A DNA stretch of 45,591 bases. It comes from a virus. The DNA lies in the IMG/VR virus record IMGVR_UViG_3300021247_000425, positions 1 through 45,591 of that record; one strand, 5' to 3'. The translations under genes were made by a program, and so were the position numbers. This document shows positions 1 through 45,591 of this stretch, piece after piece (the stretch's first letter is position 1; every line of letters starts with the position of its first letter). Under the pieces are notes generated by a model that was not told the origin of the DNA, did no database searches, and worked only from the letters and a program-made list of their open reading frames with translations.

Positions 1-70
1 TTCTTTCTCTCCCCCCCCCCCCCCCCACATCTGCCCTTGTTCACTAAACGGCGCTCTTCCGATATTTGTT
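1..70. other. Probable adapter / assembly artefact at contig end
   Basis: A run of 16 C at 11-26 is followed at about 50-66 by GGCGCTCTTCCGAT, which closely matches the 3' part of the Illumina TruSeq adapter (ACGCTCTTCCGATCT). The bases before it also resemble the adapter with errors. This part is probably not biological and should be trimmed. Confidence 0.7.
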
Positions 71-137
71 GGCAATATCTTTGAAAATCCTGAACTATTG
101 GAAAAATGAAAAATAGATAGCATTTCTTGTTGAAAGA

Positions 138-157
138 TATAAAAACTAGAGTATAAT
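138..157 (+). promoter_or_regulatory. Motif promoter for 164
   Basis: Copy of the recurrent AAAAACTAGAATACAAT motif; here the -10 is a perfect TATAAT, 6 bases before ATG 164, predicting a leaderless mRNA. Confidence 0.75.
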
Positions 158-163
158 CCAATT

Positions 164-625
164 ATGAAACTTTTAGGAAAAACAAACGGTGAGAAATTCA
201 TCGCATCTTTGCATCATTATCATTGTGTTACTCATGGAGATCTGATGATGGATGGCGGTCAACCCCATACCAATTTTTATGGTGGTTACAATCGCTTTTC
301 AATGGATGGTCAGACTGTATGGTTCGAATTCAACGCTGACTTCGCTGAAATCTACAACAGACACAAAGAAACCAGAGGTATTTGGGATGTTAAACAAGGC
401 AAAATCTTATCACCCGAAGAGTATCCAGATGTTAATGATATGAGTGTGAAAGCGGATAATTTCATTTGGGGGACTTCTGGTAAAGATGGTAAATCCCCTT
501 TGAAATACGTTCTTCTCAAGAATTGTGAGACCGATCATTTGCAAAATATTCTAGCAAATGTTAAACATATTCAACCAGAAACAAAAAGAGTAATTGAATA
601 CATTTTGAAAAACCGTGAATCATAA
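164..625 (+). CDS. Hypothetical protein, 153 aa
   Basis: Soluble protein with no signal peptide or membrane segment. It is rich in His, Tyr and Trp near the N-terminus and has a Lys-rich C-terminus. I do not recognise the family. It is the first gene after a perfect motif promoter with no Shine-Dalgarno, and overlaps the next gene by 11 bases, so they are probably co-transcribed. ATG 164 is chosen because it sits 6 bases after the -10. Confidence 0.7.
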   Translation: MKLLGKTNGEKFIASLHHYHCVTHGDLMMDGGQPHTNFYGGYNRFSMDGQTVWFEFNADFAEIYNRHKETRGIWDVKQGKILSPEEYPDVNDMSVKADNFIWGTSGKDGKSPLKYVLLKNCETDHLQNILANVKHIQPETKRVIEYILKNRES

Positions 626-851
626 ATTTTATTATTACAAATACTCTAACGATGGTGGAGAGACTTGGGTTCTTGGACATTATAGTCGTTATCTGATGGA
701 TATCATGAAATTGGTTCGTGAGATTCCATTTTACTATCGTTTTAGAATCTATAATCAAGATGGTGTTGAATTGAATAAAGAAGAGATTAAAGAATCCTTT
801 GATAAAATAGATTTGATGGATTCTATATTTGGAAAAGGAGGGTGGTTATGA
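615..851 (+). CDS. Hypothetical protein, 78 aa
   Basis: Small protein rich in aromatic residues at the N-terminus (several Tyr and Phe) and acidic toward the C-terminus. No family recognised. It overlaps the genes on both sides, a tight phage operon arrangement. Start ATG 615 lies inside the end of the previous gene. Confidence 0.6.
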   Translation: MNHKFYYYKYSNDGGETWVLGHYSRYLMDIMKLVREIPFYYRFRIYNQDGVELNKEEIKESFDKIDLMDSIFGKGGWL

Positions 852-1087
852 GAGATCCAATTGCTAAAGAAATTTATAAAAAACAATGGGATTTGGTGAA
901 AAAACACGCTCAAGAACGTTCTGAGTTATTGAATGAAGCCTGTAAAAGATGGGCAGCGGAAGAAGCGGAACTGTATCAAGAGTGTCTAGAAAAGACAGGT
1001 CATAAATTTGTCGTCGTTCCTGATAGAAGTAGGAAATTGAACGGTGAATTGAGAGAGTGGTGTGAACACTGTGGGTTATCAAAATGA
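848..1087 (+). CDS. Hypothetical protein with C-terminal CxxC, 79 aa
   Basis: Helical, charged protein (Lys/Glu rich, Trp at several positions) ending in a CEHC pair that could be half of a metal site. ATG 848 is preferred over GTG 842 because an AGGAGG Shine-Dalgarno at 836-841 is well spaced from it. This is one of the few convincing SD sequences in the window. The end overlaps the next start by 4 bases (ATGA). Confidence 0.6.
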   Translation: MRDPIAKEIYKKQWDLVKKHAQERSELLNEACKRWAAEEAELYQECLEKTGHKFVVVPDRSRKLNGELREWCEHCGLSK

Positions 1088-1323
1088 AGCGCGATCTAAT
1101 ATCTCCTAATAATGTTGTCCCTTACTTAAGGGACATGGGGTATAACTACTTTTGTAATGAACGTGGTGAACTCGTGTATTTGGGTAATTTTGAAACTTTG
1201 AGTTTCTTTCATTATCATACGATGAGAGAAAATTGGTATTTTTGGCTTGAGGATGATAAGCTATGGTCGGAAAGTATCTGTGGATTTATGATCGTGTTTC
1301 CTCTTCGAAAATCGATTGCTTAA
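1084..1323 (+). CDS. Hypothetical protein, 79 aa
   Basis: Small aromatic-rich protein (many Tyr, Phe, Trp in the middle), no signal or clear membrane helix. Translation is probably coupled to the previous gene through the ATGA overlap. Its TAA stop forms the start of the A-run of the next promoter motif. Family not recognised. Confidence 0.6.
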   Translation: MKRDLISPNNVVPYLRDMGYNYFCNERGELVYLGNFETLSFFHYHTMRENWYFWLEDDKLWSESICGFMIVFPLRKSIA

Positions 1324-1338
1324 AAACTAGAATATGCT
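1319..1338 (+). promoter_or_regulatory. Motif promoter for 1345
   Basis: TAAAAACTAGAATATGCT: -10 TATGCT, 6 bases before ATG 1345; overlaps the stop of the previous gene. Confidence 0.65.
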
Positions 1339-1344
1339 CAAAGC

Positions 1345-1413
1345 ATGAAAGAACAACACAAACTACCAACATGGCTTGCTATTAGAATCGTGGAAACATT
1401 AAACAAAAAATAA
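1345..1413 (+). CDS. 22-residue microprotein
   Basis: A 22-codon open frame beginning exactly 6 bases after a motif -10 and ending 4 bases before the next gene. The product is basic and amphipathic (begins MKEQHKLPTWLAIRIVET). The promoter-to-ATG spacing is the reason to take so short a frame seriously. It could also act as a leader peptide coupling expression of the 307-aa gene that follows. Confidence 0.5.
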   Translation: MKEQHKLPTWLAIRIVETLNKK

Positions 1414-1417
1414 TAAT

Positions 1418-2341
1418 ATGGGACTATCAAATCAAGAAAGATACAAAAAAATCGTATGGGCTATTCATCACATTGAAGACGAACTTCGTCATCTTCAAAA
1501 CGATTACCAAACAGAAAGGCTGAAAAAATACGAAGGTAAGCTGTTTCCTGCGCTATTGAATCAAACAGGTGATCCTGGGTTTTGGATTTATGGCGACAGC
1601 TTTGATAGCGACTCTTTTAATGGCTGCGCTCTGATTTCAACTGCTTTTGAAGCGCACATGGAAGATTTGCGTTTTGAAAAGCAAAAAAGAAAAGGACAAG
1701 ATTATGTTTTTGAGCATAAACCTGATGTTTTAGAGAACGCCATTCAAATCGAAAATCTCATCTCGCATTCTGTTGTCAACGGAAGAGGAGTAGTTAATAT
1801 TTGGAAGTGGGTTGAATCGTTTCTTTATGCCGCGAATCGGTATGCTGATGAAATGTCTGAAAGCTTAACTCCTGTCAAAAATGTTATTTCTAACCTGCAA
1901 GGCGATTTGTTTGCTATTATTTCTAAAAATAATCAGTATATGAGCGCATATCTTATGAGCAGAATTCTCAACAAGTGCGTGGATATTTATGATGATGAAG
2001 ACATCCTTGTGAAAACAATTAGAAGCATGTATTTGCATCATAATTTCAATGTCGATGAAAGCACTAATGTTGAAGTTTTGATGGATATGTGGGTAGACAT
2101 CCAATTCAAATGCAATTCAGACATCGAAACCAATACGAAAATCCTATATACTCTTCGTTGCATGGGGAGGAGAGTAGTTGATAGTAAAGAAGGGATTTTC
2201 AACGCTTTGAAAGATCATGTAGATCACGATTCTTTTGAGGAAGTATTCAAACAACTCACCAAAGAGAAGGAAGAATATGACGAGAAAAACAAATACGTTC
2301 CTCGCGATCATTGTGATTTGACTTGGAGATGGAAATACTAA
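1418..2341 (+). CDS. Hypothetical protein, 307 aa
   Basis: One of the longer unknowns here; soluble, mostly helical by composition, Asp/Glu rich, with no signal peptide and no motif I can name. It follows the 22-aa microgene by 4 bases and precedes the next gene by 1 base, so it belongs to the operon started at 1319. Confidence 0.7.
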   Translation: MGLSNQERYKKIVWAIHHIEDELRHLQNDYQTERLKKYEGKLFPALLNQTGDPGFWIYGDSFDSDSFNGCALISTAFEAHMEDLRFEKQKRKGQDYVFEHKPDVLENAIQIENLISHSVVNGRGVVNIWKWVESFLYAANRYADEMSESLTPVKNVISNLQGDLFAIISKNNQYMSAYLMSRILNKCVDIYDDEDILVKTIRSMYLHHNFNVDESTNVEVLMDMWVDIQFKCNSDIETNTKILYTLRCMGRRVVDSKEGIFNALKDHVDHDSFEEVFKQLTKEKEEYDEKNKYVPRDHCDLTWRWKY

Positions 2342-2342
2342 T

Positions 2343-2597
2343 ATGCAAAAACTAATTTTGCGATACTTTTGGGATGATCAAGGTGCTTATTGTGGATACG
2401 AACATCTACCGTTTGAATACTCTAGTAAAGAGCAAGCTTTTGTTGATTTTTTTACACTCTATGAAAAAGAAGATCCTTTTTGCTTCCTTGGAGAAAAATT
2501 TGAAAAAGGTATGCTGTGTGATTATCCCGAAATTCTGACACTCGACGAGTGGTTTGAAAGCAACAAATTAAACAATAAAAATGAACATCCAATTTAA
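2343..2597 (+). CDS. Hypothetical protein, 84 aa
   Basis: Acidic, aromatic-rich small protein (Phe, Tyr, Trp throughout). No recognisable domain. It overlaps the next gene by 17 bases and lies in the 1319 operon. No Shine-Dalgarno; the start context is TACTAATATG, as in many internal genes of this window. Confidence 0.6.
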   Translation: MQKLILRYFWDDQGAYCGYEHLPFEYSSKEQAFVDFFTLYEKEDPFCFLGEKFEKGMLCDYPEILTLDEWFESNKLNNKNEHPI

Positions 2598-2922
2598 ATC
2601 AACCAAACAAGAACTGCCTAAACACAAGCAGTATATCTTGTATATTAAAAGAGAACAGTCTATGTTTTACAAGGATTCACCATTACCGACATTTACTAAA
2701 TGTGAATGGTCTTGGCATGATGGTGACGGCTCTCAAATATGTCACAATAATAAATATTCAGTTGAAAAGCCACCAGAGGAATATCCATTTCTTTTGATTC
2801 TTGATGGCGAGGGTTATACTATCTGGACAAACGAAACAAGTAAACATGATCCAGAAATCGAACATTTTTGGTGGATTGATCAAAAAGAGTTTGATAAAAT
2901 CTGGGAAAATACTAAACATTAA
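2581..2922 (+). CDS. Hypothetical protein, 113 aa
   Basis: Small soluble protein with a central block of Trp/His/Asp residues (CEWSWHDGDG at about 40-49) and a second one near the C-terminus (HFWWIDQ). Unknown family; possibly a compact beta-rich fold. It is the last gene before the promoter at 2919, whose A-run it supplies with its TAA stop. Confidence 0.6.
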   Translation: MNIQFKSTKQELPKHKQYILYIKREQSMFYKDSPLPTFTKCEWSWHDGDGSQICHNNKYSVEKPPEEYPFLLILDGEGYTIWTNETSKHDPEIEHFWWIDQKEFDKIWENTKH

Positions 2923-2938
2923 AAAACTAGACTACACT
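2919..2938 (+). promoter_or_regulatory. Motif promoter for 2945
   Basis: AAAAAACTAGACTACACT; -10 TACACT, 6 bases before ATG 2945; overlaps the upstream stop. Confidence 0.7.
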
Positions 2939-2944
2939 GAGCTT

Positions 2945-3379
2945 ATGAAAATTCAAATCTCAACAGAAGAGAGGCAAAAAATCCTTAGCTTTAAAATTGA
3001 TTATAAACGAAAACTTGATCATGGAGAAGTCGATCCTCTTAGTAGCTCGATTAAGGTGAAGGATTTTGTTCTGGATTTTTTGAAAAATCGCGGAATCAAA
3101 AGACCCAAAGTTTATGAGCAAGCGATTTATGCTTTTGAAAGCGTTGGAATGCATACTGATAATATCTCCCCAAAATCAGCAATGACGCTCTGTTTAATGA
3201 TTTCGGGAAGTGGTAAGCTTTTTGCATGGGATGGTAAAAAAGTGGATGGATGTTGGTTGAACAAAGGAGAAGGTGCTATTTTTGATTTCAACCTCCCCCA
3301 TTCATTCGAAACGAATAAAAAATGCCAAGCATTTCTAATTGACATTCCTAAAAAATATAAAAAAATATTTTACAATTAA
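2945..3379 (+). CDS. Possible 2-oxoglutarate/Fe(II) oxygenase-like or cupin-type protein, 144 aa
   Basis: The C-terminal half has HTD followed about 55 residues later by a second His in a FNLPHSFE context and then a beta-strand-like QAFLIDI. This spacing is reminiscent of the HxD...H iron site of double-stranded beta-helix oxygenases. The Arg that normally binds 2-oxoglutarate is not obvious and the protein is short, so the call is weak. ATG 2945 is fixed by the motif promoter; a longer frame runs upstream through the promoter only because that reading frame has no stop. Confidence 0.35.
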   Translation: MKIQISTEERQKILSFKIDYKRKLDHGEVDPLSSSIKVKDFVLDFLKNRGIKRPKVYEQAIYAFESVGMHTDNISPKSAMTLCLMISGSGKLFAWDGKKVDGCWLNKGEGAIFDFNLPHSFETNKKCQAFLIDIPKKYKKIFYN

Positions 3380-3388
3380 TTATTTGAC

Positions 3389-3478
3389 ATGAAACTCCCA
3401 AGTACAGAAGAATTTAACTTCAAAGATTGCACCATCGCTGGCGATGAGTGCTGGCTTATCATGCGATTCATTTTTTAA
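3389..3478 (+). pseudogene. 5' fragment of an RNA-ligase-like gene cut by a homing endonuclease
   Basis: A 29-codon frame starting MKLPSTEEFNFKDC and continuing GDECWLI, then ending abruptly at the 3' end of the convergent endonuclease gene. The stretch GDECWLI resembles the N-terminal strand of Rnl1-type RNA ligases (compare NMVLITP in the ligase at 4146). I infer that it is the remnant of a ligase gene whose body was displaced when the endonuclease inserted. It could instead be an unrelated short gene. Confidence 0.4.
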
Positions 3479-4106
3479 ATTCCCATCTAAAACCAAAAGC
3501 GGTTTTCATCCGAATCCCCTTAATTGCCTTTGATATATCACCAGTTCTATTTTTACCATTACTCAAAAAATTAGTAGCATCTTTTATGGAATCCCATTCT
3601 GCAATAATTTCGTCGTTCGCAGGGTTTATTTGTAATATTGGTTTTTTAGTCTTTTTTCTTATTTTTTCTATTGATTCTTGTGATATTTTTCTACCTTTGA
3701 AAATTTTAGATAACTTTTCTCTTGTTTTGGAGCTTACGACTTTTCCCCTATGGGTATCACCTATTTTTTTCTTGGATTCTTCTGTGTGTTTCATACCAGT
3801 CAAATCCAGCCCCCTTTTACAAACATTGTATCCGCTCGGAACTAGAGAATTAAATTTGATTATTAACTGCTCTTCTAAATTTAATAGATCAATTTTTTTA
3901 AAATTTGGTAAATATTCGACATAAACTTCAAAATTTTCATCCCCGTAACGATCCAAAGCTTTACCTATTACTTGATATCTCTCTTTTTTATAGCGGCGCA
4001 ACCTTTTTTTAATACTTACAGATTCACCTACATAATATTTACCATTTACTAAGCATTTTATAACGTATATCCCAGGCACGTCTTCGAATTTATCAAATAT
4101 CTTCAT
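3468..4106 (-). CDS. GIY-YIG homing endonuclease with NUMOD repeats, 212 aa
   Basis: The N-terminus has the GIY (residues 12-14) and YVG (25-27) strands of GIY-YIG nucleases, followed by Arg-rich RLRRYKK and a later NLEEQLI helix supplying the catalytic Glu. After it come NUMOD3-like repeats (GMKHTEESKKKIGDTHRGK and a second copy) and a C-terminal NUMOD1/IENR1-type DNA-binding unit ending GFRWEFKK. This is the architecture of free-standing phage homing endonucleases, which nick and copy themselves into related genomes. It is one of only four minus-strand genes and lies between an RNA-ligase-like fragment and an intact RNA ligase. Confidence 0.88.
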   Translation of the reverse strand: MKIFDKFEDVPGIYVIKCLVNGKYYVGESVSIKKRLRRYKKERYQVIGKALDRYGDENFEVYVEYLPNFKKIDLLNLEEQLIIKFNSLVPSGYNVCKRGLDLTGMKHTEESKKKIGDTHRGKVVSSKTREKLSKIFKGRKISQESIEKIRKKTKKPILQINPANDEIIAEWDSIKDATNFLSNGKNRTGDISKAIKGIRMKTAFGFRWEFKK

Positions 4107-4145
4107 AAATATTATTTACACTTTTATCATAAAACTTCAATTAGA

Positions 4146-5243
4146 ATGAAAAATACTTTAAATTTTTATAGAAATCTTCCAGAAGGGTTTGTAGCGAAGA
4201 GGAGAACCATGTTCGGCAAGAATATGGTGCTAATCACCCCTACGGATATTAAGACAAAATGGTGCGAAAAAACTGAATTTTTTCGCAGTTGTCTATTTGA
4301 CGAGGACACTGGTAAAATTTATAGCTTAGGTTTCAAAAAATTTAAAAATTGGGGCGAAGACCCAGAATTTCAACCGTGGGATCATTCTTGGGAGTTTGAG
4401 GCTCGTTACAAAGTAGATGGGTCACTGCTTTGTATATCAAAAATTGATGGTAATATCTTGATGCGAACAAGGGGTGTGTTTGACGCGAGAGAACATGAGA
4501 CTGGTGACGAATTGGACGGATTTATTGAAAAGTATCCGCTTCTTTACGAAAACGAATTTATTAATTCTGAAAATTATACCATTTTATGCGAACACACAAC
4601 TCCGAAAAGAATTATCGTTTTGCGTGAAAGCGATGAACCAAAATTGACTCTTTTGGGCATTATTTGTCATAAGACAGGGCAATATGTCTCACAATGCGTT
4701 TTGGATGGTTTTGCGCAGCGAATTGGAATTGATCGACCTCAAAAATATATTTATAAAAATATCGCAGATTGTATTGCCGATGTTGAAGCGTGGAGAGGGA
4801 AGGAGGGGGTTGTTGCTTACTCTCCTGACGGTCAGACATTGAAAAAATTTAAAAGTAGTCATTATCTTTCACTCCATAAATTATCGTTTGGTTTGAGAGG
4901 GTTGGACAATGTTTTAGATTTGTTTGTCGAGTCTCCAAGATTTTTGGATTATCAAGATTTTTATAATTATGTGTTGGAGTCTCTGGACTTCGAAATAGCA
5001 GAAAAAATTAAAGATGAAGCGCGTCAAATCACCGATGCTTATGCAAAATTTGTGAAAGGTGTTGAGAAAATGCGTGAACGGATGGAGTTCATTCGTAATT
5101 ATGCTACTCGAAAAGAGCAAGCTGCGGCGATTCAAGAAGAGTTCACGGGATGGAAAACGTCGATTGCGTTCCTACTTCTTGACAATCGAGAAATTGATGA
5201 TAAAGTCGTGCGTAAGGCAATGGAGAAAATATTAGAATTATGA
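4146..5243 (+). CDS. T4 RNA ligase 1-like ligase, 365 aa
   Basis: ATP-dependent RNA ligase. Nucleotidyltransferase motif I is KVDGS (Lys89 would carry the AMP), a motif Ia/III-like series follows (RTRG; ILCEHTTPKRIIVL), motif IV is EGVVAY and motif V is LKKFKSSHYLSLHK. The length is close to that of T4 Rnl1 (374 aa). Such enzymes reseal tRNAs cut by host anticodon nucleases. The gene overlaps the ATP-grasp gene by 4 bases, suggesting joint function. No motif promoter lies directly upstream, where the homing endonuclease has inserted; the start is ATG 4146 with only a weak upstream context (TTAGAATG). Confidence 0.85.
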   Translation: MKNTLNFYRNLPEGFVAKRRTMFGKNMVLITPTDIKTKWCEKTEFFRSCLFDEDTGKIYSLGFKKFKNWGEDPEFQPWDHSWEFEARYKVDGSLLCISKIDGNILMRTRGVFDAREHETGDELDGFIEKYPLLYENEFINSENYTILCEHTTPKRIIVLRESDEPKLTLLGIICHKTGQYVSQCVLDGFAQRIGIDRPQKYIYKNIADCIADVEAWRGKEGVVAYSPDGQTLKKFKSSHYLSLHKLSFGLRGLDNVLDLFVESPRFLDYQDFYNYVLESLDFEIAEKIKDEARQITDAYAKFVKGVEKMRERMEFIRNYATRKEQAAAIQEEFTGWKTSIAFLLLDNREIDDKVVRKAMEKILEL

Positions 5244-5986
5244 TACTCATTAACAGTTATTTCGAAAACGAGCGAGAGCTTTGGGGTGAACATATCTTTT
5301 GTGAAGACTTGTGCCGCGATGAAGATATTCGGCGTAATGGTTTCACACCTATTGTAGCGCGAGGAAGCATTGCTTTCGACAATAGCGTAAAGTTTGCACT
5401 CAAGACTCTTGGACTGCCTGATTTGCGCTTTCCATTCAATAATGACCCACGATTCTATAATTACAGCCATTGGAAATCCCTGCCTGATTTGTTAAACGCT
5501 GATTGTTGGTTCGATACATGGGGAGAAGTATCTGAATCTTTGGAGCATCGTGACAAGCTATGGATTCGCAGTGCTAGTGGTAATAAAAACTTTACTGGTG
5601 GCGTTTTCACGCGCAGTGAATTCATGAACGAAGTCGAATATTTAAAACAAATAAATAGCGACGATATTATGTTTGTGGTTGCTCACCCAAAAACAATCAA
5701 CCGCGAGTATCGCTTTGTGTTTGTTGGCGGCAAAGTAATCAGCAGCAGTCTTTACATGGAGAATGGTAATCCTAAACAAGGAGAACATGCACCTGATGAT
5801 CTTGTTAAATTCGCGCAGAAATGGTTCGACAGTCAATGTCTTTTACCGAAACATGTGGTAGTGGACATTACCGACGATCAGAAGATTATTGAAATCAATA
5901 ATATCTTCACAAGCGGATGGTATAGTTGCGATCTGGAGAAAATTATCGCGGCAGTGAAGAAAGAGCTTGACATCCTTAAAAAATAG
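5240..5986 (+). CDS. ATP-grasp domain protein (DUF4343-like), 248 aa
   Basis: The C-terminal half matches the ATP-grasp core: an IRSASGNKNFTGGVF segment, REYRFVFVGGKVISSS, and VVVDITDDQKIIEINNI with the acidic and Asn residues that bind Mg-ATP. This resembles the R2K/DUF4343 clade of ATP-grasp enzymes found in large phages, thought to ligate amino groups to carboxylates in proteins or peptides; the substrate is unknown. It overlaps the RNA ligase stop by 4 bases (ATGA), so the two are translationally coupled. Confidence 0.75.
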   Translation: MILINSYFENERELWGEHIFCEDLCRDEDIRRNGFTPIVARGSIAFDNSVKFALKTLGLPDLRFPFNNDPRFYNYSHWKSLPDLLNADCWFDTWGEVSESLEHRDKLWIRSASGNKNFTGGVFTRSEFMNEVEYLKQINSDDIMFVVAHPKTINREYRFVFVGGKVISSSLYMENGNPKQGEHAPDDLVKFAQKWFDSQCLLPKHVVVDITDDQKIIEINNIFTSGWYSCDLEKIIAAVKKELDILKK

Positions 5987-5994
5987 AATACACT
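5975..5994 (+). promoter_or_regulatory. Motif promoter for 6002
   Basis: AAAAAATAGAATACACT variant (TAG preceded by A instead of C); -10 TACACT, 7 bases before ATG 6002; stop of the ATP-grasp gene lies inside it. Confidence 0.7.
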
Positions 5995-6001
5995 GAAAAA
6001 C

Positions 6002-6805
6002 ATGGAAGTTAAATACACAACAGATGGAAAAAAAGTATCGGTAGTTGGCAAACTTAATAACACGGAAACAATTGTTCAGGAAATTTTTGTAACTGCGAAT
6101 GGTGCTGAAATCCCAAGTGGAGAAAATTTTGTCGTTAAAGGTCTTCACGATCAACCAGTAGAAAGTTGGAAAGAGAAGCAATTGCGGGAACTAGAAGCTC
6201 GCTACTATCGTGAAAAAAATGAATGGGAAGGAAAAATCACGAATCAAAAAAGAAAACTTGAAAATGCGGTCGCTAAAGCTTCCTTAAAAGTAGATTCTCT
6301 TTTATATTTTGTCAATAATTCAAATGAATCACAACTCAAAACACTTAAATTGATGTTGAGTGGTAAAATCAATTATTTTTTCATCGACGACACTTGGAAT
6401 CCACGAATTTCCACTTGGGATGATGAAATGTATACGTCAGATGGTTATGATGATGGTAAAGTCAGAAATCTCAAATTATTGGTAGTCGCAGGGGCATCGA
6501 ATGGTGATTTGCAATACGGTATTTCGCAATATTCTGATGGTTCTGGTAGTAAGAGCCGAGTCTATCCATTTGAAACGCGAGAAGAAGCCTTAGCGCATGC
6601 TCAAAAAGTTTTTGATGATATTTGTGAAGAATATTTAAATTGTAAAAATGTCACTACAATACATTATTGGCTTAAAAAACCAATTAAAGATTTGGTTATC
6701 CCTGATAAAGTTTGGGAAAAATATAAACAATCGCTAGAAGAAGAAAAGAACAAGCGAATCAAGAATCTCGAAGAGCAGATCGAGAAAATTCGCAACGAAG
6801 CTTAA
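6002..6805 (+). CDS. Hypothetical protein with coiled-coil ends, 267 aa
   Basis: Residues about 55-95 and 235-267 are Lys/Glu-rich heptad-like segments consistent with coiled coils; the middle is Asp/Tyr/Gly rich (about 130-190) and may be globular. No signal peptide. Family not recognised. Its own promoter lies just upstream. The following 73 bases hold a small in-frame coiled-coil remnant, suggesting the C-terminus has been rearranged. Confidence 0.7.
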   Translation: MEVKYTTDGKKVSVVGKLNNTETIVQEIFVTANGAEIPSGENFVVKGLHDQPVESWKEKQLRELEARYYREKNEWEGKITNQKRKLENAVAKASLKVDSLLYFVNNSNESQLKTLKLMLSGKINYFFIDDTWNPRISTWDDEMYTSDGYDDGKVRNLKLLVVAGASNGDLQYGISQYSDGSGSKSRVYPFETREEALAHAQKVFDDICEEYLNCKNVTTIHYWLKKPIKDLVIPDKVWEKYKQSLEEEKNKRIKNLEEQIEKIRNEA

Positions 6806-6878
6806 AAATTAGAGTGTATTCCCCGCGCAGCAGACGAAATTGAGAAGTTGAGAGAGGAAAACAAAAAATTGAAAAACT
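6806..6878 (+). pseudogene. Degenerate promoter and coiled-coil coding remnant
   Basis: TTAAAAATTAGAGTGTATTCC is a decayed motif promoter. Right after it, an open frame without a start codon encodes AADEIEKLREENKKLKNYEM, resembling the coiled-coil tail of the preceding protein. Probably the leftover of a deleted duplicate gene. Confidence 0.35.
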
Positions 6879-7202
6879 ATGAAATGTGAATCCGATAAAT
6901 TACGTCCATCAGAAACTTTTTGGGATGGTAAATTATTTCAGTATCGCGAATTGAATGGCGAATATCAAATATATAGCCGAGGTCTTGAGCATATAGCTAT
7001 GGTATCAAACGAGTCAATGGCAGAATTTATTACTAACTTACTAGAAGAACATTTTAAAAACGCAGTGATTGAAATCGCTGGAGGGGAAAACCAAGTAGAA
7101 GACTTCAAATTCTTCGCACCTGATATGAAAAATCCCGACGAGCTATTAAAAGCTGCAACACAAATGTTAAATGGAGAAGGAAAGGAATTAAGAAAATGTT
7201 AA
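6879..7202 (+). CDS. Hypothetical protein, 107 aa
   Basis: Small soluble protein, no recognisable motif; the C-terminal third is acidic. It starts at ATG 6879, overlapping the end of the coiled-coil remnant, and overlaps the YqeY-like gene by 7 bases. It therefore likely belongs to the operon that runs on through the thioredoxin-like and phosphoesterase genes to about 9125. Confidence 0.6.
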   Translation: MKCESDKLRPSETFWDGKLFQYRELNGEYQIYSRGLEHIAMVSNESMAEFITNLLEEHFKNAVIEIAGGENQVEDFKFFAPDMKNPDELLKAATQMLNGEGKELRKC

Positions 7203-7633
7203 ACAATATTAAACAAGATACAATTCAAGCAATGCGTGACAAATCTCAAGTAGATTTGGGAGTGTTGCGTATGTTGCAAAGTGCAATCACTAACGCTCAA
7301 ATTGCTAAAAAAGGCGAACTGAGTGATGCAGAGATTATCAATCTAATCCGCAAACAGATTGCACAAAGACAAGACAGTGTTGATCAATTTCGATCTGGCG
7401 GTCGAGAAGAACTCGCTGATAAAGAACTAGCTGAAATCAGTGTTTTGCAACGCTATCTACCTATTGAATGGTCGAATGCCGAATTGGAACAAAATGTGCA
7501 ATTAGTTATTGACAATTTAGGTGCGTCGAGTAAAAAGGACATGGGTCGAGTGATTAAAGCAGTTGTTGAAGCTGCCAATGGTCAATGCGATAACAAGAGA
7601 ATTTCCCAAGCAGTGGGAGCAAAATTGAATTGA
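7196..7633 (+). CDS. GatB/YqeY domain protein, 145 aa
   Basis: Full-length YqeY-like protein. Visible family signatures are LRMLQSAITNAQIAKKGELSD near the N-terminus, IAQRQDSVDQFRSGGREELADKE, the block EISVLQRYLP, and GASSKKDMGRVIKAV followed by a C-terminal QAVGAKLN. The fold is shared with the tail domain of the GatB subunit of tRNA-dependent amidotransferase and is thought to bind tRNA; a catalytic role is not established. Its presence next to RNA ligases and tRNA genes fits a phage tRNA-maintenance theme. Confidence 0.9.
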   Translation: MLNNIKQDTIQAMRDKSQVDLGVLRMLQSAITNAQIAKKGELSDAEIINLIRKQIAQRQDSVDQFRSGGREELADKELAEISVLQRYLPIEWSNAELEQNVQLVIDNLGASSKKDMGRVIKAVVEAANGQCDNKRISQAVGAKLN

Positions 7634-7634
7634 T

Positions 7635-7907
7635 ATGAACTCAAAAGTAACAGTAAAAAAAGAATCAAAAGTAACCATCACCATCAACGGTAAGGATTAC
7701 GTATACACTGAAGAAGAGGCTCGCGATTTATACGAAGGATTGTCGAACATTTTTGCAACAGATAAATCACCAAGTCCATTGGAGGAATTACAAAAGTATA
7801 TTGACCAATATCGAGAAACCGATAACCAAAAATATAAAAAACATTATGGTGATTGGTGGGATATTCAACCTAATCCACCTTGGAAACAGCCAGGTATTTG
7901 GTGTTAA
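7635..7907 (+). CDS. Hypothetical protein, 90 aa
   Basis: The first 40 residues have a beta-strand-rich Lys/Thr/Val pattern, then a helical stretch and a Trp/Pro-rich tail (GDWWDIQPNPPWKQPGIWC). Unknown function. It begins 1 base after the YqeY stop and ends 6 bases before the thioredoxin-like gene. Confidence 0.6.
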   Translation: MNSKVTVKKESKVTITINGKDYVYTEEEARDLYEGLSNIFATDKSPSPLEELQKYIDQYRETDNQKYKKHYGDWWDIQPNPPWKQPGIWC

Positions 7908-7913
7908 AAAATT

Positions 7914-8156
7914 ATGAAAAAAATACTAGCAACATCGGCGAGTTGTGGTCCCTGCCACATGCTCAAAGCAAAAATTGAAAAAATGGGTCTTACTGTTGAT
8001 ATTAAAAGCTACAATGATCCAGAAAACATTTCATGGTTTCGAGAGCATGGTATCAGAAGTGTCCCATGTCTTGTGATTGAGAAAGATGATCACCCCCCTG
8101 AATACGTTCAAGGAATTGATGATATTATCAAAAAAATTCAAGAAGATGACACTTGA
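7914..8156 (+). CDS. Thioredoxin/glutaredoxin-like protein, 80 aa
   Basis: Contains the redox motif CGPC (about residues 11-14) followed by the helix HMLKAKIEK, and a cis-proline segment RSVPCLVI before a GIDDIIKKI helix. Length and order match small phage glutaredoxin/thioredoxin-like proteins, which deliver electrons to ribonucleotide reductase or other targets in the cytoplasm. No reductase gene is seen in the window. The end overlaps the next gene by 11 bases. Confidence 0.8.
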   Translation: MKKILATSASCGPCHMLKAKIEKMGLTVDIKSYNDPENISWFREHGIRSVPCLVIEKDDHPPEYVQGIDDIIKKIQEDDT

Positions 8157-8478
8157 TATTGACATACAATCTTTGTCACAAAAAGTAACTAAATCATGTC
8201 CAAATCATTTTTTTATCAGAGTGAAGACATGTTACTATAGTAGTAACAAAGGTATCCATTCGAGAAAGGACATCACCATTCTGAAAAGAAAAAGTAATCC
8301 AATGCAGGTTGATTTTTTCTTTGAAGATGTTAATATGTTTGGAGTGGAATATAAATTCCCATTCAAAGAATTCTTTGATTTGGAAGATGGTGAATATCGT
8401 GTTAAAATTAGAACTTTCGGTCGGTCGTCATATTACGATGATGATTTTGATTGTGAATATGTGATTGAAAAAGTATGA
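8146..8478 (+). CDS. Hypothetical protein, 110 aa
   Basis: Mixed beta-rich protein with an Asp/Tyr-rich C-terminus (YYDDDFDCEY). ATG 8146 is chosen because it gives the usual short overlap with the upstream stop (8154-8156). It overlaps the phosphoesterase start by 4 bases (ATGA). No family recognised. Confidence 0.6.
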   Translation: MTLDIDIQSLSQKVTKSCPNHFFIRVKTCYYSSNKGIHSRKDITILKRKSNPMQVDFFFEDVNMFGVEYKFPFKEFFDLEDGEYRVKIRTFGRSSYYDDDFDCEYVIEKV

Positions 8479-9125
8479 ATAAAATTATTAAACATAAATG
8501 GGAAGATCGAAACAAAATCTTCTTTTCAAGCGATTGGCATAATTTCCATGATCCAAAATGGCCAACTCCCATTTGGCAGATGCGTGGTTATTCATCACCT
8601 CAAGAATCTTTGAATGATGTGGTGAGTAAAATCAATGCCAGAGTCAAAGAAGATGATTATTTGTATTATTGTGGTGATGGTTTTCTGAATGCTACAGATG
8701 AACAAGTCTTGGAATGGTTCACACGAATCAATTGTAAGAATATTAATTATCTCTTCGGAAATCACGAATCCAATATGTATCGTATCTATCGACAAGCTGT
8801 ATCGTGGAAGTATAATGATCCCGATATTGAGGTTTATCCTATGAGAGTGGATAATGTGGTTTTCTTGGGTAATTATCAAGAACTCCAAGTTGGGAAGAAG
8901 AGCATTATTCTTCAACATTTCCCGATTCACTCTTGGAATCACATGCGTCACTCATCGTGGATGATCAGTGGACACCAACACAATAGCGACAAAACGAGAA
9001 ATCCTGAACATCAACTCGGTAAGATGTTGGATGTCTCATGGGACTATAAAAAAGATGTGTGGTCTTGGGAAGAAGTCGAGGATGTGATGTCTACGAAAGA
9101 TATCTTAACAGTTGATCATCATTGA
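8475..9125 (+). CDS. Calcineurin-like metallophosphoesterase, 216 aa
   Basis: All metal-binding blocks are visible in order: DWHNFH (about 20-25), CGDGF (about 66-70), GNHES (about 95-99), LQHFPIHSW (about 148-156) and GHQHNSD (about 166-172). These coordinate a two-metal centre hydrolysing phosphoesters. Short phage members are often annotated as protein phosphatases or nucleases; the substrate cannot be told. It overlaps the previous gene by 4 bases. Confidence 0.88.
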   Translation: MNKIIKHKWEDRNKIFFSSDWHNFHDPKWPTPIWQMRGYSSPQESLNDVVSKINARVKEDDYLYYCGDGFLNATDEQVLEWFTRINCKNINYLFGNHESNMYRIYRQAVSWKYNDPDIEVYPMRVDNVVFLGNYQELQVGKKSIILQHFPIHSWNHMRHSSWMISGHQHNSDKTRNPEHQLGKMLDVSWDYKKDVWSWEEVEDVMSTKDILTVDHH

Positions 9126-9128
9126 TGA

Positions 9129-9158
9129 TTGACAAATAAAAAACAGTGATAATATAAA
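9129..9158 (+). promoter_or_regulatory. Sigma-70-like promoter for 9166
   Basis: TTGACA (9129-9134), 18 bases, TATAAA (9153-9158), then 7 bases to ATG 9166. It lacks the CTAGAA part of the common motif but keeps the leaderless spacing, so it may be a host-type promoter. Confidence 0.55.
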
Positions 9159-9165
9159 AAAGATT

Positions 9166-9420
9166 ATGGAAAACAACAAAACAACAAAAACAGTGAAAAA
9201 CAACCGTAAGAATAAACAGTGGCTACGCAGCCGAGATCAACGCAAACATCCGAAACTTTTTTCGGTGGATATGGTGCAACTCAAAGATGGTTCTTTCCAT
9301 ATTTTGGGTGGCGGTGCGAAAGTCGCGGTTAAACGCAACCAACACATTGCTGAATGGGCGAACGTTGATGTTCGGGATTTGGCGACTGAAATTAGGATGA
9401 ATGGCATTCGTTCATTCTAA
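9166..9420 (+). CDS. Small basic protein, 84 aa
   Basis: Strongly basic N-terminal half (Lys, Arg and Asn in residues 1-30), then a Gly-rich stretch (ILGGGAKVAVKRNQ) and a helical tail. This composition suggests nucleic-acid binding; no family recognised. It is a one-gene unit between a sigma-70-like promoter and a strong terminator, unusual for this window, and could be abundantly expressed. Confidence 0.65.
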   Translation: MENNKTTKTVKNNRKNKQWLRSRDQRKHPKLFSVDMVQLKDGSFHILGGGAKVAVKRNQHIAEWANVDVRDLATEIRMNGIRSF

Positions 9421-9430
9421 TCCTACTGAA

Positions 9431-9461
9431 GATGCCCCTGAAATATGGGGCATCTTTTATT
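9431..9461 (+). terminator. Rho-independent terminator
   Basis: Perfect 8-bp stem GATGCCCC / GGGGCATC with a 7-base loop (9439-9446), followed by TTTTATT. It ends the 9166 gene and abuts the next motif promoter. Confidence 0.92.
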
Positions 9462-9479
9462 AAAAAACTAGAATACAAT
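9460..9479 (+). promoter_or_regulatory. Motif promoter for 9487
   Basis: Exact consensus TTAAAAAACTAGAATACAAT; 7 bases before ATG 9487. It follows a terminator and so starts a new transcript. Confidence 0.8.
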
Positions 9480-9486
9480 TGCTACC

Positions 9487-9783
9487 ATGACAGAAGAAAC
9501 ATTAACATACTTACGCAAAGCCAAAGTATCGGAAAAGGAAATTGCTCGGTTACAATTTGAAGAGTTGTATGATCACTCCATGCAAATTTTGCGCGATGTT
9601 TTGCAATGCTTAGGTAATAAAAAATACAACGATATTAAAAAAATGACATTCTTTTCTCCTGCTGGAGATGGATATGGTTTAGATAATAGCTGTCTAAATT
9701 TTGGAACAATTGAAGAACCTATTGATATCTTTGAAATGGTTGAGACGCTACAAAATTTTGAAAAAATAATGAAACAAAAATAA
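9487..9783 (+). CDS. Hypothetical protein, 98 aa
   Basis: Mostly helical, Glu/Lys-rich small protein with a Gly/Asp loop in the middle (PAGDGYGLDN). No family recognised. Start fixed by the motif promoter. It precedes a small membrane protein by 7 bases. Confidence 0.6.
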   Translation: MTEETLTYLRKAKVSEKEIARLQFEELYDHSMQILRDVLQCLGNKKYNDIKKMTFFSPAGDGYGLDNSCLNFGTIEEPIDIFEMVETLQNFEKIMKQK

Positions 9784-9790
9784 TAAACAT

Positions 9791-10009
9791 ATGGAAATTG
9801 AAATTGGAGAAAATTTATCGTGGACATTACGAATTCTGACGATTGCAACTGCAATAGCTTTTATTGCTATCAAAGGATGTGTAGTAAGCGAAGAGAATAG
9901 ACGCGAAACCGTAATCAAAGCAATGGAAAATGGGTATATCGAACAACCGAGTATAACACCAAGTAATATCGCAAATGGTAAAATTTGGGTGAAACCAGAC
10001 AAACATTAA
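9791..10009 (+). CDS. Single-pass membrane protein, 72 aa
   Basis: One hydrophobic segment at about residues 13-30 (ILTIATAIAFIAIKGCVV), then a charged tail ending in Lys/Pro-rich residues, the usual shape of a small phage inner-membrane protein. Function unknown. Co-transcribed with the gene before it. Confidence 0.55.
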   Translation: MEIEIGENLSWTLRILTIATAIAFIAIKGCVVSEENRRETVIKAMENGYIEQPSITPSNIANGKIWVKPDKH

Positions 10010-10035
10010 CTTGATTTATGACTAATATGTAAGAA

Positions 10036-10055
10036 ATTAAAAACTAGAGTATACT
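10036..10055 (+). promoter_or_regulatory. Motif promoter for 10062
   Basis: AAAAACTAGAGTATACT; -10 TATACT, 6 bases before ATG 10062. Confidence 0.75.
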
Positions 10056-10061
10056 CTACTC

Positions 10062-10577
10062 ATGAACATTTTCTCGACTTCTGAATCTCCTGATCAATCC
10101 GCTAGATGGTTGGTGGACAAACATTGCTCCAAGATGGGCTTAGAATCTGTACAGCTTTTATGCACAGCTTATCATGAGCAAGGTATCGAAGCTCCTTACA
10201 AGCCATCGCATCGAAAACACCCTTCATCTATTTGGACAAGAGCAAGTTATGACAACTTTCAATGGTTGATTGCCCATGCTCATGCCATCTTTGATGAATA
10301 CACAGCACGTTATGGTAAGATACACAAGTCTCAAGCAATATTAGAATGGTGTGAAGATCATACTCATCTATTGGGATTCGACTCTTGGGATTTGACACCA
10401 TTTGCTATTGCTATTGCTGATGACTGTGAATGTCGTAAGCTGTCGAATTTTGATTCTTTGTCAGCGATTGACAAATACAAATCTTACTATTTTTTCGATA
10501 AACAACATTTGGCACAATGGAAGCGTAACAAACCAGAATGGTATGATGGTAAGTATTTCGATCAATTATCATTTTGA
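10062..10577 (+). CDS. Conserved phage protein, possibly pyrimidine-dimer glycosylase-like, 171 aa
   Basis: The pattern of an N-terminal SARWLVDKHCSKMGLESVQLL, a HP(S)SIWTRAS block, NFQWL, an HxHAI...EYxxRYGKIHKS segment and a terminal W(K)RNKPEWY matches a protein family common in large phages. In my recollection it is sometimes annotated as related to pyrimidine dimer glycosylases (endonuclease V type). The enzymatic assignment is uncertain. An in-frame continuation lies after its TGA stop (see 10578-10686). Confidence 0.5.
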   Translation: MNIFSTSESPDQSARWLVDKHCSKMGLESVQLLCTAYHEQGIEAPYKPSHRKHPSSIWTRASYDNFQWLIAHAHAIFDEYTARYGKIHKSQAILEWCEDHTHLLGFDSWDLTPFAIAIADDCECRKLSNFDSLSAIDKYKSYYFFDKQHLAQWKRNKPEWYDGKYFDQLSF

Positions 10578-10686
10578 AATATCAAATCAAAGATATTTTT
10601 CTTTCTAGGTAAGAAAATTTCACAATCTTTATACATTAGATTGATCAAATGTTTGAAAGCCGCTGAAAAACGTTGGGAAGAATTAA
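10578..10686 (+). other. In-frame coding remnant after a TGA stop
   Basis: Directly after the TGA at 10575-10577 the same frame stays open to a TAA at about 10689-10691, encoding a basic helical stretch (SLYIRLIKCLKAAEKRWEE). It has no start codon of its own. It may be the end of a formerly longer gene or of a deleted neighbour. Confidence 0.3.
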
Positions 10687-10706
10687 ATTAAAAACTAGAA
10701 TACAAT
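10687..10706 (+). promoter_or_regulatory. Motif promoter for 10713
   Basis: TTAAAAACTAGAATACAAT; 6 bases before ATG 10713. Confidence 0.8.
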
Positions 10707-10712
10707 CGGTGC

Positions 10713-11153
10713 ATGATTAATGCCAGTGGAGTAATCAAAGTAGAAAGAGATAAACAACGCATCGTCGTTGATACTTCTCCTGATATTATTGATTATTACC
10801 ATTGGTTCATCGAGCGTCATTTTTGGATTCGTTTACAGCGTCCCCTACACAACGCTCACGTTACGATTACTAACAAAAAACATCATAACAATGTCAATTG
10901 GCAACGAGCTATGTATTACGATGGGAAGCGAGTGGATTTCCGATATGACCCGTATGTAATTCAAGGTGGCTATACCAAGGGATTCATCATGTTTTATCTG
11001 AAAGTTTATTCGAAAGAACTTGACAATATGAAAAAAGACCTTAATATCGTGGAGAACGATGGATACCGTGGACTTCATATAACCATTGGGTCATCTGGTA
11101 AGAGTGGATCAAATCATGTTTTATTTTGGCCTGAATTAATCACAATTAAATAA
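10713..11153 (+). CDS. 2H-phosphoesterase-like protein, 146 aa
   Basis: Two HxT-type motifs are present, NAHVTIT at about residues 47-53 and GLHITIG at about 124-130, the hallmark of the 2H phosphoesterase superfamily (LigT, CPDase and related cyclic phosphodiesterases that act on 2',3'-cyclic ends). Length fits small phage members. With two RNA ligases in the window, a role in RNA end processing is plausible but inferred. The gene is followed after 1 base by the next. Confidence 0.55.
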   Translation: MINASGVIKVERDKQRIVVDTSPDIIDYYHWFIERHFWIRLQRPLHNAHVTITNKKHHNNVNWQRAMYYDGKRVDFRYDPYVIQGGYTKGFIMFYLKVYSKELDNMKKDLNIVENDGYRGLHITIGSSGKSGSNHVLFWPELITIK

Positions 11154-11154
11154 A

Positions 11155-11616
11155 ATGAAACAAAACGAAGAAATCAAACCTGAAAGACGGAGACGAACCC
11201 ACGGTAAAGATCGTCGTTCACAGAATGGCGACTTCTCTGATTACGAAGTTCGCTGTATGATGGCGAACTATTGCCGCGACATTACAGTTGGGATGACAGG
11301 TTGGGGCGTTCCCTTTACGGTTTGGGTGGAGCTAAAAGGGCTTGCTAAATTTGAGAAAGGTTCTCTTTACAAGCTTGACAAACCTACATGTGAATGTGAG
11401 ATGTGTGATGGACGCAGAGCAGCGCATGAAGAACTTGAGGAATGTCTTGACAATCTGCAAGTTGGTGATAGAGTCAAAGTTATCAATCCTGATTACACAC
11501 TGTCTCTTGGTAAAGAAGGTTTTATCAGTGAGATTATTAAGAGTGAAATTATGGTTGATTTCGCTGGTGGAATGAGAAGTTGGTTGACTGAAAAAGACTT
11601 GGAAAAAATAAAATAA
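11155..11616 (+). CDS. Hypothetical protein with Cys motif and KOW/SH3-like tail, 153 aa
   Basis: Basic N-terminus (RRRRTHGKDRRSQ), a CECEMC cluster at about residues 80-85 that could bind a metal, and a C-terminal segment LQVGDRVKVINPDYTLSLGK...MVDFAGG that looks like a small SH3/KOW barrel. Overall function unknown, possibly nucleic-acid binding. It overlaps the next start by 1 base. Confidence 0.6.
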   Translation: MKQNEEIKPERRRRTHGKDRRSQNGDFSDYEVRCMMANYCRDITVGMTGWGVPFTVWVELKGLAKFEKGSLYKLDKPTCECEMCDGRRAAHEELEECLDNLQVGDRVKVINPDYTLSLGKEGFISEIIKSEIMVDFAGGMRSWLTEKDLEKIK

Positions 11617-11798
11617 TGATCACAGAAGAGCAACAAACACAAATCAAACTCAGTGTCAAAAACCTGATACCTTGTAGAGAAGAAGCTTACAAAAATAGTT
11701 CTGAATTGAGAATTGTTCACACTAATAACCGTTATTGGGATCTACTGAGCTTTTATCAAGGACAATGGCATTACATCGCAACATTAAAATTACAATAA
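11616..11798 (+). CDS. Hypothetical protein, 60 aa
   Basis: Short soluble protein with an aromatic C-terminal half (NRYWDLLSFYQGQWHYIA). No family recognised. It shares one base with the preceding stop and is one base from the next gene, so it is part of a run of tightly packed genes from 10713 to about 13227. Confidence 0.55.
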   Translation: MITEEQQTQIKLSVKNLIPCREEAYKNSSELRIVHTNNRYWDLLSFYQGQWHYIATLKLQ

Positions 11799-11799
11799 T

Positions 11800-12039
11800 A
11801 TGGAAGAAAAACCACTAACAAAAAAACAACTAGAACAACTGGGCTTTACTGTCACAGAGAAAAAACTCAAAACAAAAACAAAAGTAGAGATTGAATATCA
11901 ACCATTTATCGATAGCTATATTGATACATTTTATCATTATCCTTCTTTTCAAGAAATCGTGGATTGTATCATTAATAATGTTAGTCGAGAAGAGCGAAAA
12001 ACAATCAAAGAAAAAATTACATACAACTTATTCCAATAA
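11800..12039 (+). CDS. Hypothetical protein, 79 aa
   Basis: Lys/Thr-rich start followed by an aromatic segment (FIDSYIDTFYHYPSFQEI) and a helical, basic tail. Function unknown. It is preceded by AATAATATG rather than a Shine-Dalgarno. Confidence 0.55.
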   Translation: MEEKPLTKKQLEQLGFTVTEKKLKTKTKVEIEYQPFIDSYIDTFYHYPSFQEIVDCIINNVSREERKTIKEKITYNLFQ

Positions 12040-12042
12040 TAT

Positions 12043-12378
12043 ATGAATTACGATCCACAAACACACGACCATCGTTGTCTCTCTGAATACTATCCAAAAG
12101 GATTCGACTGGGAAGAAGAAATGACACTTGAATATCTTATCGACGCACTACAAAAGACATTGGAAAATGCTTATGCGGATGGTATGCAAGTAGAAGACAC
12201 TAGTTTCAAATGGCATAGAAATGATGGCTACATGGATATTGATGGCTCATTTCCATACACCGAAGAAGAAATTGAAGCTATCAGAATTAGAGAAGAAGAA
12301 CGTCAACAATGGAGAAAAGAATATCTCCTTAAAGAATTGGAAAAGCTGGAGAAGTCAGAGGGGAAAAAAGGAGAATAA
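12043..12378 (+). CDS. Hypothetical protein, 111 aa
   Basis: Very acidic protein, with a Glu/Arg-rich helical C-terminal third (about residues 76-111). The N-terminus has an Asp/His-rich segment. No family recognised. Its last codons contain a GGAG that serves as Shine-Dalgarno for the membrane protein downstream. Confidence 0.6.
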   Translation: MNYDPQTHDHRCLSEYYPKGFDWEEEMTLEYLIDALQKTLENAYADGMQVEDTSFKWHRNDGYMDIDGSFPYTEEEIEAIRIREEERQQWRKEYLLKELEKLEKSEGKKGE

Positions 12379-12379
12379 T

Positions 12380-12580
12380 ATGACAGAAGAAAAAACAGCA
12401 GCAATTATATTCTTAGCGAGCGTGGTATCTATGCTCACTCACTGGATCGCGTGGATAGCAGGTGACGAACGGGAAAATTCACCAGGTAGTGCTACTATCA
12501 TTTTTATAGTTTTGTTGATTGTGCTTGCATCGACTATACTTTTGTCACTAGTCTTCTTACTCCTGAGTGCTTTTAATTGA
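12380..12580 (+). CDS. Small two-helix membrane protein, 66 aa
   Basis: Two hydrophobic segments (about residues 7-26 and 39-63) separated by a short charged loop (GDERENSPGS). The shape is compatible with a holin or other small membrane effector but nothing specific supports that. ATG 12380 has GGAG at 12370-12373 with good spacing; longer frames upstream have no start signal. Confidence 0.6.
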   Translation: MTEEKTAAIIFLASVVSMLTHWIAWIAGDERENSPGSATIIFIVLLIVLASTILLSLVFLLLSAFN

Positions 12581-12606
12581 ATTATAACAATCACAACATT
12601 AAAAAT

Positions 12607-12909
12607 ATGAAAACAAAACTATTAGCACTATTCGCAATTACGGCACTCGCAAGCTGCGGTGAAACTGAAAAGGTAGATCAGGCCATTCATGAAGATGCTG
12701 GCAAATTGCCAGATGGTCGCAATGTAAAATATATTAAGAGATATCTAAACAGTGGTCTCGGTGGTACTTATCATCACATCTATTATGTAGAAAATCCCGA
12801 TGGCAGTCATAGCGTCACTACAAACTATAGAAGTGGTAAAGAAAGAAGAGTCACTGTCTTTATTGATGGTGATACTTACGAAGTCGTTGAAAAGAAAAAT
12901 AAAAAATAA
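12607..12909 (+). CDS. Predicted lipoprotein, 100 aa
   Basis: Begins MKTKLLALFAITALASCGE: a short basic start, a hydrophobic stretch and a lipobox LASC with the acylated Cys at about residue 17, so it should be exported and lipid-anchored. The mature part is His/Tyr-rich, then basic. Phage lipoproteins often act in superinfection exclusion or lysis control; no specific family is recognised here. Start moved to ATG 12607 to place the signal peptide at the N-terminus. Confidence 0.65.
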   Translation: MKTKLLALFAITALASCGETEKVDQAIHEDAGKLPDGRNVKYIKRYLNSGLGGTYHHIYYVENPDGSHSVTTNYRSGKERRVTVFIDGDTYEVVEKKNKK

Positions 12910-12912
12910 ATT

Positions 12913-13227
12913 ATGGAAGAAGAATACGATTATTATGAAGTTGAGGTCGCTAAAAGATCTCATTCAACAGTCTACATCAAAGTTCCGAAAGGGGAAAAGG
13001 TGACATCGAAAAACACCAAAATCATTACTAATGCAGCAGTTGAAACGCTCGACGATGGAGATTGGGATGACTATGGTTGGAGTGACGATCTGGAATCTTA
13101 CGGTATTAAAAAAGTCTCGGAAAAAGAAGCAACCTCCTACGAGGTTTATGATGCGACAGAATATTTCCCAAAAAAAACACAACCTGAAGACCCAAATCAA
13201 ATGACCCTTGACTTTGATGAAAAATAG
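12913..13227 (+). CDS. Acidic hypothetical protein, 104 aa
   Basis: Strongly acidic, starts with a Glu/Asp/Tyr cluster and contains a DDGDWDDYGWSDD block. Two short beta-like segments near the N-terminus. Possibly a DNA-mimic or inhibitor by composition, but that is speculation. It ends inside the promoter for the Api92-like gene. Confidence 0.55.
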   Translation: MEEEYDYYEVEVAKRSHSTVYIKVPKGEKVTSKNTKIITNAAVETLDDGDWDDYGWSDDLESYGIKKVSEKEATSYEVYDATEYFPKKTQPEDPNQMTLDFDEK

Positions 13228-13235
13228 AATACAAT
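13216..13235 (+). promoter_or_regulatory. Motif promoter for 13242
   Basis: GAAAAATAGAATACAAT variant lacking the C; -10 TACAAT, 6 bases before ATG 13242; overlaps the end of the previous coding region. Confidence 0.7.
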
Positions 13236-13241
13236 AAACAT

Positions 13242-13916
13242 ATGCCTAATCACGTAACAAACACAATTAAAAGCAATCCTGATGTAATTGAAGCTATCAT
13301 CCGTAAACAGGAGGATGAGTATGTAATTGATTTCAATCTAATCGTCCCTTGTCCGAATAGTCTCATTGATACTAATGCGGACGGTAGTGAATACTATGCG
13401 CGATATATTTCCGATCCTGAAAATAATGGTAGAGAAAAAATTATGTTCGATTCTTTCATTCAAAGAGGTGGGTTGTCATCTTATACCGACACACAATTTG
13501 AAAATTTTATCAAGATGCTTAGGAATATTCGCGAATATAAACAAACTTCTTGGTATGATTGGAGTATCAAAAATTGGGGGACAAAATGGAATGCTTATGC
13601 TTACCTTGTTACTGATGAAGATATTACTAATGGAGAAATCAAATTTGAGACTGCTTGGTCATCACCATCACCAGTGATTGTAGAATTGTCTAAAAATTTT
13701 CCCGATCATGAAATTGAAGTGAAATATGCTGATGAGGATATCGGTAGTAATTATGGTCATTACATCATTAAGAATGGTGTTGTTGAACATATTGAAATTG
13801 ATGATGGTATTCTTTTTGGTATTAATTTGAACGGAGGGTTGGAAGAACGTCCTTGGTATCATTTGAATTCTGAAACTGGAAAATACGAATATAACGAAAA
13901 TTACGAAGAAGAATAA
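13242..13916 (+). CDS. Api92-like (ferredoxin-like fold) protein, 224 aa
   Basis: Starts MPNHVTNTI, then DFNLIVPCPNSL, a central WSIKNWGTKWNAY block, FETAWSSPSPVIVELSKNFP and a GSNYGHY segment. This is the characteristic order of the Api92-like/DUF1281 family found in phages and plasmids. Biochemical function is not established. It is followed after 4 bases by another conserved phage protein. Confidence 0.8.
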   Translation: MPNHVTNTIKSNPDVIEAIIRKQEDEYVIDFNLIVPCPNSLIDTNADGSEYYARYISDPENNGREKIMFDSFIQRGGLSSYTDTQFENFIKMLRNIREYKQTSWYDWSIKNWGTKWNAYAYLVTDEDITNGEIKFETAWSSPSPVIVELSKNFPDHEIEVKYADEDIGSNYGHYIIKNGVVEHIEIDDGILFGINLNGGLEERPWYHLNSETGKYEYNENYEEE

Positions 13917-13920
13917 TATT

Positions 13921-14274
13921 ATGGGATTAGATATGAGTTTATATTCCGCAAAGTGGAAAAATGATGAAATTGCTTACTGGAGAAAATTCAACGCGCTGCA
14001 TCAGTGGTTTGTTGAAAATTTGGAGGGTGTCGATAATTGTGAATACTCACCAGTATCCAAGGAAAAATTAGAAAAGTTGGTGAAAACGTTGGAGGAATTA
14101 CAAAAAACGAAAAACACGGAACTTTTTCCAACTCAGAGTGGCTTTTTCTTTGGTTCTACAGACTATGACGATTGGTATTGGGATAATGTCGAAAGAACTA
14201 CCCAAACTCTGAATCAAATTCTTAAAGACTTTGATTTTGAAAACGATCAATTACTTTATAGCGCAAATTGGTAA
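13921..14274 (+). CDS. Conserved phage protein (MGLDMxLY family), 117 aa
   Basis: Has the typical pattern MGLDMSLY, EIAYWRKFNALHQWFV, a middle helix and TQSGFFFGSTDYDDWYWD followed by a terminal LLYSANW. Very similar proteins recur as unknowns in many phages and some bacteria. No function is known to me. Probably co-transcribed with the Api92-like gene. Confidence 0.75.
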   Translation: MGLDMSLYSAKWKNDEIAYWRKFNALHQWFVENLEGVDNCEYSPVSKEKLEKLVKTLEELQKTKNTELFPTQSGFFFGSTDYDDWYWDNVERTTQTLNQILKDFDFENDQLLYSANW

Positions 14275-14275
14275 A

Positions 14276-14295
14276 AATAAAAACTAGAATACAAT
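14276..14295 (+). promoter_or_regulatory. Motif promoter for 14302
   Basis: AATAAAAACTAGAATACAAT; 6 bases before ATG 14302. Confidence 0.8.
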
Positions 14296-14301
14296 GTACA
14301 C

Positions 14302-14571
14302 ATGGAAACAATGTTGATTAATTACATTAGAAACGAAAATCGGAAACCACACGGAGTTGTTGTGGCATTTAAACAAGACGGAAAAATTCATTTTGGATAC
14401 TCTCTTCATAATCCTATTGACAAATGGGATCGTGAGCTTGGTATCAAGATTGCAGTAGCTCGTGCTAATGCCGATGAATTTCAATTGCCTAAAGTGAAAG
14501 ATCGCCTTGAAGTGGTGAGCGAAGCTTTTGAGCATATGAAAAAACGTGCTATCAGATACTTCAAACAGTAA
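14302..14571 (+). CDS. Hypothetical protein, 89 aa
   Basis: Mixed alpha/beta composition, basic (ends KKRAIRYFKQ). N-terminal half contains a beta-hairpin-like GVVVAFKQDGKIHFGYSL. Family not recognised. Own motif promoter. Confidence 0.6.
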   Translation: METMLINYIRNENRKPHGVVVAFKQDGKIHFGYSLHNPIDKWDRELGIKIAVARANADEFQLPKVKDRLEVVSEAFEHMKKRAIRYFKQ

Positions 14572-14599
14572 CCTTTGTAACTTGAAAAAATAAAAAAAT

Positions 14600-14800
14600 A
14601 TGAAAATTGTGCAAAAAAATAATAATGGTAATGGGATTGGATTTGCAGGTCTTTTGACTGTGGCATTCATTGTCCTGAAATTGTGTGGTGTAATCACATG
14701 GTCTTGGTGGTGGGTGCTTTCCCCTATCTGGATTACCATCCTTTTGGTAATTGCTATTTTAGTAATTGTGGGGGTCATCGCCTATTACACAACCAAATGA
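14600..14800 (+). CDS. Small membrane protein, transmembrane Fragile-X-F-like, 66 aa
   Basis: An Asn/Gly-rich start, then GIGFAGLLTVAFIVLKL, GVITWSWWWVLSPIWI and a last helix ILLVIAILVIVGVIAYY. This WSWWWVLSPIWI pattern is the one usually annotated as transmembrane Fragile-X-F-associated-like in phages. Two to three membrane segments. Function unknown. Overlaps the next gene by 4 bases (ATGA). Confidence 0.75.
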   Translation: MKIVQKNNNGNGIGFAGLLTVAFIVLKLCGVITWSWWWVLSPIWITILLVIAILVIVGVIAYYTTK

Positions 14801-15114
14801 TTCCAGAGAAGAAATTACCTATCCACGAACTCAAGTATTATCATAGTGATAATCTCGGGTTCGTGTTTATCGGAGCTGCAAAATCTTCCGATGGTGCTAT
14901 CCAAAGATTGGCACAATTTTTGAAAGATATTGGAGTATCGAGAGAACTTCCAGAATTTTATCAGCGTGTAGCTACAAATGCTGTTGCATTTGTTTACAAT
15001 GGTAATTCTGGATTTCAAAGCGGAGAATTTTATCGCGCTTCCAATAGAGTGAATTTTATGGGTATTTTTAAAATCGAAACTTTAGGGATTTACTTGGATG
15101 AATTACAAGCTTAA
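14797..15114 (+). CDS. Hypothetical protein, 105 aa
   Basis: Soluble protein with a Gly/Phe-containing strand pattern (NLGFVFIGAAKSSDGA) and a helix after it. Start ATG 14797 overlaps the upstream stop (ATGA), a common junction here. No family recognised. Confidence 0.6.
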   Translation: MIPEKKLPIHELKYYHSDNLGFVFIGAAKSSDGAIQRLAQFLKDIGVSRELPEFYQRVATNAVAFVYNGNSGFQSGEFYRASNRVNFMGIFKIETLGIYLDELQA

Positions 15115-15115
15115 C

Positions 15116-15340
15116 ATGTTACCTTTGGAAGAAGGTGGGACGGCGGTTTTAGATTACGAACCATCGTTCCACTCTCTCATGGAAGAGACATTGATGCTGT
15201 GTGGTCGGGAAGATATTGTATTATGTTCTCGTTCATACATCAATGAAAATATGTTTTCCATGCATTTAATTAGTGATAAATATGACTTGACAGATTGGTG
15301 GAAAGCTGTTAAGATAGTGAGTGAAAAATATGCAGAATGA
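15116..15340 (+). CDS. Hypothetical protein, 74 aa
   Basis: Acidic small protein with two Cys (LMLCGREDIVLCS). ATG 15116 is one base after the upstream stop; an alternative ATG at 15098 would overlap by 17 bases. Unknown function. Confidence 0.55.
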   Translation: MLPLEEGGTAVLDYEPSFHSLMEETLMLCGREDIVLCSRSYINENMFSMHLISDKYDLTDWWKAVKIVSEKYAE

Positions 15341-15770
15341 TATTACAATTCCCTTGGAACTTTTTGATGGTAGGTTTTCTTTGGAAGAGATTGCTACCGT
15401 GAGTATGCTTTTAGCGTCCCCTCATATGTCCTTAAAAACTAGAGAACAATGGGCTGACAATTCAACGTGTAATGAAATCACTAATAAATTGATTAAAGAT
15501 CAGATTATTAAATTTCAAGGTGATAAATTAGAAATTGATATAACAGAAAAACAAGAAGAACCTATGAATATTCATCAACAAATCGAAGATATCCTCGGTA
15601 AATATGAGATCAACCCTGATGATAAAGCGAAGTTAAATGATCTATTAGAAACAATCGGTCATGAGTCATTCGGGGCTGGTTATGATAGGGGTTACGAAGA
15701 TGGTAGAATTGATTTCTCCGTCTGTGACTCGTCGTTTAATTCTTACGGTAAGAAAGAAGATTACCTATAA
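15330..15770 (+). CDS. Hypothetical protein, 146 aa
   Basis: The N-terminal 75 residues look like a winged-helix region (FSLEEIATVSMLLASPHMS... NEITNKLIKDQIIKFQGDKLEI), followed by an acidic helical region and a GYDRGYEDGRID tail. A DNA-binding role is possible. It overlaps the previous gene by 11 bases; GTG 15321 is an alternative start. A motif-like AAAAACTAGAGAACAAT occurs inside it but has no start codon behind it. Confidence 0.55.
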   Translation: MQNDITIPLELFDGRFSLEEIATVSMLLASPHMSLKTREQWADNSTCNEITNKLIKDQIIKFQGDKLEIDITEKQEEPMNIHQQIEDILGKYEINPDDKAKLNDLLETIGHESFGAGYDRGYEDGRIDFSVCDSSFNSYGKKEDYL

Positions 15771-15784
15771 AGTGGAAAAATATC

Positions 15785-16228
15785 ATGACAATCGCACAAC
15801 AATTAAAAATTAAAGAATTTCCTTTTGTAATCAAAGATTCCAATGGTAATGTGATTTACCATGAGGATTCCTCTGGACATTGGGTAAAACGTGAATGGGA
15901 TGCCAATGGTAAAGTGATTTACTATGAGGCTTCCAAGGGATTTTGGATAAAATACGAATACGATGCCAATGGTGACGAGATTTACTGTGAGTCTTCCTCT
16001 GGATATTGGAGAAAACGTGAATGGGATGTCAATGGTAATCAGATTTACTATGAGACTTCCGATGGATATTGGTCAAAACACGAATACGATGACAAGGGTA
16101 ATGAGATTTACTATGAGAGTTCGAAGGGAGCAATCGAAGACAAACGTCCTAAAACAGAAGTTCAAAAGGCAATCGAACTCCTCACTAAAGAGGGATTGCT
16201 GGTGGATGGTAAGATTCTAAAAAACTAG
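15785..16228 (+). CDS. YD-like repeat family protein, 5 units, 147 aa
   Basis: First of 14 paralogues in the window. Structure: a 17-residue head (MTIAQQLKIKEFPFVIK), tandem 21-residue units with pattern DxNGxxIYYExSxGYWxKxEY, and a 25-residue helical tail ending EGLLVDGKILKN. The units resemble YD/MORN-type beta-hairpin repeats seen in bacterial surface and phage proteins. No signal peptide or membrane helix, so probably cytoplasmic; function unknown. This copy lacks a directly upstream motif promoter and may be read from the preceding operon. The last codons (CTA AAA AAC TAG) are part of the next promoter. Confidence 0.75.
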   Translation: MTIAQQLKIKEFPFVIKDSNGNVIYHEDSSGHWVKREWDANGKVIYYEASKGFWIKYEYDANGDEIYCESSSGYWRKREWDVNGNQIYYETSDGYWSKHEYDDKGNEIYYESSKGAIEDKRPKTEVQKAIELLTKEGLLVDGKILKN

Positions 16229-16236
16229 AATACAAT
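16217..16236 (+). promoter_or_regulatory. Motif promoter for 16243
   Basis: CTAAAAAACTAGAATACAAT; encodes the KN-stop of the previous gene; 6 bases before ATG. Confidence 0.8.
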
Positions 16237-16242
16237 CACAAT

Positions 16243-16560
16243 ATGACAATCGCACAGCAATTAAAAATCAAAGACTTCCCGTTTGAAATCAAGGATGCCA
16301 ATGGTAAAGAGATTTACTATGAGTTTTCCTCTGGATATTGGGAAAAACGTGAATACGATACCAATGGTAAATTGATTTACTATGAGGATTCCACTGGATA
16401 TTGGGTAAAATATGAATACGATGACAAGGGTAATGAGATTTATTTTGAGAATTCCAAGGGAGTAATCGAAGACAATCGTCCTAAGACTGATGTCCAACAA
16501 GCAATCGAACTCCTCACTAAAGAGGGATTGATTGCGGATGGTAAGATTCTAAAAAACTAG
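16243..16560 (+). CDS. YD-like repeat family protein, 3 units, 105 aa
   Basis: Head MTIAQQLKIKDFPFEIK, three 21-residue units, standard tail with one variant (TDVQQAIELL, EGLIADGKILKN). It belongs to the first family cluster and is separated from the copies on either side only by the promoter and a 6-base spacer. Its shortest-class length equals the 147-aa copy minus exactly two units. Confidence 0.75.
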   Translation: MTIAQQLKIKDFPFEIKDANGKEIYYEFSSGYWEKREYDTNGKLIYYEDSTGYWVKYEYDDKGNEIYFENSKGVIEDNRPKTDVQQAIELLTKEGLIADGKILKN

Positions 16561-16568
16561 AATACAAT
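16549..16568 (+). promoter_or_regulatory. Motif promoter for 16575
   Basis: CTAAAAAACTAGAATACAAT, spacer CGTAGT, ATG 16575. The same spacer is used at 27046, 42532 and 44107. Confidence 0.8.
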
Positions 16569-16574
16569 CGTAGT

Positions 16575-16913
16575 ATGACAATCGCACAGCAATTAAAAAT
16601 CAAAGACTTCCCTTTTGAAATCAAGGATTCCAATGGTAAAGTGATTTACTTTGAGGATTCCACTGGATATTGGTCAAAACGTGAATACGATGCCAATGGT
16701 AATGTGATTTACTATGAGAATTCCAATGGATATTGGTCAAAACACGAATACGATTCCAATGGTGATTGGATTTACTATGAGGATTCCAATGGAGTAATCG
16801 TAGACAAACGTCCTAAGATAGAAGTTCAAAAGGCAATCGAACTCCTCACTAAAGAGGGATTGCTGGTGAATCTTGGTTGGATTCTGATTATTAAAAAACT
16901 AAAATACAATTGA
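16575..16913 (+). CDS. YD-like repeat family protein with altered tail, 112 aa
   Basis: Three units, but the conserved C-terminal DGKILKN is replaced by NLGWILIIKKLKYN. In the DNA, the tail sequence is altered just before the promoter and the A-run is read in a different frame (KKLKYN then stop), so the stop lies beyond the TAG position. It is probably a small indel or rearranged end rather than a distinct family. Confidence 0.7.
   Translation: MTIAQQLKIKDFPFEIKDSNGKVIYFEDSTGYWSKREYDANGNVIYYENSNGYWSKHEYDSNGDWIYYEDSNGVIVDKRPKIEVQKAIELLTKEGLLVNLGWILIIKKLKYN
16891..16910 (+). promoter_or_regulatory. Motif promoter for 16917
   Basis: TTAAAAAACTAAAATACAAT (TAG changed to TAA); 6 bases before ATG 16917; lies inside the end of the previous frame. 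Confidence 0.75.
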
Positions 16914-16916
16914 GAC

Positions 16917-17093
16917 ATGAAAGCAAGCTATCGAAAAGTAAAGAACGGATTCTACCCTGTCATCATCTTCAATGACAAATCGAGAATGACACATAGAACA
17001 TTGTGCTGCACTAAAGAATTGGCTATCAATTTGGCACATAATATCATTCTAGGGATCGAGCAATACCGAGAAAAAGAATGTATTATCCTATGA
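16917..17093 (+). CDS. Small basic protein, 58 aa
   Basis: Begins MKASYRKVKNGFYPVIIF, basic, with a Cys pair (LCCTKELA) and a C-terminal helix. It resembles short phage proteins with a single beta-hairpin plus helix, comparable in style to the one at 36455. Start set by the motif promoter; the stop overlaps the next start by 4 bases (ATGA). Confidence 0.65.
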   Translation: MKASYRKVKNGFYPVIIFNDKSRMTHRTLCCTKELAINLAHNIILGIEQYREKECIIL

Positions 17094-17359
17094 GAGATAA
17101 ATTAAAAAGAAAAACAGTCTTCTTACCAATCATTGCGGAAATCGATGTTGAAGAGTGTATCTCTAACATGAGTTATGAGGAAGTCATGGATCTCATTATC
17201 AAATTTGATTTGGCACAAGCGAATGCGGGATTCACTGAAGAATTGATTATCAAATTGGCTAAATCAATGAAAGATGATCTATCTGAAGAGGAATGGAAAC
17301 CATACGAAAAATTCATCAAAGCAATCGAACAAGCCAATGAAACCTGCACAGATTCGTAA
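17090..17359 (+). CDS. Hypothetical protein, 89 aa
   Basis: Acidic, mostly helical protein (about residues 18-85). ATG 17090 gives the typical ATGA overlap; a further in-frame ATG at 17078 would overlap more. No family recognised. Confidence 0.55.
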   Translation: MRDKLKRKTVFLPIIAEIDVEECISNMSYEEVMDLIIKFDLAQANAGFTEELIIKLAKSMKDDLSEEEWKPYEKFIKAIEQANETCTDS

Positions 17360-17567
17360 GAAAGAAGATATGATGCTTGCTGAAAAAGCTTTACGTGAAA
17401 ATAAGCAAGCACCATATGATGATTCTTTCAATCCTTGGGGCGATGATGAACCTTTGAGAAAAGATAGATTTAAAAGATATTACGAAGGCATCCATAAACG
17501 CTTTTGGAATTACGAACCAATCTTCAGGGATTTATGCGAAGTTTATGGATTAGAATTGAAAAATTAA
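17337..17567 (+). CDS. Hypothetical protein, 76 aa
   Basis: Charged helical protein with Pro/Trp loops (FNPWGDDEPLRKDRFKRYYEG). It overlaps the previous gene by 23 bases if ATG 17337 is used; ATG 17370 is an alternative with AAAGAAGA upstream. It ends LKN before the promoter of the RadA-like gene. Confidence 0.5.
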   Translation: MKPAQIRKKEDMMLAEKALRENKQAPYDDSFNPWGDDEPLRKDRFKRYYEGIHKRFWNYEPIFRDLCEVYGLELKN

Positions 17568-17583
17568 AAAACTAGAATACAAT
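17564..17583 (+). promoter_or_regulatory. Motif promoter for 17593
   Basis: TTAAAAAACTAGAATACAAT; gap to ATG is 9 bases, slightly longer than usual. Confidence 0.75.
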
Positions 17584-17592
17584 CGTAACACA

Positions 17593-18549
17593 ATGCAACT
17601 TAATACTCTCGAAACAAAATTCGCCAAATGCTCGTCTATTCAAATTCCAGATGCGTTCTACAATCGCATGTCTACTGGTAACGATGATATCGATTTGATG
17701 TTCGGCACTGAGCAATTCAAAGGCTTTATGCCAGGTAGTGCTATCACCATCACTGGTACTCCAGGTGCTGGTAAATCCACTCTTCTCTGTCAGGTATCTC
17801 AGATGCTTACCACTCAAGGTAAACGTGCTGCTATCGCTTCTGGTGAAGAGTCTCATATTCAAATCGCTTATGCTTGCAAGCGTTTGGGTGTGACTGATGT
17901 GGATGTAGCTCATATCAAAGATGTGGAAGAAATCGCTGCTGCCATGCATCATTATGATTTCATGGTTGTGGATAGCTTTCAAGCTTTGCGTTCGAATAAG
18001 AACATGAAGAAGAGAGAGTTCAACCAATATGCTCAAGACTTACTCCTTTCCACTGCTAAAGAAACTGGTTGTGTTCTGGTGTTTGTTCTTCATATTACTG
18101 TTAGTGGTCTTCCTAAAGGTGGCACTGATGTCATCCATGCTGTCGATGTGAATATGCGTGTGACAGTGGACAAAGAAGACAATTCTATGCGTCTGATTGA
18201 TGTTTACAAGAATCGCTTTGGTGAAACTAAAACTCATATGGCTATGATGACTCCTAACGGTTTTGATTTCAAAGGTCTTTATGTTGCTCCTACTGAGGAA
18301 AACAAAGAAAAGCAACCCAAAGTTCCTGCAAATGAAAAGCGCAAAGAAGAGATTCTTTCCATGGATGAACCTCCTCACTTGACATTGGATCGTATCTGTG
18401 ATAAGTTGGGTGTGTCAGGGCAAATTGCTGGTAGCATCCTACGCGAAATGGTTGGAGAAGGCAAGCTTCAGAAATTCGGTCGTGGTGCAAATGCTGTGTG
18501 GAAGATCGCACAAGAGTGTCAGAAACTTCATAAAGAATTGGTGAAATAA
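17593..18549 (+). CDS. RadA/Sms-like RecA-family ATPase with winged-helix tail, 318 aa
   Basis: RecA-fold ATPase: Walker A GTPGAGKST (55-63), Walker B FMVVDS (123-128), an LHITVSGLPKGG segment corresponding to the RadA sensor loop, and the RadA signature KNRFG (206-210). RadA normally has an N-terminal zinc finger and a C-terminal Lon-like domain and drives branch migration in recombination. Here the zinc finger is absent and the Lon-like part is replaced by a short winged-helix domain (about residues 255-305). The likely role is a helicase/strand-exchange motor in phage recombination or replication. Confidence 0.8.
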   Translation: MQLNTLETKFAKCSSIQIPDAFYNRMSTGNDDIDLMFGTEQFKGFMPGSAITITGTPGAGKSTLLCQVSQMLTTQGKRAAIASGEESHIQIAYACKRLGVTDVDVAHIKDVEEIAAAMHHYDFMVVDSFQALRSNKNMKKREFNQYAQDLLLSTAKETGCVLVFVLHITVSGLPKGGTDVIHAVDVNMRVTVDKEDNSMRLIDVYKNRFGETKTHMAMMTPNGFDFKGLYVAPTEENKEKQPKVPANEKRKEEILSMDEPPHLTLDRICDKLGVSGQIAGSILREMVGEGKLQKFGRGANAVWKIAQECQKLHKELVK

Positions 18550-18550
18550 T

Positions 18551-19003
18551 ATGCAAACAACATACATCGGTGTCTATCTCAAAGTAGCTTATTCTAAATG
18601 TGAGCAAGAGACTATTACTTTGGTGAATTCCCAAGGGAAAGAATTTAAGAGTGGACAATTCGATCCAGATACAGGAGAGAAGTTGATTGAAAAAGTATCT
18701 AAAACATACAAATGGGTGAAACCTGATATTGATATTGAAGATGAATATCTTGATGAGGATGAATTTCATTCACCTCTATGTATTGATAGTAACACTCATG
18801 CTTATTTTCTAATTAATAGAAACACTAGATTTAGTACACATCTCGGAGAATATTCGATTTTCAAGGTCAGTGTGGATACCATTGATATTAAAGAAATCAT
18901 CGAAGAATTCAAAAAAGAATACAGTGACTATCTACATTATTATACCACTGTTCGTGGATATGAAGTTGAAGTCAAATGGGGGGTTATCAATTACGGGAAT
19001 TAA
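18551..19003 (+). CDS. Hypothetical protein, 150 aa
   Basis: Soluble, acidic in the middle (IDIEDEYLDEDEF), otherwise mixed alpha/beta. It begins 1 base after the RadA-like gene and may be its partner. No family recognised; the N-terminal part, with a Cys and a strand-rich pattern, might be a small beta domain. Confidence 0.6.
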   Translation: MQTTYIGVYLKVAYSKCEQETITLVNSQGKEFKSGQFDPDTGEKLIEKVSKTYKWVKPDIDIEDEYLDEDEFHSPLCIDSNTHAYFLINRNTRFSTHLGEYSIFKVSVDTIDIKEIIEEFKKEYSDYLHYYTTVRGYEVEVKWGVINYGN

Positions 19004-19006
19004 TAT

Positions 19007-19222
19007 ATGAAACAAGAACTTAAATTAGGAATGGCAGCATTATCAAATGATGTGTTTGCAGGTTATCTTTGTAAAGACGGTAGAACTTGGAAACAAGGTA
19101 AACACAATGTGACAAGTGATTTCTTACAAACGATGATCCAATATGTTGGTATTGGTAAATCTTTGGAAATTAATGTTGGAGGTAAACCGAAGTATAAAGT
19201 CACGGTGGAGGAAATTGCTTAA
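19007..19222 (+). CDS. Hypothetical protein, 71 aa
   Basis: Small protein with a KxGxxxxDVFAGYLCKDGRTWKQGKHNVTSDF pattern that looks like a compact beta domain, then a KYKVTVEEIA tail. Family not recognised. Last gene of the RadA-like operon. Confidence 0.6.
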   Translation: MKQELKLGMAALSNDVFAGYLCKDGRTWKQGKHNVTSDFLQTMIQYVGIGKSLEINVGGKPKYKVTVEEIA

Positions 19223-19237
19223 AAAATAGAATATACT
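19218..19237 (+). promoter_or_regulatory. Motif promoter upstream of 19308, with additional elements
   Basis: TTAAAAAATAGAATATACT (-10 TATACT at 19232-19237). A TTGACA follows at 19250-19255, and CAATACAGT at 19294-19302 lies 5 bases before ATG 19308. The 19308 gene may therefore have two or three tandem starts, one of them leaderless. Confidence 0.55.
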
Positions 19238-19307
19238 GATTCTATAGGGTTGACAAAAAACGGAAATAGAGTAAAAAGAAATAGTGAAACAAACAATACA
19301 GTGAACG

Positions 19308-20318
19308 ATGAAACATTATACATTCCCAAAGATTAAACAATATCATCAAGTTCTTCGTGATATTAAATTGCGGATATCTTATATTGGAAAGGACGAAAAT
19401 GATGAAGTAATTTATAAAGAGCCTGATACTTGGCCTATTATCAAATTCATAGGAAGAATTAAGCTACATGGCACTAATGCTGCTATCGTTTTTAATTCAG
19501 ATGGATCATTTTATTGTCAATCGAGAGAAAATATCATCAACGAAATTCAAGATAATGCTGGTTTTGCTCATTGGGTTAATAAAGATGGGAAGGTTATTCG
19601 GAATGAAATCAGCACATCTTTCAAAGACGGTGTGAAACATATAATTTTGTTTGGTGAATGGTGCGGTGGTTCTATTCAAAAAGGTGTCGCACTAAATCAA
19701 TTAAGTAAAAGGTTTGTCATATTCGGTATGAAAGCGGTGTTTGAAGACGATACTACTGAATGGTTGGATTCATCTGGTATTCGGAATCATTCTATCAACG
19801 TGTATAATATTGACGATTATCGTAAATACGAAATCGATATCGATTTGAATCGTCCTGACAATGCTATTGAACAAATGACACAATGGACTGGCGAAATTGG
19901 GGATGAATGTCCATTTTCCAAAGAGTTTGGAGTGTTAGGTGTGGGAGAGGGAATCGTGTGGAGAATGGAAAATGAATGGGGATACTCAACATCATTCAAA
20001 ACAAAAGATGAAAAACATACTATTTCCAAAATTAAAAAGCTCCCTACGGTTGACGTGCAAAAATTAGACTCTATCCAAGAAGCCGTCGATACTCATTGTC
20101 ATGAAGATAGATTACAACAAATTTACGATAAAATCGTTCTAACAGAAGCCGATAAAGTTCCTCAAAAGATCGGAGATTTTGTGCGTTTGGTGATTGAAGA
20201 TTGTTGGGAAGAAGAAGGCGATTCTATCAGAGCATCAGATATTTCCAGAAAAGAATTCGGTGCTGCTTGTTCTAAAAAAATAGCCAAATGGTTTCAAAAT
20301 AAAATTTCACAACTATGA
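19308..20318 (+). CDS. T4 RNA ligase 2-like ligase, 336 aa
   Basis: Motif I is KLHGTN with the AMP-accepting Lys at about residue 52, as in T4 Rnl2 (K-x-HGTN). Further motifs are a FYCQSRE segment, FGEWCGG (motif III-like), GVGEGIVWR (motif IV) and FKTKDEKH (motif V), with a helical C-terminal domain. Length matches T4 Rnl2 (334 aa), which seals nicks in RNA duplexes. The window therefore holds both an Rnl1-like and an Rnl2-like ligase. It overlaps the phosphatase gene by 4 bases. Confidence 0.88.
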   Translation: MKHYTFPKIKQYHQVLRDIKLRISYIGKDENDEVIYKEPDTWPIIKFIGRIKLHGTNAAIVFNSDGSFYCQSRENIINEIQDNAGFAHWVNKDGKVIRNEISTSFKDGVKHIILFGEWCGGSIQKGVALNQLSKRFVIFGMKAVFEDDTTEWLDSSGIRNHSINVYNIDDYRKYEIDIDLNRPDNAIEQMTQWTGEIGDECPFSKEFGVLGVGEGIVWRMENEWGYSTSFKTKDEKHTISKIKKLPTVDVQKLDSIQEAVDTHCHEDRLQQIYDKIVLTEADKVPQKIGDFVRLVIEDCWEEEGDSIRASDISRKEFGAACSKKIAKWFQNKISQL

Positions 20319-20884
20319 AATTACTAATCGTACGCCATGGAGAATCGGAGGGGAACGTTGACAAATCGGTGTATTTCAAAATGCCTGACTGGTCAGTTCC
20401 TCTAACGGAAAAAGGTAAAGAACAAGCTAAAAAGGTTGGGAAAGTAATCTCAAAACATCTTGAAGAAGAGGATGAATGTTTCTTGGTTTACAGCCCTTAT
20501 GTTAGAGCGAAGCATACGATGGAAATTATCAGTGAATGTATTACTCATCATATTCCATTATATAAAAAAGAACAAGTAATTACCAAAGAACGTGAATGGG
20601 GAAACCTTAGAGAAGAATACGAATCATTCAGAACCAGAGAAGAACGTAATCATTTATTCGATTTCTATCGTCGTCCTGTTGGTGGTGAGTCCTTTGCTGA
20701 TTGTTATCAAAGAGCATTGATTTTTTTGAATTGGTTAAAAGAGTTGGAAACTGGAAACGCTATCATTGTATCACATGGGGAATTTATCAAAACATTGCTG
20801 ATGATCATTGATAATGTGAAGGTGGAAGACTTCGATAAAATTCCTCGCGTTAAGAACTGTGAATTGATTATCAGACATTACTAA
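20315..20884 (+). CDS. Histidine phosphatase / phosphoglycerate mutase family protein, 189 aa
   Basis: Has the catalytic RHGES motif at residues 7-11, a YSPYVRAKHT segment, EREWGNLRE and a second-His motif IVSHGEF near residue 150. These define the histidine phosphatase (branch 1) superfamily. The substrate may be a nucleotide or an RNA/protein phosphate. Coupling to the Rnl2-like ligase through the ATGA overlap suggests a role in RNA or nucleotide end metabolism, but that is inference. Confidence 0.85.
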   Translation: MKLLIVRHGESEGNVDKSVYFKMPDWSVPLTEKGKEQAKKVGKVISKHLEEEDECFLVYSPYVRAKHTMEIISECITHHIPLYKKEQVITKEREWGNLREEYESFRTREERNHLFDFYRRPVGGESFADCYQRALIFLNWLKELETGNAIIVSHGEFIKTLLMIIDNVKVEDFDKIPRVKNCELIIRHY

Positions 20885-20900
20885 AAAACTAGAATATACT
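20881..20900 (+). promoter_or_regulatory. Motif promoter for 20907 and tRNA-Ser
   Basis: CTAAAAAACTAGAATATACT; -10 TATACT, 6 bases before ATG 20907. Confidence 0.78.
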
Positions 20901-20906
20901 TTTTAC

Positions 20907-21104
20907 ATGGTGACGAAATTAAATAAACAATACGATCCTGATGAAGTTCTGTCTTCCATTCAGAAAATTGACGAGAAGCTTTCTATTCTGAGAGAGTCTT
21001 GGCAAGATGCTGATGAGAAGAAGAAAGACAAATGGATGAAAATGATTAACGAACAACTCGATCAACGTTTGACATTGATGAGCATTCGTGATAAAATGGG
21101 ATGA
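20907..21104 (+). CDS. Short helical protein, 65 aa
   Basis: Highly charged, probably two-helix coiled coil (Lys/Glu/Asp/Gln rich). Its stop TGA (21102-21104) lies inside the tRNA-Ser acceptor stem, so the mRNA and tRNA must share a transcript that is cut. Confidence 0.6.
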   Translation: MVTKLNKQYDPDEVLSSIQKIDEKLSILRESWQDADEKKKDKWMKMINEQLDQRLTLMSIRDKMG

Positions 21105-21184
21105 TGCCAGAGTGGTAATGGTCTGGTCTTGAAAACCAGAGACAACCCTGACAGGTTGCGGAGGTTCGATCCCTTCTCATCTCG
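21098..21184 (+). tRNA. tRNA-Ser(UGA)
   Basis: Seven-bp acceptor GGGATGA/TCATCTC, anticodon stem CTGGT/ACCAG with loop CTTGAAA (anticodon TGA), long variable arm as expected for tRNA-Ser, and T-arm GGAGG-TTCGATC-CCTTC. CCA is not encoded. The 5' end overlaps the stop codon of the preceding gene. Confidence 0.92.
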
Positions 21185-21194
21185 CTCAAAAAAC

Positions 21195-21222
21195 TTGACT
21201 TAATCGTTTGAAGTGTTAAATT
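21195..21222 (+). promoter_or_regulatory. Sigma-70-like promoter for the RlpA-like gene
   Basis: TTGACT (21195-21200), 16 bases, TAAATT (21217-21222). ATG 21227 follows after 4 bases and ATG 21230 after 7. Confidence 0.45.
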
Positions 21223-21229
21223 AGATATG

Positions 21230-21580
21230 ATGAAAGTAATCGCATTATTATGTATTTTATGTAACTTTTGTTATTCTGCTGAATATGGGGTAGCATCCTT
21301 TTATTCAATCAGGACAAATGGTGGCACGAAAACTGCTAGCGGTGAACCTCTTTGTAACGATAAATTCACCGTTGCTCATAAAAAAATCCCACTAGGGACG
21401 ATGGTTAAAGTGACAAATCTATCTAATGGTAAACATGTTTATGCAAAAGTAACTGATAGAGGTCCTTATGTTAAAGGGCGAGTTATTGACGTTTCCGATG
21501 CGTGTGCAGACGTTTTAAGATTTCGTCATAAAGGTTTGACAAAAGTAAAAATTGAAGTAATTAAAAGAACAAAAAAATGA
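21230..21580 (+). CDS. RlpA-like secreted double-psi beta-barrel protein, 116 aa
   Basis: An N-terminal signal peptide (KVIALLCILCNFCYSA) is followed by the RlpA-like barrel: YGVASFYS, TASGEPL, FTVAHKKIPLGTMVKVTN, AKVTDRGPY and VIDVSDACADVLRF. RlpA proteins are lytic transglycosylases acting on peptidoglycan in the periplasm, so this could help entry, lysis or wall remodelling. It lacks the SPOR domain of full-length RlpA. The second of two adjacent ATGs is preferred for promoter spacing. It overlaps the next gene by 4 bases. Confidence 0.85.
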   Translation: MKVIALLCILCNFCYSAEYGVASFYSIRTNGGTKTASGEPLCNDKFTVAHKKIPLGTMVKVTNLSNGKHVYAKVTDRGPYVKGRVIDVSDACADVLRFRHKGLTKVKIEVIKRTKK

Positions 21581-22137
21581 AATATCGAATAAACATCAAC
21601 GGCACTTGCTGCGAAAACAAATACTTTGCAGTATCTAAAGAAGCAAAAGAATTTTGGAAAGAAAAAGTAGACAGTTATGATCACGATCTTCTAAACGAAT
21701 ATGTTTGGGATGAAGCTGATCTTGATGAAATTCCTGAGTCTGCTAGATTCTTAGACGACAATGACTTCCCCATGGAATACACTGTAGTTGATTTGGACTT
21801 CTGTGAAGTGTGGCTCCAGAATATCGACAAACCAGAACAAGAGTCTGTTGTGTTTCTGATTGAAGATGAAAACATCGTTAAATTTGATGACGAAGAATTT
21901 GATAAAGATGACTATCTAGTGATTTCCGAATTCATGAAAGGCACTGTTTATGGCGGCGAAATTGAATTGAAAGAAGGTGAAACTTTCGATGCTTCAAAAC
22001 TTAAAATCTATTTGTCGGAAGACCTTGATGGACTTACTATTCTAACAAGTGTGTATTATGATGAAGAAGAAATCGAAAACCCGGAGATTTCTTTGATGGG
22101 AAAAGGTCGCACTGTTTATTTTGTATCAAAAGAGTAA
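21577..22137 (+). CDS. Acidic hypothetical protein, 186 aa
   Basis: Very acidic (many Asp/Glu blocks such as EFDKDDYL and YYDEEEIENPE), no signal peptide, beta-rich by composition. No family recognised. It overlaps the RlpA-like stop and may be the first cytoplasmic partner in this cassette, or an unrelated passenger. Confidence 0.6.
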   Translation: MKYRININGTCCENKYFAVSKEAKEFWKEKVDSYDHDLLNEYVWDEADLDEIPESARFLDDNDFPMEYTVVDLDFCEVWLQNIDKPEQESVVFLIEDENIVKFDDEEFDKDDYLVISEFMKGTVYGGEIELKEGETFDASKLKIYLSEDLDGLTILTSVYYDEEEIENPEISLMGKGRTVYFVSKE

Positions 22138-22158
22138 AACGATAACAACTTTAAAAAT

Positions 22159-22386
22159 ATGAAAAAATTAAGAATCGTTGAAAAGCTATATAGTGATGGG
22201 TCAGTTCGCTTTGAAATCCAACGGAGAGGATTATTAGGTTCGTGGGTAAATGCAGTGCATGAAGATGCATGGACTCACGACTTTGATAGTCTCGATAAAG
22301 CAAAAGCACAGTTGGATTATTATGCTGATCCTAGCTCTTGGCCACGAAAGAAAATTGTCTTTCAAAACTATGAAGATGAAAATTAA
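22159..22386 (+). CDS. Hypothetical protein, 75 aa
   Basis: Small protein with a LYSDGSVRFEIQRRGLLGSWVNAVHEDAW pattern, reminiscent of short phage proteins with a beta sheet, and a helix near the end. Unknown function. Confidence 0.6.
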   Translation: MKKLRIVEKLYSDGSVRFEIQRRGLLGSWVNAVHEDAWTHDFDSLDKAKAQLDYYADPSSWPRKKIVFQNYEDEN

Positions 22387-22394
22387 ATAATAAA

Positions 22395-22865
22395 ATGAAG
22401 AAACTACTCCTCCTATTGCTTAGTGCAATTACATGTCAGGCAGCTACAATCGCAACAAATGTTGTGCATAGCAGCGTAAGTCTCGGATCAGATGGTCTGT
22501 ATAGTTATAGCTATCAAATTCGACCGAGTGATGTTGATCGTCGTGATCTTTCATATTTTGAGGTTTTTCATTGCGAAGAGGCTCAAATTATGAATCCAGA
22601 AGCGACAGTTCGTTTCAAACTTGAAGAAAAGTCATATAGCATTAAATGGGATTCCATTCAGGGCAATAATAATAACCAGCTTATTACATTCACTCTTAAA
22701 TCAAATATGATGCCAAGCGAAAATGGTAGACTTGAGTTTAAGATTGCAAATAAAACATGGACTCAAAATAATGTGATCACTCCTGGATGCACTGCAATTC
22801 CAGAAACGAGTTCTGTATTGCTTGGTTTAATTGGTTGCGGCGTATTTCTTAGACGCAGACGATGA
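22395..22865 (+). CDS. Secreted protein with PEP-CTERM-like sorting signal, 156 aa
   Basis: Begins with a signal peptide (MKKLLLLLLSAITCQAA). The C-terminus has IPETSSVLLGLIGCGVF followed by LRRRR, the arrangement of PEP-CTERM signals: a Pro-Glu-x-Ser motif, a membrane helix and a basic end. In the host these are cut and anchored by an exosortase. The middle is Ser/Asn/Thr-rich with no recognised domain. PEP-CTERM genes are rarely phage-borne and point to a host with this system. The stop overlaps the next start (ATGA). Confidence 0.78.
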   Translation: MKKLLLLLLSAITCQAATIATNVVHSSVSLGSDGLYSYSYQIRPSDVDRRDLSYFEVFHCEEAQIMNPEATVRFKLEEKSYSIKWDSIQGNNNNQLITFTLKSNMMPSENGRLEFKIANKTWTQNNVITPGCTAIPETSSVLLGLIGCGVFLRRRR

Positions 22866-23143
22866 CACCGTTCTTAAAAATCTTTAAAGCATTGTTTACA
22901 ATCTTTTATTTGCAGAACTTTCCGCTTGATGAGCAAGAGATTGTTCACGACTATAGCGCAAAGTCTGCAAAAGATTGTGAACTTATTATTGATCCAAAAG
23001 ACGCTATCTATTTAGAGGCACCTGACTTTATGAATAGACAGGATGCCTTTATACTCCCTCCTACTTATGTCCCAACTCATGTCCCTACGTCAGACATATC
23101 CCCTGCGACAGCCAATCGTATCAAACAAAGGATTAATCATTAA
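22862..23143 (+). CDS. Possible membrane-anchored protein, 93 aa
   Basis: Hydrophobic N-terminal stretch (FLKIFKALFTIFYLQNF) that may be a signal anchor, then an acidic and Pro/Thr-rich tail. No family recognised. It overlaps the PEP-CTERM gene (ATGA) and the acyl carrier frame downstream. Confidence 0.5.
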   Translation: MTPFLKIFKALFTIFYLQNFPLDEQEIVHDYSAKSAKDCELIIDPKDAIYLEAPDFMNRQDAFILPPTYVPTHVPTSDISPATANRIKQRINH

Positions 23144-23381
23144 AGTTATTTCTGAAAAACTGCATCTATCTCAAATAAATGAAAACGATTCTTTAGATTC
23201 TTTGGGTGTAGATAGTCTTGATGTCGTAGAAATACAGTTATCGCTTGAATATTTCTTTGGAAATTTTATTGACAACATAAATCTTTCTGATACAGTTAAC
23301 GACATCGAAAGCAAAATATATGAACGAACTACAAACAAAAGTAATAGCATGGCTGGAAAGTGCAGCACAGAAGATTGGTGA
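23079..23381 (+). CDS. Acyl carrier protein-like, ~100 aa
   Basis: Contains the 4'-phosphopantetheine attachment motif GVDSLDVVEI in the context NDSLDSLGVDSLDVVEIQLSLEYFFG, with helix I (IIKVISEKLHL) before and helix III/IV (NDIESKI) after it. This is the standard acyl carrier fold, which tethers acyl or amino-acyl groups. The true start is uncertain: ATG 23079 is chosen because ACP needs only about 75-80 residues, but ATG 23043 or 23067 are possible. It overlaps the frames on both sides. ACPs are uncommon in phages. Confidence 0.7.
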   Translation: MSLRQTYPLRQPIVSNKGLIIKVISEKLHLSQINENDSLDSLGVDSLDVVEIQLSLEYFFGNFIDNINLSDTVNDIESKIYERTTNKSNSMAGKCSTEDW

Positions 23382-23700
23382 ATTTGCCTCGAAAGAAGTG
23401 CCGCCATTTATCCACGAATATTTGCAATGGAAATTCTTTGAAGCATGCTACAATGCAACACTGCCAATTATCGCTTTGCTTATTAGCTCTTATGTGTTGA
23501 ACATAGGCATTAAGCTTATGAAATCTGAAAAAAATCACGGCGGCGTTGAAATAATTCCACTTACACTTGGCATCGCGGGAACTATAATTTCACTTATGGC
23601 TGTATTTACCGTATCATTCACCAGTATCAAAACAGCGGTGCAAATTAAAATCGCACCAAAAGTATACCTCATCGAACGAGCTTCTGAACTTATCAAATAA
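23320..23700 (+). CDS. Membrane protein with two helices, 126 aa
   Basis: An amphipathic N-terminal third (about 1-43), then hydrophobic helices at about 44-66 and 77-103. It could be a holin or another inner-membrane component; its position after RlpA-like, PEP-CTERM and ACP genes makes an envelope role likely. It overlaps the ACP by 62 bases, which is unusual and suggests one of the two ends needs checking. Confidence 0.55.
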   Translation: MNELQTKVIAWLESAAQKIGEFASKEVPPFIHEYLQWKFFEACYNATLPIIALLISSYVLNIGIKLMKSEKNHGGVEIIPLTLGIAGTIISLMAVFTVSFTSIKTAVQIKIAPKVYLIERASELIK

Positions 23701-23716
23701 AAAACTAGAATACAAT
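23697..23716 (+). promoter_or_regulatory. Motif promoter for 23724
   Basis: ATAAAAAACTAGAATACAAT; gap to ATG 23724 is 7 bases. Confidence 0.8.
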
Positions 23717-23723
23717 AACACAT

Positions 23724-23894
23724 ATGGCAAACAAAAACACACGACAAGCTAAAGCTGCGGGATTCGCAAGTAAGAAAGACCAAAACAACAACGGCACTCG
23801 TATTTTCGAGGGTAAAGTATGTGATACCTCTTGGGATGCACCTGAGAGTAAACACAAAAAGCGCAAGGTGTATCAGCGCATCAAGCCTGAGTAA
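23724..23894 (+). CDS. Small basic protein, 56 aa
   Basis: Lys/Arg/Gln-rich protein (MANKNTRQAKAAGFASKKDQ at the start, KHKKRKVYQRIKPE at the end), likely RNA- or DNA-binding by composition. It has its own motif promoter and is followed directly by a candidate structured RNA, so it may be its partner protein. Confidence 0.6.
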   Translation: MANKNTRQAKAAGFASKKDQNNNGTRIFEGKVCDTSWDAPESKHKKRKVYQRIKPE

Positions 23895-23900
23895 AAAGCT

Positions 23901-24092
23901 TTCGCTTCGGCAGTATCAAAACGCTTGCCAGACCCCCGCTCTACTATTCACTTAGCATCGGGACTGGCGGGATCGAGACATGGAGCCTTCGGGTGCGCGG
24001 ATAAAGTCAGTAATGACAGGCAGTAATTCCATTCTCCCTAGAAACTCGGATATTGAAAAGGTAGTGCGCAGACCGTTCCGAAGCGAATTTTT
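23901..24092 (+). ncRNA. Candidate structured RNA, ~190 nt
   Basis: The gap between two genes is markedly GC-richer than its surroundings and is closed by a perfect 10-bp helix, TTCGCTTCGG (23901-23910) with CCGAAGCGAA (24078-24087), followed by TTTTT. Inside are GCCAG/CTGGC, CCCGC/GCGGG, a GCC-TTCG-GGT hairpin, a GTCA-GTAA-TGAC hairpin and a TGCGC/GCGCA pair. It resembles an independently folding RNA with a terminator-like end. It is not tRNA, tmRNA or a known intron that I recognise. Probably transcribed from the promoter at 23697. Confidence 0.55.
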
Positions 24093-24097
24093 AATCA

Positions 24098-24117
24098 ATA
24101 AAAAACTAGAATACAAT
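24098..24117 (+). promoter_or_regulatory. Motif promoter for 24124
   Basis: AATAAAAAACTAGAATACAAT region; -10 TACAAT, 6 bases before ATG 24124; right after the structured RNA. Confidence 0.78.
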
Positions 24118-24123
24118 CGAGAC

Positions 24124-24330
24124 ATGCAAAAATACACAATCATTTGGGAAGATCGTTGGATGCGAGGCTCACACCAGCATTGCATCACAAAAAGAACATG
24201 GGTGGAAGCTGAGAATATTCATGATGTGATGGTAGAGTATGGTGAATACGCTCGCTTCATCTTCGAAGGTCATCAATTGTCGATTGGTGAAGAATTGCGT
24301 CCAGAAGAAATCGAAATTATTAAAAAATAA
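24124..24330 (+). CDS. Hypothetical protein, 68 aa
   Basis: Aromatic/charged small protein with a WEDRWMRGSHQHCI start and an acidic helical end. The longer frame beginning upstream reads through the structured RNA and promoter and is not real. Short intergenic gap (2 bases) to the next gene. Confidence 0.55.
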   Translation: MQKYTIIWEDRWMRGSHQHCITKRTWVEAENIHDVMVEYGEYARFIFEGHQLSIGEELRPEEIEIIKK

Positions 24331-24332
24331 TT

Positions 24333-24545
24333 ATGCAAATCAGCAAAGAAATTGAAATAATTCCTGATCGTTATTACGGATATTCTGTGGCAGATTGGAA
24401 TAAAGAGGCTGGTTGTGATGGCATTACCATTCAAACCTTCAATATCTCCAAGACTGGTAGGGAAAATTCTCATCATATCACCATGAACAAAGAAGTCGCT
24501 ATCGCTATTGCCAATGCTATCTTTGAACTTTGTAACGAAAAATAA
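24333..24545 (+). CDS. Hypothetical protein, 70 aa
   Basis: Small mixed alpha/beta protein with a C-terminal helix (KEVAIAIANAIFELCN). No family recognised; two bases from the next gene, three-gene unit from 24124. Confidence 0.55.
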   Translation: MQISKEIEIIPDRYYGYSVADWNKEAGCDGITIQTFNISKTGRENSHHITMNKEVAIAIANAIFELCNEK

Positions 24546-24547
24546 TT

Positions 24548-24820
24548 ATGGGAGATTGGGTACATATTACAGGTGGTAGATTCTCTATCTATAAAAAAGA
24601 TAAAGTATCTCCTGAAAAGGTTTTCGAAGAAATCGTAGGTGATAATTCAATCGAAATTGAAAAATTGGATGGTGGTGATCGTTGGCAATACCGAATTAAC
24701 GAGATTGCATTGCGAACAGACGGTAACACTTTCATGAAATATTATCCAAAATTATTGAAAAATCTTAAACCGATTAAAAATTCTCTATCTTTTGAGATCG
24801 AATTCAGCTTACACGAATAA
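24548..24820 (+). CDS. Hypothetical protein, 90 aa
   Basis: Short beta-rich protein, basic in the last third; ends inside the promoter of the next gene. No family recognised. Confidence 0.55.
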   Translation: MGDWVHITGGRFSIYKKDKVSPEKVFEEIVGDNSIEIEKLDGGDRWQYRINEIALRTDGNTFMKYYPKLLKNLKPIKNSLSFEIEFSLHE

Positions 24821-24836
24821 AAAACTAGAATACACT
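24817..24836 (+). promoter_or_regulatory. Motif promoter for 24843
   Basis: ATAAAAAACTAGAATACACT; 6 bases before ATG 24843. Confidence 0.78.
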
Positions 24837-24842
24837 TATAAC

Positions 24843-25013
24843 ATGCTTATCAACAACATTATTTATTATATCATTTGTTTTGTGATCGGTGGTCTCGCAG
24901 GTAAATTTATTAAAAATAAATACTATGCTCTTGCAATCGCTCCCATAGTATCAGTAATTCTCGGGATGATTTTACAACATTTCGGGCTAATCGGTTATGG
25001 ATTTCTTAAATAA
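24843..25013 (+). CDS. Small glycine-zipper-like membrane protein, 56 aa
   Basis: Two hydrophobic helices (IIYYIICFVIGGLAG at 6-20 and ALAIAPIVSVILGMILQHFG at 29-48) flanking a basic loop. Typical of small phage membrane proteins. ATG 24843 is fixed by the promoter. Confidence 0.6.
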   Translation: MLINNIIYYIICFVIGGLAGKFIKNKYYALAIAPIVSVILGMILQHFGLIGYGFLK

Positions 25014-25014
25014 T

Positions 25015-25305
25015 ATGTTCAATATACCTAGAATTGTAATTGGGTTTTTCTTATTCAATCTTGGATTTCTCATTCCAGTAGTAGGGATATTCCCTATGCT
25101 CATTGGTGGATATTTCCTGTCACGATTGATTGCGGAAGAATACGGTATTGCCATATTCTTTTTCATTGGAGTATCACTACTGATACCGTCATACTACATG
25201 ATAGTTCCAGTATTTGAACAAATTGGATGGGAATATGGTAAAGTGATCAGATATACGATGTGTTTGATCGCATCAGTTATGACATGGCTATCAGTTGGAA
25301 AATAA
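25015..25305 (+). CDS. Multi-helix membrane protein, 96 aa
   Basis: Three hydrophobic segments can be seen (about 6-35, 45-62, 78-92). ATG 25015 comes one base after the upstream stop; ATG 24997 is an alternative inside that gene. Function unknown; with the previous gene it forms a membrane pair. Confidence 0.55.
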   Translation: MFNIPRIVIGFFLFNLGFLIPVVGIFPMLIGGYFLSRLIAEEYGIAIFFFIGVSLLIPSYYMIVPVFEQIGWEYGKVIRYTMCLIASVMTWLSVGK

Positions 25306-25319
25306 TTACTAAATTAAAT

Positions 25320-25826
25320 ATGACAATCGCACAACAATTAAAAATTAAAGACTTCCCTTTTGAAATCAAAGATTCCAATGGTAATTGTATTTACTATGAG
25401 AATTCCCATGGATATTGGGAAAAACATGAATACGATGCCAATGGTAAATTGATTTACTCTGAAACTTCTGATGGACATTGGGAAAAACGTGAATACGATA
25501 TCTATAATAATCTGATTTACTTTGAGAATTCCTTTGGACATTGGGAAAAACGTGAATGGGATGCCAATGGTAATCGGATTTACTTTGAGGATTCCTCTGG
25601 ATATTGGCTAAAACAAGAATACGATATCTATAATAATCTGATTTACTTTGAGAATTCCTTTGGACATTGGGAAAAACGTGAATGGGATGCCAATGGTAAT
25701 CGGATTTACTATGAGAACTCTAGGGGAATAATTATAGACAATCGCCCTAAGACAGAAGTTCAGAAAGCAATCGAACTCCTCACTAAAGAGGGATTGATTG
25801 CGGATGGTAAGATTCTAAAAAACTAA
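25320..25826 (+). CDS. YD-like repeat family protein, 6 units, 168 aa
   Basis: Longest family member. Units 3-4 and 5-6 are near-identical because of a recent 126-base tandem duplication (25491 and 25617 onward). Some units carry the variant YDIYNNLIYF instead of YDxNGxxIYY. Head and tail are standard. No motif promoter directly upstream (context ACTAAATTAAATATG), so it may be co-transcribed with the membrane proteins. ATG 25320 is used because the MTIAQQ head begins there. Confidence 0.75.
   Translation: MTIAQQLKIKDFPFEIKDSNGNCIYYENSHGYWEKHEYDANGKLIYSETSDGHWEKREYDIYNNLIYFENSFGHWEKREWDANGNRIYFEDSSGYWLKQEYDIYNNLIYFENSFGHWEKREWDANGNRIYYENSRGIIIDNRPKTEVQKAIELLTKEGLIADGKILKN
25491..25710 (+). 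repeat. 126-base tandem duplication inside the repeat gene
   Basis: The 94 bases from 25491 and from 25617 are identical, offset by exactly two 63-base units. This is strong evidence of unequal recombination or slippage very recently. Confidence 0.85.
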
Positions 25827-25834
25827 AATACCAT
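25815..25834 (+). promoter_or_regulatory. Motif promoter for 25841
   Basis: CTAAAAAACTAAAATACCAT; -10 TACCAT, weaker than usual; 6 bases before ATG. Confidence 0.65.
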
Positions 25835-25840
25835 CATAAC

Positions 25841-26284
25841 ATGACAATCGCACAACAATTAAAAATTAAAGAATTTCCTTTTGCAATCGATGATAAAAAT
25901 GGTAGAGAGATTTACTATGAGGATTCCTCTGGATTTTGGGAAAAATATGAATACGATATCTATAATAATCTGATTTACTTTGAGGATTCCTCTGGATATT
26001 GGGAAAAACGTGAATACGATACCAATGGTAATCGGATTTACTTTGAGGATTCCTCTGGATATTGGAGAAAACGTGAATACGATACCAATGGTAATTGTAT
26101 TTACTATGAGAATTCCAATGGATATTGGGTAAAACGTGAATGGAATGCCAATGGTAATTGTATTTACTTTGAGGATTCCTCTGGAGCAACCGAAGACAAT
26201 CGCCCTAAGACAGAAGTTCAGAAAGCAATCGAACTCCTCACGAAAGAGGGATTGATTGCGGATGGTAAGATCCTAAAAAACTAG
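25841..26284 (+). CDS. YD-like repeat family protein, 5 units, 147 aa
   Basis: Standard head and tail with five units, including one IYNN variant shared with the 25320 copy. The first unit begins DKNGREIYY. It lies in the second cluster, separated by promoter plus 6 bases from both neighbours. Confidence 0.75.
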   Translation: MTIAQQLKIKEFPFAIDDKNGREIYYEDSSGFWEKYEYDIYNNLIYFEDSSGYWEKREYDTNGNRIYFEDSSGYWRKREYDTNGNCIYYENSNGYWVKREWNANGNCIYFEDSSGATEDNRPKTEVQKAIELLTKEGLIADGKILKN

Positions 26285-26292
26285 AATACAAT
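26273..26292 (+). promoter_or_regulatory. Motif promoter for 26299
   Basis: CTAAAAAACTAGAATACAAT; 6 bases (CACAAT) before ATG. Confidence 0.8.
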
Positions 26293-26298
26293 CACAAT

Positions 26299-26571
26299 AT
26301 GACAATTGCACAGCAATTAAAAATTAAAGACTTTCCTTTTGTAATCAAAGATACCAATGGTAGAGAGATTTACTGTGAGAATTCCAATGGATATTGGGAA
26401 AAAGGTGAATACAATACCAATGGTAAAGTGATTTACTATGAGAATTCCAATGGATTTTGGGTAAAATGTGAATACGATGCCAATGGTAATTGTATTTACT
26501 TTGAGGATTCGAAGGGACAATCATTGACAATCGTCCTAAGACTGATGTCCAACAAGCAATTGAGATCCTAA
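26299..26571 (+). pseudogene. Decaying YD-like repeat copy, 90 aa frame
   Basis: Three units are normal, then one base is missing near GAAGGGACAATC and the reading frame shifts, replacing the conserved tail by QSLTIVLRLMSNKQLRS. In addition about 60 bases that would encode the tail helix are deleted, joining GCAATTGA directly to GATCCTAAAAAAC. The promoter is intact, so it may still be transcribed. Confidence 0.7.
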
Positions 26572-26587
26572 AAAACTAAAACACAAT

Positions 26588-27031
26588 ATGACAATCGCAC
26601 AACAATTAAAAATTAAAGACTTCCCTTTTGAAATCAAGGATTCCAATGGTAAATTGATTTACTATGAGGCTTTCGATGGATATTGGGTAAAATATGAATA
26701 CGATGCCAATGGTAAATTGATTTACTATGAGGCTTCCCATGGATATTGGGAAAAACGTGAATACGATGCCAATGGCGAAGAGATTTACTGTGAAAATTCT
26801 GATGGATATTGGGAAAAACGTGAATACGATGCCAATGGTAATCGGATTTACTTTGAGACTTCCTCTGGATATTGGTCAAAACGTGAATGGGATACCAACG
26901 GTAATCGGATTTACTATGAGAATTCCAATGGAGTAATCGAAGACAATCGCCCTAAGACTGATGTCCAACAAGCAATCGAACTCCTCACGAAAGAGGGATT
27001 GATTGTGGATGGTAAGATCCTAAAAAACTAG
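26588..27031 (+). CDS. YD-like repeat family protein, 5 units, 147 aa
   Basis: Intact head, five units and tail. Its upstream motif is damaged: CTAAAAAACTAAAACACAAT runs straight into ATG 26588, with the TACAAT plus 6-base spacer lost. It may be silent or poorly expressed. The ORF itself shows no sign of decay. Confidence 0.72.
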   Translation: MTIAQQLKIKDFPFEIKDSNGKLIYYEAFDGYWVKYEYDANGKLIYYEASHGYWEKREYDANGEEIYCENSDGYWEKREYDANGNRIYFETSSGYWSKREWDTNGNRIYYENSNGVIEDNRPKTDVQQAIELLTKEGLIVDGKILKN

Positions 27032-27039
27032 AATACAAT
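27020..27039 (+). promoter_or_regulatory. Motif promoter for 27046
   Basis: CTAAAAAACTAGAATACAAT, spacer CGTAGT, ATG 27046 (a non-family gene using a family-type promoter). Confidence 0.78.
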
Positions 27040-27045
27040 CGTAGT

Positions 27046-27273
27046 ATGACCAGAACATTTGAAGTGGAAGTAGATAATCAGATTTACGAATCGGAAGTCG
27101 ATATCGTTCGTGTTTACAGTGATTGGGAATACGGTTATGACGACGAGATTTGCCCATGTGGTGATGTGATTGATTGGGAGATCGAGATTCTTGATGACAC
27201 TCTCCCCCAAGCAGTTACACGAGAATTAACTGATGTTGCCAAAGAATGGGCGGCTGAACATATGAAATACTAA
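27046..27273 (+). CDS. Hypothetical protein, 75 aa
   Basis: Acidic protein with one CPC motif (EICPCGDVIDWE) and a helical end. It follows a family-type promoter but has no YD units, so it appears to have gained the promoter by recombination or the repeat gene was inserted before it. One base to the next gene. Confidence 0.55.
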   Translation: MTRTFEVEVDNQIYESEVDIVRVYSDWEYGYDDEICPCGDVIDWEIEILDDTLPQAVTRELTDVAKEWAAEHMKY

Positions 27274-27274
27274 A

Positions 27275-27763
27275 ATGCACGAAATATATAACCCTATTAA
27301 TTTATTAGGAAAAGAATTGGAAGTCTCTTATCATGTCGATGATGAGGGAGAAGATGCCAAGGTGGTAGAACTTGAAGCAGTGAATGGTGAGAGACGATTT
27401 GAAATCGTATTTACAAAATTACCAGAAACAGAGGATGATGAACGATTTTTTTGGGTGGATCAAGAACCATATGAGATTGTTGGTGATAAAGCAGCTTTCT
27501 CTGATATTGGACACATGCGAAGAATCTACTTGACAATTAAAAAACTAGAATATACTGAAGAAGTAACAAACAACGAAACAAATATGAAAACAACTGTTAA
27601 AGAATTGAGTGATAAATTGGGTGTGGATGTAGTTTATGTGAATGGATTCATTCAAACACTGGTTAAGATTGGTAAAGCTGAAGCGGTGGGTAAGGTTGAA
27701 AAACCTGCTGGTGCGCGTGGTAAACCATCTATCATTTATCAAATCGCAGAAGGGATTCTGTAA
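27275..27763 (+). CDS. Fusion protein with internal promoter, 162 aa
   Basis: An acidic N-terminal region (about 1-87) is joined in frame to a small winged-helix domain (104-162, MKTTVKELSDKLGVDVVYVN...). The joint is a promoter motif read as coding sequence, giving IKKLEYTEE. Two products are therefore possible: the full 162-aa fusion and the shorter C-terminal protein from ATG 27584. The upstream gene probably lost its stop. Confidence 0.55.
   Translation: MHEIYNPINLLGKELEVSYHVDDEGEDAKVVELEAVNGERRFEIVFTKLPETEDDERFFWVDQEPYEIVGDKAAFSDIGHMRRIYLTIKKLEYTEEVTNNETNMKTTVKELSDKLGVDVVYVNGFIQTLVKIGKAEAVGKVEKPAGARGKPSIIYQIAEGIL
27537..27556 (+). promoter_or_regulatory. Internal motif promoter
   Basis: AATTAAAAAACTAGAATATACT inside an open reading frame; -10 TATACT at 27551-27556; the next in-frame ATG is 27584, leaving a leader of about 20 bases. 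Confidence 0.6.
27584..27763 (+). CDS. Small winged-helix protein (internal start), 59 aa
   Basis: MKTTVKELSDKLGVDVVYVN, then a Lys/Gly-rich wing region and an IIYQIAEGI end, resembling the winged helix at the C-terminus of the RadA-like protein (DKLGVSGQIAGSILREM). It is likely expressed from the internal promoter. A small DNA-binding regulator is plausible. Confidence 0.5.
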   Translation: MKTTVKELSDKLGVDVVYVNGFIQTLVKIGKAEAVGKVEKPAGARGKPSIIYQIAEGIL

Positions 27764-27989
27764 ACAATTTCAATGTTCTGCGGCTGAAAAGCAAAGATAC
27801 CCTCTACCCGATTAGACGTAATCTAATCCGCTATGGTTGATGCTTCACAATGCCGATCATGACAGGACACCTTTTTAACAACAGCTTTGGTTGGGATATA
27901 TGCTCGGTTCGTCGTATATCACAAAAAACCATCCATGTGGATTCCAAATCCAACAGAAAGTCAACGAACCGCCAATTTCAAAAAATAAT
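27764..27989 (+). ncRNA. Non-coding gap with several hairpins
   Basis: A 226-base region without an obvious gene. It contains a perfect hairpin GATTAGA-CGTAA-TCTAATC (27810-27828), a long-range pair CGGTTCGT (27905-27912) with ACGAACCG (27964-27971) and an inner ATCCA-TG-TGGAT. No tRNA or known riboswitch is recognised. It may be an RNA element controlling the 27990 gene or a decayed gene. Confidence 0.4.
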
Positions 27990-28199
27990 ATGAAAGCATT
28001 ATACGACGAAAATTTTCAACTCACTGATGAAGGGATTGCTATCTCTAATGAATGGGATAGTATCGTTAGACCATTTTTTGAAAAATATAAATTACAATTC
28101 GATCCTATTCATTTTCAGTGTTTAGCTGACGAAGGAATTCAATTGTTGAAATGTGGTTATTATCTCGATACAGTAGAATCAAAGCTCTCGGAAGAATAA
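27990..28199 (+). CDS. Hypothetical protein, 69 aa
   Basis: Acidic, helical small protein starting MKALYDENFQLTDEGIAISN. ATG 27990 is chosen because an upstream extension would run through the hairpin region. The stop overlaps the next promoter. Confidence 0.55.
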   Translation: MKALYDENFQLTDEGIAISNEWDSIVRPFFEKYKLQFDPIHFQCLADEGIQLLKCGYYLDTVESKLSEE

Positions 28200-28215
28200 A
28201 AAACTAGAATACACT
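28196..28215 (+). promoter_or_regulatory. Motif promoter for 28222
   Basis: ATAAAAAACTAGAATACACT, spacer CATAAC, ATG 28222; same spacer as at 42137 and 43775. Confidence 0.8.
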
Positions 28216-28221
28216 CATAAC

Positions 28222-28602
28222 ATGACAATCGCACAGCAATTAAAAATCAAAGACTTCCCGTTTAAAATCAAAGATTCCAATGGTAAAGAGATTTACTATG
28301 AGAGTTCCAAGGGCTATTGGGTAAAATATGAACACGATGCCAATGGTAAAGAGATTTACTTTGAGACTTCCAATGGATATTGGGAAAAACGTGAATACGA
28401 TGCCAATGGTAATCAGATTTACTGTGAGTCTTCCTCTGGATATTGGTCAAAACGCGAATACGATACCAATAATAATCTGATTTACTTTGAGGATTCCTAT
28501 GGAGAAATCATCGACAAACGTCCTAAGACAGAAGTTCAGAAAGCAATTGAACTCCTCACGAAAGAGGGATTGATTGTGGATGGAAAGATTCTAAAAAACT
28601 AA
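28222..28602 (+). CDS. YD-like repeat family protein, 4 units, 126 aa
   Basis: Standard head with FKIK ending, four units (the last with the variant DTNNNLIYF) and standard tail. Last member of the second cluster. Confidence 0.75.
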   Translation: MTIAQQLKIKDFPFKIKDSNGKEIYYESSKGYWVKYEHDANGKEIYFETSNGYWEKREYDANGNQIYCESSSGYWSKREYDTNNNLIYFEDSYGEIIDKRPKTEVQKAIELLTKEGLIVDGKILKN

Positions 28603-28610
28603 GATGTAAT
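28591..28610 (+). promoter_or_regulatory. Motif promoter for 28617 (divergent)
   Basis: CTAAAAAACTAAGATGTAAT; -10 TGTAAT, 6 bases before ATG 28617. Weak match but correct spacing. Confidence 0.5.
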
Positions 28611-28616
28611 AATGAC

Positions 28617-28973
28617 ATGCTTAAAGAAACTCTATTTGAACTTTTTGGTGATTTTGATACAATCCATGATGAGGATCAATGTGGTTATTCATCATTCGCT
28701 ACCGATGATTTTACAATTCGAGTTTGCAGATACAGTTGCTTTTATCTTGTGTCGGTGGATTTGATTGAGACTTTTAATAAAGAATCACAATGCCCTATCC
28801 ACTTCGAATTGTCAGATTACAAACCATTGTCTAAGCGTAAGAAAGATCGTATTCGGGAAGCTATGCGATTCTTGATTAAGAATCGGAAAGATGCTGGTAG
28901 TTTCCTTGGATGTATGGATGGGTTCGATGATTTGAGTTCTGACATCCGACGAGCATTTTATCAAACAATCTAA
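28617..28973 (+). CDS. Hypothetical protein, 118 aa
   Basis: Cys-containing soluble protein (two Cys near residues 37 and 42, two later) with a basic stretch in the middle (KPLSKRKKDRIREAMRF). The C-terminus is acidic then helical. No family recognised. Confidence 0.6.
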   Translation: MLKETLFELFGDFDTIHDEDQCGYSSFATDDFTIRVCRYSCFYLVSVDLIETFNKESQCPIHFELSDYKPLSKRKKDRIREAMRFLIKNRKDAGSFLGCMDGFDDLSSDIRRAFYQTI

Positions 28974-28979
28974 CAATTT

Positions 28980-29049
28980 TGGTGGGGAGGTGGGGATACC
29001 ATGAGTGTGGTTATTCTGTCATCATTTTTGCTTATGCTCCTCCCCACCA
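28980..29049 (+). repeat. Long inverted repeat
   Basis: GGTGGGGAGG (28981-28990) and CCTCCCCACC (29039-29048), extended one pair outward, with a ~48-base loop. It would fold into a strong hairpin in the leader of the 29065 gene. No T-run follows, so a simple terminator is unlikely. Confidence 0.6.
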
Positions 29050-29090
29050 TCAATTTTCAAATATATGGAACTGATTCCTACAGAATATAA
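29001..29090 (+). CDS. Possible hydrophobic 29-residue leader protein
   Basis: Open frame inside the hairpin: starts MSVVILSSFLLMLLPTINF and ends about 26 bases into the next gene. Mostly hydrophobic, so either a small membrane peptide or chance. No motif promoter or Shine-Dalgarno directly before it. Confidence 0.25.
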   Translation: MSVVILSSFLLMLLPTINFQIYGTDSYRI

Positions 29091-29298
29091 AATAAAACAC
29101 GATTTCAACGAATATGTTTATTATATCGTATTGAAAATCAGCACTATTGGTAATAAAAAATGGTTTATTACTATGTATGATCGTAATACTCATTTAAATC
29201 ATATTGATAAAACATGGTCGGATTGGGTTGTGGATTGGTATGGGTTTGATACACCTGAAGAAGCTTTGGAAGCTTTTGAAAAATATCTTAAAAACTAG
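29065..29298 (+). CDS. Hypothetical protein, 77 aa
   Basis: Mixed alpha/beta small protein with a pattern like MELIPTEYKIKHDFNEYVYY and a C-terminal helix EEALEAFEKYLKN. The stop is produced by the promoter motif (LKN-TAG). It resembles the 36669 gene in having a strand region followed by a DEALxxFxxYL helix; both could be one tiny family. Confidence 0.55.
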   Translation: MELIPTEYKIKHDFNEYVYYIVLKISTIGNKKWFITMYDRNTHLNHIDKTWSDWVVDWYGFDTPEEALEAFEKYLKN

Positions 29299-29306
29299 AA
29301 TACGAT
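29287..29306 (+). promoter_or_regulatory. Motif promoter for 29313
   Basis: CTTAAAAACTAGAATACGAT; 6 bases before ATG 29313; overlaps the previous stop. Confidence 0.72.
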
Positions 29307-29312
29307 CGACTC

Positions 29313-29579
29313 ATGCAGAAACGTTATTACATGTATCTCCCAATGAATATCGACAAAGAAAAGAATACTCGCTTTGTCGTGGAAACCGATGGCATCCCTC
29401 AAAGTGATTTGTTCACTGGTAGAGTCGTCGCACGTAATTCCAAAGCTTATTTCCATCTTGGTCGTGAAATGAATGAGTGGGTCAATCCCATGGCAGACTT
29501 GCGAAATGGTATGCAACCATCCTTTATTCCTATCAGTCTATCAGAGGTCAAAGAGAAATTTGAACAACACATTTTATAA
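29313..29579 (+). CDS. Hypothetical protein, 88 aa
   Basis: Small soluble protein, basic near the N-terminus, with an FIPISLSEVKEKFEQHIL helix at the end. Family not recognised; 2 bases before the next gene. Confidence 0.55.
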   Translation: MQKRYYMYLPMNIDKEKNTRFVVETDGIPQSDLFTGRVVARNSKAYFHLGREMNEWVNPMADLRNGMQPSFIPISLSEVKEKFEQHIL

Positions 29580-29581
29580 TT

Positions 29582-29860
29582 ATGAAAAAAGAAATCGCAG
29601 AACTTATTGTTGAAAATAGCTACGACATGGACATTCGTGAGGATTACAGTGGTCGAGGAATGTTTGGGAATACCACTACTGGTATCGTGTGTGATAGTGA
29701 GAAAGATTTTTATAACGCCATTTGTGAACTTTACATGGAAATGATCAAAGATGCTATGGTTGAAGCTGAATATTATGATATGGAGCCAGCACAAGAACTA
29801 ACAGAAACAATCGGTCGAATTCGCGTTGATAACATGGGATATCGTTATATTTTTTACTGA
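29582..29860 (+). CDS. Hypothetical protein, 92 aa
   Basis: Acidic protein with a FGNTTTGIVCDSEKDFYNAICELYMEMIKDAM segment that is probably a helix pair. No family recognised. Co-transcribed with 29313. Confidence 0.55.
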   Translation: MKKEIAELIVENSYDMDIREDYSGRGMFGNTTTGIVCDSEKDFYNAICELYMEMIKDAMVEAEYYDMEPAQELTETIGRIRVDNMGYRYIFY

Positions 29861-29883
29861 TTATTACAAAAATAACAAACAGT

Positions 29884-30069
29884 ATGGTTTTACTTACGGA
29901 GGAAATGGAAAAAGGATCGAATAAAGTCTTGGAAGATGATTACTATCAAGACTTGGTTAAGCGGTATGAACGAGTAAGAATCGAAGCTCAAAAGGCGAAA
30001 TCCGAAGAAGTAAAGCTTTGGGAAGAAATCCTGAAATACGAAAATGAAAAATTTGGATATCACTCATAA
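29884..30069 (+). CDS. Short coiled-coil protein, 61 aa
   Basis: Almost entirely charged helix (Glu, Lys, Arg), heptad-like pattern. Its stop overlaps the promoter for the DUF932 gene. Weak start context, no SD. Confidence 0.45.
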   Translation: MVLLTEEMEKGSNKVLEDDYYQDLVKRYERVRIEAQKAKSEEVKLWEEILKYENEKFGYHS

Positions 30070-30085
30070 AAAACTAGAATACACT
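30066..30085 (+). promoter_or_regulatory. Motif promoter for 30121
   Basis: ATAAAAAACTAGAATACACT; here ATG lies 35 bases after the -10, so this transcript has a ~29-base leader, unlike most. Confidence 0.72.
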
Positions 30086-30120
30086 CGTAGCACAACAACG
30101 AACCAACAGAATAATACATT

Positions 30121-31149
30121 ATGGCACACGAAATTGAAATCGGAACTGATCGGGTAATCACATTTGGCGAACGCGCATGGCATCGTCTCGATGAGAATCA
30201 CCAGACTCCTCTTACTAAAGAGATTATCAATCCTTTGTTCATTCCTTATCTGGAAGGGCAAGCTAACGTCAACATCGATGGGGTAGAAGTACCTCTTGAG
30301 GGTTGGAAGACTATTGTTGCTGATCTTCGTAACAGTGACATTGAAGGGGATTTCCGTCCTGTTCATGTTGCGTCTGATCGCTATGAGATTCTCCAAAATG
30401 AAGTCTTGTTCGATGCACTGCAAGAGGCACTGCGTGGAATCAATTACAATATCGTATCTGCTGGCACACTGGCAGGTCTGAAGAACTTCTTCGTATCGGT
30501 GGAATTCGATGGTGAATCCAATATCAATCTTCCTGATGGTAGTGAGTGCAAAGCGTTCTTTTCACTCTTTACTTCTCACGATGGCACGAAGAATGCTTCT
30601 TACTACGATACCACACATCGCACTGTTTGTATGAACACAGTTCGTTCTTCCTACGAAGCTCGTGGTAATCAAGGGTTCAACATCGCTCACACCAAAAACG
30701 CAAGTGTGCGCATCATGAATATGGCTCAAATCTTCAATGAAATTCTCCGTGGTCGTCGTGTCTTCGAAGACAGAATGGCTGAATTGTATTCTATCGAATG
30801 CGATTTGTCCAAAGCGGAACGATTTGTTGCTGGTTTCTTGGCAGATAAAACGAAAGCGGAAGAGAAACTCTCCACACGTTCTTTCAATCAGATGACAGAG
30901 ATTGTTTCTCTTGCTTGGAATGGTGCTGGCAATCGTGGTGGTAATTTGTTTTACCTTGCTCAAGGTGCTACTGAGTATTGGACTCGTGGTAATGGCACTG
31001 GTGGTGCAAATAAAGACATCGGTCGCAAAGCATTCTCCTCCGAGTTCGGTCTTGGTATGGATAACAAGTGCAACTTCCTTACTGCTCTTAGCAATCCATC
31101 GCAACGTGAAAAATTCATCAAGCGTGGGGATTTGGTTCTTAGTAACTGA
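30121..31149 (+). CDS. DUF932 / phage-plasmid-like protein, 342 aa
   Basis: Recognisable by AWHRLDENHQTPLT near the N-terminus, RYEILQNEVLFDALQEAL, a LKNFFVSVEF strand, SHDGTKNASY, RTVCMNTV, and the terminal AWNGAGNRGGNLFYLAQGATEYWTR region. This family (DUF932, TIGR03299) is widespread in large phages and plasmids; function unknown. It is one of the longest genes here, has a leader unlike its neighbours, and its codon use looks smoother and GC-richer, suggesting strong expression. Confidence 0.88.
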   Translation: MAHEIEIGTDRVITFGERAWHRLDENHQTPLTKEIINPLFIPYLEGQANVNIDGVEVPLEGWKTIVADLRNSDIEGDFRPVHVASDRYEILQNEVLFDALQEALRGINYNIVSAGTLAGLKNFFVSVEFDGESNINLPDGSECKAFFSLFTSHDGTKNASYYDTTHRTVCMNTVRSSYEARGNQGFNIAHTKNASVRIMNMAQIFNEILRGRRVFEDRMAELYSIECDLSKAERFVAGFLADKTKAEEKLSTRSFNQMTEIVSLAWNGAGNRGGNLFYLAQGATEYWTRGNGTGGANKDIGRKAFSSEFGLGMDNKCNFLTALSNPSQREKFIKRGDLVLSN

Positions 31150-31171
31150 TCCCTCCGCTCCTCCCCCCCAA

Positions 31172-31191
31172 TTAAAAAACTAGAATAAAAT
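31172..31191 (+). promoter_or_regulatory. Motif promoter for 31198
   Basis: ATTAAAAAACTAGAATAAAAT; -10 TAAAAT, 6 bases before ATG 31198. A C-rich run (about 31160-31169) lies just upstream. Confidence 0.7.
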
Positions 31192-31197
31192 AAACAC

Positions 31198-31590
31198 ATG
31201 AATGGATTACGAATGTATTTCTTTGTTATGTATAACCTTTCAGGTATTCAAAAAGGTATCCAAGCAGCTCACGCTGCTGTTGAATATAGCCTGAAATATG
31301 GTAAAACAAAACATTACAAGGATTTTGCGACTAACCACAAGACATTCATTCTATTGGATGGTGGTGGGTCAGAAGATATGAAATCGCGCATGATTGAATT
31401 GGAATATTTCAAAGTTGATCATGCACCATTTTATGAGCCTGATCTGAACAATTCTTTGAGCGCAATCGCATTCATTGTTCCTGAAAATATCTATGGTATG
31501 GATATTAAAGCAATGGGTGATCTTCTCTTTGTTACTAGAGATGAAGAATACGCTCGTTATCTCAAATCCTTTCGACTCGCAAGTAACTAA
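31198..31590 (+). CDS. Peptidyl-tRNA hydrolase Pth2-like protein, 130 aa
   Basis: Has an LSGIQKGIQAAHAAVEYS segment that resembles the conserved helix of Pth2, and a later EPDLNNSLSAIAFIV strand. Similar phage proteins are common and unstudied. If active it would release peptides from tRNA, in line with other RNA-handling genes here; the catalytic set cannot be confirmed from the sequence. Confidence 0.5.
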   Translation: MNGLRMYFFVMYNLSGIQKGIQAAHAAVEYSLKYGKTKHYKDFATNHKTFILLDGGGSEDMKSRMIELEYFKVDHAPFYEPDLNNSLSAIAFIVPENIYGMDIKAMGDLLFVTRDEEYARYLKSFRLASN

Positions 31591-31598
31591 AAAATAAA

Positions 31599-31865
31599 AT
31601 GAACGTAAAAACAGAATTAAAAAAAATCGGTGGAGAAAAATTTTTAAATGAAAAAGATTTAAAAGATTTTGGCAAAGCAGAGAAAAAAATATACGATTTT
31701 ATGTCTGATCTTGAATGGCATTCTGCCACTGAAATCATCAGTGTAAGCGGACAAAGAGAAGGACTACGAAGACTTCGAAAACTTAGAGATAAAGGATTGA
31801 TCATAGAAACTAAAAGAGAATCTGGAAGTAGAGAATTCTTGTATAAAATGTCCTCCAAACTTTAA
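31599..31865 (+). CDS. Winged-helix DNA-binding protein, 88 aa
   Basis: Lys/Glu-rich start, then a helix-turn-helix plus wing: IYDFMSDLEWHSATEIISVSG, GLRRLRKLRDKGLIIE, KRESGSREFLYKM. Likely a small transcription regulator or DNA-bending protein. It begins 8 bases after the previous gene. Confidence 0.7.
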   Translation: MNVKTELKKIGGEKFLNEKDLKDFGKAEKKIYDFMSDLEWHSATEIISVSGQREGLRRLRKLRDKGLIIETKRESGSREFLYKMSSKL

Positions 31866-31876
31866 AATAAATCGTA

Positions 31877-31896
31877 TTAAAAAACTAGAATAAACT
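31877..31896 (+). promoter_or_regulatory. Motif promoter for 31903
   Basis: ATTAAAAAACTAGAATAAACT; -10 TAAACT, 6 bases before ATG 31903. Confidence 0.72.
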
Positions 31897-31902
31897 GAAC
31901 AC

Positions 31903-32415
31903 ATGTCCAACACAACCAAAACACAATCACTGACTGCTGATCAAATCCTTGAACGCATTCTCAATGCTAAAGGTAATTTCGTGAAAGCAGTCTGGAAATC
32001 GAATCCGACTCCTGCTGCTGCTCACAAGAAAGCAGGTATCATTCTGGAGAAACATACAAGTGCGGTATGCCGTGCTGGTATCAATTTCGCCAATCTGTCA
32101 TCGGTGCAACAAGGTATCGCAGAAGGTACCCGTGGTGAAGTGCAAGAACTTCCATTCGGGACTTGGCTCAAATTCCCTTATCTTATCACACATACACCAA
32201 AAGGTAGTGAGCAAGAGCAAATCTATGTTCGCTTGTATCCAACCGATTCTCGTTCCAATACTCTTTATTTCGTGAATGGTGAGCAAGTGGAGAAAGATGT
32301 TTTCTCGCAATATCTGACTCCATCCGAAGCTGCGAAAATGTCCTCTGGTGAAAAACCTGAATGCTTCACGATCAAGAAAGATAACATTCTCTCCACTGAA
32401 GACTTCGGTGGCTAG
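31903..32415 (+). CDS. Conserved phage protein, 170 aa
   Basis: Pattern NAKGNFVKAVWKSNPTPAAAHK, INFANLSSVQQGIAEGTRGEVQ, FGTWLKFPYLITH and FVRLYPTDS-like strands is one I know from many phage genomes as an unknown family near DUF932 genes. Soluble, no motif for catalysis seen. Followed directly by a possible RNA pseudoknot. Confidence 0.7.
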   Translation: MSNTTKTQSLTADQILERILNAKGNFVKAVWKSNPTPAAAHKKAGIILEKHTSAVCRAGINFANLSSVQQGIAEGTRGEVQELPFGTWLKFPYLITHTPKGSEQEQIYVRLYPTDSRSNTLYFVNGEQVEKDVFSQYLTPSEAAKMSSGEKPECFTIKKDNILSTEDFGG

Positions 32416-32424
32416 TCTGTAGGT

Positions 32425-32480
32425 CTTGGCTCGATTCCCTCTCTCCCATAGCCAAGGGGAATGCATGTCAGAGAGGGAAT
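32425..32480 (+). ncRNA. Possible H-type pseudoknot or alternative hairpins
   Basis: Helix A: CTTGGCT (32425-32431) with AGCCAAG (32450-32456). Helix B: ATTCCCTCTCT (32434-32444) with AGAGAGGGAAT (32470-32480), perfect 11 bp. The 5' strand of B lies within the loop of A, the geometry of a pseudoknot; alternatively the two helices are mutually exclusive. It sits between a gene end and the next promoter with no T-run. Confidence 0.5.
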
Positions 32481-32483
32481 TCA

Positions 32484-32503
32484 TTAAAAAACTAGAATAC
32501 AAT
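32484..32503 (+). promoter_or_regulatory. Motif promoter for 32511
   Basis: ATTAAAAAACTAGAATACAAT; gap to ATG 32511 is 7 bases. Confidence 0.78.
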
Positions 32504-32510
32504 TGAAACC

Positions 32511-32693
32511 ATGAAAGAGACATTCACAAGAGAAGAACTACTTCGAGCAATCAACGAATTGGAAGGGAAAATTGGTATCGAATCTTACTCAAGAGTATTG
32601 GATTGGAAAGAAAGTCTTGGATTTGGACGAGATGAAGAATACGATGATGGTAAAATGTCTGAATGGGATCGTTACAAAATTTGGGATGCTTGA
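32511..32693 (+). CDS. Hypothetical protein, 60 aa
   Basis: Short charged protein with a helical N-terminal part (TREELLRAINELEGKIG) and an acidic tail. No family recognised. Own promoter. Confidence 0.55.
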   Translation: MKETFTREELLRAINELEGKIGIESYSRVLDWKESLGFGRDEEYDDGKMSEWDRYKIWDA

Positions 32694-32708
32694 AAACTAG
32701 AATACACT
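32689..32708 (+). promoter_or_regulatory. Motif promoter for 32715
   Basis: TTGAAAACTAGAATACACT; -10 TACACT, 6 bases before ATG 32715. Confidence 0.72.
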
Positions 32709-32714
32709 CTACTC

Positions 32715-33044
32715 ATGAACGTTGCCGAAGCTATCAAACATCTTAAAAAAGTCAAACCTTACATTCACACCATCGAGCCGATTGGTAAGAATCTGTATAA
32801 AGTTAAATATGCGGCATGGGTCATTGATGAAGAAAATAGGACTGCTCGTGAACTGATCAAATGGGCAAAAGCCTATAGTTCGGAGAACAATCAGAACACC
32901 ATAATCAGACGTATTGTTAAAAATGCTGATAAAAAAATGAATCGTCGGGAAACCAAAAAAGCTATCAAATCCGAAGACTTTGATAAGATTCCCCAACATG
33001 GTAAAGTTGCCATGGAAGACTCTGGATTGACACAAGATTTATGA
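32715..33044 (+). CDS. Hypothetical protein, 109 aa
   Basis: Basic soluble protein (Lys/Arg-rich middle, KKMNRRETKKAIKS) with an N-terminal strand-rich segment. Perhaps nucleic-acid binding. Overlaps the next gene by 4 bases. Confidence 0.55.
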   Translation: MNVAEAIKHLKKVKPYIHTIEPIGKNLYKVKYAAWVIDEENRTARELIKWAKAYSSENNQNTIIRRIVKNADKKMNRRETKKAIKSEDFDKIPQHGKVAMEDSGLTQDL

Positions 33045-33238
33045 ACATTGATTTTCAAAACGTGAAACCTATCGACGAAATGAGCGAATGGGAACGCATA
33101 AAAGCAATTGGTTCCGCTCGTTACATTTTGGAAGATGTGTCAGCGGAAGAGATTAGTAAAGCCTCTGGTTTGCCTGTGGGAGTAATTACCGCTGCATTTG
33201 CCAACATCTTCGTATCGAAAGATGCGGTAGAAGATTAA
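33041..33238 (+). CDS. Hypothetical protein, 65 aa
   Basis: Helical small protein with a possible helix-turn-helix (SAEEISKASGLPVGVITAAF). Translationally coupled to the preceding gene by the ATGA overlap. The TAA stop starts the next motif. Confidence 0.5.
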   Translation: MNIDFQNVKPIDEMSEWERIKAIGSARYILEDVSAEEISKASGLPVGVITAAFANIFVSKDAVED

Positions 33239-33254
33239 AAAACTAGAATAGAAT
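33235..33254 (+). promoter_or_regulatory. Motif promoter for 33261
   Basis: TTAAAAAACTAGAATAGAAT; -10 TAGAAT, 6 bases before ATG. Confidence 0.75.
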
Positions 33255-33260
33255 TGAGAC

Positions 33261-34016
33261 ATGAACAACAACCTCGCTACAATCGCCAAAGCATTCCGTC
33301 ATAACACTGGTAAACACTTCCTTGATAGTGGAGACTACTATGGTCGTCACTATGAAAAACCTCCGATTACTGATGAAACTCCCTTAGTATCTATTGATGT
33401 ATGGGGGACTGATGTCAGTGCCACAATCGACACTGCTCGCTTTCTGGCTGAAACCTGTGAAGTCGATACTGATATTCAGAAACAATTCGAAGAATGGGCT
33501 GAACTGGAAGAGAATTCCGATTTGAATTGGTTCGAAGCAGGTGAGAAATTTGCCACAGAAGTGTTAGGTCTAACACAATTGGCAAGAGACAATACTTACA
33601 ACAGTGAATGTGACTTGTCTCAAACGTATGTTTGGGAAGTCTATGGAGAAGATACTGGTGATTGGATTTACAATGACGATGCTCTGATGGTCGTCTATGC
33701 TCACACTGGTTGCGATGTTCGTGGTGGTTATGCTTACCCTCTGTTCCTACGCTGTCAAGGGGATTATTCGATTCCGATGGATTTGGTAGCTGAATTCTTT
33801 ATTGTCGATGGTCGTCGTGATGGGGAAGAACTTGATCGTGATGAGTGTCAACAATTGGATGAGGAATGGCAATGTGGTTATTCGTCCAATCCATCGTATC
33901 ATATGTCTAAAAATATCGAACGTGTATTTGGATTCACCAAGACTACAAACACGGTGGTCGTGAAGCTGAAGAGTGGAGAGATTGTGAAGATTGCAGCACA
34001 AGCAAGAACCTACTAA
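33261..34016 (+). CDS. Conserved phage protein, 251 aa
   Basis: Acidic soluble protein with a central stretch of conserved-looking residues (YVWEVYGEDTGDWIYNDDALMVVYAHTGCDVRGGYAYPLF). Reminiscent of proteins adjacent to DUF932 in other large phages, which lack assigned function. The basic, Lys-rich C-terminus ends just before the next promoter. Confidence 0.6.
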   Translation: MNNNLATIAKAFRHNTGKHFLDSGDYYGRHYEKPPITDETPLVSIDVWGTDVSATIDTARFLAETCEVDTDIQKQFEEWAELEENSDLNWFEAGEKFATEVLGLTQLARDNTYNSECDLSQTYVWEVYGEDTGDWIYNDDALMVVYAHTGCDVRGGYAYPLFLRCQGDYSIPMDLVAEFFIVDGRRDGEELDRDECQQLDEEWQCGYSSNPSYHMSKNIERVFGFTKTTNTVVVKLKSGEIVKIAAQARTY

Positions 34017-34032
34017 AAAACTAGAATACAAT
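34013..34032 (+). promoter_or_regulatory. Motif promoter for 34039
   Basis: ACTAAAAAACTAGAATACAAT; 6 bases before ATG 34039. Confidence 0.78.
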
Positions 34033-34038
34033 TACATT

Positions 34039-34272
34039 ATGCAACGACGAACTATTACTACCGCTTCAGACGGTCGCACCTACACTTGGGATGCAGATGA
34101 CAATGCTTATCTTGGAATAGAGACTACTTGTGGATGTTATGGAGCTGCTCTACGCGAAGATGGTCGCTGGTCTCCTGCTCATAACGACGATGGCTTCTTT
34201 CAATTATGGGATGATGAATCGTATGACACTCCAGAAGAAGCGTGCATACGCTCACATAACATCTACACCTGA
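34039..34272 (+). CDS. Hypothetical protein, 77 aa
   Basis: Cys-containing beta-rich small protein (IETTCGCYGAALREDGRW) with a helical end. ATG 34039 is fixed by the promoter. No family recognised. Confidence 0.55.
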   Translation: MQRRTITTASDGRTYTWDADDNAYLGIETTCGCYGAALREDGRWSPAHNDDGFFQLWDDESYDTPEEACIRSHNIYT

Positions 34273-34317
34273 ATAACTTTCATCAACTAAACGAACTCTA
34301 TTACAATCACACACATT

Positions 34318-34647
34318 ATGGATATTTTAGAAGTAATCAAAAATCTCGAAGATCGTCTCTGGTCACAATATGGCAATCCTCTCGCCAATTATAAGCAATC
34401 ACAACATGATGTTAATATGAGTTACTATGTTGGCAAGCTTATGGAAGAGCTTGGACATAAATGGATTGCACCTGAAAGGATTAAAGGTGATCGTGAAGAT
34501 CGTGCTTACTACTCCGAGAAAGCATTGCACGATGCCTTTCTGGCTGGTCAATTGCTCGCACGTGCTGACAACAAGAAACTACGAGCATCGATTATCTCTG
34601 AGCTGAGAACCGAATTGCATGACGCAATCGACAATATGGAACTTTGA
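34318..34647 (+). CDS. Hypothetical protein, 109 aa
   Basis: Mostly helical, with SYYVGKLMEELGHKWIAPERIKGD and a C-terminal helix. A partial promoter (ATTACAAT at 34300-34307) lies 10 bases before ATG without the AAAAACTAG part. Unknown function. Confidence 0.55.
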   Translation: MDILEVIKNLEDRLWSQYGNPLANYKQSQHDVNMSYYVGKLMEELGHKWIAPERIKGDREDRAYYSEKALHDAFLAGQLLARADNKKLRASIISELRTELHDAIDNMEL

Positions 34648-34653
34648 TATAAT

Positions 34654-34728
34654 ATGATACCGTTAATCATGATAATACTAATCTGCTCGATTGCGGCTTA
34701 TATATGTTCTTTACCTCACGATAATTAA
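34654..34728 (+). CDS. 24-residue hydrophobic microprotein
   Basis: MIPLIMIILICSIAAYICSLPHDN. It begins immediately after a TATAAT at 34648-34653 which abuts the ATG, and ends in the next motif promoter. Membrane peptide; whether the start is real is uncertain. Confidence 0.4.
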   Translation: MIPLIMIILICSIAAYICSLPHDN

Positions 34729-34744
34729 AAAACTAGAATACACT
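34725..34744 (+). promoter_or_regulatory. Motif promoter for 34751
   Basis: TTAAAAAACTAGAATACACT; 6 bases before ATG 34751. Confidence 0.78.
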
Positions 34745-34750
34745 TGAGGC

Positions 34751-34948
34751 ATGATGAAGATCGTCAAACTCGACATGGAGCATGTCAACAAGGGAACTCC
34801 CACACATGAACTTCCTGTTATCTTCAAGGGTAGCAGAAAGCAATGCGAGGGATTGCTCAAACGCTATCAATTTGTAAAAGAAAGTAATCTCTATGGGGGT
34901 TACTGGAACGACGAAGACAAAAACAGTTATTTTATTTTACCAGCATGA
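34751..34948 (+). CDS. Hypothetical protein, 65 aa
   Basis: Small basic protein with a FKGSRKQCEGLLKRY helix. It starts with two adjacent Met codons. ATGA overlap with the next gene. Confidence 0.55.
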   Translation: MMKIVKLDMEHVNKGTPTHELPVIFKGSRKQCEGLLKRYQFVKESNLYGGYWNDEDKNSYFILPA

Positions 34949-35289
34949 AAAGACTTACTAAAGAAGAAATCGAACGATTTGTCACTGCTTCCACAAATAA
35001 GGATGCTGTATGGAATTTCCTTGGCACTGTTCACCATTGCGGTAATTATGTCAATGCTCTTGCCAATCTGTTAGACGATGCGGCATTGTATGATTGGAAT
35101 CATGACACTGTGATGGCAATCTATGAGGGATTGAAATACGCAAGTGAATTACCCACAGCACGAGGCTGTGGCTTCAGTCTAACTAACTTAGACTTCTTTT
35201 TAGACGCTTCACAGACAGCAGTTTCGCAAGAAGTATTACTACCTCCTACCAGAGCTTCCATCTCCACATCTGTAATCGCCAATCCCTGA
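34945..35289 (+). pseudogene. Small gene interrupted by a tnpB element
   Basis: The first 66 codons (MKRLTKEEIERFVTASTNK...) are the original gene; from 35144 the frame reads into the antisense of the tnpB element and ends at 35289. Removing 35144-36399 joins the gene to GTAAATGGTAA and gives a 69-aa protein ending ASKW. The current C-terminus (48 residues) is therefore foreign. Confidence 0.7.
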
Positions 35290-36353
35290 CGATGAATATT
35301 CTTTGCGGCATTAACATCCCTTTGGTGATGAGAACCACACTTAGGACATTTCCAATGCCTCACTGACAAAGGTAGCTTATCAATAATATAATCACAAGAA
35401 GAGCATGTTTTGGATGATGGATAGAATCTATCTATCTTTATCACTTTCTTACCATACCATTGCGCTTTATATTCTAGCATAGATACAAAAGAACTCCAAG
35501 AACTATCAGATATACTATAAGATAATTTACTATTTCTTACCATATTCTTGACAGCCAAAGATTCCAAAGAAATCATATCATACCGATTGATAAGATCAGT
35601 GGATAGCTTGTGTTGGAAATCCTTACGAGAATTGGTTATCTTCTCATGGATTCTTGCTATCTTATTTCTTTGTCTTTTGTATCTATTACTACCTTTCGTT
35701 TTCCTACTTAAATGTTTTTGAGCTTTTGAGAGCTTCTGTTTGAGATTTCTATTAAAATTAGGATTCTTTACTTTCCCACCATCTGAAGTTACTATGAAAT
35801 CGTTAATACCTAAATCAATACCTACTGTCTTGCCTGTCTTCTCTTTGATCTTCTTAGGAACTTCCATTAAGATACTGGCAAAATATTTATTAGTGGGTGT
35901 TTTAGAAATTGTTACGGATTTAATCTCGCCTTCTAACTTACGATGTAATATAATGGGAATACCATCTTTAAACTTTGGAATGTGAATCCTATTATCTTTT
36001 AAGGATATGTGTTGGGGGACTCTAAAAGATTGGTTTTCTGATTTCTTTTTAAACTTTGGAAATTTAGATTTCTTACGGAAGAAATTTCCATAAGCAGTCT
36101 CAAGATTCATAAGAGATTGTTGTAAGGTTTGGGAATTGACTTCTTTAAGCCATTGGTAATCACCCTTTTTCATGGCAATCACATTACCAGCGCATTGATT
36201 ATAATTCAATGTCTTTCCATTGTTTAAATAATGATTTTGTTTTTCTTTTAGAAAATGATTATATATGAATCGGGAGCATCCAAAGTGCTTTCCAAGCAAT
36301 TCCTTTTGAGAATCCAAAGGATAGATTCTGAATTTGAAGGCTTGATATGTAAT
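35121..36353 (-). CDS. tnpB: TnpB RNA-guided nuclease, ~410 aa
   Basis: RuvC-like nuclease of IS200/IS605 elements, ancestor of Cas12. Visible blocks: N-terminal TYQAFKFRIYP and FGCSRFIYN, RuvC-I VGIDLGINDFIV (Asp), RuvC-II SLESLAV (Glu), zinc ribbon CSSC...CPKC and RuvC-III RDVNAAKNI (Asp), so the active site is complete. TTG 36317 cannot be the real start, because the conserved TYQAFKFRIYP lies before it; ATT 36353 is the likely start. The stop lies beyond the element end, so the last residues come from flanking DNA. Confidence 0.88.
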   Translation of the reverse strand: MTYQAFKFRIYPLDSQKELLGKHFGCSRFIYNHFLKEKQNHYLNNGKTLNYNQCAGNVIAMKKGDYQWLKEVNSQTLQQSLMNLETAYGNFFRKKSKFPKFKKKSENQSFRVPQHISLKDNRIHIPKFKDGIPIILHRKLEGEIKSVTISKTPTNKYFASILMEVPKKIKEKTGKTVGIDLGINDFIVTSDGGKVKNPNFNRNLKQKLSKAQKHLSRKTKGSNRYKRQRNKIARIHEKITNSRKDFQHKLSTDLINRYDMISLESLAVKNMVRNSKLSYSISDSSWSSFVSMLEYKAQWYGKKVIKIDRFYPSSKTCSSCDYIIDKLPLSVRHWKCPKCGSHHQRDVNAAKNIHRQGLAITDVEMEALVGGSNTSCETAVCEASKKKSKLVRLKPQPRAVGNSLAYFNPS

Positions 36354-36399
36354 TTCTTGTTCTATATTATTATTTAGTCTAAAGATGAATATTTTTTGA
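35144..36399 (-). mobile_element. IS200/IS605-family element carrying only tnpB
   Basis: The element is in minus orientation. Its right end (plus-strand 35144) has a hairpin CCACAGC/GCTGTGG at 35153-35171 and the terminal sequence TTCAC (minus strand). On the other side the flanking target is TTTAC (minus strand, plus GTAAA at 36400-36404). No tnpA is present, so it would need one in trans, perhaps from the element at 36823. No target duplication, as expected for the family. Confidence 0.75.
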
Positions 36400-36428
36400 G
36401 TAAATGGTAAAAATACTTTATTGACTTT

Positions 36429-36448
36429 TTTAAAAACTAGATTACATT
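36429..36448 (+). promoter_or_regulatory. Motif promoter for 36455
   Basis: TTTAAAAACTAGATTACATT; -10 TACATT, 6 bases (TGGGAC) before ATG 36455. Confidence 0.72.
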
Positions 36449-36454
36449 TGGGAC

Positions 36455-36646
36455 ATGAAACACCGCATTGGAATCACAGAAGATAAAAATGGTTTTTATT
36501 CCATTCAGTTAAACGGTAGAATCATTTCTTACGGATTAACCAAAGATAAAGCTTTTTTTCTTTATCGTGGTATTGCATGGGGCATCGACGAAGCAGGTGA
36601 TGAAGTTATTCTGGAAGATTCAATTTTTGAAATTTTCAAAGATTAA
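36455..36646 (+). CDS. Hypothetical protein, 63 aa
   Basis: Begins MKHRIGITEDKNGFYSIQL, a beta-hairpin-like start followed by a helix (TKDKAFFLYRGIAWGI) and an acidic tail. Similar in design to the 16917 protein (hairpin plus helix). It has its own promoter, identical to the next one. Confidence 0.55.
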   Translation: MKHRIGITEDKNGFYSIQLNGRIISYGLTKDKAFFLYRGIAWGIDEAGDEVILEDSIFEIFKD

Positions 36647-36662
36647 AAAACTAGATTACATT
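36643..36662 (+). promoter_or_regulatory. Motif promoter for 36669
   Basis: TTAAAAAACTAGATTACATT plus the same spacer TGGGAC as the 36429 promoter, then ATG 36669. Confidence 0.75.
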
Positions 36663-36668
36663 TGGGAC

Positions 36669-36815
36669 ATGACAATTCAACGCAATCCGATCAACGGTAG
36701 TATCACCATCACAACAATCAAATTCAAACGATTGATTACAAGGACTTTTTACGATTACACAGTGGATGAAGCTTTGGGATCGTTTAAGGAATATCTCAAG
36801 ACTCTGAAAAAATGA
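36669..36815 (+). CDS. Hypothetical protein, 48 aa
   Basis: Small protein starting MTIQRNPINGSITITTIKF, ending DEALGSFKEYLKTLKK. Hairpin-plus-helix design, like 36455 and 29065. It overlaps the next (interrupted) gene by 4 bases. Confidence 0.55.
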   Translation: MTIQRNPINGSITITTIKFKRLITRTFYDYTVDEALGSFKEYLKTLKK

Positions 36816-36841
36816 CATTTACAAGAATGTATGAGAGAAAG

Positions 36842-36864
36842 CCACGGGGTCTTTAGCCCCGTGG
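36842..36864 (+). repeat. Left-end hairpin of the IS605-type element
   Basis: CCACGGGG - TCTTTAG - CCCCGTGG, perfect 8-bp stem, the kind of structure TnpA recognises. Confidence 0.85.
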
Positions 36865-36879
36865 ATGAATCGAATAATA

Positions 36880-37275
36880 TCATCCTTGGGATTCTATATA
36901 TTTTTTAATGGTTTCTATAGATGCATCACCACATGAGCATACAAAATATCCATCAGACCATAGGGTTCTCTCTTTCCAATAATTTTCTTTCATTTTCTTA
37001 GGATATCTTTTCCACATTTCTTTAGTTGATAATGATTTTAATGTTCTCACGATTGTCAAAGGGGATAATTTCGGAACTGAATTGATAAGGATGTGAATAT
37101 GATCCTCATCAGTTTCCAAGATATCTATATTAAAATCGTATTCTTCTGATATATTAACCATGATTTCTTTCAAAGTCAAATCAAAATCACCTCTCAACAA
37201 TCGTTTTCTATACTTTGTTGAGAAAATTATATGGTATTTCAATAGAAATTTCGAGTGATTTTTAGATACATACAA
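36880..37275 (-). CDS. tnpA: TnpA, Y1 HUH transposase, 131 aa
   Basis: IS200/IS605 single-strand transposase. HUH motif DHIHILI at about residues 57-63, and the C-terminal helix IETIKKYIESQ carries the catalytic Tyr that attacks DNA. Length and the KYHIIFSTKYRKRLL start are typical. All catalytic residues appear present, so it is probably active and could also mobilise the tnpB-only copy. Confidence 0.92.
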   Translation of the reverse strand: MYVSKNHSKFLLKYHIIFSTKYRKRLLRGDFDLTLKEIMVNISEEYDFNIDILETDEDHIHILINSVPKLSPLTIVRTLKSLSTKEMWKRYPKKMKENYWKERTLWSDGYFVCSCGDASIETIKKYIESQG

Positions 37276-37347
37276 ATTATTTAGATTATTTTTATTATTT
37301 TCTAAATAATTATCACCTTTAGACTAAATAATAACATAGAACAGGAA

Positions 37348-38565
37348 ATTACATATCAAGCCTTCAAATTTAGAATATATCCTTTGGATTCTCAAAAGGA
37401 ATTGCTTGAGAAGCATTTCGGATGTTCAAGATTCATTTATAATCATTTTTTGAAAGAGAAACAAGAAGAATATCTATCTTCTGGTAAGGGATTAACATAT
37501 AGTAAGTGTTGTAAGATTCTAAAGGAATTAAAAGATAATGAATTAGAATGGTTGAAAGAAGTCAATTCACAGACCTTACAACAATCAATTCAAAATCTTG
37601 AGACTGCTTATGGAAACTTCTTTCGTAAGAAATCCAAATTTCCAAAGTTTAAAAAGAAATCAGAAAACCAATCCTTTAGGGTTCCCCAACACATTTCTTT
37701 GAAAGACAATAGACTCTTCATTCCAAAATTCAAAGATGGAATACCCATTGTATCACATCGTAAGTTAGAAGGTGAGATAAAGAGTGTTACGATTTCTAAA
37801 ACACCTACTGATAAATATTTTGCTAGTATCTTAATGGAAGTTCCTAAAAAGTCTAAATCAAAGACTGGCAAGACCGTAGGAATTGATTTAGGTATTATAG
37901 ATTTCATAGTAACAAGCGATGGGGAGAAAATCAAGAATCCAAATTTTTCAAGATCATTAAAAGATAAATTAAAGACTCATCAAAAACATTTAAGTAGGAA
38001 AACGAAAGGTAGTAATAGATACAAAAGACAAAGAAAGAAAGTGGTAAGAATCCATGAGAAGATAACCAATTCTCGAAAGGATTTTCAACACAAATTAAGC
38101 ACTCGTTTGATTAATGAGTATGATATGATTTCTTTGGAATCTTTAGCTGTTAAGAATATGATACGGAATAGGTGCTTATCCTATTCCATATCTGATAGCT
38201 CTTGGAGTTCTTTTGTATCCATGTTGGAATATAAAGCCAGTTGGTATGGGAAGGAGATTAAGAAAATCGATAGATGGTATCCTAGTTCCAAGACATGCTC
38301 AAGCTGTGATTATATTATTGATAAGCTACCTTTGTCAGTGCGTAAGTGGCAATGTCCCGAGTGTGGTTCTCATCACCAAAGGGATGTCAATGCTGCTAAA
38401 AATATACATCGTCAGGGATTGACGATTACAGATGTGGAGATGGAAGCTCTGGTAAGAGGTAGTAATACTTCTCACGAAACTACTGTCTGTGAAGCGTCTA
38501 AAAAGAAGTCTATATCAGATCGAAAGATTTATAGACTGAAGCCGCTGGGTCTTGCCCAGCGGTAG
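37348..38565 (+). CDS. tnpB: TnpB RNA-guided nuclease, ~405 aa
   Basis: Close relative of the copy at 35121 (most residues identical). RuvC-I VGIDLGIIDFIV, RuvC-II SLESLAV, zinc ribbon CSSC...CPEC and RuvC-III RDVNAAKNI are intact. As in the other copy, the conserved TYQAFKFRIYP precedes TTG 37384, so ATT 37348 is the probable start. The stop lies at the right-end hairpin. Its guide RNA is expected from the 3' end of the gene through the right end. Confidence 0.9.
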   Translation: MTYQAFKFRIYPLDSQKELLEKHFGCSRFIYNHFLKEKQEEYLSSGKGLTYSKCCKILKELKDNELEWLKEVNSQTLQQSIQNLETAYGNFFRKKSKFPKFKKKSENQSFRVPQHISLKDNRLFIPKFKDGIPIVSHRKLEGEIKSVTISKTPTDKYFASILMEVPKKSKSKTGKTVGIDLGIIDFIVTSDGEKIKNPNFSRSLKDKLKTHQKHLSRKTKGSNRYKRQRKKVVRIHEKITNSRKDFQHKLSTRLINEYDMISLESLAVKNMIRNRCLSYSISDSSWSSFVSMLEYKASWYGKEIKKIDRWYPSSKTCSSCDYIIDKLPLSVRKWQCPECGSHHQRDVNAAKNIHRQGLTITDVEMEALVRGSNTSHETTVCEASKKKSISDRKIYRLKPLGLAQR

Positions 38566-38739
38566 TTCACAATTGAACAAGTGAGAGAATATGTGGAAGG
38601 TCATCTTTTCACATGTTCTAACAAGCAAGAGCTATCCATGAACGAAATTCTTGCCATGCTGAAAAATGCTTTGGCATGTATCGAAGATGGTGACGATGGT
38701 TTGGAAGCTTATCTTGATCGTATGGAATACTACAAAAAA

Positions 38740-38759
38740 TTAAAAAACTAGAATACACT
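38740..38759 (+). promoter_or_regulatory. Motif promoter for 38766
   Basis: TTAAAAAACTAGAATACACT; 6 bases before ATG 38766; carries the stop of the interrupted gene. Confidence 0.78.
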
Positions 38760-38765
38760 TGGGAT

Positions 38766-38933
38766 ATGACGAGAGACGAATTACTACCAATCATGGAAGC
38801 GATGGAAACCTACGGTGGTGGGTTTGTGAAAAAGCTGGTGCAAGCTATGCAAGTGGCTGATAACCACAATCTGGAACGCATCGTGACAGCATTTCCCGAA
38901 ATCATCGAACGATACAAACAATTTTTGAAATAA
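38766..38933 (+). CDS. Hypothetical protein, 55 aa
   Basis: Helical protein MTRDELLPIMEAMETYGGGF... ending KQFLK. One base separates it from the following repeat-family gene, which has no promoter of its own, so both are read from 38740. Confidence 0.6.
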   Translation: MTRDELLPIMEAMETYGGGFVKKLVQAMQVADNHNLERIVTAFPEIIERYKQFLK

Positions 38934-38934
38934 C

Positions 38935-39252
38935 ATGACAATCGCACAGCAATTAAAAATTAAAGACTTCCCTTTTACAATCAATGATAAAAATGGTAAT
39001 CAGATTTACTGGGAGACTTCCAATGGATATTGGTCAAAACGCGAATACAATACCAATGGTAATGTGATTTACTTTGAGACTTCCGATGGATATTGGTTAA
39101 AACGTGAATACGATACCAATGGTAAATTGATTTACTTTGAGAATTCCTATGGAACAATCAAAGACAATCGCCCTAAAACAGATGTTCAAAAGGCAATCGA
39201 ACTTCTTGAGAAAGAAGGATTGATTGTGGATGGAAAGATTCTAAAAAACTAG
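38935..39252 (+). CDS. YD-like repeat family protein, 3 units, 105 aa
   Basis: Head MTIAQQLKIKDFPFTIN, three units (one with YW in place of YY), tail with ELLEKEGLIVDGKILKN. Start of the third cluster. Confidence 0.75.
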   Translation: MTIAQQLKIKDFPFTINDKNGNQIYWETSNGYWSKREYNTNGNVIYFETSDGYWLKREYDTNGKLIYFENSYGTIKDNRPKTDVQKAIELLEKEGLIVDGKILKN

Positions 39253-39260
39253 AATACAAT
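39241..39260 (+). promoter_or_regulatory. Motif promoter for 39269
   Basis: CTAAAAAACTAGAATACAAT; gap to ATG 39269 is 8 bases. Confidence 0.78.
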
Positions 39261-39268
39261 CAACACAT

Positions 39269-39673
39269 ATGGGACGCTCAATTAGCACACATCGAAACGC
39301 TTACACTACTTTCTTCACCACGTTTGATTATGATGATGATGAAGATTATTCACAATACGCATGGGATAGTTTTGTGAATTGTGTGCGGGACATTCTCTCA
39401 AAAAAATACAAATCTTTACAAAACGCTGATCGTTGGGTTGATCGTGAAGATCACATCATTCTCGAAAACAGCGTAGCAGAGATTTCCATTTCAGAATATT
39501 GTGGCGGCGTTGCTATCTGTCTCGCCCCTAGAGACACTGACAATCCCTTGCATGAGGGTTGGTGTGGTCAAATCTATAAAGGATTTCATGACATTTTGAA
39601 TAAATGTTTTCAGGGTTATCACAAGATCGGATGCTTCTCCAATGGTGAGGGAGTGTATGAAAAAATCGCTTAA
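39269..39673 (+). CDS. Hypothetical protein, 134 aa
   Basis: MGRSISTHRNAYTTFFTTFDYDDDEDYSQ... with a Trp/Cys-containing middle (VAICLAPRDTDNPLHEGWCGQIY) and a helical end. I do not recognise it. Own promoter. Confidence 0.6.
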   Translation: MGRSISTHRNAYTTFFTTFDYDDDEDYSQYAWDSFVNCVRDILSKKYKSLQNADRWVDREDHIILENSVAEISISEYCGGVAICLAPRDTDNPLHEGWCGQIYKGFHDILNKCFQGYHKIGCFSNGEGVYEKIA

Positions 39674-39688
39674 AAACTAAAATACAAT
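39669..39688 (+). promoter_or_regulatory. Motif promoter for 39695
   Basis: CTTAAAAACTAAAATACAAT; 6 bases before ATG 39695. Confidence 0.72.
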
Positions 39689-39694
39689 TAACAC

Positions 39695-39832
39695 ATGAAA
39701 AAATATATCTATCGAATTTGGAATTACTTTCGCCCTTTCCCAAAACCAGAGTATGGTTGGAAAATCTTTCAACAAACGTCTTGGTTGAATAAGCAGATCC
39801 AAGAAGAACTCTTGAAACGTAAAGAAGATTGA
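39695..39832 (+). CDS. Small basic aromatic protein, 45 aa
   Basis: MKKYIYRIWNYFRPFPKPEY, then a helical basic tail. Too short for a confident family. ATGT overlap with the next start by one base. Confidence 0.55.
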   Translation: MKKYIYRIWNYFRPFPKPEYGWKIFQQTSWLNKQIQEELLKRKED

Positions 39833-39939
39833 TGTTGGAAGTTATTTGTTTCTACACTATTATTATTACTCTTGGTGCTAGGTTACATTTAATATGCGCA
39901 ATTTTTTCAATCCTATTGATTTATTTATTAAAAAACTAG
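39832..39939 (+). CDS. Hydrophobic 35-residue peptide
   Basis: Starts MLEVICFYTIIITLGARLHL; nearly all hydrophobic, likely a single membrane helix. It ends LLKN with the TAG of the next promoter. It shares one base with the previous stop. Confidence 0.45.
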   Translation: MLEVICFYTIIITLGARLHLICAIFSILLIYLLKN

Positions 39940-39947
39940 AGTAATAT
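39928..39947 (+). promoter_or_regulatory. Motif promoter for 39954
   Basis: TTAAAAAACTAGAGTAATAT; -10 TAATAT, 6 bases before ATG 39954. Confidence 0.7.
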
Positions 39948-39953
39948 TAAGAC

Positions 39954-40037
39954 ATGCTTAAGATTAAATTCATACTTGACACGAACAAAGCTAAAGGTCT
40001 TCCATTCTCTGAAAAGAATCGTAAACGTTCTTGGTGA
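39954..40037 (+). CDS. 27-residue basic microprotein
   Basis: MLKIKFILDTNKAKGLPFSE then EKNRKRSW-like basic end. It has its own promoter with the typical spacing, which is the main support. Confidence 0.5.
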   Translation: MLKIKFILDTNKAKGLPFSEKNRKRSW

Positions 40038-40083
40038 AGTAAGCTGTTGACTTTTCGGCTCTGTGAGTAAATAGAATAGTAAT

Positions 40084-40158
40084 GTGTCGTTCGTCTAACG
40101 GATAAGACTTGGGGATTCTACCCCCACAATACGGGTTCGATTCCTGTACGGCACACCA
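40084..40158 (+). tRNA. tRNA-Arg(UCU)
   Basis: Acceptor GTGTCGT/ACGGCAC, anticodon stem TGGGG/CCCCA with loop ATTCTAC (anticodon TCT), T-arm with GGGTTCGATTCCT, and an encoded CCA. It reads AGA, common in this AT-rich genome. TTGACT (40047-40052) and TAGAAT (40072-40077) may form its promoter. Confidence 0.93.
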
Positions 40159-40159
40159 T

Positions 40160-41218
40160 TTATTTTTTATTAAAATAACCTCTTGGTGGATAATCTGTGA
40201 TGTCATATGATTTGCACCATTTTCTAACAGCATTATCAGACACTCCATATTTTTCACCCAATCTAGTGAAAGGTAATTCCCATAACATTTTTTCAAGTTC
40301 TTCCTTTTCAGGTCTATCTATAACTTTTCTGCGTCCAATTCTAAAACATGTCATACATTGCTTTGCGTCCGAGTCTTTGATATTACCGCATTTACATAAC
40401 TCTTTCATTTTTACCGTTTCTTTTTTAACATGTTTAAGTATGATGTTATGAATAATTTTCTGTGGTTTTTCTTTCCGTGGTTTTTCTTTCCGTGGTTTTT
40501 CTTTCTGACGTTTTTCGGCTTTCATATTGGAATAATTCAATGAACAAGGTCTACATCTGATAGCTCTTTTATCTATATGTTTACCGCAATCAACACAATA
40601 TTTTAATTTCTTCATTTTCGGAACATAATTGAAATAATCAAATTCAACTTTAACATTTGCGTTTGATAACTCATCTATAAAATCACTCCATTTATTTAAA
40701 TTGAAACATGCTGAATAATGAATCTCGTATACATCCCATCCATTAGCTTCTAACAAATCATGTCTTTCTTGATAGTAAGATTTCAATGTTCCGTCTCTTT
40801 CATAATGCTGATTACCATTGATTTCTAAAGCTATCATCTTATCAGGTAATGCAATGTCAATTGAAAACGATCTACCATCAATTTCTGGTTGATACTCTTC
40901 AATGAATGGAATATTTAATTGTGTTAGAAATTCTTTCACTTTCTCACAAGGTTTTGATTTAAATTTATCTTTATTTCTCCAAGGATGTTTATCAGGATTA
41001 TCTTTCAACCATTGCTTTCTCTTTTCTGATAGATTCTTTTTCGTTTCCTCTGTATGTATTACTGGTTTTGATTTATTGATTTTTATATTATTGTTTTTAA
41101 GAGTCTTTCTTACCAGACAATCAGACACGTTCAAATGATTTGCAATCTCCATCACGGTCAATCCTTTATCAGATAGCTCTTGTAATTTTTCAATACTAAG
41201 ATAAATTTTCTTCGGCAT
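40160..41218 (-). CDS. Homing endonuclease with Vsr/EDxHD-like nuclease core, 352 aa
   Basis: Domain order: N-terminal helix-turn-helix (about 1-45), NUMOD3-like HTEETKKNLSEKRKQW segment, an EDxHD-type nuclease (IDIALPDKMIALEINGNQHY, then GWDVYEIHYSACF), two CxxC zinc ribbons (CVDC...CRPC; CKCG...CMTC) separated by a Lys/Pro repeat, and a C-terminal helix-turn-helix ending PPRGYFNKK. This is the I-Bth0305I-type architecture of free-standing endonucleases. It lies directly 3' of tRNA-Arg and before tRNA-Met, so tRNA genes may be its target. Confidence 0.8.
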   Translation of the reverse strand: MPKKIYLSIEKLQELSDKGLTVMEIANHLNVSDCLVRKTLKNNNIKINKSKPVIHTEETKKNLSEKRKQWLKDNPDKHPWRNKDKFKSKPCEKVKEFLTQLNIPFIEEYQPEIDGRSFSIDIALPDKMIALEINGNQHYERDGTLKSYYQERHDLLEANGWDVYEIHYSACFNLNKWSDFIDELSNANVKVEFDYFNYVPKMKKLKYCVDCGKHIDKRAIRCRPCSLNYSNMKAEKRQKEKPRKEKPRKEKPQKIIHNIILKHVKKETVKMKELCKCGNIKDSDAKQCMTCFRIGRRKVIDRPEKEELEKMLWELPFTRLGEKYGVSDNAVRKWCKSYDITDYPPRGYFNKK

Positions 41219-41268
41219 ATAAGTATTTAACAGAATAACCTTACTTTACAAATAAGACTAATCTGATA

Positions 41269-41288
41269 AATAAAAACTAGAATACATT
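41269..41288 (+). promoter_or_regulatory. Motif promoter for tRNA-Met
   Basis: AATAAAAACTAGAATACATT; -10 TACATT ends 14 bases before the tRNA. Use in front of an RNA gene shows the motif acts in transcription. Confidence 0.72.
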
Positions 41289-41302
41289 ACTTTACATACA
41301 AT

Positions 41303-41378
41303 GCGCTGATAGCTCAGTGGTTAGAGCAGGGTGCTCATAACGCCTTGGTCGTGGGTTCGAATCCCTCTCAGCGTACCA
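41303..41378 (+). tRNA. tRNA with anticodon CAU (Met or Ile2)
   Basis: Acceptor GCGCTGA/TCAGCGT, anticodon stem GGGTG/CGCCT with loop CTCATAA, T-arm GTGGG-TTCGAAT-CCCTC type, encoded CCA. The anticodon stem lacks the three G:C pairs of initiator tRNA, so it is an elongator Met or an Ile tRNA modified at C34. Confidence 0.92.
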
Positions 41379-41383
41379 ATTCT

Positions 41384-41403
41384 CTAAAAAACTAGAATAC
41401 AAT
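41384..41403 (+). promoter_or_regulatory. Motif promoter for 41410
   Basis: CTAAAAAACTAGAATACAAT; 6 bases before ATG. Confidence 0.8.
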
Positions 41404-41409
41404 CACAAT

Positions 41410-41790
41410 ATGACAATTGCACAACAATTAAAAATTAAAGACTTCCCTTTTACAATCAATGATTCCAATGGTAAAGAGATTTACTATGAAGCTTCCAATG
41501 GATATTGGCAAAAACGTGAATACGATACCAATGGTAATCGGATTTACTTTGAGACTTCCAATGGAACTTGGGTAAAACGCGAATACGATACCAACGGTAA
41601 AGAGATTTACTTTGTGGATTCCGATGGATATTGGGCAAAACGTGAATGGGATACCAATGGTAATGAGATTTACTTTGAGAATTCCGATGGAGAAATCATT
41701 GACAATCGTCCTAAGACTGATATTCAGAAAGCAATTGAATTTCTTGAGAAAGAGGGATTGATTGTGGATGGTAAGATCCTAAAAAACTAG
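41410..41790 (+). CDS. YD-like repeat family protein, 4 units, 126 aa
   Basis: Head ending DFPFTIN, four units (the third with YFVDSDGYW) and a tail with AIEFLEKEGLIVDGKILKN. Follows tRNA-Met immediately, with its own promoter. Confidence 0.75.
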   Translation: MTIAQQLKIKDFPFTINDSNGKEIYYEASNGYWQKREYDTNGNRIYFETSNGTWVKREYDTNGKEIYFVDSDGYWAKREWDTNGNEIYFENSDGEIIDNRPKTDIQKAIEFLEKEGLIVDGKILKN

Positions 41791-41798
41791 AATACAAT
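41779..41798 (+). promoter_or_regulatory. Motif promoter for 41805
   Basis: CTAAAAAACTAGAATACAAT; spacer CACAAT; encodes KN-stop of the previous gene. Confidence 0.8.
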
Positions 41799-41804
41799 CA
41801 CAAT

Positions 41805-42122
41805 ATGACAATCGCACAGCAATTAAAAATCAAAGACTTCCCTTTTACAATCAATGATTCCAATGGTAAATTGATTTACTATGAGAATTCCAATGGATAT
41901 TGGAGAAAATATGAATACGATGCCAATGGTAATGTGATTTACTTTGAGAATTCCACTGGACATTGGGAAAAACGTGAATGGAATTCCAATGGTATTCGGA
42001 TTTACTTTGAGACTTCCTATGGAACAATCGTAGACAATCGTCCTAAGACAGAAGTTCAGAAAGCAATCGAACTCCTCACGAAAGAGGGATTGATTGTGGA
42101 TGGAAAGATTCTTAAAAACTAG
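41805..42122 (+). CDS. YD-like repeat family protein, 3 units, 105 aa
   Basis: Head ending DFPFTIN, three units, last one with the variant NSNGIRIYF, standard tail. Part of the run of three adjacent family genes from 41410 to 42517. Confidence 0.75.
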   Translation: MTIAQQLKIKDFPFTINDSNGKLIYYENSNGYWRKYEYDANGNVIYFENSTGHWEKREWNSNGIRIYFETSYGTIVDNRPKTEVQKAIELLTKEGLIVDGKILKN

Positions 42123-42130
42123 AATACACT
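42111..42130 (+). promoter_or_regulatory. Motif promoter for 42137
   Basis: CTTAAAAACTAGAATACACT; spacer CATAAC. Confidence 0.78.
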
Positions 42131-42136
42131 CATAAC

Positions 42137-42517
42137 ATGACAATCGCACAGCAATTAAAAATTAAAGACTTCCCTTTTGAAATCAAGGATTCCAATGGTA
42201 AAGTGATTTACCTTGAGGATTCCAATGGATATTGGTCAAAACATGAATACGATGCCAATGGTAATCAGATTTACTGGGAAAATTCCAATGGATCTTGGTC
42301 AAAGCGTGAATACGATTCCAATCGTATTCGGATTTACTTTGAGACTTCCGATGGATATTGGTTAAAACGTGAATACGATACCAATTGTAATTGTATTTAC
42401 TATGAGAATTCCGATAGAACAATCATTGACAATCGTCCTAAGACAGAAGTTCAAAAGGCAATCGAACTTCTTACGAAAGAGGGATTACTGGTGGATGGAA
42501 AGATTCTAAAAAACTAG
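42137..42517 (+). CDS. YD-like repeat family protein, 4 units, 126 aa
   Basis: Standard head and tail, four units, with several substitutions (DSNRIRIYF, DTNCNCIYY, SDRTIID) that break the NG turn. It may be starting to diverge. Confidence 0.75.
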   Translation: MTIAQQLKIKDFPFEIKDSNGKVIYLEDSNGYWSKHEYDANGNQIYWENSNGSWSKREYDSNRIRIYFETSDGYWLKREYDTNCNCIYYENSDRTIIDNRPKTEVQKAIELLTKEGLLVDGKILKN

Positions 42518-42525
42518 AATACAAT
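42506..42525 (+). promoter_or_regulatory. Motif promoter for 42532
   Basis: CTAAAAAACTAGAATACAAT; spacer CGTAGT. Confidence 0.8.
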
Positions 42526-42531
42526 CGTAGT

Positions 42532-42720
42532 ATGACAACACAAGAAATTAACGATCTGGAAAGCCAATTCGATACTGTAGCAATCGAGATTCTTGATGCT
42601 CTAAAAAGCAATCCAAAATACATACAAATCAAAGCAAAATTCGATTTGTTGCAATCCATGATGCAAAACGCTATCGGTGAAGAATTTCCTGATAGTTGGA
42701 TGGCAGAATTAAAAAACTAA
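42532..42720 (+). CDS. Small helical protein (MTTQEI head), 62 aa
   Basis: Begins MTTQEINDLESQFDTVAIEI; helical, with a hydrophobic middle, ending ELKN before a promoter. It is not a repeat-family member, but its first residues (MTTQEI) reappear in the chimeric copy at 44107, showing that the two have exchanged 5' ends. Confidence 0.6.
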   Translation: MTTQEINDLESQFDTVAIEILDALKSNPKYIQIKAKFDLLQSMMQNAIGEEFPDSWMAELKN

Positions 42721-42728
42721 AATAAAAT
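42709..42728 (+). promoter_or_regulatory. Motif promoter for tRNA-Leu
   Basis: TTAAAAAACTAAAATAAAAT; -10 TAAAAT ends 6 bases before the tRNA 5' base, so transcription may begin at the mature end. Confidence 0.6.
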
Positions 42729-42734
42729 ATTTTT

Positions 42735-42817
42735 CGGAGTGTGTCCAAATTGGTAAAGGAGATCGACTTAAAATCGATTGGCACTGCGCCTTATGGGTTC
42801 GAGTCCCATCACTCCGA
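42735..42817 (+). tRNA. tRNA-Leu(UAA)
   Basis: Acceptor CGGAGTG/CACTCCG, anticodon stem ATCGA/TCGAT with loop CTTAAAA (anticodon TAA), a long variable arm, T-arm ATGGG-TTCGAGT-CCCAT. CCA not encoded. Reads UUA. Confidence 0.92.
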
Positions 42818-42834
42818 CTTTCTTCCACCCATAA

Positions 42835-42854
42835 TTAAAAAACTAGAATACAAT
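42835..42854 (+). promoter_or_regulatory. Motif promoter for 42861
   Basis: ATTAAAAAACTAGAATACAAT; 6 bases before ATG. Confidence 0.8.
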
Positions 42855-42860
42855 TGATCT

Positions 42861-43055
42861 ATGGAATACATTAAACGATATAATTGGACAATCCGCAATA
42901 CTGTAACTGGTCAAACGGCTGGGTATAATTGTTGGAATGGTGCTTGTGATGAAGATCATGTTCGCAATAGTCCATCTGTTCAAGCTTGGGCAAATGGTGA
43001 TGAAATCGAAGTGATTGCAGAAACGTTTGAAGACTATGATGATCTTCAAGGTTAA
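42861..43055 (+). CDS. Hypothetical protein, 64 aa
   Basis: Starts MEYIKRYNWTIRNTVTGQTA; small, with Trp, Asn and Cys residues and an acidic tail. No family recognised. Confidence 0.55.
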   Translation: MEYIKRYNWTIRNTVTGQTAGYNCWNGACDEDHVRNSPSVQAWANGDEIEVIAETFEDYDDLQG

Positions 43056-43071
43056 AAAACTAGAATACAAT
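43052..43071 (+). promoter_or_regulatory. Motif promoter for 43078
   Basis: TTAAAAAACTAGAATACAAT; 6 bases before ATG. Confidence 0.8.
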
Positions 43072-43077
43072 TGAGCC

Positions 43078-43752
43078 ATGACAAAAACATACGATACCTT
43101 TCTCCCTATCTTCTCTGGATTCTACAATACCATTTGGGATGAATCCGAATCTTGGATGGAATGTGAACTTGATAGTGAAGAGTGTTTCCGTGAACACTAT
43201 CCTGAATTCGATGGTATTCCTTTCGATTTCATTAGAGACAATTTTTGGGATATTGTCGATTGTCGCCAAGGTTTTGAGGGTGTGCTTGATTACATCGTGA
43301 GCGTGTTTCCTCGGTGGTTCAATGGTGAAGTGGGTTCTGATATTATCAAAAACGTCACTTTACAAAAGATCGTTTCCCCTCGTGAATACAATTTCTGTAA
43401 CGATTCTGCTGATGTTTCCATTGAAGTTGATACGGATTTGATTGCCAAGTATCTGCAAGAAAACGGTCATGCTTTCTCTGAGTATCTGAAAAAACGATAC
43501 ACTTCTCGTGATGGGTTCATCTCTCATTATTCTAACGATATTTCAGAATGGGCTGAAGACACTAACGATTTCACCGACTTCTCTGTCAATGGTCATTACT
43601 TGGGCGCGATTCTGGAATTTATTGTGAACGATTCCATTGATGATGCGGAAATGTCATTGTTCTATTCTGCAAATACTCATGAGGGATTCTCTAACAGCGT
43701 GGGAGTCGATACTGCACGATTGGTGGAAAAATGGGAAGCATCGAAAGATTAA
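43078..43752 (+). CDS. Hypothetical protein, 224 aa
   Basis: Acidic soluble protein (DESESWMECELDSEECF near the start), with ISEWAEDTNDFTDFSVNGHY and a C-terminal helical region. Similar in style to large-phage conserved unknowns but no family recognised. It is the largest gene of the last 5 kb. Confidence 0.65.
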   Translation: MTKTYDTFLPIFSGFYNTIWDESESWMECELDSEECFREHYPEFDGIPFDFIRDNFWDIVDCRQGFEGVLDYIVSVFPRWFNGEVGSDIIKNVTLQKIVSPREYNFCNDSADVSIEVDTDLIAKYLQENGHAFSEYLKKRYTSRDGFISHYSNDISEWAEDTNDFTDFSVNGHYLGAILEFIVNDSIDDAEMSLFYSANTHEGFSNSVGVDTARLVEKWEASKD

Positions 43753-43768
43753 AAAACTAGAATACACT
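43749..43768 (+). promoter_or_regulatory. Motif promoter for 43775
   Basis: ATTAAAAAACTAGAATACACT; spacer CATAAC. Confidence 0.8.
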
Positions 43769-43774
43769 CATAAC

Positions 43775-44092
43775 ATGACAATCGCACAGCAATTAAAAAT
43801 TAAAGAATTTCCTTTCGGAATCAAGGATAAGAATAGTAATCAGATTTACTATGAGAATTCCACTGGATATTGGATAAAACGTGAATGGGATGCCAATGGT
43901 AATCGGATTTACTTTGAGGATTCCAATGGATATTGGACAAAACATGAATACGATACCAATGGTAATTGGATTTACTATGAGAATTCCGAAGGAACAATCG
44001 AAGACAAACGTCCCAAGACTGATGTCCAAAAGGCAATCGAACTCCTCACGAAAGAGGGATCGATTGTGGATGGTAAGATTCTAAAAAACTAG
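43775..44092 (+). CDS. YD-like repeat family protein, 3 units, 105 aa
   Basis: Head MTIAQQLKIKEFPFGIK, three units (the first with NSNQIYY) and a tail with EGSIVDGKILKN. ATG 43775 is fixed by the promoter; a longer frame that reads through it is an artefact of the third reading frame of the motif. Confidence 0.75.
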   Translation: MTIAQQLKIKEFPFGIKDKNSNQIYYENSTGYWIKREWDANGNRIYFEDSNGYWTKHEYDTNGNWIYYENSEGTIEDKRPKTDVQKAIELLTKEGSIVDGKILKN

Positions 44093-44100
44093 AATACAAT
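44081..44100 (+). promoter_or_regulatory. Motif promoter for 44107
   Basis: CTAAAAAACTAGAATACAAT; spacer CGTAGT. Confidence 0.8.
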
Positions 44101-44106
44101 CGTAGT

Positions 44107-44415
44107 ATGACAACACAAGAAATTAAAGACTTCCCTTTTACAATCAATGATTCCAATGGTAATGAGATTTACTGGGAAAATTCCAAGGGATTTTGGTCAA
44201 AACGTGAATACGATGCCAATGGTAATCGGATTTACTATGAGGCTTCCAATGGATATTGGGCAAAATATGAATACGATGACAAGGGTAATGAGATTTACTA
44301 TGAGAATTCCGAAGGAACAATCGAAGACAAACGTCCCAAGACTGATGTCCAAAAGGCAATCGAACTCCTCACTAAAGAGGGATTGCTGGTGGATGGTAAG
44401 ATTCTAAAAAACTAA
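44107..44415 (+). CDS. Chimeric YD-like repeat protein, 3 units, 102 aa
   Basis: The head MTTQEIKDFPFTIN joins the start of the unrelated 42532 gene (ATGACAACACAAGAAATTAA) to the end of the normal head. It is 3 residues shorter than the standard 105-aa class. The units and tail are normal; the second half is nearly identical to the 43775 copy. A clear recombination product. Confidence 0.75.
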   Translation: MTTQEIKDFPFTINDSNGNEIYWENSKGFWSKREYDANGNRIYYEASNGYWAKYEYDDKGNEIYYENSEGTIEDKRPKTDVQKAIELLTKEGLLVDGKILKN

Positions 44416-44423
44416 AATACAAT
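44404..44423 (+). promoter_or_regulatory. Motif promoter for 44430
   Basis: CTAAAAAACTAAAATACAAT; spacer CGTAGC; one T-A-A stop variant. Confidence 0.75.
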
Positions 44424-44429
44424 CGTAGC

Positions 44430-44687
44430 ATGACGACATACAAACCAGTATCAAATCCTCTCTGGAAACTTCGTGACGAATATGCGAATTCCGTTCTTCC
44501 TCGCCATGTATCATTCTTTGGTGCGCTTCCTGCACCTGTATCTTACTATGAGAAGATTGAGAAGCCATCGATGGAAATCAATAACAATGGTCGCATCACT
44601 TATTCCAATTACTTTTTCGGAAAGGTCATCAACACTATGGAAGAGATGGTGGAAGTCGCAAACAAGCTGAATAAAAAACTAGCGTAA
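44430..44687 (+). CDS. Hypothetical protein, 85 aa
   Basis: Starts MTTYKPVSNPLWKLRDEYAN; Ser/Pro/Val-rich middle and helical end. Family not recognised. Confidence 0.55.
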   Translation: MTTYKPVSNPLWKLRDEYANSVLPRHVSFFGALPAPVSYYEKIEKPSMEINNNGRITYSNYFFGKVINTMEEMVEVANKLNKKLA

Positions 44688-44690
44688 TAT
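44671..44690 (+). promoter_or_regulatory. Motif promoter for 44697
   Basis: AATAAAAAACTAGCGTAATAT; -10 TAATAT, 6 bases before ATG. Confidence 0.68.
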
Positions 44691-44696
44691 TGAGCC

Positions 44697-45002
44697 ATGA
44701 CAACGAAAGTGTATATCGACTCGGTTCCCTATGAATTGACGAAAGAATTCAATGATTCTTGGTCAATGCCGAAATTTCCCTTTGATGTTCGTGTGCCAGA
44801 AAGATGGTGCAATCGCAAAGGTGGAGAATATTGTGGTCTGAATCAATTTCAAATCTATCAGAATGATGATCTTTCCTTGTCAATCTATTGCTTGGAAAAG
44901 TATGATGATGACATGTTCATTGATGAATTTCTTGCTGCAATCTCTGACAATTACGATGCGATGAAAGAGATTGGTTGGGAAGCCTTGGAACAATACGAAT
45001 AA
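44697..45002 (+). CDS. Hypothetical protein, 101 aa
   Basis: Begins MTTKVYIDSVPYELTKEFND; acidic C-terminal half with a conserved-looking CLEKYDDDMFIDEF region. No family recognised. Confidence 0.55.
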   Translation: MTTKVYIDSVPYELTKEFNDSWSMPKFPFDVRVPERWCNRKGGEYCGLNQFQIYQNDDLSLSIYCLEKYDDDMFIDEFLAAISDNYDAMKEIGWEALEQYE

Positions 45003-45018
45003 AAAACTAGAATACAAT
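44999..45018 (+). promoter_or_regulatory. Motif promoter for 45025
   Basis: AATAAAAAACTAGAATACAAT; spacer TGAGAC. Confidence 0.8.
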
Positions 45019-45024
45019 TGAGAC

Positions 45025-45417
45025 ATGAAAAAGATCAGCGCAACTCACTTCGGAAAATTAAAAGTCACTATGTATCTCGCCAATACCAAGAAACCAACTT
45101 GGTCTAACGGTAATCACGACCATTATCGTGTGAAGATTCAACATGAGGGCAAATCACACACTTTCGATTTTTGGGGTAGCATTGCCAATAAAGAGAATAG
45201 TCAATTGGAAAATGTGAAAGAAGCATTGCATTGCTTTGCTAGCGATTGTGATCTTGGCAGTGAAGACTTCAAAGATTTTTGTTGGAAAACTGGCGCAAGT
45301 GAAGATTCTATCAAAGATTTGAAAGCTTTCAAAGCTTGTCAGAAGTCTTATAAAGCGATGAAACGCTTGAACATTCCTAACGTCAATTTTGAATCTTGGT
45401 TGGATTCTGATTATTAA
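45025..45417 (+). CDS. Hypothetical protein, 130 aa
   Basis: Basic N-terminal half (HFGKLKVTMYLANTKKPTWS), then an alpha/beta region with a phage-like ENVKEALHCFASDCDLGSEDFKDFC helix. Proteins with an ALxCxAxDA(S)xxxxxFExxxxxxG helix followed by a Lys-rich end are common in phages. No function assigned. Confidence 0.6.
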   Translation: MKKISATHFGKLKVTMYLANTKKPTWSNGNHDHYRVKIQHEGKSHTFDFWGSIANKENSQLENVKEALHCFASDCDLGSEDFKDFCWKTGASEDSIKDLKAFKACQKSYKAMKRLNIPNVNFESWLDSDY

Positions 45418-45433
45418 AAAACTAGAATACAAT
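45414..45433 (+). promoter_or_regulatory. Motif promoter for 45440
   Basis: ATTAAAAAACTAGAATACAAT; spacer CGAGAC. Confidence 0.8.
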
Positions 45434-45439
45434 CGAGAC

Positions 45440-45591
45440 ATGAAATACCTACCAACTATTGACCTCTGGAATCCTGCTTTCAACCATGCTGTCCGTACAG
45501 GACAATTGAAATTGCAAACAGGACAATGGGTGAAATGTGGCAATGAAAAGAAATCTCGCTTCGTCTCTCTAAGAGAAGGTGGAACGATTTG
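45440..45591 (+). CDS. Partial hypothetical protein, cut by window end
   Basis: Open frame MKYLPTIDLWNPAFNHAVRT... runs off the end after 50 codons. It is basic and includes a GQLKLQTGQWVKCG segment, reminiscent of short phage proteins. Start fixed by the promoter. Confidence 0.55.
   Translation, partial: MKYLPTIDLWNPAFNHAVRTGQLKLQTGQWVKCGNEKKSRFVSLREGGTI

Follow-up and report, generated by a model that had tools for sequence, protein, structure and literature searches.

A GC-rich island downstream of a small basic protein gene

The window, by which we mean the whole 45,591-base stretch of IMG/VR record IMGVR_UViG_3300021247_000425, contains an island of distinctive composition, lying past the stop codon of a 56-aa gene (23724–23894) and before the next copy of a repeat, AAAAAACTAGAATACA, at 24100 (Table 1). 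As the original prediction had it, this is a stretch of about 190 GC-rich bases in an AT-rich genome (51.3% G+C vs 36.2% for the whole window), preceded by a gene for a small basic protein, closed by a perfect 10-bp helix (23901–23910 with 24078–24087) and followed by a T-run (24088–24092). Fewer than 0.1% of the window's 191-nt stretches are equally GC-rich, and the richest of them overlaps the island.

The prediction had also found no coding signal here, and had named conserved coding as the result that would count against an RNA. We looked for such coding among the homologues described below and it is absent: no reading frame is kept across the island, and length changes break the frame. 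The small gene upstream changes mainly at codon position 3. Relative to the window copy, the RNA diverges by 3–17% and the small gene by 18–28%, so that the RNA is generally the better conserved, the relatives all being close by this measure. The single-sequence folding energy of the island is ordinary (z = −0.63), for which reason the case for an RNA must rest on comparison; judged in this way, 23901–24087 of the plus strand is a GC-rich, non-coding, structured RNA.

Table 1. Positions of the gene, repeats and RNA elements at the locus
Feature	Position	Strand	Basis or remark
AAAAAACTAGAATACA repeat, putative promoter/leader	23699..23714	+	shortly before small gene's ATG; function inferred
Small basic protein gene, 56 aa, no known family	23724..23894	+	directly upstream of RNA in every RNA-bearing contig
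Structured RNA core P1–P8	23901..24087	+	alignment A4, 14 distinct sequences; pair counts; model R1
P1 5′ strand, 10 bp	23901..23910	+	pairs 24078–24087; 100% paired in 14; 9/10 pairs invariant
P2 5′ strand, 7 bp	23911..23917	+	pairs 24049–24055; C-G to A-U in L036, G-U/G-C elsewhere
P3/P3b/P3c hairpin arm	23927..23968	+	two-sided changes in three pairs
P4 5′ strand	23974..23977	+	pairs 24045–24048; invariant, no covariation
P5/P5b stem around P6 and P7	23980..24032	+	G-C to A-U at 23982/24030 in three sequences
P6 hairpin, UUCG/CGGA stem, invariant GGUGCG loop	23988..24001	+	C-G to U-A in L055, G-C to G-U in L011
P7 hairpin, GNRA tetraloop (GUAA; GCAA in L055)	24006..24017	+	C-G to U-A in L006
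P4 3′ strand	24045..24048	+	pair counts
P2 3′ strand	24049..24055	+	pair counts
P8 hairpin, 3-bp stem, 9-nt loop AG-UGCGCA-G	24060..24074	+	sequence comparison, covariation
Self-complementary hexamer of P8 loop, proposed kissing-loop dimer contact	24065..24070	+	variants across phages
P1 3′ strand	24078..24087	+	pair counts
T-run after P1	24088..24092	+	T-rich but broken in most relatives
Next AAAAAACTAGAATACA repeat	24100..24115	+	before downstream gene 24124–24330

Distribution of the gene–RNA unit

A search with the small protein returned 15 contigs, each with a similar island downstream, and scans with the island sequence together with a protein profile raised the total to 21 other IMG/VR contigs that carry full-length RNA (187–192 nt). 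Every full-length copy is directly preceded by the same 54–56-aa basic protein gene, each searched record holds a single RNA copy, and model R1 recognizes all of the full-length copies searched. Six further viral pattern matches (L060, L061, L063, L064, L065 and L096) proved on reading to contain no such RNA, the one in L065 falling inside a coding gene. In bacterial and archaeal genomes the RNA pattern gave three matches, all rejected by the model, and the small protein gave none.

The statement that the island resembles no known RNA agrees with our searches: at E ≤ 10 the covariance models of Rfam 15 (4227 families) matched neither the window nor L009, and L055 yielded only a 15-bit snoRNA match, far below the gathering score of 90. 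In GenBank phages, BLASTN with two members as queries returned nothing or 26-base chance matches only; the small protein gave no relative there and no match in Pfam or PHROGs. A 184-kb relative carries genes for tail sheath, terminase, a gp32-like protein, a clamp loader and UvsX, and its best virion-protein matches, at 62–66% identity, are to cyanophages and phage HMO-2011; by this gene content it is a T4-like phage. The island is, then, a previously undescribed folded RNA of about 190 bases, common to T4-like phages known only from metagenomes.

The gene neighbourhoods in which the gene–RNA unit is found are of at least two unrelated kinds, and the tree of the RNA disagrees with that of the small gene, which suggests recombination between gene and RNA. 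The unit has tRNA genes immediately before it in L014, L016 and L059, and in L011, L053 and L054 tRNA clusters lie upstream of it. Two fragments, L057 and L058, have the small gene followed directly by another gene and no RNA in the record; by eye, the gene that takes the place of the RNA there, from about 5172, is macro-domain-like.

We also found a natural deletion in L059, where a 57-nt form of the RNA follows the small gene (4238–4300). The interior between the two P2 strands is replaced by CAGTA-GTACTG; P3–P7 are missing, and P1 and the palindromic P8 are kept, the latter with a third palindrome.

A fold supported by paired changes

Alignment A4 comprises 14 distinct RNA sequences, and its RNAalifold consensus was replaced by a hand-refined structure that adds P5 and P6. 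The refined structure has 52 pairs, or 56 with an optional four-pair GGGA/UCCC pseudoknot; with the pseudoknot included, 99.7% of cells across the 14 sequences are paired. P1 closes the fold and leads into P2; then come the P3 arm and P4, which leads to P5/P5b with P6 and P7, and P8 lies after the 3′ strand of P2 and before that of P1. Several nested pairs had been predicted from the single sequence, with covariation among homologues proposed as the check: the homologues do covary with the fold, which is preserved by paired changes. Two-sided changes occur in seven pairs of the 56-pair set, against a shuffle mean of 2.0 (0/500) and 0–1 in slid controls. In addition, conserved stems contain 33 G-U cells, which on the opposite strand would give A-C mismatches; they therefore fix the plus strand as the sense strand, and favor RNA over DNA.

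The support is not uniform. P1, P3c and P4 are nearly invariant and are backed only by complementarity and conservation; because the closing helix barely varies, covariation neither supports nor refutes P1. The pseudoknot (23969–23972 with 24035–24038) is compatible with the alignment and mostly invariant, and we list it as an unproven candidate. Two hairpins had been singled out in the original prediction. The GUAA hairpin (GUCA-GUAA-UGAC) is a true GNRA hairpin, with GCAA in one relative. UUCG is indeed present, but the cUUCGg tetraloop reading gives way to a 4-bp helix, P6 (23988–23991 with 23998–24001), of which, given the substitutions in L055 and L011, UUCG is probably the 5′ strand.

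A self-complementary loop suggestive of an RNA homodimer

The most informative part of the fold, the palindromic P8 hairpin, was absent from the original prediction. Its loop hexamer is UGCGCA in the window, CGUACG in L031 and L055, UACGUA in L059 and CGGACG in L006, and in seven of the 14 distinct sequences the loop has 8 nt with only a 4-nt GCGC palindrome. The six distinct 9-nt P8 hairpins display two-sided changes at all three palindrome pairs, with a covariation score of 0.533 vs 0.306 (0/500); 17 of 18 possible self-pairs are kept, vs a mean of 9.8 under column shuffling (fraction 0.0003), and a cruder test with random transitions puts the chance that two palindromes are kept at 0.04. 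Because inspection first revealed the palindrome, these statistics are post hoc, and we consider the support for its covariation good, not overwhelming.

Another key observation is that the central, adjacent pair of the hexamer switches between CG and UA. Bases so placed are unable to pair within one strand; that they change together speaks for intermolecular pairing, an argument that Kretsch et al. used for OLE and GOLLD (PMC12286853). This pattern strongly suggests that the RNA forms a homodimer through a P8–P8 kissing loop. Covariation of a self-complementary loop, adjacent bases included, is incomplete in the group with 8-nt loops and in L006, where self-pairing would need a tandem G-A mismatch; duplexes with tandem G-A are stable. 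The P8 stem is a weakness for the dimer, being only 3 bp long, and the palindrome switches are not numerous and may owe their spread to recombination, bearing in mind the disagreement between the gene and RNA trees.

The format of the loop recalls the dimerization initiation site (DIS) of HIV-1, whose nine-nucleotide loop holds a six-nucleotide palindrome and three flanking purines (PMC4066764). The 9-nt P8 loop likewise consists of two 5′ bases (purines except in L059), a 6-nt palindrome and one 3′ purine. With a perfect palindrome, this format is found in the window, L005, L031 and L055, and in L059 except for one 5′ U; it is absent in the 8-nt group, and L006 is mismatched. The likeness is one of convergent format only: the genome type is different and the P8 stem is shorter. 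Both the palindromic hairpin and its DIS-like format are new here.

Proposed role and alternative explanations

What the comparison of homologues backs is a conserved non-coding sequence, paired changes in its stems, its identity as a plus-strand RNA, its constant linkage to the small gene and its single copy per searched record. We hypothesize, with a probability of about 0.5, that these features describe a new T4-like phage RNA family of about 190 nt that homodimerizes through P8 and acts as a scaffold for the co-encoded basic protein. The RNA would be made as the 3′ part of the small protein's transcript and probably left as a stable RNA; two such molecules would join through the self-complementary P8 loop, and the dimer would then bind the basic protein to give a small ribonucleoprotein used during infection, by analogy with OLE and its partner OapA. 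That the RNA works with the neighboring protein is the less certain part: the AlphaFold model of the 56-aa protein is poor (mean pLDDT 59), and at this low confidence it lends binding no structural support. The occurrence of the protein without the RNA in the fragments L057 and L058 also counts against this reading. Because the unit often lies beside tRNA genes, the translation machinery is our first guess, made with low confidence, at the target of the ribonucleoprotein. A bolder version, which we offer tentatively, is of a T4-type phage ribonucleoprotein that combines a kissing-loop RNA dimer with a dedicated basic protein and acts on the host, the shortened RNA of L059 being its minimal version.

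The main rival is a cis-acting 3′-UTR element of the small protein's mRNA, serving transcript stabilization or autoregulation by the bound protein. The RNA always begins a few nucleotides past the stop codon of the same gene, the downstream gene varies, and even the reduced version in L059 stays with the gene, all of which such an element would explain. However, the RNA generally shows less divergence than the gene and is over-elaborate for stability alone, the gene occurs without it in L057 and L058, and the trees of the two disagree; we view this explanation as possible but unlikely. A riboswitch or other 5′ leader element was rejected, since the gene downstream differs between phages and there is no constant regulated gene.

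It is doubtful, to a slightly greater degree, that the palindrome is incidental and that the P8 loop instead kisses the invariant GGUGCG loop of P6 within one molecule (UGCG with CGCA). This complementarity is found in 11 of the 14 sequences, including all seven with 8-nt loops, and yet, read in fixed register, it is lost in L006, L031 and L055; the P6 loop, being constant, offers no covariation, and L059, which lacks P6, still has a palindromic loop. An intrinsic transcription terminator made of P1 and the T-run, with a large insert, is very improbable: five T follow P1 in the window, and P1 with T-rich sequence persists in L059, but the ~170 nt in between show conservation and paired changes, no terminator was called on the plus strand, and an unbroken T-run is missing in most relatives, several of which also lack the repeat before the next gene. 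The T-run is no evidence of a working terminator. Finally, that the island is a chance GC-rich stretch or a double-stranded DNA element, for which its ordinary folding energy might speak, is contradicted by the two-sided compensations and the G-U cells and can be virtually dismissed.

Comparison with known RNAs

If the dimer is real, this RNA would work like known homo-oligomeric RNAs while belonging to a new and much shorter family. GOLLD and ROOL are also phage-encoded structured RNAs without a known role, often near tRNA islands, and form homo-oligomers via kissing loops, some of them symmetric (PMC12286853), just as a dimer is proposed here from the sequence. They differ in length (about 660 to over 800 nt) and bear no relation in sequence or structure, there being no Rfam match; no protein partner is known for ROOL. 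OLE RNA shares a palindromic, symmetric and covarying kissing loop, a dimer, and an RNA gene that adjoins a protein gene, and it was through gene adjacency that OLE was linked to OapA (PMC11332333). Unlike the RNA described here, OLE is ~600 nt long, resides in bacterial chromosomes and has a membrane protein as its partner. The family covariance models of GOLLD, ROOL and OLE gave no match, and the full-length RNA falls well short of the size of large ornate RNAs (about 600 nt or more).

The prohead RNA (pRNA) of phi29 is likewise a small phage RNA that multimerizes by loop–loop pairing (PMC7357161); its contacts are made by two different loops complementary to each other rather than by one palindrome, and it is part of the phi29 DNA-packaging motor. 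The nearest equivalent here of such a pair of loops is the P6/P8 complementarity, which lacks covariation. RNAC (139 nt) and RNAD (119 nt) of T4 are likewise small RNAs of a T4-type phage, stable and encoded in its tRNA region (PMC3014915; NC_000866). Model R1 found no match in the T4 region that contains them (69500–74500), and T4 rnaC appears, on our own reading, to end in an element like a tRNA T-arm, which is absent in the new RNA.

A review of post-transcriptional control in T4 states that no trans-acting regulatory T4 RNA had been functionally characterized and that RNAC and RNAD are without a known role (PMC3014915), and known natural RNA homodimers are scarce (PMC7357161). The family matters in that the stable RNAs of T4-type phages are still without known function, and it offers a fold that evolution has tested, a minimal version that occurs in nature, and a candidate protein partner tied to it. 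Compared with the RNA-only oligomers GOLLD, ROOL and OLE, the new RNA is far shorter, and its length allows in vitro transcription, which makes its dimerization directly testable.

Other features of the window

The AAAAAACTAGAATACA repeat is present in 53 copies, all on the plus strand, vs 2.3 expected (e.g., at 23699, 24100 and 24819), and an ATG follows it at one fixed distance in 38 of 51. This strict spacing suggests a putative phage promoter/leader or translation-start signal. The copy that corresponds to 24100 is absent at that place in L006, L007, L008, L055 and others.

Several other genes were recognized by eye. At 22395–22865 lies a secreted-looking protein without a Pfam match, whose PEP-CTERM-like tail (VLLGLIGCGVFLRRRR) is uncommon for a phage and might hint at the host; a frame at 23043–23381 has an acyl-carrier-protein-like stretch (DSLGVDSLDVVEIQ). 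Two ORFs resemble TnpB/OrfB transposases (35121–36317 on the minus strand and 37384–38565 on the plus strand), and one a GIY-YIG homing endonuclease (3468–4106, minus strand). We also noted a paralogous protein array at 25260–27031 and 43637–44092, whose members start with MTIAQQLKIK and contain YWEKREYDANGNRIYYENS repeats; relatives of these proteins occur near the RNA in other phages.
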